The position numbers and the translations under genes are program-made. A stretch of 36,736 nt of DNA. Origin: Bacteroidota bacterium. GTDB lineage: Bacteria > Bacteroidota > Bacteroidia > Chitinophagales > Saprospiraceae. Position 1 is the stretch's first letter, and every line of letters starts with the position of its first letter. Where the stretch lies: positions 1 through 36,736 of the forward strand of contig PZPC01000052.1 in NCBI GenBank assembly GCA_003045895.1. The letters are read 5' to 3'. Shown piece after piece: positions 1 to 36,736 of the stretch. The notes below the pieces were generated by a model. That model was given only the letters and a program-made list of their open reading frames with translations, was not told the origin of the DNA and did not search any database.

Positions 1-258
1 CTCGGCATCGCACATAATAGCCGTAGGGTCGAGATCAAGAGCTAAGTCAAAATAGCTTACCTCCGGGGAGCCTTGCCGAAAATCGAGCAGGGAGCCCCCA
101 AAATTTGTACTGGTAGGCAACAGTCTTGGAGTACCAAACAACCAAATGACATCGTGCTTTTGTACCAACAGGCCATAAGGGTTCCGTCCTACCACCGTTC
201 TAATTTTTTTTCCGATCTTTAGCAGGTCTTCGTCAGGGGCAAGCACTTCGAAAAGCAT
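1..258 (-). CDS. hypothetical protein, 5' part only (runs off the left edge)
   Basis: An open minus-strand frame starts at the ATG at 258 and is still open at base 1, giving 86 residues of an unfinished protein. An in-frame TAA lies 24 bases upstream of this ATG and no other ATG, GTG or TTG lies between, so the start is well constrained. The visible part begins MLFEVLAPDEDLLKIGKK and is mixed charged and hydrophobic. It has no signal peptide or membrane segment, which suggests a cytoplasmic protein. I recognise no family. The next gene is divergent and begins 46 bases away, so the short gap must hold both promoters. The codon usage looks like real coding sequence, but the truncation limits certainty. 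Confidence 0.5.
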   Translation of the reverse strand, partial: MLFEVLAPDEDLLKIGKKIRTVVGRNPYGLLVQKHDVIWLFGTPRLLPTSTNFGGSLLDFRQGSPEVSYFDLALDLDPTAIMCDAE

Positions 259-303
259 CCTGATCTTGATGTCACCATATTAAAGATTAAAATCACCTTT
301 CCC

Positions 304-1950
304 ATGTTGCGATTTTTACTGACCCTCTCGAGCTTAGCCGGTCTGCTGGCTGTTGCCCACGCCCAGCTTTCAACCCGGATCGAAGTATATAACGTGCTGC
401 AAGCCAAATGCGCCACCTGCCACCAGGGCAACGAAGCCCCCGCCGGCCTCGACCTGCAAGGCGTTGGCGCCAACGACCAGGCGCGGGCCCTGGATGTGTT
501 CAACAATATCTTTCGCCAAACGCCCGCCAACAGCAGCGCCGCCGCCAGGGGCGATTTCTACATCTACCCCGGCCGCCCCGACCGCAGCTTCCTCTTCCGG
601 AAAATGAATGCTGGCCTGGAAGCTACCGTCACGCTTACCCCGGATACCGAAGGGCAAAGTATGCCGCCCTACGGCGAACCCACCCTCACCGACGTGGAAA
701 AAGAACTGATCCGGCAGTGGATCCTCTACGGCGCGCCCGCTACGGGTACGGTCGTCGATCCGGCGCTGCTGGCCGAATACTACAGTGGCAACGGCCTGGC
801 CTCCTTCCCCGACGGCCCTCCGGAACCACCGGCCGCCGGGGAGGGCTTCCAGTTCAAGATGGGGCCTTTCTTTCTGCCACCCGGCGAGGAGCTGGAGTAC
901 TTTCAGAAATACGAACTCGACCTTCCGGGCAATGTAGAAATCAACCGCCTGGACATGCAGATCGGCACCTATTCTCACCACCTCATCCTCTACGATTTTG
1001 GCACCAATGGCGGCAACGCCGTCACCGACGGATTCCGCCTGACCCCCTACCACGCCAACATCAGCCTGGTAGCTGCCATCCAGGAAGCCACCGACCTGCA
1101 GTTGCCCACCGGAACCGCCTTCCGCTGGCCCAGCGACCTGGTGCTCGACCTGAACTCCCACTACATCAACTACTCGGCGACTATGGTACACCAGGCCGAG
1201 GTGTACGTCAATGTCTACACCCAGGATACGGGCACGGCGGCGCAGGAGATGTTCACGACCCTCATCGTCAAGGACAACATCTACATTCCCAACAACGAAA
1301 ACACGATTACCTTCAACCAGGTCGTCAACCAGAACCTGGGGCAAATTTACCTCTGGGGGCTCATGGGCCACACCCATAAATACGGCACCAGCTACAAGGT
1401 GTGGAAGCGACAAAATTTTCAGCCCACCGACCTCCTCTACGACGCCGCCTGTGCCCGCGGCATCCCCGGCTGCGTAGCGCCTTACTTTGACTATCGCCAT
1501 ATTCCGTTCCGCTATTTCGAGCCCCTGCAGCCGCTGACCATGAACTTCGCCAACGGAATGACCCACCAGGCCAGCTGGATCAACAACGGCCCCACGCCCG
1601 TCTGGTTTGGCCCCACCAGCGATGACGAAATGATGGTGCTGGTGGCCATGTACACCCTGGGGTCGGAGGGTATCGAAATTGTCGACACCCAAGAACCCCT
1701 GCCACAAACCGATGTGCTGGAGATCAGTCCGGCACCAGCTAAAGACCAGGCCGCGTTCACCAGCCCGGTATTCATCCGGCAGGGTACGCTCACCTTATTT
1801 GACCTGACGGGGCGACCTGTTTGGCAGCAATCCGTCAGCGGAACCCGATTCCTGGTGGAACGCGGTGCCTGGCCGGCCGGCATGTACTCGTACCAGCTAC
1901 AAACTTCTGCGGCCAAAGTCTACACGGGCAAAATGCTTTGGCTGGATTAG
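304..1950 (+). CDS. secreted cytochrome c / copper type II monooxygenase-like fusion with T9SS sorting domain
   Basis: The 548-residue protein has a signal peptide (1-20, ending AHA), a c-type heme motif CATCH at 36-40 with a likely axial Met120 in an SMPPYG context, and then a domain resembling the peptidylglycine/dopamine copper monooxygenases. All six copper ligands of that family can be matched. His225-His226 (SHHLILY) and His286 (LNSHY) match the CuH site; His356 and His358 (GHTH) and Met443 (SDDEM) match the CuM site. Residues about 466-548 form a T9SS sorting domain, so the protein is probably exported to the surface. The family hydroxylates C-H bonds using two single-electron reductions, usually from ascorbate; the attached heme could be the electron donor here, which is inference. 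The substrate is unknown. The alpha/beta hydrolase downstream follows after 51 bases. Confidence 0.85.
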   Translation: MLRFLLTLSSLAGLLAVAHAQLSTRIEVYNVLQAKCATCHQGNEAPAGLDLQGVGANDQARALDVFNNIFRQTPANSSAAARGDFYIYPGRPDRSFLFRKMNAGLEATVTLTPDTEGQSMPPYGEPTLTDVEKELIRQWILYGAPATGTVVDPALLAEYYSGNGLASFPDGPPEPPAAGEGFQFKMGPFFLPPGEELEYFQKYELDLPGNVEINRLDMQIGTYSHHLILYDFGTNGGNAVTDGFRLTPYHANISLVAAIQEATDLQLPTGTAFRWPSDLVLDLNSHYINYSATMVHQAEVYVNVYTQDTGTAAQEMFTTLIVKDNIYIPNNENTITFNQVVNQNLGQIYLWGLMGHTHKYGTSYKVWKRQNFQPTDLLYDAACARGIPGCVAPYFDYRHIPFRYFEPLQPLTMNFANGMTHQASWINNGPTPVWFGPTSDDEMMVLVAMYTLGSEGIEIVDTQEPLPQTDVLEISPAPAKDQAAFTSPVFIRQGTLTLFDLTGRPVWQQSVSGTRFLVERGAWPAGMYSYQLQTSAAKVYTGKMLWLD

Positions 1951-2001
1951 GGAAGAATTGTTTGCTATAAACTAAGTCACTTTAGGATACGTTTAAAGCA
2001 A

Positions 2002-2787
2002 ATGACCTGGATTAAAAGAATTGGTGTCTTCCTCTTGCTGCTCTACCTGGCGGCCTGTGTGGGCTTGTTTTTCGGACAAGAACAGCTCATCTTTCACCCC
2101 CAAAAACTGCCAGCCAGCTATGTCTTCGGGGAGGGCGAAGAAGCCTGGGTACCCGTGTCTGACGGGGTACGGCTCAACGGCCTGTGGTTGCGCAGCCAGG
2201 CACCCCGGGGCGTCATTTTATACTGGCACGGCAACGTGGGCTCCAACCGGCGCTGCCTGCACCAGGCCGAAAACCTCTTCGACCTGGGTTACGACATTTT
2301 TATGCCCGACTACCGCGGCTACGGCAAGAGCGGTGGCGAAATATTTTCGGAAGACCAACTGTTTGCCGACGCCCAAAAAGTGTACACCTGGCTGTTGCAG
2401 TATTACCGCGAAGACCAGATCGTGGTGGTCGGTTATTCCCTGGGTAGTGGCGTGTCCACCTACCTGGCCAGCCACAACCACCCGCAGCGCCTGTGCCTGG
2501 TGGCGCCCTACCGCAGCATGACGGCCATGAAAGACCTGCTTGTTCCTTTCGTGCCTTCTTTCCTGCTCAAATACCCGCTGCGCAACGAGGTGGCGTTGCC
2601 GCAGGCCAACTGCCCGGTTTCGCTTTTCCACGGCACCCAGGACGAACTCATCCCCTACGCGCATTCCGTGGTGCTGCAAAGCAAACAACCGACTAAAAGC
2701 CGCCTGATCAGCCTCGGCGAAACCGGTCACCGGGGCGCTATCTTTAGCCAGATTCTCCGGCGGGAGCTCGCTGCTATGCTGAGATAA
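2002..2787 (+). CDS. membrane-anchored alpha/beta hydrolase
   Basis: This 261-residue serine hydrolase resembles the ABHD13/BEM46-type alpha/beta hydrolases. An N-terminal hydrophobic stretch (about 6-24) is likely an uncleaved anchor or signal. HGN at 76-78 supplies the oxyanion region. The nucleophile elbow GYSLG gives Ser146, and Asp214 (GTQDELIP) and His243 (TGHRG) complete the triad in the expected order and spacing. Family members are esterases, thioesterases or peptidases, and the substrate cannot be read from sequence. It follows the cytochrome/monooxygenase gene by 51 bases in the same direction and may be co-transcribed. The start is the first in-frame ATG, directly before the hydrophobic segment. 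Confidence 0.85.
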   Translation: MTWIKRIGVFLLLLYLAACVGLFFGQEQLIFHPQKLPASYVFGEGEEAWVPVSDGVRLNGLWLRSQAPRGVILYWHGNVGSNRRCLHQAENLFDLGYDIFMPDYRGYGKSGGEIFSEDQLFADAQKVYTWLLQYYREDQIVVVGYSLGSGVSTYLASHNHPQRLCLVAPYRSMTAMKDLLVPFVPSFLLKYPLRNEVALPQANCPVSLFHGTQDELIPYAHSVVLQSKQPTKSRLISLGETGHRGAIFSQILRRELAAMLR

Positions 2788-2797
2788 CCAATTTTCG

Positions 2798-2805
2798 TAT
2801 TTTTG
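2798..2805 (+). promoter_or_regulatory. candidate -7 promoter element (TATTTTTG) of the DPP IV gene
   Basis: This is an exact match to the Bacteroidota -7 consensus TAnnTTTG, 30 bases before the ATG at 2835. No clear -33 TTTG lies at the usual distance, so support comes from the -7 element and its position only. Confidence 0.45.
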
Positions 2806-2834
2806 CTTTTCGCAAAAAAATATCCTTCTTTCTT

Positions 2835-5069
2835 ATGAATAAAATATGCTTTACGCTGGGCATCTGCCTGATGCTCCTGGCGCCCGTTTTCGGCCAAAAG
2901 GCCATCACGCTGGAAAACATCTGGCAAGACTATACTTTTATCCCCGAAAGTGTGCCGGGCTTCACCTTCATGAATGATGGCCAGCACTATACCCGCCTGG
3001 AAAATAATAAAATCCAAAAATACGACCTCCGCACGGGTAAGCTGGTTGCCACCCTGCTTGATGCGGGGACCCTGCCGGACATCAGTGAAATTGGAGCCTA
3101 CCGCTTCACGGAAGACGAGTCTAAAATTGTCCTCAGCAACAATGCGGAGTCCATCTACCGCCATTCTTTTACGGCCAATTTCTTCGTTTACGACCGCGAA
3201 AGCAACCAGCTAACCGCCATCTTCCCCGGTGGAGCAGGCATCCGGCTGGCCGCCCTCAATCCGCAGGGCACCAAGGCCGCGTTCGTACAAGCCAACAACC
3301 TGTACATCAAAGACCTGAACACCGGTAAGATCGAACCGGTCACTACCGACGGCGAAATCAACAAGATTATCAACGGCGCTACCGACTGGGTGTACGAAGA
3401 AGAATTTGGCGACGACAACGGCTTCTTCTGGTCGCCCGACGGCCAGCAACTGGCCTACTACCGCTTCGACGAGTCGGCGGTACGCGAATTCACCCTCACC
3501 AATTACCACGACGGGAGCTACCCCGACTACGTGACCTTCAAGTACCCCAAAGTAGGGGAAAAGAACAGCGAGGTGAGTATCCACATCTACGACCTGGCCT
3601 CGGGTAAGACCCGGGAAGTAGCGAAAACCGGACCGGAGTGGGAATATTTTCCCCGCATCAAATGGACGCGCAAGGCGGGTGAGCTGTGCGTGTTCTTCAT
3701 GAACCGCCACCAGAGTAAGCTGGAATTGCGCCTGCTGAATTTCGCGGGTACCAGCCGCACGCTCCTCAGCGAAAGCAGCCCCTACTACATCGACATCCAC
3801 GACAACCTTTACTTCCTGAAAACCAAGGACCAGTTTATCTGGACGAGCGAACTGGCCGGCTGGAACCACGCCTACCTCTACAACATGGACGGCAGCCTGG
3901 CCGAGCAACTCACCACCGGCCAGTGGGACATTACGCAGTTCTACGGCCTCGACGAAGCCAACGGAACCATCTATTACCAGGCCGCCAAACAGAATCCCGC
4001 GCAGCGCGAGATCTACAGCCAGGAACTCAAAGGACGGGGCGGCAGCAAAATGCTGGCCAGCGAAGCAGGCACCAACAAGGCACAGTTTAGCAGCACGTTC
4101 GACTATTTTGTGCTGACGTTTTCTACTCAAAATACCCCCCCGACCTATACCGTCCTCGACCGCCAGAGCAAACGGGTAAGGCTTATCGAAGAGAACGAAG
4201 ACCTGCGCAGCCTGCAACAGACGTACGGCGTACAACCCGTAACATTTTTCAACTTTAAAACCTCCGAAGACATCCAGTTGAACGGCTACATGATCAAGCC
4301 GCCGAATTTCAACGAGAAGATGGTCTACCCCGTGCTCATGTACGTGTACGGCGGGCCGGGTAGCCAGACGGTCAACAACGCCTGGGGGGGGCAGAACTAC
4401 TGGTGGTTCCAGATGCTGGCCCAACAGGGTTACATCATCGTCAGTGTCGACAACCGCGGCACCGGCGCGCGCGGGGAGCAGTTCAAAAAGATGACCTACC
4501 AACGCCTCGGCTACTACGAAACCATCGACCAAACCGAAGCGGCGAAATACCTGGGGCGCCTGGGCTACGTCGACGCCCGCCGCATCGGTATTTTCGGCTG
4601 GAGCTACGGCGGTTACATGGCCAGTTCCTGCATCCTCAAGAGCAACGACGTCTTCAAAGCCGCCATTGCCGTGGCGCCGGTCACCAACTGGAAGTGGTAC
4701 GACTCCATCTACACGGAACGCTACATGCGCACCGTTGAGGAAAATGAGGAAGGCTACCGCCAGCATTCGCCGGTTTACTTCGCCGATCAGCTCAAGGGGA
4801 GCTACTTGCTCGTGCACGGCATGGGCGACGACAATGTCCATTTTCAGAACACCGCCGAAATGGCCAACGCCCTGATCATGGCCAACAAGCAGTTTGACAC
4901 CTATTTTTATCCCAACCGCAACCACGGTATCTCCGGCGGCCCCACCCGCCTGCACCTCTACACCCGCATGACCGACTTCCTCAACGAAAAGTTGAAAGCC
5001 AAACCCAATGTGACAGGTCGGCCCGCTGGCTTGCTGCGTGCCGAGCCCATGCAGAAGACCAGGGAATAA
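2835..5069 (+). CDS. dipeptidyl-peptidase IV family serine peptidase (S9B)
   Basis: The 744-residue protein has a signal peptide (1-20) and the DPP IV layout. An N-terminal beta-propeller carries DWVYEEEF at 184-191, whose Glu189/Glu190 match the pair that binds the substrate amino terminus. A C-terminal alpha/beta hydrolase domain carries Ser590 (GWSYGG), Asp665 (GDDNVHF) and His697 (NRNHGI). The enzyme is expected to remove Xaa-Pro or Xaa-Ala dipeptides from peptides in the periplasm, supporting peptide scavenging. Length is normal for the family. The C-terminus runs about 25 residues past the usual end with a basic, low-complexity tail. The gene contains a run of eight G at 4384-4391 inside a Trp-Gly-Gly segment, a possible slippage spot. 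Confidence 0.93.
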   Translation: MNKICFTLGICLMLLAPVFGQKAITLENIWQDYTFIPESVPGFTFMNDGQHYTRLENNKIQKYDLRTGKLVATLLDAGTLPDISEIGAYRFTEDESKIVLSNNAESIYRHSFTANFFVYDRESNQLTAIFPGGAGIRLAALNPQGTKAAFVQANNLYIKDLNTGKIEPVTTDGEINKIINGATDWVYEEEFGDDNGFFWSPDGQQLAYYRFDESAVREFTLTNYHDGSYPDYVTFKYPKVGEKNSEVSIHIYDLASGKTREVAKTGPEWEYFPRIKWTRKAGELCVFFMNRHQSKLELRLLNFAGTSRTLLSESSPYYIDIHDNLYFLKTKDQFIWTSELAGWNHAYLYNMDGSLAEQLTTGQWDITQFYGLDEANGTIYYQAAKQNPAQREIYSQELKGRGGSKMLASEAGTNKAQFSSTFDYFVLTFSTQNTPPTYTVLDRQSKRVRLIEENEDLRSLQQTYGVQPVTFFNFKTSEDIQLNGYMIKPPNFNEKMVYPVLMYVYGGPGSQTVNNAWGGQNYWWFQMLAQQGYIIVSVDNRGTGARGEQFKKMTYQRLGYYETIDQTEAAKYLGRLGYVDARRIGIFGWSYGGYMASSCILKSNDVFKAAIAVAPVTNWKWYDSIYTERYMRTVEENEEGYRQHSPVYFADQLKGSYLLVHGMGDDNVHFQNTAEMANALIMANKQFDTYFYPNRNHGISGGPTRLHLYTRMTDFLNEKLKAKPNVTGRPAGLLRAEPMQKTRE

Positions 5070-5140
5070 TTGTACCGTGCAATGCTGGCCCAGCCCGGAA
5101 GGAACTAATAGCCGGTACTCGTGTTTAAATAATGAAAAGC

Positions 5141-5191
5141 GGTTTCGCGGGCTTTGATCCGCAGCAACGGCAGACCAGCGCCCGCGAAACC
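5141..5191 (+). repeat. perfect 12-bp inverted repeat just upstream of smpB
   Basis: The arms GGTTTCGCGGGC (5141-5152) and GCCCGCGAAACC (5180-5191) are perfectly complementary, with a 27-base spacer that contains a small CCG/CGG inner pairing. The right arm ends 18 bases before the smpB ATG. No T-run follows, so it is not a classical terminator of the upstream peptidase gene. An mRNA leader hairpin or a protein-binding palindrome are both possible. Confidence 0.6.
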
Positions 5192-5209
5192 TACAACCAC
5201 CCAGAGCAG

Positions 5210-5677
5210 ATGGCAGAAAAAAAGAAACATACCTTAGAGATCGTCAATCGCAGAGCCACCTTCGAGTTCCAGTTTCTGGACGTGGTGGAAGCGGGTGTCA
5301 TGCTGACGGGGACGGAGATCAAATCGATTCGCAAGGGCAACGTCAACCTGCGCGATGCCTATTGCCTGTTCAAAAACAATGAGCTGTACCTCTACAGCCT
5401 TTATATTGCCGAATACGACCACGGCAACCAGTTTAACCACGAAGAAAGACGGACGCGCAAACTGCTGCTCCGCAAGGGAGAACTGCGCAAGCTGGAGAAA
5501 AAAGTCAAGGAAAAAGGACTGACCATCGTCCCCCACAAGCTCTACATCAATGACCGCGGGTTTGTTAAGATAGAAATTGCCCTGGCGCAGGGTAAGAAGA
5601 CTTTTGACAAACGGGATTCGATCAAGCAGAAAGACCTGAAGCGGGATATGGACCGGATAAAGAAGATAAAATTCTAG
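5210..5677 (+). CDS. smpB: SsrA-binding protein SmpB
   Basis: This 155-residue protein is the tmRNA partner in trans-translation. It binds the tRNA-like part of SsrA RNA, delivers it to stalled ribosomes and so allows tagging of the unfinished peptide. Diagnostic segments are the N-terminal NRRA, the GTEIKSIR motif, the EYDHGN loop and the basic C-terminal tail with DKRD and alternating Lys/Arg, which enters the mRNA channel. An in-frame ATG at 5132 would add 26 residues that do not resemble the family and would cross the perfect inverted repeat, so I take the ATG at 5210 (MAEKKKHT). The gene converges on panD with 10 bases between the stop codons. The tmRNA gene itself is not in this window. 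Confidence 0.95.
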   Translation: MAEKKKHTLEIVNRRATFEFQFLDVVEAGVMLTGTEIKSIRKGNVNLRDAYCLFKNNELYLYSLYIAEYDHGNQFNHEERRTRKLLLRKGELRKLEKKVKEKGLTIVPHKLYINDRGFVKIEIALAQGKKTFDKRDSIKQKDLKRDMDRIKKIKF

Positions 5678-5687
5678 GAGTCAGCGC

Positions 5688-6035
5688 CTAGACGAGCTTA
5701 TTTCCCTCGCCGGGAAATACGACGTGTGGCTGGTAGGCTTTGGCTTCTGCGGGTGTCATCCAACCGTAAGCAATGATGATGACCACATCGCCCACCTGTA
5801 CCCGGCGCGCAGCGGCACCGTTGAGGCAGATCATTCCCGAGCCCCGTTCGCCGGTGATGACGTAGGTCTCAAAGCGTTCGCCGTTGTTGTTGTTTACAAT
5901 TTGCACCCGCTCGCCTTCCTGTAGGTTAGCCGCATCCAGCAGGTCTTCATCAATGGTGATGCTGCCCACGTAGTTGAGGTTGGCTTCGGTGACGACCGCC
6001 CGGTGTATTTTGGATTTAAATCGTTGAATTAGCAT
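5688..6035 (-). CDS. panD: aspartate 1-decarboxylase PanD
   Basis: This 115-residue pyruvoyl enzyme converts L-aspartate to beta-alanine for pantothenate and coenzyme A synthesis in the cytoplasm. Self-cleavage occurs between Gly24 and Ser25 in YVGSITID, turning Ser25 into the pyruvoyl cofactor. Lys9, Arg54, Tyr58 and Asn72 occupy the expected active-site positions, and the length is typical. It lies downstream of panC on the same strand with a 158-base gap that contains its own -7 element, so the two genes may be transcribed separately. Together they supply the beta-alanine and ligase steps of vitamin B5 synthesis; panB is not in view. Confidence 0.96.
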
Positions 6036-6042
6036 AGTGGCG

Positions 6043-6050
6043 CAAAAGTA
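6043..6050 (-). promoter_or_regulatory. candidate -7 promoter element (TACTTTTG) of panD
   Basis: Read on the minus strand, this is an exact TAnnTTTG match. Its downstream edge is 7 bases before the panD ATG at 6035, so the transcript would be leaderless or nearly so. Confidence 0.45.
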
Positions 6051-6193
6051 TAAAATTTGTTCGACTTCTACTAAAACCTAAATTCTGGTGTTCAGAACTT
6101 GTATCGTTAAAGAGAAACAAAATAATATTACGAAAGTTTTAAGACACCGGGGTGGCTTTTGTCGCATCTTATGACGATCCATCGGGGCTAAAG

Positions 6194-7051
6194 TTACAGG
6201 CTACCCCGCAGCACCAGGTTATCGATCAGCCGTACCTTGCCTGCCCATACCGCCGTACAGGCTACCACCAGGTCGGGGAGGGTTGCCGGATCGGGCGGCA
6301 GCAAATTCTCGCCATTGACAATGGAGAAATATTCCGGATTAAAATCCGGCTGCGTCAATTGTTCCAGGGCCCATTTTTCAATTTCCGGCACCGGCTCACC
6401 TGCTGCCAGCCGGTTTTTAGCACCTTCCAGTGTTTGTTGTAACAGCACGGATCGGGGCCGCAATTCCGGATCGAGTAACAAGTTTCTGGAACTCATCGCC
6501 AGGCCATCGCTCTCGCGTTCCGTGGCCACCACAACCACCTTGACTGGTAGTTGTAGCACCGCTATCAACCGCTTGATAATAAGTTGTTGCTGGTAGTCCT
6601 TCTGCCCCAGGTAAAGGTAATGCGGCTGTACAATGTTGAGCAGGCGGTTCACTACCTGGGCTACTCCGGCGAAATGGCCGGGGCGCTGGGCACCTTCCAG
6701 CACCTGGTCGAGCCCGCCAAAGTCGATGGTTACCTCCGTATTCAGGTCGGTTGGGTAAATAGTGGCTACCTGCGGTAAAAAAACGACATCGCAACCAACC
6801 CCGGCCAGCATTTCCAGGTCTTTACCAAGTGTACGCGGGTATTTTTCCAGGTCACTGGCGTCGTTAAACTGCGTTGGATTAACGAAAATGCTCGCCACCG
6901 TAATCTGGTTTTCCGCTAACGAGCGTTTCACCAGCTTGAGGTGTCCCGCATGCAGCGCACCCATCGTAGGGACAAAACCTACGGAACGGTTATTAACCCG
7001 CTCGGTAGTGAGGTAGGTTTGTAAATCGCTGACTCGCTGAAACAGGTACAT
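6194..7051 (-). CDS. panC: pantothenate synthetase PanC
   Basis: This 285-residue ligase condenses pantoate and beta-alanine at the cost of ATP to give pantothenate. Visible motifs are the nucleotidyl-transferase signature PTMGALHAGH with the HAGH box at about 34-37, SIFVNPTQF, GQKDYQQ around Lys151 and the AMSSRN loop around Ser187-Arg189. The reading frame could be extended to a TTG at 7090, but that TTG is part of the TATATTTG promoter element. The ATG at 7051 (MYLFQRV) matches the usual family start. panC is divergent from the GT5-like gene, with both promoters in the 222-base gap. Confidence 0.96.
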   Translation of the reverse strand: MYLFQRVSDLQTYLTTERVNNRSVGFVPTMGALHAGHLKLVKRSLAENQITVASIFVNPTQFNDASDLEKYPRTLGKDLEMLAGVGCDVVFLPQVATIYPTDLNTEVTIDFGGLDQVLEGAQRPGHFAGVAQVVNRLLNIVQPHYLYLGQKDYQQQLIIKRLIAVLQLPVKVVVVATERESDGLAMSSRNLLLDPELRPRSVLLQQTLEGAKNRLAAGEPVPEIEKWALEQLTQPDFNPEYFSIVNGENLLPPDPATLPDLVVACTAVWAGKVRLIDNLVLRGSL

Positions 7052-7087
7052 CTTGCTGAATTGATTTTGTTTTCCGAAAGCGGGGAG

Positions 7088-7095
7088 CAAATATA
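7088..7095 (-). promoter_or_regulatory. candidate -7 promoter element (TATATTTG) of panC
   Basis: This is an exact TAnnTTTG match on the minus strand, 36 bases upstream of the panC ATG. It also explains why the longer reading frame beginning at the TTG at 7090 is not the gene start. Confidence 0.45.
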
Positions 7096-7159
7096 GCCGA
7101 ATTTGGGAAAGCTGCCTTTTTTAAGTATTGGTTTTCAAAGTTAAATGCCTGATTTTTAC

Positions 7160-7167
7160 TATCTTTG
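7160..7167 (+). promoter_or_regulatory. candidate -7 promoter element (TATCTTTG) of the GT5-like gene
   Basis: This is an exact TAnnTTTG match, implying a leader of roughly 100 bases before the ATG at 7274. A TTG at 7128-7130 lies too far away for normal -33 spacing. Confidence 0.45.
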
Positions 7168-7273
7168 CAGCCAGTTTTAAAATTATGCTGTTTATATAAT
7201 AGCAGTTTAATTTTTTTAATCAGAACATCGAACGACCCTTGATTTTTTCTTGACATTAGAGATAAGCAGGCGT

Positions 7274-8095
7274 ATGAGTAAAAAGAAGGTATTAATAGTT
7301 ACCCAGGAGATGGAGCCCTATACCGATCTGTCGTTTGTTTCACAGATGGTACGGGAGGTAGCTCCTTATGTGCAGGATAACGACATGGAGATCAGGGTAC
7401 TGATGCCTCGGTTTGGTACCATTAACGAACGTCGTCACCGGCTTCATGAAGTGGTCAGGCTTTCGGGAATGAACATCATTGTTGACGATGACGATTACCC
7501 CCTCATCATCAAAGTAGCCTCTCTTTCAGAGGTTCGGATGCAGGTGTATTTTCTTGACAACGAAGATTTCTTCAAGCGCAAGAACGTTTTCAAAGACGAT
7601 GAAGGCAATGCTTACGAAGACAATGCTGACCGCATGGTTTTCTTCTGTAAAGGCGTGTTGGAAACCGTGAAGAAGTTCGGGTGGGCACCTGACATCATCC
7701 ACTGTCATGGCTGGATGACGAGTTTGATCCCCCTTTACCTCCGGACGGCTTACAAAACCGAACCCTTGTTTGAGCAAGCCAAAGTGGTTTACTCTACTTA
7801 CGGCGGCGAAAATTTTGGCGCCCAGTTCAACGAAAGCTTTGCGACCAAAGCGTCGATTAACAATCTTTCGGAAGAAGACCTGCACCACTACCAAAATGGC
7901 AGTGGCGCTACCCTCGATATTGGCGCTATTCGTTATGCTGATGCGGTGGTTCAAGGTTCCGAAGAATTGCAGGAAGATGTGGTCCAGTATCTGGCTACCT
8001 CCGACAAGCCGTTGCTGGCCTACGACGCGGAAGAATTCCGGTCTAAGCTGATCGAATTTTATCAGACTTTACTTACGGAAGAAGTAGAAAACTAA
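7274..8095 (+). CDS. glycogen/starch synthase-like N-terminal domain protein (half-length GT5)
   Basis: This 273-residue protein matches only the N-terminal Rossmann half of GT5 glycogen synthases (about 480 residues in the full enzyme). It begins KKVLIVTQEMEP and has the HCHGWMTSLIPLYL segment at 143-156, equivalent to the HDWHT region of GT5. The KxGGL motif that binds ADP-glucose near the start is replaced by YTDLSFVS, and the whole C-terminal GT-B domain is missing. Catalysis as a glycogen synthase is therefore unlikely. The frame could start at a TTG at 7250, but the ATG at 7274 fits the family. From general knowledge, panC, this short protein, DUF4270 and glmS tend to lie together in Bacteroidota, which suggests a conserved but unassigned role. 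Confidence 0.8.
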   Translation: MSKKKVLIVTQEMEPYTDLSFVSQMVREVAPYVQDNDMEIRVLMPRFGTINERRHRLHEVVRLSGMNIIVDDDDYPLIIKVASLSEVRMQVYFLDNEDFFKRKNVFKDDEGNAYEDNADRMVFFCKGVLETVKKFGWAPDIIHCHGWMTSLIPLYLRTAYKTEPLFEQAKVVYSTYGGENFGAQFNESFATKASINNLSEEDLHHYQNGSGATLDIGAIRYADAVVQGSEELQEDVVQYLATSDKPLLAYDAEEFRSKLIEFYQTLLTEEVEN

Positions 8096-8101
8096 ATCAC
8101 A

Positions 8102-8161
8102 CTTGTCCAGGACAGGCTATACGCCGATCCACTTGGTCGTGTAGCCCGTCCTGTGCACAAG
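8102..8161 (+). terminator. long imperfect intergenic hairpin after the GT5-like gene
   Basis: CTTGT at 8102-8106 pairs with ACAAG at 8157-8161. CAGGACAGGCTA (8108-8119) pairs with TAGCCCGTCCTG (8142-8153) with one mismatch, and the stem continues through TACG/CGTG and CC/GG. About 23 base pairs form in total. There is no strong T-run after it, so it may be a factor-dependent terminator, an RNA stabiliser or a dispersed palindromic repeat. Confidence 0.5.
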
Positions 8162-8180
8162 CGTTTAATTATCCTGTTTC

Positions 8181-8188
8181 TAATTTTG
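8181..8188 (+). promoter_or_regulatory. candidate -7 promoter element (TAATTTTG) of the DUF4270 gene
   Basis: This is an exact TAnnTTTG match lying after the long hairpin and 80 bases before the lipoprotein ATG. The position supports separate transcription from the GT5-like gene. Confidence 0.4.
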
Positions 8189-8268
8189 CCCACCCACCTT
8201 ATCCTCCTGGATGTATCCTCCGAGGAGCGGCCGCGTGGTGAGTTAAAAATTAAGTACCAAACTATTTT

Positions 8269-9645
8269 ATGAAAAATAATTTCCGGGCCAGCATGGTTGC
8301 CAGTTGTGCCGTCTTGCTATTGTTCTTTACCAGTTGTTCAGATCCCTTGAATGTAGGTGCCGAGTTGTTGGATGAAGATCTGGCCAGTGTCGGTTTTACG
8401 GACACTTTCCAATTAAAGATTCGCACAGAAATAGGCGACTCCGTCCGGGCGTTTTCTCCGTCCAGCAATCCGATTTCGACCTTTCTTTTTGGTCGGACCC
8501 AGGACAATTATTTTGGTACCACGGAAGCAGCCATCTACCTCCAGCCGCTTTTGCTTCGGGACCAGGGTGGCAACTTCGTCCGTTTCGACCAGGGCCGCTT
8601 CTCCGTACTGGACTCGGTGGTGCTGGTGTTGCCCATCGATTCCGCCGGCATTTACGGCATGGTGGACGGCGATTTTGGCGTGGAAGTCTACGAAGTCAAT
8701 GAACCCATCGATGTCGACCCCGACGAAAATGGTTCGATCAACTTTTATTCCAACGTCTCCTTCGGTACCAACCCTATGCCGCTGGCCGCTACTACTTTTC
8801 GGCCCGCCTACCGGGACACGGTATTCATAAAAAGCGTAATCAGCTTTTCGGATACGACGGCGATCAGCCGCCCCCACGTTCGCATCCGGCTGGACAACAG
8901 CTTTGGCCAGCGCTTCCTGGACCAGGATACCTCCGCTTATGTCAATGACTCTACGCTGCTGGACTTCTTCAAAGGTTTGTACATTAAACCTACCGGTACT
9001 TCTGCCGGCTTGATGAATTTCACCGCCAACAACAGCTTCACCGGCATTTATTTCTATTACCGGGACGGGACAGACACCCTTACTTACAACCTGGAAGTAG
9101 GCGGTATCGGCCGCCGGATCAGCCAGTACAAGCACGATTATACGGGTGCTGTTGCCGGGGAATATATTGCCAACCCCAGCACGCAGGACAGCCTTATTTT
9201 TGTACAGGGTATGCAGGGCCTACTGATGGCTTTTGAGGTGCCCACGTTGAAGAACTTCCCCAACCGGGTCATCAACAAAGCAGAATTGGAACTGCACGTA
9301 GCGGCCTTGCCGGATTACGACCTGACGTTTATGCCTCCACCGCTCCAAATTGTTGCCCTTAAAAAAGACGCTAACGGCAACCTGACCGCGATTAGAGATG
9401 TCACCATTTTACCCAACGACCTGAGTTTTTACTTTGGTGGTCAGCCCGTGAAACAAGCAGATGGGTCCTATATCTACACCTTTAATCTATCGGTCCATAC
9501 CCAATACCTGATCGATGGTTCTGAGCCGGATACGGTTTATCTGTCGGTGCTTCCCCGCGCTGGAAATGCATCCCGGGTTATCTTCAAAGGGCCTGGAGCC
9601 CTGGGAAATCCCGCTATTTTGAAGATTTCGTTTACGGACCTATAG
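8269..9645 (+). CDS. DUF4270 family lipoprotein
   Basis: The 458-residue protein has an N-terminal hydrophobic stretch and a lipobox ending FTSC at Cys23, so it should be lipid-anchored in the periplasm or on the outer membrane. The mature part is rich in beta-strand-type sequence, begins DPLNVGAELLDED, and shows the pattern of DUF4270, a Bacteroidota family of unknown function: GDS, FGRTQDNYFG and LDSVVLVLP near the start, and repeated KAELELHV-type strands later. No catalytic residues can be assigned. It sits between the GT5-like gene and glmS, an order I recall as conserved in the phylum, so a link with envelope construction is possible but unproved. Confidence 0.8.
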   Translation: MKNNFRASMVASCAVLLLFFTSCSDPLNVGAELLDEDLASVGFTDTFQLKIRTEIGDSVRAFSPSSNPISTFLFGRTQDNYFGTTEAAIYLQPLLLRDQGGNFVRFDQGRFSVLDSVVLVLPIDSAGIYGMVDGDFGVEVYEVNEPIDVDPDENGSINFYSNVSFGTNPMPLAATTFRPAYRDTVFIKSVISFSDTTAISRPHVRIRLDNSFGQRFLDQDTSAYVNDSTLLDFFKGLYIKPTGTSAGLMNFTANNSFTGIYFYYRDGTDTLTYNLEVGGIGRRISQYKHDYTGAVAGEYIANPSTQDSLIFVQGMQGLLMAFEVPTLKNFPNRVINKAELELHVAALPDYDLTFMPPPLQIVALKKDANGNLTAIRDVTILPNDLSFYFGGQPVKQADGSYIYTFNLSVHTQYLIDGSEPDTVYLSVLPRAGNASRVIFKGPGALGNPAILKISFTDL

Positions 9646-9752
9646 GGCTAATTGGCAAAAAAAAAGCAGATTCAAACAAAATAAACAGAATATCGTGGTA
9701 TTTTACCGTTTATAAACCTTGTTACTCTAAACTAGATCAAAAAAACAATCAA

Positions 9753-11591
9753 ATGTGCGGAATTGTAGCCTATCTAGGGGCTCGCAATGCTTATCCTGTA
9801 CTCATTAAGGGACTGCAAAGACTCGAGTACCGTGGATACGATAGTGCTGGTGTAGCACTAATGAATGGCGACCTCAATATTTATAAAAGAAAAGGAAAAG
9901 TTCAGGACCTGATTGATTTTGCCGCCGAGCAGAATCATGCGGGTCATCTGGGGATTGGTCACACCCGCTGGGCAACCCATGGTGTTCCGGACAACATCAA
10001 TGCCCACCCTCACCGATCGGGTAACGGACGACTAGCCCTGGTTCACAACGGTATCATTGAAAATTACGTACTGCTCAAGACCGCCCTCGAAAAAGAAGGC
10101 CACGTTTTTCAGAGCCAGACAGATACAGAGGTGCTCACCCACCTGATTGAAGCCATTCAGGAACGAGACCAACTCCCGCTCGAAGAGGCTGTTCGCATTG
10201 CCCTCACCCGGGTGACCGGCGCTTATGCCATTGTTGTTATTGACCAACAAGATCCCACCAAAATTGTGGCCGCCCGTAAAGCCAGCCCCCTGGTAGTTGG
10301 TTTGGGTAAAGACGAATTCTTCCTGGCTTCTGACGCGACCCCCATTATTGAATACACCAACCGGGTGGTTTACCTGGACGACGAACAGATCGCCGTGATC
10401 AGTCTGGCTGACGGTCTCCAACTGCGGTCGATCGGCAACGAGGTTCAGACGCCCTTCGTGCACCAGCTGGATATGAACATCGAAGAGCTGGAAAAGGGCG
10501 GTTATGACTTCTTCATGCTCAAGGAAATCAACGAACAACCCCAAACGGTAGCCGACTGTATGCGCGGCCGGCTCAACGCCGAAGAAGGCTGGATTCGGCT
10601 GGGTGGACTCGAAGAATTTGCCAACCGCGTACTGCAGGCCGACCGCTTTATTATTGCCGCCTGTGGAACCTCCTGGCACGCGGGGCTCATCGCCGAGTAC
10701 CTGTTCGAAGACCTGGCCCGCATTCCGGTAGAAGTGGAATACGCCTCGGAATTGCGTTACCGCAACCCGATTATCCGCGAAAAAGACCTGGTCATCGCGA
10801 TTTCTCAGTCTGGTGAAACAGCCGATACCCTGGCGGCCCTGGAACTCGCCAAACAAAAAGGCGCCATGCTTTTTGGCATTGTCAACTCCGTAGGTTCTTC
10901 CATTGCCCGCATCACCGACGCCGGGTGCTACATTCACGCTGGCCCCGAAATTGGGGTGGCCTCAACCAAGGCCTTCACCGGCCAGGTGAGTCTGCTGACA
11001 ATGATGGCGCTGAGTCTGGCACAAAAGAAGGGGACCATCTCCAATTCCTATTTTCGGCAATTGGTCAGTGAATTGGCCAATATCCCCGATAAGATTCGAC
11101 AGGTATTGGAAAAGGATGAGCAAATCCGCTATATTGCGGGCGAAATTAAAGACCACCCCAATGCGTTATACCTGGGAAGGGGCTATAATTTCCCCGTAGC
11201 GCTGGAAGGTGCCCTCAAATTGAAAGAAATTTCCTACATCCACGCCGAAGGTTACCCGGCAGCTGAAATGAAACACGGGCCCATTGCCCTGATTGACGAA
11301 AATATGCCGGTCATTGTCATTACGACCAACCGGAGCGCTTACGATAAAATCGTAAGCAATATTCAAGAAGTGAAAGCCCGCAAGGGTTTTGTTATTGCAA
11401 TTGTTAACGAAGGAGATACGATAATCAGTAAAATGGCCGATCACGTCATTGAAATTCCTCAAACTGAGGAGCCTTTCACCCCACTCTTATCCGTAATTCC
11501 ACTACAGTTATTGTCTTACCATATCGCCTTACTGCGTGGTTGCAACGTGGATCAGCCCCGCAACCTGGCCAAGTCGGTAACTGTGGAATAA
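9753..11591 (+). CDS. glmS: glutamine--fructose-6-phosphate aminotransferase GlmS
   Basis: This 612-residue enzyme makes glucosamine-6-phosphate from fructose-6-phosphate and glutamine, the entry step to UDP-GlcNAc. Cys2 directly after the initiator Met is the N-terminal glutaminase nucleophile. HTRWATHG and HNGIIENY mark the glutaminase domain. Two SIS sugar-isomerase domains follow, with GTSWHAGL and SQSGETADT in the first, and the C-terminus PRNLAKSVTVE is canonical. Length is normal and the protein looks complete. The DUF4290 gene begins 13 bases after the stop, so they are likely co-transcribed. The 107-base upstream gap shows no glmS ribozyme core that I can recognise. Confidence 0.97.
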   Translation: MCGIVAYLGARNAYPVLIKGLQRLEYRGYDSAGVALMNGDLNIYKRKGKVQDLIDFAAEQNHAGHLGIGHTRWATHGVPDNINAHPHRSGNGRLALVHNGIIENYVLLKTALEKEGHVFQSQTDTEVLTHLIEAIQERDQLPLEEAVRIALTRVTGAYAIVVIDQQDPTKIVAARKASPLVVGLGKDEFFLASDATPIIEYTNRVVYLDDEQIAVISLADGLQLRSIGNEVQTPFVHQLDMNIEELEKGGYDFFMLKEINEQPQTVADCMRGRLNAEEGWIRLGGLEEFANRVLQADRFIIAACGTSWHAGLIAEYLFEDLARIPVEVEYASELRYRNPIIREKDLVIAISQSGETADTLAALELAKQKGAMLFGIVNSVGSSIARITDAGCYIHAGPEIGVASTKAFTGQVSLLTMMALSLAQKKGTISNSYFRQLVSELANIPDKIRQVLEKDEQIRYIAGEIKDHPNALYLGRGYNFPVALEGALKLKEISYIHAEGYPAAEMKHGPIALIDENMPVIVITTNRSAYDKIVSNIQEVKARKGFVIAIVNEGDTIISKMADHVIEIPQTEEPFTPLLSVIPLQLLSYHIALLRGCNVDQPRNLAKSVTVE

Positions 11592-11604
11592 ATAAATAAA
11601 AATT

Positions 11605-12330
11605 ATGATAGACTGGAATATGACCTACAACTCGGCGAAGGATACCCTTATTATCCCCGAATACGGCAGGCATGTGCAGTTGTTGGTCGACCACGCCAAA
11701 ACCATTGAAGATCCGGTGCTGCGCCAACGCCTGGCCGAACGCATCATCAGGCTGATGATGCAGATGGTTCCGCAAAACCGCAACATCGAGGATTACCGGG
11801 GCAAGCTCTGGCGCCACCTGTTTCGCATTGCGAAAAACGAACTCAACGTATCACCTCCGGATGACATCAAAATGCCAACCGAGGTGAGTGGCAAGTTCAC
11901 GCCCGACCACGTCGGTTATCCGGCGTCGGAAGCGCGCTACCGCCACTATGGGCACAATGTGCAAACCATGATCAAGAAGGCGATTGCCATGGAAGAAGGT
12001 CCGAAGCGCGATGGTTTCGTTGCAGCGATCGCTGCCTACATGAAACTCGCCTACAAAACCTGGAACCGGGAGCACTACGTGAGTGACGACGTCATTAAAG
12101 CCGACCTCAAGACCCTGTCCAACGGCGCCCTGGTCCTTCCCGACGAACAGTCGCTGGAAAACCTGGTCAGCAATACGGCTCCTCGCCGCAGTGCCACCGG
12201 TGGCCGCAGCAGCGGAGGATCTGCCAAGCGTTCTTCGGGCAGCAGTTATGGAAGTAGCAGCAACCGCGGAGGAGGAGGCCGCCGCAACAACAACAATACC
12301 AGCGGAGGCCGCCGGAGTTATAAGAAATGA
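11605..12330 (+). CDS. DUF4290 family protein with basic Gly/Ser/Arg/Asn-rich tail
   Basis: The 241-residue protein has a predicted helical, soluble core (about 1-185, with YGRHVQLLVDHA and YGHNVQTMIKKA). From about residue 188 a disordered tail rich in Gly, Ser, Arg and Asn follows, with NRGGGGRR and GGRR patterns that resemble RGG-type nucleic-acid-binding tails. No signal peptide or membrane segment is present, so it is cytoplasmic. The core matches DUF4290, a Bacteroidota family of unknown function. It starts 13 bases after glmS and precedes murA, so it is embedded in a UDP-GlcNAc to peptidoglycan cluster. A regulatory or scaffolding role there is a guess. A strong hairpin separates it from murA. 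Confidence 0.8.
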   Translation: MIDWNMTYNSAKDTLIIPEYGRHVQLLVDHAKTIEDPVLRQRLAERIIRLMMQMVPQNRNIEDYRGKLWRHLFRIAKNELNVSPPDDIKMPTEVSGKFTPDHVGYPASEARYRHYGHNVQTMIKKAIAMEEGPKRDGFVAAIAAYMKLAYKTWNREHYVSDDVIKADLKTLSNGALVLPDEQSLENLVSNTAPRRSATGGRSSGGSAKRSSGSSYGSSSNRGGGGRRNNNNTSGGRRSYKK

Positions 12331-12408
12331 GCTCTTCAGGTTGAAATCCAGTAATACATCCAGCTCTTTTGGTCCAGGGTATACCTGCGGTTTCAGCTGC
12401 TTTTTACA

Positions 12409-12449
12409 ACTAGACTTGTTCTGCCTTCGTGTTGCAGAACAAGTCTAGT
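12409..12449 (+). terminator. perfect 16-bp stem hairpin between the DUF4290 gene and murA
   Basis: ACTAGACTTGTTCTGC (12409-12424) pairs perfectly with GCAGAACAAGTCTAGT (12434-12449) around a 9-base loop, followed by AATTTTAAAA. The stem is very stable but the T-run is weak. It could terminate or attenuate transcription of the glmS-DUF4290 unit. It ends 17 bases before the murA ATG, so it may also affect murA translation. Confidence 0.65.
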
Positions 12450-12466
12450 AATTTTAAAACACAAGT

Positions 12467-13789
12467 ATGCAAACATCCGGGACCTTCACCATTGAAGGCG
12501 GCCACCAACTCCAGGGAGAGATTGTTCCGCAAGGCGCAAAAAACGAAGCATTACAGGTTTTGTGTGCAGTTTTACTGACTTCCGAACCGGTTACCATCAG
12601 TAATTTACCCGCGATCCTGGATGTGGAACTGCTCATCAACCTGCTGCGTGGGCTGGGGGTAGCGGTCACCCAACTGACTCCTCATAGCTACCGATTCATC
12701 GCCAAAGACGTTGACCTGGACTACGTCCTGACCCAGGATTTTATCCGCGATGCCAGCCGCATTCGCGGTTCGGTCATGCTCATCGGGCCATTGCTGGCGC
12801 GTTTTGGGCAAGCTTCTCTCCCCAAGCCCGGTGGGGATAAGATTGGTCGGCGCCGACTGGATACCCATTTGTTGGGCCTGGAGCAGCTCGGGGGGCATTT
12901 TTCTTTCAATGCCGAGCGCAACCTCTATACCTTTAAAGCCCAGGGACGCCTACAGGGCTGTTACATCCACATGGACGAAATCTCCGTCACCGGAACGGCC
13001 AATGTCGTCATGTCTGCCGTTCTTGCCGAGGGCGAAACCATCCTCTACAATGCAGCCTGCGAACCCTACGTGCAACAACTCTGCCGGATGCTGCAACAGA
13101 TGGGGGCCAAAATCGAGGGCATTGGTTCCAACCGATTGATCATTAATGGTGTTGAAACCTTGTCTGGAGCGGAACACCGTTTGCTGCCCGACATGATCGA
13201 AATAGGTAGCTTCATCGGGCTGGCCGCGATGACCCAGTCCGAAATTACCATCAAAGACGCCCGGATTGACCAATTGGGTATTATCCCCAATGTCTTCCGC
13301 CGCCTGGGCATCGAAATTATTGAGCGCGGTGATGATCTTTACCTGCCGGCTCAGGAAGAATTTGAAATCCAAACCTTCATCGACGGGTCGATCCTGACGA
13401 TCTATGACGCCCCCTGGCCGGGCTTCACCCCCGACCTGATGAGCGTGGTGCTGGTAGCCGCAACGCAGTCGAAAGGCAGTGTGCTGGTGCACCAGAAAAT
13501 GTTTGAAAGCCGCTTGTTCTTCGTCGATAAACTTATCGACATGGGGGCCCAAATTATCCTCTGCGATCCCCACCGGGCAACGGTGATCGGCCTCAACCGG
13601 CGGTTTCAGCTGCGCGGCATCGAAATGACTTCCCCCGATATCCGCGCAGGCGTGGCTCTGCTGATTGCAGCGCTCTCGGCCAAAGGCACCAGCCGGATTC
13701 ACAATATCAACCAAATTGACCGGGGCTACGAACGCATCGACGAACGCCTGCGGGCGCTTGGCGCAAAAATTTCCCGTTCAGAAGAATAA
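12467..13789 (+). CDS. murA: UDP-N-acetylglucosamine 1-carboxyvinyltransferase MurA (Asp-type active site)
   Basis: This 440-residue enzyme transfers enolpyruvate from PEP to UDP-GlcNAc, the first committed step of peptidoglycan synthesis in the cytoplasm. GAKNEAL supplies Lys25 (Lys22 in E. coli). PWPGF followed by Asp323 gives the catalytic Asp. The active-site loop reads PGGDKIGRRRLDTH at 121-134, so the usual Cys115 is Asp124. That Cys-to-Asp exchange is known in other bacteria to keep activity while preventing fosfomycin alkylation, so intrinsic fosfomycin resistance is expected. The gene follows DUF4290 by 136 bases, a gap filled largely by a perfect hairpin, and is followed by a DUF4286 gene. 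Confidence 0.96.
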   Translation: MQTSGTFTIEGGHQLQGEIVPQGAKNEALQVLCAVLLTSEPVTISNLPAILDVELLINLLRGLGVAVTQLTPHSYRFIAKDVDLDYVLTQDFIRDASRIRGSVMLIGPLLARFGQASLPKPGGDKIGRRRLDTHLLGLEQLGGHFSFNAERNLYTFKAQGRLQGCYIHMDEISVTGTANVVMSAVLAEGETILYNAACEPYVQQLCRMLQQMGAKIEGIGSNRLIINGVETLSGAEHRLLPDMIEIGSFIGLAAMTQSEITIKDARIDQLGIIPNVFRRLGIEIIERGDDLYLPAQEEFEIQTFIDGSILTIYDAPWPGFTPDLMSVVLVAATQSKGSVLVHQKMFESRLFFVDKLIDMGAQIILCDPHRATVIGLNRRFQLRGIEMTSPDIRAGVALLIAALSAKGTSRIHNINQIDRGYERIDERLRALGAKISRSEE

Positions 13790-13858
13790 CAACGCTTAAC
13801 TTAATCTACTGATTTCGAGTGGCCTTTGAGCCCTCCCTGGTACCAGCAGCAAAATGAT

Positions 13859-14176
13859 ATGATTTTATACAACGTTACCGTAAAGGTTAATCATCAGATT
13901 CACGACAACTGGCTTGCCTGGATGAAGGTCGTACACTTACCCGCCATGATGGCTACAGGCTTGTTTTCGGAATATACCATCTCGCGTTTACTGGGAACTG
14001 ACGAATCCGATGGGTTTACTTACAGTGTGCAGTACCTGGCCAAAGACTTCGCCGCTTACCAAACCTATCAGGAAAAACACGCGGCCGATATGCAAAAGCA
14101 ACACCAGACCCAGTATCCCGACCAATTTGTGGCTTTTCGCACCATTATGAAAGTGATTGAGCGCGGCCTGGAGTAA
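13859..14176 (+). CDS. DUF4286 family small protein
   Basis: The 105-residue soluble protein begins MILYNVTVKVNHQIHDNWLA, the typical opening of DUF4286, and contains HLPAMMATGLFSEY and YPDQFVAFRTIMKVIE. The family has no assigned function; its size and alternating strand/helix pattern would suit a dimeric alpha/beta fold, which is inference. An upstream TTG would add 11 non-family residues, so the ATG at 13859 is preferred. It follows murA after 69 bases in the same direction and could be the last gene of that unit. Confidence 0.8.
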   Translation: MILYNVTVKVNHQIHDNWLAWMKVVHLPAMMATGLFSEYTISRLLGTDESDGFTYSVQYLAKDFAAYQTYQEKHAADMQKQHQTQYPDQFVAFRTIMKVIERGLE

Positions 14177-14224
14177 TGCGCACAACCTTTTGCCGCATTT
14201 CACAGTTTTAACCTTCAGATTCAC

Positions 14225-14286
14225 TGCAACTTAGGGGCAATAGGCAGCACAGCCCTGAAAAGTTGGACTTACCTGCCTAAGTTGCA
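14225..14286 (+). repeat. 11-bp inverted repeat upstream of the DUF5916 gene
   Basis: TGCAACTTAGG (14225-14235) is perfectly complementary to CCTAAGTTGCA (14276-14286) across a 40-base spacer. The right arm ends 20 bases before the ATG at 14307. It could be an mRNA hairpin or a two-site operator; no T-run follows it. Confidence 0.45.
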
Positions 14287-14306
14287 CGATTATTGGTTAT
14301 ACTAGT

Positions 14307-16535
14307 ATGAACTTGCGCAAAATGAAAAATCTACTTTTAGCACTACTGTGCTTATGTGGGCCGGTCCTGCTCGTAGGACAAATGGTACTGTCAGCTCCCG
14401 CTACGGACGAAGGTATCCAACTGCAACGTACCCAGGAGCGCATTACTATTGATGGAGATTTGCGGGAATCAGCCTGGTACACCGGAAAATCAGCCACGAA
14501 CTTTTGGGAAAATTTCCCCTCGGATACTGCTCGTTGTTCCTGGAAGACCGAAATCTTCATGACTTACGACGAGGAATTTCTCTACATCGGCGCCAGGTGT
14601 TATGCCCCCGGCAAGGATTACATTGTCCCCAGCCTGCGCCGCGATTACCGCGCCGGCGGAAGTGACAACATTACCTTCCTCATTGACCCTTTCCGCGACC
14701 GCACCAATGCCTTTGTTTTTGGGATGAATCCCTACGGGGTCATGCGCGAAGCACTCATCTCCAACGGCGGGCGATCAACCGACGACTGGCTCGATGAGTG
14801 GGACAACAAGTGGAAAGGAGAATCTGCCATTTTTGACGATTACTGGTCGTGCGAAATCGCCATCCCTTTTAGTACCATTCGCTTTCCTGAAGGCGAAAAA
14901 TCCTGGAATTTCAACAGCTATCGCTTCGATACCCAAAGCAATACCCGCTCTACCTGGCAACCCATTCCCCAGAACCAGATCATTATGAGCCTGGCCTACA
15001 TGGGCAATATGACCTGGGAAGATGCCCCAGCCGTAGCGGGGAAAAGTATCTCTATCATTCCCTTCCTGGCGGGGGGGATAGCGCGCAACCACGAGGAAGG
15101 ACTGCCTTCCGAAACGGATTTCAGCTTTGGTGGAGATGCCAAAATTGCCATCACCTCGGGTCTCAACCTGGACTTGACCATCAACCCTGATTTCAGTCAG
15201 GTTGAAGTGGATCAGCAGGTCATCAATTTGGACCGCTTTGAGGTTTTCTTTCCCGAACGGCGACAGTTTTTTCTGGAAAATTCCGACCTCTTCGGGACTT
15301 TTGGTGACGACCGGGCCAACCCTTTTTTCTCCCGCCGTATTGGGGTGGCTACCAATACCGACAACGAAGCTTTTCCGACGCCTATCTACTACGGCGCCCG
15401 CCTGAGTGGTAAACTGGATAACAATTGGCGCATTGGCTTGCTGAACATGCAAACGGCCCGCGACCCCGAGAACAACCTGCCCAGCTACAATTATACGGTT
15501 GCTGCTCTGCAACGCAAAGTCTTTTCCCGCTCCAATGTAGGAGTGATCCTGGTGAACAAGCAAAACTTTGGCGACAACCAGTCGGACACCACCGCTTACT
15601 ACTCCGACTTCAACCGCGTGCTGGGCATTGATTACAACCTGGCCTCGGCAGACAACAACTGGCTGGGTAAATTTTATTTCCACCACTCCTTCTCGCCCGT
15701 GCAAGGGGTTTCTCCCTATTCCCATGGTGCGCGAATCGACTACCGGAGTCGCAACTTTGCCTTTGGTATGGAGGAACGATTTGTGGGTGAGGAATTCAAT
15801 GCCGAAGTAGGTTTTGTCCCCCGCACCAACTATTTCCAGTTTAATCCGCGGGCCGAACTCTTCTTTTATCCAAGCAAAGGTGGAATCAACCGACACGGCC
15901 CTACTATTCGTACCCGCTACATCTGGACACCTGAAGAAGGCAGCACCGATCGGCGAACGTCCTTGTCCTGGAATTTCAGCTACGCCAACAACAGTAACCT
16001 GAGCTTCACGGCTACCAACGAATATGTCTACCTCCTCGATTCGTTTGATCCCTCGGGTACGGAAGCTACCGAACTGCCCGGACAACAAGGGTATCAGTAC
16101 GCCTTCTTTTCGGCAGAATACCGCTCCGATCAGCGCAAAAAGTTTTCCTTCGGCCTCGAGCCCAGTGTGGGGGAATTCTTCAATGGCCACCGCTACGGCA
16201 TTTCTACCAATCTGACCTGGCGCTATCAACCCCTGGGCCAAATTGCCCTCACGACCAATTACAACTACATCGACCTTCCGGCGCCCTACGCCAGCACCAG
16301 CCTGTTCCTCATCGGACCCCGCATCGACCTGACGTTTACAAAAAACATCTTCCTGACGGCCTTCTTTCAGTTCAACGACCAGATCGACAACGTCAATATC
16401 AATACCCGCTTGCAGTGGCGCTTTGCGCCAGTCTCCGATTTTTTCCTGGTCTATACGGACAACTACCATTCCCTCGACTGGAACGTGAAGAACCGCTCCC
16501 TGGTGGCTAAGCTGACCTACTGGCTGAATACCTAA
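14307..16535 (+). CDS. DUF5916 family outer-membrane protein with N-terminal CBM9-like domain
   Basis: The 742-residue protein has a signal peptide (about 1-24), a domain at about 38-220 resembling carbohydrate-binding module family 9 (ITIDGDLRESAW, then FLYIGARCYAP), and a long C-terminal region of alternating strands that should form an outer-membrane beta-barrel. The segment NLDRFEVFFPERRQFFLE near 306-323 is the hallmark of DUF5916. The family is common in Bacteroidota and lacks a firm function; some members are called carbohydrate-binding outer-membrane proteins. An alternative start at Met6 (14322) is equally plausible for the signal peptide. It converges on the ankyrin gene with a 143-base gap that shows no clear terminator hairpin. 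Confidence 0.85.
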   Translation: MNLRKMKNLLLALLCLCGPVLLVGQMVLSAPATDEGIQLQRTQERITIDGDLRESAWYTGKSATNFWENFPSDTARCSWKTEIFMTYDEEFLYIGARCYAPGKDYIVPSLRRDYRAGGSDNITFLIDPFRDRTNAFVFGMNPYGVMREALISNGGRSTDDWLDEWDNKWKGESAIFDDYWSCEIAIPFSTIRFPEGEKSWNFNSYRFDTQSNTRSTWQPIPQNQIIMSLAYMGNMTWEDAPAVAGKSISIIPFLAGGIARNHEEGLPSETDFSFGGDAKIAITSGLNLDLTINPDFSQVEVDQQVINLDRFEVFFPERRQFFLENSDLFGTFGDDRANPFFSRRIGVATNTDNEAFPTPIYYGARLSGKLDNNWRIGLLNMQTARDPENNLPSYNYTVAALQRKVFSRSNVGVILVNKQNFGDNQSDTTAYYSDFNRVLGIDYNLASADNNWLGKFYFHHSFSPVQGVSPYSHGARIDYRSRNFAFGMEERFVGEEFNAEVGFVPRTNYFQFNPRAELFFYPSKGGINRHGPTIRTRYIWTPEEGSTDRRTSLSWNFSYANNSNLSFTATNEYVYLLDSFDPSGTEATELPGQQGYQYAFFSAEYRSDQRKKFSFGLEPSVGEFFNGHRYGISTNLTWRYQPLGQIALTTNYNYIDLPAPYASTSLFLIGPRIDLTFTKNIFLTAFFQFNDQIDNVNINTRLQWRFAPVSDFFLVYTDNYHSLDWNVKNRSLVAKLTYWLNT

Positions 16536-16678
16536 GCCAATTCGGCGCCCGCCTAAAAAAAAGCACCCAGCAGATCATTGTCTACGGGGCGCTACATTTG
16601 GTTGTATGGGGCGTAATTGTCCTGCTTCAGGGTAGGCTTACGCTATTGGGGGAGATTGGGGAGTTGAGCTGGTTTCCG

Positions 16679-17830
16679 TTATTCGTTCGATTCCCGCAGC
16701 AAAAAGTCGACTTCTCCCTGCAGATAAGGATCCGAAAACGGGCCCTGGTAATTGCCAAAATCGTTGGCGGCAATGCCGGCGTAATCGCGCAGTTCCGGGT
16801 TGGCACCTGCTGCTGCCAGTTTACTGGCAATGGCTTCGTGTCCGCGCTGGGCAGCGGCCATGATGGGGGTTGTACCCATGATATTCATGGCGTCGATCAG
16901 GGCGCCGTGGTCCAGGAGCAGGTCAACGGCGTCGGTCATTCCCCGTTCAGCAGCCAGGTGCAGGGGCGTATTCTCCAGGTAGTCGACGGCATTGACGTTG
17001 GCGCCACTTTCCAACAGCACCCGCAACAAGGGCGTATTTTGTTGGGCTACCGCCATATTCACCAGGGTTTCGCCTACGGGTGTTTGCCAGTTGGCATCTG
17101 CTGCCGCCTGCTGGCTGCGGTGCAAGAGTACCCCGGCCAGGACGGCCTGGTTGAGGGTTACGGCCTGGTACAAGGGAATAATGCCGTTGTCGTTAGCTAT
17201 GCTGGGATCGGCGCCAGCACGTACCAGCATGGCTGCTACGGCAATATTTTCTTTATCAACCGCACGGGACAGCGGGGTGATTCCATTGGACAAGCGGTTG
17301 GGGTTAGCGCCCAGGCCGGTCAGCTGGCGGATGAAAGCTGGCGGATATCCGTAATTGATGGCCAGCATTAGGGGCGACTCATTCTGATCGTTGGGTAGAT
17401 CCGCTTTTGCCCGCACCAGGACCAGGTCGGTGATGGCGGGGTTTTGCTTCTTAATGGCGAGGGTTAGTGGGGTTTCACCATCCTCGTTTTTCAGGTTGAT
17501 GACGGCGTCTTCGCACAGCCAGCGTACCATTTCGAAGTCACCCTGCTGAACGGCCAGCGTGAGGAGGGTTTCGCCTTCGGTATTGTGTTGGTAATAGGGA
17601 AGATGGATGTCGGGCAGCATGGCCTTGGCCAAGGCCATATCACCGCGCTCAACGGCGGCAAACAGAAAGCGGATTTGCTTGTCTGCTTTGAGCTTGTGCC
17701 AATTGGAAGGCATATTCAGGATGTCAGCGGCATTGTTGGTTGCTGGCACTTCGGTAGGGGCTTCGTCTTGCGCTTGTACACCGGTGAAAGCGAGTGGCAA
17801 TAGTGCGAAAAGGACAAATAATTTACGCAT
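16679..17830 (-). CDS. periplasmic ankyrin-repeat protein
   Basis: The 383-residue protein has a signal peptide ending VQA at 20 and then about eight ankyrin repeats between residues 54 and 355. Recognisable units include GETLLTLAVQQGD, GETPLTLAIKKQN, NTPLHLAAERGM and GTTPIMAAAQRGH, each followed by a helix and a GA-type turn. Ankyrin repeats bind other proteins and there is no enzyme domain, so a periplasmic scaffold or inhibitor role is likely but the partner is unknown. Several repeats are degenerate in the middle, where a QQAAADANWQ insertion lengthens one unit. It is divergent from the SPOR-domain gene across a 341-base regulatory gap. Confidence 0.88.
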   Translation of the reverse strand: MRKLFVLFALLPLAFTGVQAQDEAPTEVPATNNAADILNMPSNWHKLKADKQIRFLFAAVERGDMALAKAMLPDIHLPYYQHNTEGETLLTLAVQQGDFEMVRWLCEDAVINLKNEDGETPLTLAIKKQNPAITDLVLVRAKADLPNDQNESPLMLAINYGYPPAFIRQLTGLGANPNRLSNGITPLSRAVDKENIAVAAMLVRAGADPSIANDNGIIPLYQAVTLNQAVLAGVLLHRSQQAAADANWQTPVGETLVNMAVAQQNTPLLRVLLESGANVNAVDYLENTPLHLAAERGMTDAVDLLLDHGALIDAMNIMGTTPIMAAAQRGHEAIASKLAAAGANPELRDYAGIAANDFGNYQGPFSDPYLQGEVDFLLRESNE

Positions 17831-17968
17831 GTTGCTTCAGTTTTGCGGGAAATTTCGTTCCCGGAGTTCACGGAAAATTGTTGGTGTACAAGTCTGCTTA
17901 TGTTGGAAGCTTAATTTTAAAATGAAGTAATGAAGATAATCAGTTCTGCCACTACCCCATTTTTTGTA

Positions 17969-18000
17969 GTGGCTATTAATAAATGATATTGGTGGCTATT
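17969..18000 (+). repeat. two direct GTGGCTATT repeats, 23-base period
   Basis: GTGGCTATT occurs at 17969-17977 and 17992-18000, about two helical turns apart, inside the divergent promoter region. The arrangement is typical of paired regulator-binding sites but no regulator can be named. Confidence 0.35.
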
Positions 18001-18044
18001 TTATTTTCAACCCTAAAAAAATAAAACCCAGTATAAGTGTAATC

Positions 18045-18074
18045 AACTGACAGGCAGGCGATTATTTGTCAGTT
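18045..18074. repeat. 8-bp inverted repeat AACTGACA / TGTCAGTT
   Basis: Perfect arms at 18045-18052 and 18067-18074 are separated by 14 bases, about 50 bases upstream of the SPOR gene -7 element. It is operator-like in size and location. Confidence 0.4.
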
Positions 18075-18121
18075 AAAGAAATCATAATAATTTGGCAGAT
18101 CAGTTATTAGCTGATTTTAGC

Positions 18122-18129
18122 TATTTTTG
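18122..18129 (+). promoter_or_regulatory. candidate -7 promoter element (TATTTTTG) of the SPOR gene
   Basis: This is an exact TAnnTTTG match, 42 bases before the ATG at 18172. A TTTG at 18091-18094 is about 7 bases further upstream than ideal -33 spacing. Confidence 0.45.
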
Positions 18130-18171
18130 TTAGCATTACGTTCGGCTGATCACACCGTAAAAAAAGCACTT

Positions 18172-18798
18172 ATGTCAAAACTTGATTTATTGACCATCTC
18201 TATTGTTATCGTATGCCTGGCGGCACTGGGTTATCTGGTGTACAAGATTGTCGATCTCATGAATCCGCCAGCGGCTCCCACTTCCGGTATCCAGGATACG
18301 TACGTGGAACCTGCCCCTACGGCCGATTCCACCTACACCGACTGGGACAACGAAGCAAATGCCAACAACAGTGATGCCGACCTGGACGATGACCAGGTTG
18401 GTCAAACCCTGTCTGACGAAAACAGCAGTACGCCCAGTGGGAACAGCAGCTATGCCGACGAAGAAATGGACAACAGTTCCAGTGGAGTTGCAGAGACGGC
18501 AACGGGTAGTAACAAATCGGGAGATGCGCAAACAGCTACGGCCTACGACAGCACGCCAGCAGCCAGCAGCCTGGGTAAATACATGGTATTGGCGGGTTCT
18601 TATCGGCAGCGCGTCAACGCCGACAACCAGGCCGCCCGGCTCCGGAAATTGGGCTACAGCAGCACCGAAGTGAAACTCTTTGACAAAGGTACTTACGCCG
18701 TTGTCCTCGTCAACCGTTTCAGCAATTACAACGATGCCAAAAAATTAGTTACTGAACTAGCTGGCAAAGGAGTGGATGCCCTGGTTAAGGAGCACTAG
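18172..18798 (+). CDS. SPOR-domain membrane protein
   Basis: The 208-residue protein has a single N-terminal membrane segment (about 7-26), a long acidic Asn/Asp/Ser/Thr-rich linker (about 35-130) and a C-terminal SPOR domain at 135-208 (YMVLAGSYRQRVNA to VDALVKEH). SPOR domains bind glycan strands lacking stem peptides and often target proteins to the division septum, so a periplasmic peptidoglycan-binding role is likely. The frame is open up to a TTG at 18127, but that base lies in the promoter motif; the ATG at 18172 gives a clean membrane start. The stop codon overlaps that of the convergent rhodanese gene by four bases (CTAG). Confidence 0.88.
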   Translation: MSKLDLLTISIVIVCLAALGYLVYKIVDLMNPPAAPTSGIQDTYVEPAPTADSTYTDWDNEANANNSDADLDDDQVGQTLSDENSSTPSGNSSYADEEMDNSSSGVAETATGSNKSGDAQTATAYDSTPAASSLGKYMVLAGSYRQRVNADNQAARLRKLGYSSTEVKLFDKGTYAVVLVNRFSNYNDAKKLVTELAGKGVDALVKEH

Positions 18799-19100
18799 CC
18801 TCCTATTGATTCTTGCCAGGCCAACATGCCTCCCGTCAGGTTGCGCACATTTTTGAATCCAGCCTGTCGCAAAATACCCTGAGCCATGCCACTACGGGCA
18901 CCGCTCCGGCAATAAACGATAACCTCTTCTTCCTGGTGGTCGGCCAGCTCGGGCATAGCCTCGAGCAGGCTACCCACCGGGACCAATTGGCCACCAATGT
19001 TGAAGGCTTCGTGTTCGTGGGGTTCCCGAACGTCGAGCAGGAAAAAATTGGTGTCTCCGCTATCCATGCGGCTTTTCAAGTCTTTTACACTAATATCCAT
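18795..19100 (-). CDS. single-domain rhodanese-like protein
   Basis: The 101-residue protein consists of one rhodanese domain. The active-site loop CRSGARS starts with Cys64, which would carry a persulfide in sulfur transfer, and LLDVREPHEHE and GGMLAW are the other family hallmarks. No signal peptide is present, so it is cytoplasmic. It begins 6 bases after the stop of the T9SS cargo gene and may be its distal operon partner, although no functional link is obvious. It is similar in size to GlpE/PspE-type rhodaneses. Confidence 0.92.
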   Translation of the reverse strand: MDISVKDLKSRMDSGDTNFFLLDVREPHEHEAFNIGGQLVPVGSLLEAMPELADHQEEEVIVYCRSGARSGMAQGILRQAGFKNVRNLTGGMLAWQESIGG

Positions 19101-19106
19101 TGCTGA

Positions 19107-21662
19107 TTATTTTAAAATAATTAACCGTTGGCGTACGCTTTGGTTGCCGTTGGCGTCAACTACTTGTAGCCAGTACATACCCGCGGGCAGCTGCCCCACG
19201 TTTATGGAGGGCGCAAAAGCCTGCCGTAGCACCAGCTGGCCCGCACTATTGAAAAGCGTAGTGGTGGCTTGTTCGGTCAGTACGGCATCGGTGCGCAGAA
19301 AGATTTGATCCCGCCCGGGGTTAGGGAAAACAGTAAGATCAATCCCGGCCACCACGTCGTTCACGCTGGTAGGCAGAACCAGCTCACCGCCACTCATCAC
19401 CGGCCGCAACATCAGGGCGCCGGCACCAACACCGGCCACCGCTTCCCAGCCGCTACCGTTCTCCGCGTAAATAAAATCCTTACCCTGGGGGCGGTTGCGA
19501 TCGTAACCCACCCCGACACAACGACCAAAGGTACAGTTGGTCACCTGTTCCCAACCGACGTAAAAGGTGCCCGCCGGAATGGCCAGCGGAGCCCGCAGCC
19601 CTTCGGCATCTACCAGCGGATAGGACGTAAACCCTTGCAGGGTATCGTAGTAATTGCTGGCGTAGTCGGCCTGGTAGCTGATATTGTAATCCGGGGTATC
19701 GTCCAGTTCGCCAATCCATACCTGCAGGCGAAATTCCTGGCCGGTTATATTGGCATTGGTATGGGGAAAAAACAACCGGACCCCCTGGAGTGAATCGGCT
19801 ACCCCGGCGGTATAAGCTATCGCAACCTGTTTGCCCGGGCTCGTCTCCAGCGCCGTCTCGGCGGTACCATCATCGTAGGAAAAGTAATTGCTGAACACCG
19901 TGGTGCGCTCGGTGGCATCGTTGCGAGCCACGAAAGGCAGGTTGTCCTGGGACGTATTCTGAAAGTTGTAGGCCAACTGGAACGCCAGCTCGGGAATCCC
20001 CGCAAAATTGTTGCCCGCCATGGTAGCTACGTAGGCATCCCAAACATCGCTAAAGCCGGTGGGATCGCCCATGAGGCTGTAACTGCGGTTGAGGGGTACG
20101 CCATTTTCAACGTTAATCTCCAGGCCGTTAAACAACGTTAGTGGGGTGCCAAAAGGATTGATACCCGTATTCGTTTCCAGCAGCTGAACAGTTGAAGGGC
20201 TGACGTTCTGGGTGGCAGAAAAATGGTTGTAGATACCCGCCACGATATACTCATTCAGCTCATTGTCCAGCTGGGGCTGAAAATGCCGCCAGGGCAGGCT
20301 GGTGTAGTTCTTCAGGAGAAAATCGGGCTGTTGGGTAAAAGCAATGTCGTTGAAAAAAGGGCTTTGGGTCGGGTTGTTGTCCAGGCGGACGTAATCGAGG
20401 TGCCAATTGTCGAAAGCTCCCAGTCGGTCGTTGTTATTGACAAAGCGAAACTGAAACCGGCTGTGCCGATAGGCTTCGGTAACGGGAATCGCGTAAAAAG
20501 CAAAGTCGTCCACAAAGCTGAGTGGGGTGCTCGAAGAGACGCCCGCAAAGGAAGCCACCGATACCCATTCGTCGTTGTCATCGCGAAACTGGACAATCAT
20601 GGAATCCTGCCGCTCCGGCCGATCGGCGATACCGCCACGTTGCAACCAGAAAGACAGCATCCAATCACCCGTATCGGTATCCAAATACGTGGATGTGAGC
20701 CGGTCGGCTTCCCCATAACCATCGCCGTAAGGGCGTCCCCGGTAATCGAGGCCGTCAAAAGTAGCCACGCCCAGGGAAGGGGGGGCAATGGCGAGGGTAT
20801 TGTTGATATAGACCTCGCGGTCGAGCCACAACCCGCGCGCTGGTGCCGGGCCGGAGTAGGAGAAATCGTCGTATACCGGCGGATTGAAACTCGGCACGTT
20901 GATCCGAAAAGCATAGTGGGTGGTATCGCAAATACCGTTGGTATCGCACAGCACCAGGCACAGCGAATCGAGTCCGGCGATGCGGCTGGATCGGTAGACA
21001 AAACTGGCGACGGGTTGGCTGTAATCGGTGAGGTAAGCCAGCTGCTCCCGGCCTTCGTATTTGTCGGGGCAATTCACAAAAAAGCTGCAGGCGAGGGCAC
21101 CGGGCAGGTCATTGGTCACCGTCAGGTTCAGGGTTTCCTCCTGTCCGATGAGGATGGCCGGGGGAAAGTTGTTTTCGCCGGGTCGCCGCACCAGGAAGGT
21201 CAAAGTGGTAGCTGGCCCGCAGGTGGTGCCATCGGTGTTGCAATACTGGATCAATACCGCTTCGGTAGCAACCGTCACAGCGGCATTGGCCGTAAAGATG
21301 AGGGAGTCTTTGGGGGTGCCGTCGGCTTGCTGCGGAATGAAGGCGGTGCCCGTGGTGAGTGTGGCGCAATTCACACACGCATAAAAACCGTCGCTGCCCA
21401 ACCCAACCGTATCGAGTTCCAGGCGTCGGCGGTTGGTGAGGCCGGCGATAACCGGGATCACATCGGCCGCTTCAGGTTGGCCACACGTTGCTTTTTCAAA
21501 TCCTTTTGTCAGCGCATCGGCGGCTGGTCCAGACACCGGTAGTTCCGTGGCATACTGGCTTTCCTGCAGTCGGTTACCCGTCAGTGGAACCTCCCGTTGC
21601 CCCTGGGCCACCAGTAAAGAAAAGGTCAGGAAAAGGCAAGTTGCTATTATTCTCATCATCAT
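19107..21662 (-). CDS. large secreted protein with T9SS type A sorting domain
   Basis: The 851-residue protein has a signal peptide (about 1-21). A Cys-containing N-terminal region (about 58-250) reads like Ig-type beta domains. A jelly-roll-like region around 265-420 contains DWMLSFWLQRGG, SMIVQFRDDNDEW and FDNWHLDYVRLD. A T9SS sorting domain occupies 778-851 (VFPNPGRDQI to the C-terminus). It should be exported and attached to the cell surface. No catalytic motif is visible, so adhesion or gliding-related functions are as likely as enzymatic ones. Three consecutive Met codons mark the start and the first is used here. The gene is 126 bases downstream of the tandem ligase gene on the same strand. 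Confidence 0.85.
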   Translation of the reverse strand: MMMRIIATCLFLTFSLLVAQGQREVPLTGNRLQESQYATELPVSGPAADALTKGFEKATCGQPEAADVIPVIAGLTNRRRLELDTVGLGSDGFYACVNCATLTTGTAFIPQQADGTPKDSLIFTANAAVTVATEAVLIQYCNTDGTTCGPATTLTFLVRRPGENNFPPAILIGQEETLNLTVTNDLPGALACSFFVNCPDKYEGREQLAYLTDYSQPVASFVYRSSRIAGLDSLCLVLCDTNGICDTTHYAFRINVPSFNPPVYDDFSYSGPAPARGLWLDREVYINNTLAIAPPSLGVATFDGLDYRGRPYGDGYGEADRLTSTYLDTDTGDWMLSFWLQRGGIADRPERQDSMIVQFRDDNDEWVSVASFAGVSSSTPLSFVDDFAFYAIPVTEAYRHSRFQFRFVNNNDRLGAFDNWHLDYVRLDNNPTQSPFFNDIAFTQQPDFLLKNYTSLPWRHFQPQLDNELNEYIVAGIYNHFSATQNVSPSTVQLLETNTGINPFGTPLTLFNGLEINVENGVPLNRSYSLMGDPTGFSDVWDAYVATMAGNNFAGIPELAFQLAYNFQNTSQDNLPFVARNDATERTTVFSNYFSYDDGTAETALETSPGKQVAIAYTAGVADSLQGVRLFFPHTNANITGQEFRLQVWIGELDDTPDYNISYQADYASNYYDTLQGFTSYPLVDAEGLRAPLAIPAGTFYVGWEQVTNCTFGRCVGVGYDRNRPQGKDFIYAENGSGWEAVAGVGAGALMLRPVMSGGELVLPTSVNDVVAGIDLTVFPNPGRDQIFLRTDAVLTEQATTTLFNSAGQLVLRQAFAPSINVGQLPAGMYWLQVVDANGNQSVRQRLIILK

Positions 21663-21788
21663 GCAAACCGTTTTATTCCTTCTGGAAACGTATTAAAGTC
21701 TTCTTTAGTGTTAGTTGGCAAATGCTTAAATAGCGGTATCCCGACTCCCGTTCCGGTGCCGTCGGGAACTGCCCGGTACGAGGACACA

Positions 21789-24700
21789 TCACTGGCCTCC
21801 CGTACTGGTGGTATCCGTAGGACTGTTCATACCACTGTCTTCGTCAAAGCCGCCGGTATCGCTGGGGGGTTCGTCGGTTTCCACTTCCGGGGGGCAGTTA
21901 TCCGGGCGATTTTCCTGCAGGTAGATCGTGATCTTTTGTCCCCGCATAATTTTAGCGCCGGGGCTGTAAGGCGGATCTTGCTTCCAGACATAGGCATCGG
22001 CCCGGTTGGAGACATCGCCAATGACATCGCCGATACTGAGATCCAGGCCGGGTAACAGAAAACTTACTTCACTGAATCGCTTGCAGATCAACAAGGGGGT
22101 CCGCACAAAATCATCTTTGGATTTCGTAACGACGAATTCCAGCGTGCTGCCCTGCATTATTTTGATACCTCGCTTGAGGTCGGACGGCGAATATTTGCGC
22201 CCCTGGTAGTAAAAATGCAGGATGGTGCTATCGGCTAGTCGGGCATCAAAAACGCCCTCTTTCACCACTGTCCGGATGTGCAGTGGCCGGAGCTTTTGCC
22301 GGTAGCGGCTATAATCATCGGCGGCTTCTTCAAAGGAAGGGATGGGTACCTCCTTCGGCGGCCCGATAATCGTCAGGTAGATGGTGCGGTTCTTTTTGAT
22401 CCGCTTCAGCGGTTTGGGCTCCTGGTCGATGACGTCGCCCTGGGGAATATCCAGGGTGAATGGTGCTTCGTTGACACTTACCTTGAAGCCCCGGCTCCGT
22501 GCTTTTTGGGTAGCCTTATCGATCGTAAGCTGCTTGTAGTTTTCCACCTGTACCGAGTTGCCGTGGTTGGTGTACAGGTTGAGTCCTATGTTCATCAAGA
22601 AAAAAGCGAGCAGGAGTACCCCCAGCATAGCCGCGATATTTTTCCAAATGTACCGGGATCGCAATAGGCTGACCCAGGAGTTGCCTTGCTGGCCACCAGG
22701 GGTGGGTGGCGTAAAACTTTGCGGTGGCTGCGGTGCTGCGGGGGGAGTAAATTCCATTTTAATTGCTGTTGTTAAAGGTCGGGTTCCGGGCGCGGCGCTG
22801 GCCGCTACTTCCGGGCGACTGACCGGTACCTGCTGTTCGTTGATGGAACCTGCCGCTTTTTTAGCCTGGCGCTGGAACCCGAAGACAAGAATCTGCCGGA
22901 TAAATTCTGCCGGTTTATACCCCGCCAGGGCAGCCTGGTGGAAAATGGCGGTAGCGGGCGTCATGCCGGGCAGGGAATTAATTTCGATGACCTGGGTTTC
23001 CACTTTGCCATTTGCCAGTATGCGTACGAAGGCATCGATCCGGCAGTAGCCTTCGACCTGAACCAGCCGTGCCGCCCGTTCCAGCGTTTGCTGAACCTGG
23101 GGTAAGATCTCCTCGTAGGAAAACCCTGCTACTGCCAGTCGGGCAGGCGTCAGGTTCTGCCCCTCACCCGCCAGGAATTTCTCTTCCAGGGAGAGGACTT
23201 CCCCGCTCGACAACGTTTCACTGGGTTCAAAGATCTCGTATTGCAGTTGCCCGCGCTCATCGTAATGGGTGAGCATGCCACCAGTAATTTCCAGAAAATG
23301 GATACCGTTCTCGCGGGTGATCAATTCTTCGAAAAGGATTTCTCCCTTGTCGGGAAACTCCTCTTTAATTTTGAGTTTGAGCAGGTGCCGTTGTTGGTCT
23401 TCCTCCTCCGGACGCATCCGAAAGATCAAGGCCGAATAAGCCCGCAACTGTTCCCGGTTGTGGATGACTTTAACGGCTGAACTACAGCCATCATCAACGG
23501 GTTTGGCAATGAGCGGATAGGCGAAACTTTGTTCGACCTTTTGGTAAAAGCGCTCCTCGTCGACTTTAAAATCCTGCTGCGTCAGCAGCAGTTGCCGGGC
23601 TACGGGCAAGCCGTGTAGCGCGAGGGTCTGGAGGGTGCGAAATTTATCGATGGTAATACTCGACGACTTAATGCCGGAACCATTGTACGGCAATTGCCGG
23701 GCTTCCAATGCCATTTGAATCTGTCCGTCTTCACCCGGACGCCCATGTAGGGCAATGAATACACCGTCTACTTTGTTGGGCAACCCATCATAGGTGAGTT
23801 CCTGGGGCGAAAAAATAACCCGCGCCGATGCATACTTCTGCGTAATGGGCGCACATTCCCGGCGAATTTGCTCCAGTAGGGGGTGGCTTTTCCAATGCGC
23901 GATCTTGTCTTTGATATCATCGGCATTGTCTTTCAACAACAAGTTCAGCGGGAGCTGGTAAAGCCGGTGCCGCTGGTCGGAGCCCGTCAGAAAAATGGGT
24001 ATGGGTTCGTAATCGACGGAGCTGGCTAATTTTTCGTAGATATTGCGCCCGCTCTCCACCGAGATGTGCCGCTCAAAGGAGTAGCCGCCCAGGATGATGC
24101 CAATGCGTTTTTTCTGGGCGCTGACCTGCTGCAGTTCCCCAATGCCCTGGTCGAGGGTACCCAGCAACTGGCGCCAGGGTGCTGCTTCCGGCCGCTCCTG
24201 CAAACGCTCCTGCAGCGAGACACGCAGGATGTAAGTCAGGAACTGGCTCGGATTGAGCCCAATTTCAGCGGCCTGGTGGAAAAAGAAGGAACTGGGCAGC
24301 ATGCCCGACGTCGTATTCGGGTCGTTGAGGAAAATGGTGCCTTCCGGCGAATAAAAACCGTCAATTCGGGCATACACCTGAAAAGCCAGTTTGGTAAACA
24401 AGCTTTCGCATTCCCGCCGAATGGCCTCAATTCCCGCAGTTGGCAGGTTGATGGGGGTCTCCTTGCGGGAAAGACCGGGCATGTATTTGGCGCGGTAGTC
24501 AAATACTTCGCCGCCTTTGATGATCTCCGTCGGTGGCAAAGCGATGGCCGAACCGTCTTCACTGCGCAAAACAATGCATGAAAACTCCTGCCCCCGGATA
24601 AAGGATTCCAGGATAACTGCTTCTTCCGAATGGTTGCTCTCCAAAATGAAGACCTGGCTGCGATGTTCGGCAGCGGCTGTTTCTGTATTAAAAAACCGGA

Positions 24701-25559
24701 GCAATTCCTCGGGATGAGTCAGCAGCACTTTTTTTTCACCCAGGACAACCTGCATAGGAAAACCCAGTCCGTCGCGAATGTCGGCCAGCAACTTTACAAA
24801 TTCTACCTTCTCAAACGGTGTGCGGTCCTGCCATTCGTCCATGGGGATAACTTCCCGGAAGAACGCCTGATTGATGGCTTCCTCGAAGCCTTCTAGACCA
24901 GCAGACTGGTCGATGATGCTTACGCCAATAGAAGAACCCTGGTTGGCGGGGCGGATAACGAGCGGCCAACCCATGGTGGTAGCTACCGACTCGTAGAGGT
25001 GGTATACATCAGCTTGCAGCCAGGCCGCCCGCTTCAGCACCTGAAACCGGGGGCAGGCAAAGCCTTTGTCCTGCATCAGCTCTTTTTGCCAGGCTTTGTC
25101 CATGCCCAGCTGGCTGGCACGTACACCACAACCCGTGTAGGGTATGCCGAGGTCCTGGAGTTGTTGCTGCAATTGGCCATCTTCCCCGTAAATGCCGTGC
25201 AGGGCCAGGAAGGCCACATCGATGTGTTCAGCGATCGCCGCCGGATTCACCGGCTGGCCAACCTGGGCCAGCAGTGCTAACTGATCGGCTTCGGTAGGCT
25301 GCGCAATGCTCTCGGCGTAGATCTGGAATCCATTAGGAGAAGAGGGCAACGCTGCTACCGGTGGATAGAAATCGCGGATGCTGCCCTTGTATACGTTGTG
25401 CCAGTCGAGAATGACCCAGTTGCGGTGGCTGTCAACAAAAATCGGGATAGGGGTAAACAACTGCTGATTGAGGTTGTCATAGACTGTACGCCCACCAGCG
25501 AAAGATATTTCTCGTTCCCGCGAAGGGCCGCCAAAAAAGATGCCAACTCTTATCTTCAT
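21789..25559 (-). CDS. tandem D-Ala-D-Ala ligase / transmembrane / PASTA fusion protein
   Basis: One 1256-residue frame joins two ATP-grasp D-alanine--D-alanine ligase modules (about 1-450 and 484-895), a Pro-rich linker (about 905-960), one membrane segment (973-992, preceded by Arg and Lys) and about three PASTA domains (1004-1066, 1071-1145, 1153-1215), ending in an acidic Ser/Thr tail. Module A keeps Glu15, the GSSIGV loop, Lys358-Tyr359 and Arg398/Asp400, but has Asp413-Pro-Asn where the family has Glu-x-Asn. Module B keeps Glu496, Lys794, Arg840/Asp842, Glu859-Ile-Asn861 and PGMT, but has CSSAV in the serine loop and Phe795 for Tyr. Normal Ddl enzymes are 300-370 residues with one module. 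The ligases should face the cytoplasm and the PASTA part the periplasm, where such domains usually bind peptidoglycan or its precursors. Confidence 0.9.
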   Translation of the reverse strand: MKIRVGIFFGGPSREREISFAGGRTVYDNLNQQLFTPIPIFVDSHRNWVILDWHNVYKGSIRDFYPPVAALPSSPNGFQIYAESIAQPTEADQLALLAQVGQPVNPAAIAEHIDVAFLALHGIYGEDGQLQQQLQDLGIPYTGCGVRASQLGMDKAWQKELMQDKGFACPRFQVLKRAAWLQADVYHLYESVATTMGWPLVIRPANQGSSIGVSIIDQSAGLEGFEEAINQAFFREVIPMDEWQDRTPFEKVEFVKLLADIRDGLGFPMQVVLGEKKVLLTHPEELLRFFNTETAAAEHRSQVFILESNHSEEAVILESFIRGQEFSCIVLRSEDGSAIALPPTEIIKGGEVFDYRAKYMPGLSRKETPINLPTAGIEAIRRECESLFTKLAFQVYARIDGFYSPEGTIFLNDPNTTSGMLPSSFFFHQAAEIGLNPSQFLTYILRVSLQERLQERPEAAPWRQLLGTLDQGIGELQQVSAQKKRIGIILGGYSFERHISVESGRNIYEKLASSVDYEPIPIFLTGSDQRHRLYQLPLNLLLKDNADDIKDKIAHWKSHPLLEQIRRECAPITQKYASARVIFSPQELTYDGLPNKVDGVFIALHGRPGEDGQIQMALEARQLPYNGSGIKSSSITIDKFRTLQTLALHGLPVARQLLLTQQDFKVDEERFYQKVEQSFAYPLIAKPVDDGCSSAVKVIHNREQLRAYSALIFRMRPEEEDQQRHLLKLKIKEEFPDKGEILFEELITRENGIHFLEITGGMLTHYDERGQLQYEIFEPSETLSSGEVLSLEEKFLAGEGQNLTPARLAVAGFSYEEILPQVQQTLERAARLVQVEGYCRIDAFVRILANGKVETQVIEINSLPGMTPATAIFHQAALAGYKPAEFIRQILVFGFQRQAKKAAGSINEQQVPVSRPEVAASAAPGTRPLTTAIKMEFTPPAAPQPPQSFTPPTPGGQQGNSWVSLLRSRYIWKNIAAMLGVLLLAFFLMNIGLNLYTNHGNSVQVENYKQLTIDKATQKARSRGFKVSVNEAPFTLDIPQGDVIDQEPKPLKRIKKNRTIYLTIIGPPKEVPIPSFEEAADDYSRYRQKLRPLHIRTVVKEGVFDARLADSTILHFYYQGRKYSPSDLKRGIKIMQGSTLEFVVTKSKDDFVRTPLLICKRFSEVSFLLPGLDLSIGDVIGDVSNRADAYVWKQDPPYSPGAKIMRGQKITIYLQENRPDNCPPEVETDEPPSDTGGFDEDSGMNSPTDTTSTGGQ

Positions 25560-25865
25560 AACATTGGAAAACTAATAAATATACTCCAGGTTTCGAGCGG
25601 CAAAGTTAGCTAATTTATCGGTTTACCCTTTTATTGAGATGATTGTAGTCGCCAGTTTTTCGAGTAAGCGTGGTTGCGGCACGCGTATCCGTAAGTAGCT
25701 CTGGTGGGATGAGTTCAAAATAAAATTCTTTTTGGGGGCTAAAATGTATTTTTTGTTATAATAAAAAATTTATTTCAATGATTAACAGACAATTAACCAA
25801 CGAATATTTCCAAATCTTCTTTTTTTTGAACATTTTTGCGGGCAGAAGATTAAAAGAAAGCAAAT
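25560..25865. other. 306-base divergent intergenic region (Ddl fusion / TraR-like genes)
   Basis: This very AT-rich gap separates two divergent genes. It contains a near-perfect 20-base palindrome at 25749-25768 (six T, GTTATAAT, six A). CATTTTTG at 25831-25838, one mismatch from the -7 consensus, lies 27 bases before the TraR-like ATG. No coding sequence is seen. Confidence 0.5.
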
Positions 25866-26495
25866 ATGGCGAGTAATGAAGAAGTAATTCGATACTCAGA
25901 TGTGGAACTAGCCGAATTTGGCGCGCTTATTCAAGACAAATTATCGCGGGCAGAAGAGCAGCTGGAAAGCTTGCAGAGCCAAATTATTGAGATTTCAGAA
26001 AACTCAAGTGACAAACACGGTGGTGATTGGGTGGACGACAGTTCGGTCAATAACGACATTGAGATGCTCAATAACATGGCTATTCGTCAGCGGAAGTACA
26101 TCCAGGATCTTAGCAATGCCATGCAGCGCATTAAAAACAAGACCTACGGTATTTGCCTGGTCACGGGGGAATTGATCGACAAACGCCGTTTGCTGGCGGT
26201 ACCGACCACGACCAAAAGCCTGACCGCTAAAACCGACATTCGCCGCAAGGACGAAGAACGCATGACGCACCGGATTACGGACAATCCTTACGTTAAGGAG
26301 AAAAAGCTGGACAAAGAGCAAAAGACCAAAATCATCACCAAAATCGTGCGCAAAGGCCCGGCCGTTACACCTCCACCCAAACCCGTCATGGACGAGGATG
26401 AAGATGATGACGACTACCTGGAGGAGGATGATCTGGGTCTGGATGACGTGGACTTCGACAACATCGCTGATGACGATGATGGTGACGACGACTAG
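25866..26495 (+). CDS. TraR/DksA family protein with degenerate zinc finger and acidic tail
   Basis: The 209-residue cytoplasmic protein has a helical hairpin region (about 12-92) like DksA, followed by the finger segment YGICLVTGELIDKRRL at 94-109. Of the four zinc cysteines only Cys97 remains; Thr100 replaces the second and the SLTA stretch at 118-121 lacks the last two. Family members bind the secondary channel of RNA polymerase and modulate transcription, often with ppGpp. The acidic DWVDD segment at 54-58 may sit at the coiled-coil tip. The C-terminus (about 174-209) is almost entirely Asp and Glu. Its stop codon overlaps that of the convergent carboxypeptidase by four bases (CTAG). Confidence 0.85.
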   Translation: MASNEEVIRYSDVELAEFGALIQDKLSRAEEQLESLQSQIIEISENSSDKHGGDWVDDSSVNNDIEMLNNMAIRQRKYIQDLSNAMQRIKNKTYGICLVTGELIDKRRLLAVPTTTKSLTAKTDIRRKDEERMTHRITDNPYVKEKKLDKEQKTKIITKIVRKGPAVTPPPKPVMDEDEDDDDYLEEDDLGLDDVDFDNIADDDDGDDD

Positions 26496-27925
26496 TCAAC
26501 CTGGATCAATTGCCCGTTAATAACAGCGTAGACTACGCTTCCCGCCGTATTCCGTAGCAGGAGTGGCGGATTTGCTCCGGGCTGTAAGGTCTGGTCATAG
26601 TATCCTTCGGCCCCCACGATCCACAGGGAGTCATTATCGTAGTCCCAGGTGGGGCCGGGTTTCTCCACTCGCACCACGGCGTAGCCTTCGCGGAGGAGGG
26701 CGTTGGCATCCAGTTGGCGGACGGCCGTCAGGGTGGGCAGCAGGGTGGGATAGCATTTTCCAATTTCCACGGTATAGCCACTCGGCGGCAGCTCTTCGTA
26801 AGCTTGCTGGAGGCTCAGGTCACCGACATCTCTAATTTTACCCTGGTAATAGAAAGCTCGCGCAGCATTGTAATCCTCCTCGTCGCGATCAAAGGCGATG
26901 TCCAGTAGGTAGGATTCGTTGTTCAATGTATAGCGAACCTCCCGCAGGAGCAGGTCGTTGAACAAACCGCTGCGGTTGTAGGGGATTTTGTTGTAATCGG
27001 CTACCGTAAAATTTTGGTAGCTGCTACGACCAATGGCGTGTAGCGCCGATAGTATACCCACAAAATTGAGTTGCCGGATGTATTGTTTTTCGCGGTCATC
27101 GGGGTAGCCGCCCGATTCAATGAGCACCGTACTGGTTCCCCATTTCTGCATATTATCCCCGAAGGCCCGCGGTTCGAAAGCGTCGTTGTAGCGGGCAATT
27201 TTGCGCGGTGCGAAGGGCTGGAGCCGGTTGTTGAGCAGGGCCACCAGCTGCATGGCCCGTTGCCGCACGGGGTTGACCTCGCGGGCTGAATTGTAGGCCG
27301 GCGCCAGCAGGGAAAGCGTAGCCATCTGCTTCGTTGGGTAGCCCGCCCCGTAGAACCGGTTTTGGTCATGGAGATTGAAACCCCAGTCGGCCTGGAGTTC
27401 GTCGCGCAGCCGCTTGAGCAGGCGGGCTTCGGGGCTGGTCAGGCGCAGGGCGTCCCGGTTGATGTCGATACCCAGGGCATTGCGACGCTCGAACACTTCC
27501 GCCCCATCGGGATTTAGAATTGGCACCAAAACGATGGTCAAATCCTTTAACAGCTGGTTGCGAAACACGTCGAATCCATCGTTGGTCGCCTGAAAAAAGC
27601 AGAGGATATCCATGAGTGCAGCAGTGGCGGTGGGTTCGTCACCATGCATTTGCGACCAGAGCAACACCGTGGTGGATCCGGTACCAAAACGAATGCTAAA
27701 AATCGGCCGCCCCTCCACCGATTGCCCTTCTTCCTGAACTTTAAAAGGCGAACCCAGTGCTTGTACGAGCGAAGCTATATCGCTGGGCTTAAAGCGGCGG
27801 TCGGTCAAATTTTTGTCGCGGTAACGGGGGTAAGCATCCTGGAGTTGGGCCGTCCAGTTGGTTTGGGCGCTCAGGCTCGTCAGGCAACTGAGGAGGCAAA
27901 CAAGGAGATAAAAGAGGATTCGCAT
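26492..27925 (-). CDS. secreted M14 family zinc carboxypeptidase
   Basis: The 477-residue protein has a signal peptide (about 1-20) and an M14 metallopeptidase domain. Zinc ligands are His94 and Glu97 (SQMHGDEPT) and His186 (FNLHDQ), with the catalytic glutamate Glu270 in IESGGYP. The substrate-binding GIDINRD segment is also present. It should trim C-terminal residues from peptides, possibly peptidoglycan peptides, in the periplasm. The last 150 residues form an extra domain without clear family assignment, perhaps a beta-sandwich. The frame can be extended to a TTG at 27940, but the ATG at 27925 gives a normal signal peptide. The start is preceded by a continuous A-run. Confidence 0.9.
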   Translation of the reverse strand: MRILFYLLVCLLSCLTSLSAQTNWTAQLQDAYPRYRDKNLTDRRFKPSDIASLVQALGSPFKVQEEGQSVEGRPIFSIRFGTGSTTVLLWSQMHGDEPTATAALMDILCFFQATNDGFDVFRNQLLKDLTIVLVPILNPDGAEVFERRNALGIDINRDALRLTSPEARLLKRLRDELQADWGFNLHDQNRFYGAGYPTKQMATLSLLAPAYNSAREVNPVRQRAMQLVALLNNRLQPFAPRKIARYNDAFEPRAFGDNMQKWGTSTVLIESGGYPDDREKQYIRQLNFVGILSALHAIGRSSYQNFTVADYNKIPYNRSGLFNDLLLREVRYTLNNESYLLDIAFDRDEEDYNAARAFYYQGKIRDVGDLSLQQAYEELPPSGYTVEIGKCYPTLLPTLTAVRQLDANALLREGYAVVRVEKPGPTWDYDNDSLWIVGAEGYYDQTLQPGANPPLLLRNTAGSVVYAVINGQLIQVD

Positions 27926-27962
27926 TTTTTTTTTGAACAAGATAAGGGTATTTGGCTGTTCG

Positions 27963-27970
27963 CAAAAATA
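27963..27970 (-). promoter_or_regulatory. candidate -7 promoter element (TATTTTTG) of the M14 peptidase gene
   Basis: This is an exact TAnnTTTG match on the minus strand, 37 bases before the ATG at 27925. Confidence 0.45.
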
Positions 27971-28094
27971 CCTTTCATTCCAGCAGGGAAAAAGGAGGGA
28001 ATGGGCGTCGTGTCACCAAGGGATATTACCGCTGCCCCCGACCAACCCGTTGCAATAAATTAACCGTGTCACTAACGCTTTACGGCGCGTTGCT

Positions 28095-28102
28095 TACCTT
28101 TG
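28095..28102 (+). promoter_or_regulatory. candidate -7 promoter element (TACCTTTG) of thrS
   Basis: This is an exact TAnnTTTG match. If transcription starts about 7 bases downstream, thrS has a leader of roughly 165 bases, unusually long for this window. Confidence 0.45.
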
Positions 28103-28133
28103 TGATTTAGAGTCTGTGGGGACTTTGTTTTGG

Positions 28134-28248
28134 GCGCTGACCACGGAGGTCACCACGCTGCGAAATTCCCAACAGCCTCCTATTTATCACGGGCGGTCAG
28201 GAACGGCTGGGCGGATGCGGGTGTTGCAGTAGAACACGGCTCCGCCAG
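28134..28248 (+). promoter_or_regulatory. structured thrS leader with tRNA-Thr anticodon-arm-like hairpin
   Basis: Two hairpins can be drawn. Hairpin 1: TGACC (28138-28142) pairs with GGTCA (28148-28152), extended by GCG/CGC at 28134-28136 and 28156-28158. Hairpin 2: CTGGGCGGA (28207-28215) pairs with TCCGCCAG (28241-28248) with one bulged G, and is topped by GTGTT (28221-28225) paired with AACAC (28233-28237). The top is a 5-bp stem with a 7-base loop GCAGTAG, the exact geometry of an anticodon arm. The central triplet AGT is a threonine anticodon and carries the G35 and U36 identity bases. In E. coli, ThrRS represses its own translation through such a mimic; the same role here is inference. 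Confidence 0.45.
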
Positions 28249-28275
28249 AGCAACTGGCAGCTACAACTATTGACA

Positions 28276-30207
28276 ATGATCAATATTACATTACCCGACG
28301 GTTCGGTGCGCCAAGTAGAGAGCGGCTCATCGGCCATGGACGTGGCTAAATCCATTAGTGAGGGTTTGGCACGTAACGTGCTCTCTGCCAAGGTGAACGG
28401 CGAAATTTGGGATGCCGATCGCCCCATTACCAGCGACGCCACCCTGCAGCTGTTCACCTGGAACGACAAAGATGGTAAGACCACCTTCTGGCACTCGTCA
28501 GCACACCTCATGGCCGAGGCCCTGGAGGCGCTGTATCCGGGTATCAAACTGGGCATTGGCCCCGCCATTGATACGGGTTTCTACTACGATGTAGATGCCG
28601 GCGACCGCGTCATCAGTATCAACGACCTGCCCGCTATCGAAAAAAAGATGCTGGATTTGGCGCGCGAGAAAAATGACTACGTCCGCCAGGAAATCGGCAA
28701 AGCCGACGCCGTCGCCTACTTCAAAGAAAAGGACGACGAGTACAAACTCGAATTGCTGGAAGGCCTGGAAGATGGCCAAATTACCTTTTATACCCAGGGT
28801 GGGTTTACCGACTTGTGCCGGGGACCCCACATTCCCAATACGGGCTTCATCAAAGCCGTCAAGCTGATGAACGTGGCGGGGGCTTATTGGCGCGGCGACG
28901 AAAAGCGGCAGCAAATGACGCGCATCTACGGCGTATCGTTTCCGAAGCAAAAGGAACTCACCGAATACCTGGAACTGCTGGAGGAAGCCAAAAAACGCGA
29001 CCACCGCAAACTGGGCCAGGAACTGGAGCTCTTCATGTTCAGCGAACGGGTGGGTGCTGGCCTACCCATCTGGCTACCCAAGGGCAATGCCCTGCGCGAG
29101 CGCCTGATGAACTTCCTGCGCGAAGAACAGGAAAAGCGGGGCTATAAACTGGTGACTACCCCCCACATTGGCAAAAAAGAACTGTATGTGACGTCTGGTC
29201 ACTACGCAAAATACGGTGCAGACAGCTTTCAGCCCATCAAAACGCCCCGGGAAAACGAAGAGTTTTACCTGAAGCCGATGAACTGCCCCCACCACTGCGA
29301 AATTTACGGCAACCGTCCCCACTCGTACCGCGACCTCCCGTTGCGGATTGCGGAGTTTGGTACCGTCTACCGCTACGAGCAGAGCGGCGAGCTGCACGGC
29401 CTGAGCCGGGTTCGTGGATTTACCCAGGACGATGCCCACATTTTCTGTACCCCCGACCAGGTGAAAGGCGAGTTCCTCAGCGTGCTCGACCTCACGCGGA
29501 CGGTACTGACCAAGATGGGTTTTGCCGAATTCACGGCCCAGATCAGCCTGCGTGACCCCGCGACCCCGACCAAGTACATCGGCTCGGACGAAAACTGGAC
29601 CGCCGCCGAAAATGCCATCATCGAAGCCACCCAGGAGGTTGGCCTGGTGACCACCACGGAGATTGGCGAAGCGGCTTTCTACGGTCCCAAGCTCGACTTT
29701 ATGATCAAGGATGCCATCGGCCGCTCCTGGCAGTTGGGTACTATTCAGGTCGACTACAACCTGCCGGAACGCTTTGAACTCGAGTACATTGGTGCCGACA
29801 ATAAGCCTCACCGACCCGTGATGATCCACCGTGCGCCCTTCGGGTCGCTGGAGCGGTTTATCAGTATCCTGATCGAAAATACGGCGGGCAAGTTTCCCCT
29901 GTGGCTCACGCCAGAGCAGTACGCGATCCTGCCCATCAGCGATAAATTTACCGGCTACTGTCACGAGGTAGAAGCCCAGTTGGCCGCCCACGACATCAAA
30001 GGCTTTATCGATGACCGCAGCGAAACCATCGGTCGCAAGATCCGCGATACGGAGTTGAAGAAAATTCCGATCATGCTCATCGTCGGCGAGAAGGAAGCGG
30101 AAAGCGGCGAAGTGTCTGTGCGCCTGCAAGGCGATGGCGACAAGGGCGCGATGTCGGTAGCCGATTTTGTGACCTACTTCAAAGGTTTGCTCGCAGCAGA
30201 AGCTTAA
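28276..30207 (+). CDS. thrS: threonyl-tRNA synthetase
   Basis: The 643-residue class II synthetase charges tRNA-Thr. Domains in order: TGS (1-62); the editing domain with His73, His77, Cys181 and His185 (HSSAH and CRGPH), which hydrolyses mischarged Ser-tRNA; the catalytic core with zinc ligands Cys337 (MNCPHH), His388 (DDAHIF) and His518 (MIHRA); and the anticodon-binding domain (about 545-640). All key residues are present and the length matches the full bacterial type. A TTG at 28270 would add two residues; the ATG at 28276 is the natural start. A structured leader precedes the gene and a clear intrinsic terminator follows it. Confidence 0.97.
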
Positions 30208-30245
30208 AAGAGCTTATGCTGCGTTGGAAACCAGACCAATAAGGG

Positions 30246-30275
30246 AAGGGCGGAGCTGGGGCTTCGCCCTTTTTT
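30246..30275 (+). terminator. intrinsic terminator of thrS
   Basis: GGGCGGAGC (30248-30256) pairs with GCTTCGCCC (30261-30269), with one G-T pair, around the tetraloop TGGG. The stem is flanked by AA and followed by six T at 30270-30275. This is a textbook rho-independent terminator, 40 bases after the thrS stop. Confidence 0.9.
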
Positions 30276-30349
30276 GTAGCCGGCAACCGGCGCACGCCGC
30301 TGTTCCACAATACACAATATTTAAATTCAATCATCAACTCCTTCCTATT

Positions 30350-31336
30350 ATGCAATACCGAACGCTTGGAAAAACCAACTTCAATGTTTCAGCCATCTCC
30401 CTCGGCACCTGGCAGGTAGGTGGTAAATGGGGCAGTGATTTTGATGACCAGAATGCCGATAAGATACTTAACCTCGCCATTGACCACGGCGTGAATTTTA
30501 TTGACACGGCCGATGTGTATTCCGGTGGCCTGAGCGAGGCGGCCGTGGGTCGGGTCGTCCGCTCCCGTTCCGAACGGGTGTACGTCGCCACTAAGTGTGG
30601 CCGCCAGCTCAACCCGCACAACAGCGCCGGTTACCAGCCACAGGTGTTGCGGCAATACGTAGAAGACAGCCTGCGCCGCATGAAGCTCGATACCCTCGAC
30701 CTGATCCAGTTGCACTGCCCACCCGACGAGGTATACTACCGGCCCGAGATCTTTGAATTGTTCGATCGCTTGCGGGAAGAAGGAAAAATCCAGCACCTGG
30801 GCGTGAGCGTCGAGAAAGTGGAGCAAGGACTGAAAGCCATTGAGTTTCCGAACGTGACGACTATCCAACTCATCTTCAATATTTTTCGCCAACGTCCGCA
30901 GGAGTTGTTTTTCCGCGAAGCGCAGCGCAAAAATGTGGGTATCATCGTTCGCGTGCCGCTCGCCAGTGGGTTGCTCACCGGAAAATACCACACCCAAACC
31001 TCCTTTGGCGAGGGAGACCACCGCCACTTCAACCGCAACGGCGAAGCCTTTGACAAGGGCGAAACTTTTTCCGGTATCGATTACGAACTCGGCCTGCGGG
31101 CAGTGGAACAGATCAAGCACCTTTTTCCGCCACAGACCAATCTGGCGCAGGTCGCCCTACAGTGGATACTGACTTTTTCGGAAGTCAGCTGCATCATTCC
31201 CGGGGCATCCAATCCGGATCAGTTGTTGACCAATCTTGCTGCTGATAGCACCAACCTGCTCACCCCCGAGTTGGTGGCGCAGCTGAATGCGGTATATACG
31301 GAAATGATTAAGCTGGCGGTTCACCAGCTGTGGTAG
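30350..31336 (+). CDS. aldo/keto reductase
   Basis: The 328-residue NADPH-dependent oxidoreductase has the full catalytic tetrad of the aldo/keto reductase superfamily: Asp52, Tyr57, Lys82 and His122 (in DTADVY, TKCG and LIQLHCPP). The C-terminal cofactor-binding segment IIPGASNPDQL is also typical. It should reduce an aldehyde or ketone in the cytoplasm; the substrate is unknown. The frame stays open upstream to 30224, but that part overlaps the thrS terminator, and the ATG at 30350 (MQYRTLGKTN) matches the family start. Confidence 0.93.
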   Translation: MQYRTLGKTNFNVSAISLGTWQVGGKWGSDFDDQNADKILNLAIDHGVNFIDTADVYSGGLSEAAVGRVVRSRSERVYVATKCGRQLNPHNSAGYQPQVLRQYVEDSLRRMKLDTLDLIQLHCPPDEVYYRPEIFELFDRLREEGKIQHLGVSVEKVEQGLKAIEFPNVTTIQLIFNIFRQRPQELFFREAQRKNVGIIVRVPLASGLLTGKYHTQTSFGEGDHRHFNRNGEAFDKGETFSGIDYELGLRAVEQIKHLFPPQTNLAQVALQWILTFSEVSCIIPGASNPDQLLTNLAADSTNLLTPELVAQLNAVYTEMIKLAVHQLW

Positions 31337-31613
31337 GGGAGGGCGGTTAAATTTTTTTATTTTCAATTTTTATTGCTGAATCAGTCGAAAAAAACAACCG
31401 GAGGTCATCTTTTTGTCGTAAATGGTATTAAGTAGTTAGCGAGAGGTATTTTTTGAATTGCTAGTTGACAGCGGTAAATTCGAATTATTGCCCATCCGGT
31501 GTTAAATATTTTTTAATACCGCCAAAAAACCTTGGCAAGATTGAACATTTTGTAGTACTTTGAGGATTAATTAGGATAAGTCAATAATCCCAGAACAAAA
31601 TACCCCGGAAGAT

Positions 31614-31940
31614 ATGAAGCACCTTATACTCCTTTTTTCTTTTTGTTTGCTCACGAGTTTTGCTTTTGGCCAGGGTAGTCTGGCTTATGGTGGCAGCAGT
31701 ACAAAAAGCATCGATGTGCAGGTTTATCCCAATCCGGCTTCCGATTACGTGAAAGTAACGGACAACAGCGAAGTCCGCCAGGTAGCTGTTTTCAACCTGG
31801 CTGGCCGCAAGATCAAATCGTATAACTACAGCATTGGCGAACAATATTTTGTTGGCGACTTACCGCGGGGCATGTACCTGATCCAACTTGTTGGGGAAGA
31901 AAACCGCCGCCTGGCAACTCGCCGCATCAATATCAGATAA
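31614..31940 (+). CDS. small secreted protein consisting mainly of a T9SS sorting domain
   Basis: The 108-residue protein has a signal peptide (1-19, ending FAFG), a linker of about 12 residues (GSLAYGGSSTKS) and then a type A T9SS sorting domain from about residue 33 to the end. That domain carries VQVYPNPASDYVKV, AVFNLAGRKI, LPRGMYLIQL and a final INIR. There is no room for a cargo domain. Such proteins should be exported by T9SS, but what they do is unclear; a decoy, a regulator or a remnant of a larger protein are all possible. A bidirectional terminator follows. Confidence 0.85.
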   Translation: MKHLILLFSFCLLTSFAFGQGSLAYGGSSTKSIDVQVYPNPASDYVKVTDNSEVRQVAVFNLAGRKIKSYNYSIGEQYFVGDLPRGMYLIQLVGEENRRLATRRINIR

Positions 31941-31967
31941 TTTTTTTTACTCTCGAATGTGAAAATT

Positions 31968-32007
31968 GTGGGGTCTCATCCAGTGGATGTAGACCCCACG
32001 CTCTTTT
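31968..32007. terminator. bidirectional terminator between convergent genes
   Basis: GTGGGGTCT (31968-31976) pairs with AGACCCCAC (31991-31999). The stem continues with CATCC/GGATG around a 3-base loop with one bulged T. On the plus strand CTCTTTTT follows, and on the minus strand AATTTTC follows. It sits between the 108-residue T9SS gene and the convergent GCS2-CBS gene. Confidence 0.88.
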
Positions 32008-32028
32008 TGCACACTTCCTCAAGCCAGG

Positions 32029-33999
32029 TTACTTCTTTTTGGCTTTTTTAGCTTTGGTTTCTTCTTCTTCTTTCTGCTCTCCCAGGCGTTCGATCAGTCG
32101 GCCGGAGATCCGGACAAAGTCCATTTCCGTGATAATGCCGATCAGTTCGTTGTTGGCCACTACGACGGGCAGGCACCCTACTTTGTTTTCGCGCATAATC
32201 CGCATGGCTTCGATGATCGTCGCCTTAGGGTTGATGGTCAGCGGGTTGGCGATCATGATTTCATTGGCCGAGACCACGTGCTCGCCCTTCACCATCTGGC
32301 CGTTGGTGAAGTAGCGCAACATAGAGCGGGCGGTGATGAGCCCGATGAGGTGGCCTTTGGTATCTTCCACGGGCATGTGGCGAATTTTGCGCCAGTCCAT
32401 GAGTTGGGCCACCATTTCAATTAAGTCGTCTTCGTGTACCGTGAAGAGGTCAGTTTCCATGAACTCTTCCACCGTCAGATTAGCGGGTCGATACTCCTTG
32501 AGGTCCGTTTGTTTTGGCATTTCCCAGGTATGTACAGGTTTACCTTCATTCTGCTGATCGAGCATGTAGGCGGTTAAAATACTTACAGCTTCGTCGCGAT
32601 TGACTTCTTTTTTGAGCTTGGTGAAAGCCCGCAGTTGCCAGCGGGCGCCGTTCATGTGGGCCTTGGCGCGCTCTTCAATAATCCCGAGGTACTTGTCAAT
32701 GTCAGCCGTCGCAATATTTTTGGATTTTAACCCTGCGCGTGCCAACGGCAGCAGTTCTTTGGTGATCAGGTCGCAGGCGTTGATCTTCTTGTCTTTGAAC
32801 CAGGTGAAATTGGTGTCGACACCGAACTTGGCGGCTTTGCCAAAGTTGTCGCGTACGTCTTCCCAGGAGATCTCTTCCCGGATATCGGGATACTGTTCAG
32901 CCATTCCCACCATTGCGCCCAGCCAGAAGGCAGCGTTGGCCATCTCGTCAACCACGGTAGGGCCGGCTGGTAACACGCGGTTTTCGATGCGCAGGTGCGG
33001 CTGGCCATTGTCGCTGATGCCGTAACAAGGGCGGTTCCAGCGGTAGACGGTTGAGTTGTGTACCAGCAAGGCCTTCAGGCGGGGCACTTTGTTGGCGAGG
33101 ACTTGCTCCATGCTGTCTTCCTCGATGTCCGACTCCAAAAGCACCCGGAAACGGGCAATGTCTTCTTTGTAGATTTCCATTAAGGATTTGTCCAGCCAGC
33201 CGGTGCCGAAGCTCACCCGTGGGCTGCGTTCGCGCAGGTGATCGTGGGTAGTACGCACATCGAGCGCCTGCTGAAACAAGGCAATGCGCGTTTCGTGCCA
33301 CAACCGTTTTCCGAAGACAATCGGTGAATTGGCCGCAATGGCTAAAACCGGTGCCGCCAGCGTTTGCGCGATGTTGTACATCTGCACAAAGGTAGCGGGG
33401 GTTACCTGCAGGTGCACCTGAAAACTGGTATTGCAGGCTTCCAACAGCGGCGAATCGTGTTTGACGAGCAGCTCGTCGATACCCGACAGGCGCAACTCGT
33501 AGGCGTTGCCGATGAGTTGCCGGTTGATGGCTTCCATCAGTGCGAAATAGCGCGGGCGGGGGGTGAGGTTACTCATGTCCAGGTCAAACTTCCGCAGTGT
33601 AGGCAGAATGCCCGTGAGCACCACGCCGGCGCCCATTTTGCGGGCCTGTTCCCGGATAATGCGCTGGTGTTCCCGATTTTCGGCCTCCATCTGGCTCAGG
33701 CAAGTACCCTTGAATTCGCGGGGCGTAAGGTTGGTCTCCAGGTTGAACCGCGCCAATTCAGCATCAGCCCAGGGGTATTTGCTGAGTTTGGCCAACACCT
33801 CGGGGCCTATATTGGCAGGTTTATACGTGTCTAAATCGACCAGGCACATCTCTTGCTCCGCACCAATCCGGATGGTATCCGTTTCAAACCAATCATTGCG
33901 CAACATGTACTCCAAGGCACGCACATCTTTGAATAGATGCCGTACAAAATTCTGCATACTCTGTTTATCCTCTGCCAACTTAACCAACTGTTCGCCCAT
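32029..33999 (-). CDS. GCS2-type carboxylate-amine ligase fused to two CBS domains
   Basis: The 656-residue cytoplasmic protein has an N-terminal glutamate-cysteine ligase family 2 domain (about 1-420). RIGAEQEM gives Glu48 and Glu50 in the metal/ATP site, and FNLETNLTP and SFQVHLQV are further family segments. The C-terminal part carries two CBS domains (about 517-575 and 588-642) and a Lys-rich tail. GCS2 enzymes such as YbdK join glutamate or another acid to an amine or cysteine using ATP. CBS pairs typically bind adenosine nucleotides and control the attached enzyme, so activity may respond to cellular energy state. Whether it makes gamma-glutamylcysteine is not shown. It converges on the small T9SS gene. 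Confidence 0.87.
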   Translation of the reverse strand: MGEQLVKLAEDKQSMQNFVRHLFKDVRALEYMLRNDWFETDTIRIGAEQEMCLVDLDTYKPANIGPEVLAKLSKYPWADAELARFNLETNLTPREFKGTCLSQMEAENREHQRIIREQARKMGAGVVLTGILPTLRKFDLDMSNLTPRPRYFALMEAINRQLIGNAYELRLSGIDELLVKHDSPLLEACNTSFQVHLQVTPATFVQMYNIAQTLAAPVLAIAANSPIVFGKRLWHETRIALFQQALDVRTTHDHLRERSPRVSFGTGWLDKSLMEIYKEDIARFRVLLESDIEEDSMEQVLANKVPRLKALLVHNSTVYRWNRPCYGISDNGQPHLRIENRVLPAGPTVVDEMANAAFWLGAMVGMAEQYPDIREEISWEDVRDNFGKAAKFGVDTNFTWFKDKKINACDLITKELLPLARAGLKSKNIATADIDKYLGIIEERAKAHMNGARWQLRAFTKLKKEVNRDEAVSILTAYMLDQQNEGKPVHTWEMPKQTDLKEYRPANLTVEEFMETDLFTVHEDDLIEMVAQLMDWRKIRHMPVEDTKGHLIGLITARSMLRYFTNGQMVKGEHVVSANEIMIANPLTINPKATIIEAMRIMRENKVGCLPVVVANNELIGIITEMDFVRISGRLIERLGEQKEEEETKAKKAKKK

Positions 34000-34181
34000 T
34001 GTGAAATCTTTATTGGATGTTTTCTGTTTTTTAAAAGTATCCTTTGGCTAAGATAATTCATTGCCGTTATTCGGGGATGATTCTGGCTAAAAATTATGTT
34101 TTTATATAAAATTGGGCCCGTCAACGTTATAGGTGTAAACTATCTGCCTGCCTTCGCCCAAGCTTACAAAATACGATTAAG

Positions 34182-34709
34182 ATGAAAAAATTTACCTGCC
34201 TACTGGCTCTTTCCGTGCTCACCCTGATGGGGTGTCGGGACGATTTGGGGGAGTCGCTTTTTGAACTCAACTACCCGCCGCGGGAGTTTACGCTTCCCGC
34301 TGGCCTGGGCACCTCGCTCGCCCGGGTGCAATCGATCAGCCCCCTGCCAACCAGTTACCCGGATTTCCTCGCTGCCAGTGGCCATTCTGCCGACGAAGTC
34401 ACCAAAATTTTGCCGCGTTATGCCCGCCTCATTTCATTGGACGGACTTAACTTCGGTTTTCTCTCTTCCGTGTCCGTCCGCATTTGCCCAACGACTCAGC
34501 AGGATTGCACTTTCGCTGACGAGGTCTTCTTTCGCGATGACCTTTACCGCCGCAATTCCAGTACGATCAATTTCGATCCTGGCCTGGGCAACGTCAAGAG
34601 CCTGCTCTCGGGCAATCTCTACAAACTGGAAGTGGTCTTTTTTCTCGGAGAAATTTCGCCCTACGCGGTAGATTGCCGCCTGGAATACAGCTTTGAGGCG
34701 TTTAAATAG
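34182..34709 (+). CDS. hypothetical lipoprotein
   Basis: The 175-residue protein begins with a lipoprotein signal whose lipobox ends TLMGC at Cys18. The mature part starts RDDLGESLFELNYPPREF and has about 155 residues of mixed strand-like sequence with a cysteine pair in VRICPTTQQDCTF (about 102 and 109) that could form a disulfide. I do not recognise a family. It should be lipid-anchored in the envelope. It is divergent from the GCS2-CBS gene across 182 bases and followed by the DUF1761 gene after 125 bases. Confidence 0.7.
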   Translation: MKKFTCLLALSVLTLMGCRDDLGESLFELNYPPREFTLPAGLGTSLARVQSISPLPTSYPDFLAASGHSADEVTKILPRYARLISLDGLNFGFLSSVSVRICPTTQQDCTFADEVFFRDDLYRRNSSTINFDPGLGNVKSLLSGNLYKLEVVFFLGEISPYAVDCRLEYSFEAFK

Positions 34710-34834
34710 GCCAAGCCACGCCTGAGCGTTTAAAATTATTTGTTTTTATTTCTATAAACCAAAGCATTTGTTGTGTATATTGTTGGGTGTTTAAGCTCTT
34801 GACAACCACTTATTCTAAACAAAAATCAATTCTT

Positions 34835-35344
34835 ATGATGGCTATTAATTGGCTGGCCCTTGCGGTTACGGCCCTTATTCCTCTCCTCGTAGGTGTGGTT
34901 TGGTACAGTCCTTCCATTGGCTTCGGTAAAGCCTGGATGCTGGCCTCCGGCATGACCGACGAAAAGGTCCAAACTGGCAACATGCCCCTTATCTTTGGGC
35001 TCACCTACGTACTCGGCTTTTTTGTTGCGCTGGTCTTACAGACTGCGGTGATTCACCAAATGCATTTATTCTCTATTATTGCCAATGAACCCGGCGCGAT
35101 GGATCCCAATTCCGAGTTGGGTGTTTGGCTCGGCGACTTCCTCGCCAAGTACGGCAGCAACTTCCGCACCTTTAAACACGGTGTTTTTCATGGCATTCTC
35201 GAAGGCGTTATGTTTGCCTTTCCGGTCATTGCCATTCTGGCCTTGTTTGAACGGCGCAGCTTCAGGTACATCGCGGTACACGCGGGCTACTGGATCGTTG
35301 TGCTGGCCCTGATGGGGGGCGTGATTTGTGCCTGGCAGGCTTAA
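34835..35344 (+). CDS. DUF1761 family membrane protein
   Basis: The 169-residue inner-membrane protein has about four hydrophobic segments (roughly 5-25, 52-75, 118-137 and 145-165). Its opening, NWLALAVTALIPLLVGVVWY followed by FGKAWM, is typical of DUF1761. The function of the family is unknown. The frame is open upstream to a GTG at 34787, but the family begins near the MetMet pair at 34835-34840. A strong hairpin follows the gene. Confidence 0.8.
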   Translation: MMAINWLALAVTALIPLLVGVVWYSPSIGFGKAWMLASGMTDEKVQTGNMPLIFGLTYVLGFFVALVLQTAVIHQMHLFSIIANEPGAMDPNSELGVWLGDFLAKYGSNFRTFKHGVFHGILEGVMFAFPVIAILALFERRSFRYIAVHAGYWIVVLALMGGVICAWQA

Positions 35345-35383
35345 GTGATTAGACTTGTTCTACTGCTGGCAGCATATCCTCGT

Positions 35384-35424
35384 AGTGGCATCAGCGCTAC
35401 CTCCCAAGGTTGGCTGGTGCCACT
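35384..35424. terminator. hairpin between convergent DUF1761 and DUF819 genes
   Basis: AGTGGCATCAGC (35384-35395) pairs with GCTGGTGCCACT (35413-35424) with one G-T pair, and ACCT/AGGT forms a small inner stem in the loop. No long T-run follows on either strand, so terminator function is likely from position but not certain. Confidence 0.55.
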
Positions 35425-35453
35425 GCTGTTTCAGGCAGCCGATCAATCGCTTT

Positions 35454-36593
35454 TTATAGCAGCAAGGTTTGAAACAAATAGATGGTAAACATTCCCCAGA
35501 TATTCCCCGATACCATGCTCAGGATGGCCAACAGGATGGCGTGGGGCATCCACTCTTCGTTGTAAGCGGCAGTGACGGCCGGGGCCGTAGAAATCCCCCC
35601 TAGGTTGGCCATGCTCGCAATGGGCACCCAGGCCATGTGCAACTTGAGCAGGCGGGCCACCAGCAACATGCCCGCAAAATGCAGGATCAGCCAGCAGATC
35701 ACCAACCCGACCAGCGCCAGGGGCATGCTCAGGTTCGTGAAATTGAGCTTGAGACCCAAAATGGCCATGATCAAAACAATGAGTACCCCACCGAGCTTGA
35801 GCACCAACGCATGGTTCCAGCCCGGCACGAAGTTGCCCAGCGCCAGGCCCAGCAACGAGAGCAGGATGACCTGCCCCAAAAAAGAACCGATGCCCCAGTG
35901 GACCACCAACACCATCACCACTAATAAAACCAGGGTGCGGGCAATGGACGCCGGTGAACGGTAGCTCCCATTTAGCTCGTCGGGCACAAAATCGGGCACC
36001 TGATCCGTAATCGAAAAGAACCGATTAATGGTATCGCTGCGTTGAATAAATTGAAACATCAGGATGGTCCAGATGTTGACGATGATGTTGTCGAGTACCA
36101 GAATAGACAGGAACAAGGCCTCGCCGCACCCGACAAGTTCCTTGAGCACCAGCTGGCTGGTACTACCGCCGATCCAACTACCCACGATCGGCACCAACCC
36201 TTTCCAGTAGCCCTGCTCCATAAAAAGGGCGTGCCCGGTGGGTTCCAGCTTCCCGTACAACAAGACCAGTAGAACGGGTAAAATGGCAATGAGGAAGGAA
36301 CCACTGACAAAAAGGATAATGGGCCGCCAACCGATGATTTTCAACTGGCGAAAAGACAAAGCACTCATGACACTCAGGATGGCCAGGGGAATAATCCAAT
36401 CCTTGCTGAGGCGGTGGAGGGCAACCTGGGAAAAGTCCCAGCCCGACAAATGCGTGATAACCGCTGGGATGAGGTACGCAAACAGAATGGCCGGTAGCCA
36501 GTCCAGGAGTTTTTTTACCCAGGGCGCCGTAAGCCGCTGTAAGCCAAAAACGCTGGCTACCGTAAATATGACAATCAGCGTGGCTGTGAACAT
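35454..36593 (-). CDS. DUF819 family integral membrane protein
   Basis: The 379-residue protein is almost entirely hydrophobic, with about ten to eleven membrane segments. It contains SWIGGSTSQLVL in the first half and ANLGGISTAPAVTAAY in the second, small-residue motifs repeated in the two halves as expected for an inverted-repeat transporter fold. This pattern is typical of DUF819 (YjcL-type) proteins, thought to be transporters without a known substrate. The start ATG at 36593 precedes the first membrane segment directly. The remaining 143 bases to the right edge hold no recognisable gene. Confidence 0.85.
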   Translation of the reverse strand: MFTATLIVIFTVASVFGLQRLTAPWVKKLLDWLPAILFAYLIPAVITHLSGWDFSQVALHRLSKDWIIPLAILSVMSALSFRQLKIIGWRPIILFVSGSFLIAILPVLLVLLYGKLEPTGHALFMEQGYWKGLVPIVGSWIGGSTSQLVLKELVGCGEALFLSILVLDNIIVNIWTILMFQFIQRSDTINRFFSITDQVPDFVPDELNGSYRSPASIARTLVLLVVMVLVVHWGIGSFLGQVILLSLLGLALGNFVPGWNHALVLKLGGVLIVLIMAILGLKLNFTNLSMPLALVGLVICWLILHFAGMLLVARLLKLHMAWVPIASMANLGGISTAPAVTAAYNEEWMPHAILLAILSMVSGNIWGMFTIYLFQTLLL

Positions 36594-36736
36594 GGGCGTT
36601 ACTTTGATGACCGCTCAAAGTAAAGGTAATTTTTGGATTTATGGCGGATTCTATCCTTCTACGCCCAACGTTGGTGTGCCACCGTTTACACCTTTACACA
36701 GCCTTATTTCCCACTTCCCACCTCCGACTTCCGACT

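Follow-up and report, generated by a model that had tools for sequence, protein, structure and literature searches.

The D-Ala-D-Ala ligase (Ddl) is a textbook single-module enzyme, the target of D-cycloserine, and ordinarily a homodimer. What role, then, could be played by a protein that carries two Ddl modules, a predicted membrane helix and PASTA units in one chain? Such a protein is encoded in the window, by which we mean the whole stretch of 36,736 nucleotides analysed here (contig PZPC01000052.1 of a Saprospiraceae bacterium, assembly GCA_003045895.1).

An uninterrupted open reading frame on the minus strand (25559-21789), to which all features below belong, encodes 1256 amino acids with the layout Ddl(A)-Ddl(B)-linker-TM-three PASTA, as determined by translation and Pfam (21789..25559). 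Module A comprises residues 1-480 (24120..25559; boundary approximate) and module B residues 481-905 (22845..24119), both delimited by Pfam and alignment, followed by a proline-rich linker without a Pfam match (residues 906-965, 22665..22844). Pfam marked two stretches of Dala_Dala_lig_N, four of Dala_Dala_lig_C, and one of PASTA on the ORF, and in the genome-level profile matches each half of the ORF holds both the N- and C-terminal Ddl domains. An AlphaFold2 model of residues 966-1256 (pLDDT 91.5, pTM 0.66) begins with one long helix, followed by three units that resemble PASTA. The helix (residues 969-997, 22569..22655), with a hydrophobic core at about 974-990, is predicted to span the membrane on the basis of its hydrophobicity. 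PASTA 1 (residues 1002-1065, 22365..22556) was recognised by both Pfam and the structure model, and units 2 (residues 1070-1146, 22122..22352) and 3 (residues 1151-1215, 21915..22109), below the Pfam threshold, by structure only. The best Foldseek matches of this model were the PASTA-kinase ectodomains 3py9, 3m9g, and 5e12; for a model of modules A and B, all 50 matches listed were Ddl or Van ligases, the aligned module not being specified. Translation, Pfam, and AlphaFold2 thus bear out a sequence-only reading of this DNA, which had described Ddl-Ddl-TM-PASTA with "about 3" PASTA domains as one unbroken frame, the strand not being given. No tRNA was found within the window, and a scan for consensus promoters and terminators was uninformative, with 1 and 4 sites where shuffled sequence averaged 3.5 and 5.5, respectively.

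That reading had also asked whether the fusion could be an assembly join or be missing in relatives. An assembly artefact or frameshift join was ruled out, since the same fusion, with 70% identity over 1249 aligned columns, is present in a genome of the same genus assembled in one contig of 7.5 Mb (G062), and it recurs in further relatives; within the family, 43 tandem frames, the window's among them, were compared, and 15 proved to be fused to PASTA.

The canonical catalytic set, consisting of E15, K97, K144, S150, K215, Y216, R255, D257, E270, N272, P275, and S281 (E. coli DdlB numbering), the catalytic roles of which in Ddl we take as given, is incomplete in both modules. Module A of the window protein retains Glu15, Ser209 (S150), Tyr359 (Y216), and Ser424 (S281) and is altered at Arg203 (K144), Asp413 (E270), and Ser418 (P275); translation and alignment place the latter two in the motif DPNTTS (residues 413-418, 24306..24323), for which the canonical Ddl has ExNxxP. 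Module B retains Lys686 (K144), Glu859 (E270), Asn861, and Pro864. According to the same two sources, it has Cys692 (S150) in an altered serine loop, CSSA (residues 692-695, 23475..23486), and Phe795 where the omega loop normally has Tyr216 (23175..23177); Thr870 stands at S281, and the position of Leu282 is changed as well. The residues previously named from the sequence alone, Asp413-Pro-Asn and SGML in A and CSSAV and Phe795 in B, were correct.

These signatures were counted in 112 distinct modules out of 126 for each of A and B; the counts include L089, in which A is truncated at a contig end, while L090 and L091 (genome G099, split across two contigs) hold one module each, and a lone E15 gap in module B of L119 is an artefact of the cutting point in an inserted stretch. 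Across the 112, module A has E270D in 109, P275S in 111, Y216 in 110, and S150 in 109; only K144R is less uniform (72/112, with Lys kept in 39). For module B the counts are 112 for K144, 111 for E270, 109 for S150C, and 110 for Y216F. In genomes with only the tandem, the ATP, Mg, and phosphate contact positions E180, E187, K215, R255, D257, and N272 are near-invariant in both modules. Among single Ddls, E15, K97, K144, S150, Y216, and P275 are found in 88/88. The possibility that the window carries decaying pseudo-modules was ruled out by the near-fixation of the altered sites across the 112 distinct modules of each kind, and, judged from these alignments, the odd residues of A and B are not drift. 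Because each module class has its own constant set of catalytic-site differences, it is reasonable to suppose that the two divide the labour.

Two-module Ddl frames were detected in 44 of 100 genomes of the family, and genera such as Neolewinella, Saprospira, Pontibacter, and Rufibacter also have the tandem. When 18 named isolates with a tandem were checked, none yielded another Ddl. As for another ddl in the window genome, a check that the sequence-only reading had proposed, a search with the Ddl_N model revealed none, the only matches being those in this frame; further Ddl_C matches occur elsewhere in that genome, all without a Ddl_N match. The set of genomes with the tandem as sole Ddl numbers 41, with L089, L090, L091, and L092 excluded; one of them (G058) carries a second, diverged tandem fragment (L092), and, most of the genomes being MAGs, failure to find a stand-alone copy may reflect an incomplete assembly (G059, for example, is 83% complete).

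Six relatives carry both the tandem and a stand-alone Ddl. Active-site lesions of the tandem were found in 6/6 of them versus 1/41 of the genomes without a stand-alone copy (hypergeometric 6.5e-7), and signature exceptions in complete modules occur almost only in genomes that also hold a stand-alone Ddl. The stand-alone copies are canonical at the six positions that are invariant in the single Ddls. In phmmer comparisons with the window modules, the six scored 133-589 bits for A and from 494 bits down to no match for B, versus 593-694 and 518-624 bits in ten fused relatives that lack a stand-alone Ddl (those with a complete PASTA part; L043 of the same genus was left out), while the TM-PASTA scores were alike (162-210 versus 161-237 bits). 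Decay of module B is clear in five of the six; in the sixth, L054, module A lost metal-site residues and B is nearly intact with mild changes. The relative G059 kept A and lost loop residues of B. At the level of sequence comparison, the lesions of the tandem in the presence of a stand-alone Ddl, together with the conservation of TM-PASTA, argue for the tandem working as a single D-Ala-D-Ala ligase that requires both modules. The lesions lie in related genomes, and the six come apart only on the PASTA tree: there they fall in several places, with four changes, at least three of which are forced by starred branches, so decay of the tandem modules probably occurred more than once. On the A+B tree, on which three of the six are placeable, a single change suffices.

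In most tandem genomes, PASTA is encoded by a separate neighbouring gene, with a short predicted cytoplasmic segment. Such a gene adjoins the single-module ddl in 18/19 loci of order and class relatives, and none was found beside short single Ddls of the same family (0/10); loci of the L014-L040 type are short (2-3.4 kb), and a missing PASTA gene there means little. PASTA persists beside dead ligase modules in L056, L057, and L086-L088. The PASTA fusion is a single joining of neighbouring genes, limited to one lineage, and the pairing of ddl with PASTA is older and wider than the fusion. By placing the two in one chain, the fusion attests directly to a functional link between Ddl and a membrane PASTA protein that several Bacteroidota families encode beside ddl. 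The suggestion that the layout mirrors a PASTA kinase with the kinase replaced by ligases does not describe the actual history; an origin from a PASTA kinase was rejected, since no kinase domain is present among the Pfam matches of the ORF and the PASTA gene adjoins ddl in relatives.

Considering these data, we lean towards the view that the two-module protein is the cell's D-Ala-D-Ala ligase and that both modules would be needed while it is the sole Ddl. Two diverged Ddl modules in one chain would replace the usual homodimer. Module A, which scores 206.7 bits with the Ddl model TIGR01205 compared with 146.7 for B, appears the likelier site of D-Ala-D-Ala formation, because it keeps the Glu15/Ser150/Tyr216 set and Ser281; however, A could instead be the weaker or dead site, since Asp replaces the Mg ligand E270 and Ser replaces P275. 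Module B, with its ATP/Mg set complete and its serine and omega loops altered, may be a partner half that acts allosterically or contributes to the cycle. TM-PASTA, whose genetic association with ddl in this class is old, would most likely tether the ligase where wall is being synthesised and might report the wall state. By analogy with the halves of carbamoyl-phosphate synthetase, one could tentatively hypothesise, with rather more doubt than belief, a clade-wide obligate heteromodular D-Ala-D-Ala ligase, in which the D-Ala-binding set of A and the ATP/Mg set of B must cooperate, linked genetically, and in the window protein physically as well, to a membrane-crossing PASTA protein.

Other explanations of the tandem were considered. 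One module could be the whole enzyme and the other a pseudo-enzyme serving as a structural or regulatory half, in either direction; this covers the first option of the sequence-only reading. Each module deviates at positions invariant in the 88 single Ddls, and the opposite losses in G059 and L054 fit this proposal; nevertheless, tandem-only genomes keep the ATP, Mg, and phosphate contacts in both modules, which exceeds the needs of a scaffold, and we regard it as unlikely, if a serious candidate. The sequence-only reading had rightly seen that the modules diverge at catalytic positions, and its further proposal, that one of them makes a different product, has been weakened. Phe at Tyr216 and a non-Ser residue at Ser150 could point to D-Ala-D-Lac, D-Ala-D-Ser, or a similar product of B, with A making D-Ala-D-Ala: according to the available portion of PMC5996685, Phe versus Tyr at this position separates depsipeptide from dipeptide ligases of lactic acid bacteria, and the available portion of PMC7691350 describes Ser150 and Tyr216 as conserved in Ddls making only D-Ala-D-Ala. 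However, where relatives have a canonical stand-alone Ddl, the two modules have both degenerated, and the decay of B there makes a separate essential product unlikely; moreover, B falls far short of the NCBI thresholds for D-Ala-D-Lac and D-Ala-D-Ser ligases, and its changes at Leu282 and in the serine loop did not appear in the descriptions of those enzymes that were consulted. We therefore consider a different product improbable.

Likewise, as the sequence-only reading proposed, PASTA might be a receptor that tunes the ligase output, by analogy with PASTA kinases. The fusion, the gene pairing over several families, and the three units on what is, in the model, the likely outer side agree with this. 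On the other hand, most tandem genomes encode PASTA in a gene of its own, whose product has a short predicted cytoplasmic segment, and none was found beside the short single Ddls of the family; the persistence of PASTA beside dead modules indicates a function independent of ligase output. Such a receptor is rather unlikely. An ordinary fusion of two housekeeping genes with neutral residue changes and no new property would accord with the single, lineage-restricted origin of the fusion, but it has little probability in view of near-fixed, class-specific catalytic changes in more than 100 modules, which disappear in the presence of a stand-alone Ddl.

If the preferred reading of one ligase requiring both modules is true, a whole group of Bacteroidota depends on a Ddl with two modules, both with non-canonical sites, and the textbook Glu270, Tyr216, and Ser150 rules have naturally kept exceptions; if the obligate heteromodular reading is also true, a universal step of wall building runs by a different mechanism in these bacteria. 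The relatives with an extra stand-alone Ddl offer a ready natural knock-out series, and the role of the PASTA protein adjacent to ddl becomes testable. Genome annotation hides the two-module form, because two sub-threshold modules summed pass the Ddl cut-off: against TIGR01205 (cut-off 245.65) the whole window protein scores 344.1 bits, A and B taken singly both stay under the NCBI Ddl cut-offs, and the Pontibacter modules (A 223.4, B 158.1) also fall under that of TIGR01205. No description of a Ddl-Ddl or Ddl-PASTA fusion was found in the literature searched; the nearest texts dealt, in their available portions, with MurC, DltA, and PASTA proteins of streptococci, without a fusion.

Compared with known systems, both modules resemble Ddl (PF01820 and PF07478) in carrying its N- and C-terminal domains, but two modules are joined in one chain of about 900 amino acids, each non-canonical at sites invariant in the 88 single enzymes. 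B shares Phe at the Tyr216 position (110/112) with D-Ala-D-Lac (LmDdl2, VanA) and D-Ala-D-Ser (VanG) ligases, whereas A keeps Tyr (110/112), and both modules are far under the family cut-offs (NF000206, cut-off 550: A 105.2, B 75.8; NF000207, cut-off 520: A 113.6, B 79.4); no vanH- or vanX-like gene was recognised among the window neighbours translated or scanned. As in PASTA kinases (PknB, PrkC, StkP) and PASTA PBPs, a single membrane helix precedes three PASTA units, but the window protein contains neither a kinase nor a transpeptidase domain, and its PASTA part was acquired from a neighbouring gene. The MurC-Ddl bifunctional protein is a known Ddl fusion (NF011171, cut-off 1015), while the window protein, scoring 180.8 bits, has no MurC part. 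Finally, the large subunit of carbamoyl-phosphate synthetase, although not a Ddl, is a familiar precedent for the tandem: two diverged ATP-grasp halves in one chain perform different jobs.

The tandem Ddl-PASTA frame (25559 to 21789, minus strand, ATG start) encodes a protein of 1256 aa, in which Pfam models detected both Ddl domains in each half and one PASTA domain, confirming the single protein with two Ddl modules and PASTA proposed in the sequence-only reading. An AlphaFold2 model of residues 1–905, built from 66 sequences, had a pLDDT of 88.4 and a pTM of 0.89, and Ddl or Van ligases accounted for all of the best 50 of its 525 Foldseek matches (E up to 0.001; module aligned not specified). 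The model of residues 966–1256 (AlphaFold2, pLDDT 91.5) consists of a long helix followed by three PASTA-like units, in agreement with the earlier estimate of about three. The N-terminal (A) and C-terminal (B) Ddl modules share 30.6% identity over 405 positions; neither alone passes the NCBI Ddl cut-offs, while their sum does. About 40 bases upstream of the start codon, the sequence TAACTTTG (25601–25608, minus strand) fits TAnnTTTG, the Bacteroidota promoter −7 motif.

The window represents one entire contig of a 5.57 Mb assembly with 99.84% completeness. The search for another ddl, proposed earlier as a check, revealed two Ddl_N matches genome-wide, both inside the tandem frame; the PASTA model matched this frame and one other, of 748 aa. 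The contig carries two further wall-precursor genes, GlmS-like and MurA-like (EPSP_synthase family), with a DUF4290 gene in between (9753–13789, plus strand), and a gene for a 656-aa protein with a GCS2-type glutamate-cysteine ligase family domain and two CBS domains (32029–33999, minus strand).

Among 100 genomes of the family, 96 had a Ddl_N match and 44 contained a two-module frame, of about 890–944 aa in 28 and of 1140–1341 aa in 16 (window included); besides these, two tandems were cut by contig ends and three were strongly decayed. Named genomes were scanned with a tandem profile, and the best 80 loci of at least 485 relatives all contained a two-module frame; they belonged to Neolewinella, Lewinella, Saprospira, Aureispira, Phaeodactylibacter, Pontibacter, Rufibacter, Adhaeribacter, Rhodocytophaga, and several Bacteroidota MAGs. 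In each of 18 named tandem-carrying isolates that were checked, the Ddl_N matches were just the two in its frame. When 158 genomes spread evenly over the phylum were sampled, two Ddl_N matches were found in four: the window genome, G187 (a true tandem of 917 aa), and G157 and G161, where they were weak. Certain families thus often have the tandem, which is rare in the phylum as a whole. Frames of 944 aa (G250:C55:57395-57778) and 733 aa (G211:C130:8067-8456), with one Ddl_N match each, are possibly other Ddl fusions.

The same domain order was sought in relatives, and 15 of 43 compared tandem frames proved to be fused to PASTA, while in 23 the PASTA gene is separate and follows the tandem immediately in the same orientation (spacing of −83 to +48, and 371 in one case) and five have none in view. 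For the best 80 named loci the corresponding numbers were 12, 48, and 20 (none on the stretch covered). In 11 other genomes with the PASTA gene out of view, it was located elsewhere in 10, in four as a shorter protein, and no PASTA gene was found in the G011 genome. On the A+B tree, the fusion is a single change (100, starred). Order and class relatives also have the PASTA gene next to single-module ddl, at 18 of the 19 loci compared, lying downstream in the same-order family and locus L232 and divergently in families f5 and f3. The ddl-PASTA pairing is thus, from these gene neighbourhoods, old and wide, although not universal: within the same family, none of the 10 short single Ddl loci had the PASTA gene, and of the 30 short stretches that surround a long single Ddl, 6 showed it. 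At locus L217 of a class relative (G173, 2644–5823), the gene order is PASTA, RluD-like, single ddl, and CoaD-like, with the RluD and CoaD resemblance presumed from motifs in the sequence start only.

Active-site residues were counted in 112 distinct A and 112 B modules, using E. coli DdlB numbering and the roles usually assigned to these residues in Ddl. PMC7691350 describes the roles of Ser150 and Tyr216. Module A carries E270D (109/112), Pro at 271 (110/112), and P275S (111/112), and has Arg (72/112) or Lys (39/112) at position 144, while retaining E15, Y216, and S281 (110/112 each) and S150 (109/112). Module B retains K144, N272, and P275 (112/112 each) and E270 (111/112), but has S150C (109/112), G153A (111/112), Y216F (110/112), S281T (108/112), and Cys or Ala at position 282 instead of Leu (108/112). 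The two modules have therefore diverged differently at catalytic positions, as was noticed in the window protein. E15, K97, K144, S150, K215, Y216, R255, and P275 are invariant in all 88 single Ddls. Module A combines the D-Ala-side residue set with a higher Ddl score, and B has the canonical ATP/Mg set.

A separate, stand-alone Ddl accompanies a tandem-PASTA frame in six of the 100 family genomes: G020 (locus L054), G001 (L056), G018 (L057), G098 (L086), G055 (L087), and G073 (L088). Each of these tandems has lesions among the 14 A and 15 B positions scored, chiefly in A in L054 (S150P, K215R, D270G, and N272K, against just C150S and T281A in B), in both modules in L056 and L057, and nearly everywhere in L086–L088, where the alignment is rough at such distance. 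Where no stand-alone Ddl was detected, a single one of 41 complete tandems, L069 (G059, 83% complete), is lesioned, in B, with A kept. The chance of this split is 6.5e-7 under independence of genomes, although they are not independent. The three decay cases placeable on the A+B tree need one change, and all six need four on the TM-PASTA tree, three of them forced by starred branches. Ligase similarity to the window protein collapses in the six, unlike that of TM-PASTA, which is unaffected at 162–210 bits, compared with 161–237 bits in ten comparable fused relatives that lack a stand-alone Ddl (the same-genus L043, 438 bits, and the truncated L052, 74 bits, are excluded). We read this ligase decay beside a steady TM-PASTA as indicating that the tandem would do the job of a canonical Ddl, that both modules would be required for it when the tandem is alone, and that the membrane PASTA part probably also serves a separate function. 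A second, strongly diverged tandem fragment with the full B signature (L092) ends at the edge of contig C311 in G058, which also has an intact fused tandem.

On the 101-row tree, A and B each form one clade (100, starred) with long stems (1.98 and 3.14). A single internal duplication is likely, though not more than that, because the direct joining of A and B was flagged as possible long-branch attraction. The three Ddl kinds of the one family, tandem, long single (about 355–397 aa), and short single (about 317–349 aa) (L011–L040, L093–L102), fall in separate tree parts, which suggests that the essential ddl gene was replaced during the family's history.

The best reading of these sequences is that the tandem would be the only D-Ala-D-Ala ligase of the cell, built of two modules whose sites are unequal, and would be anchored in the window organism by its fused PASTA partner. 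It was suggested previously that one module may make another product, and Phe at 216 in B recalls the D-Ala-D-Lac ligases, with which it is shared according to PMC5996685; however, B decays beside a canonical Ddl, which argues against an essential product of its own. A search confined largely to open-access papers turned up no account of tandem Ddl proteins or of a connection between Ddl and PASTA, which does not establish novelty. The closest solved structures to the model of residues 966–1256 are the PASTA kinases PrkC and PknB, whose PASTA part is structurally akin to this region.
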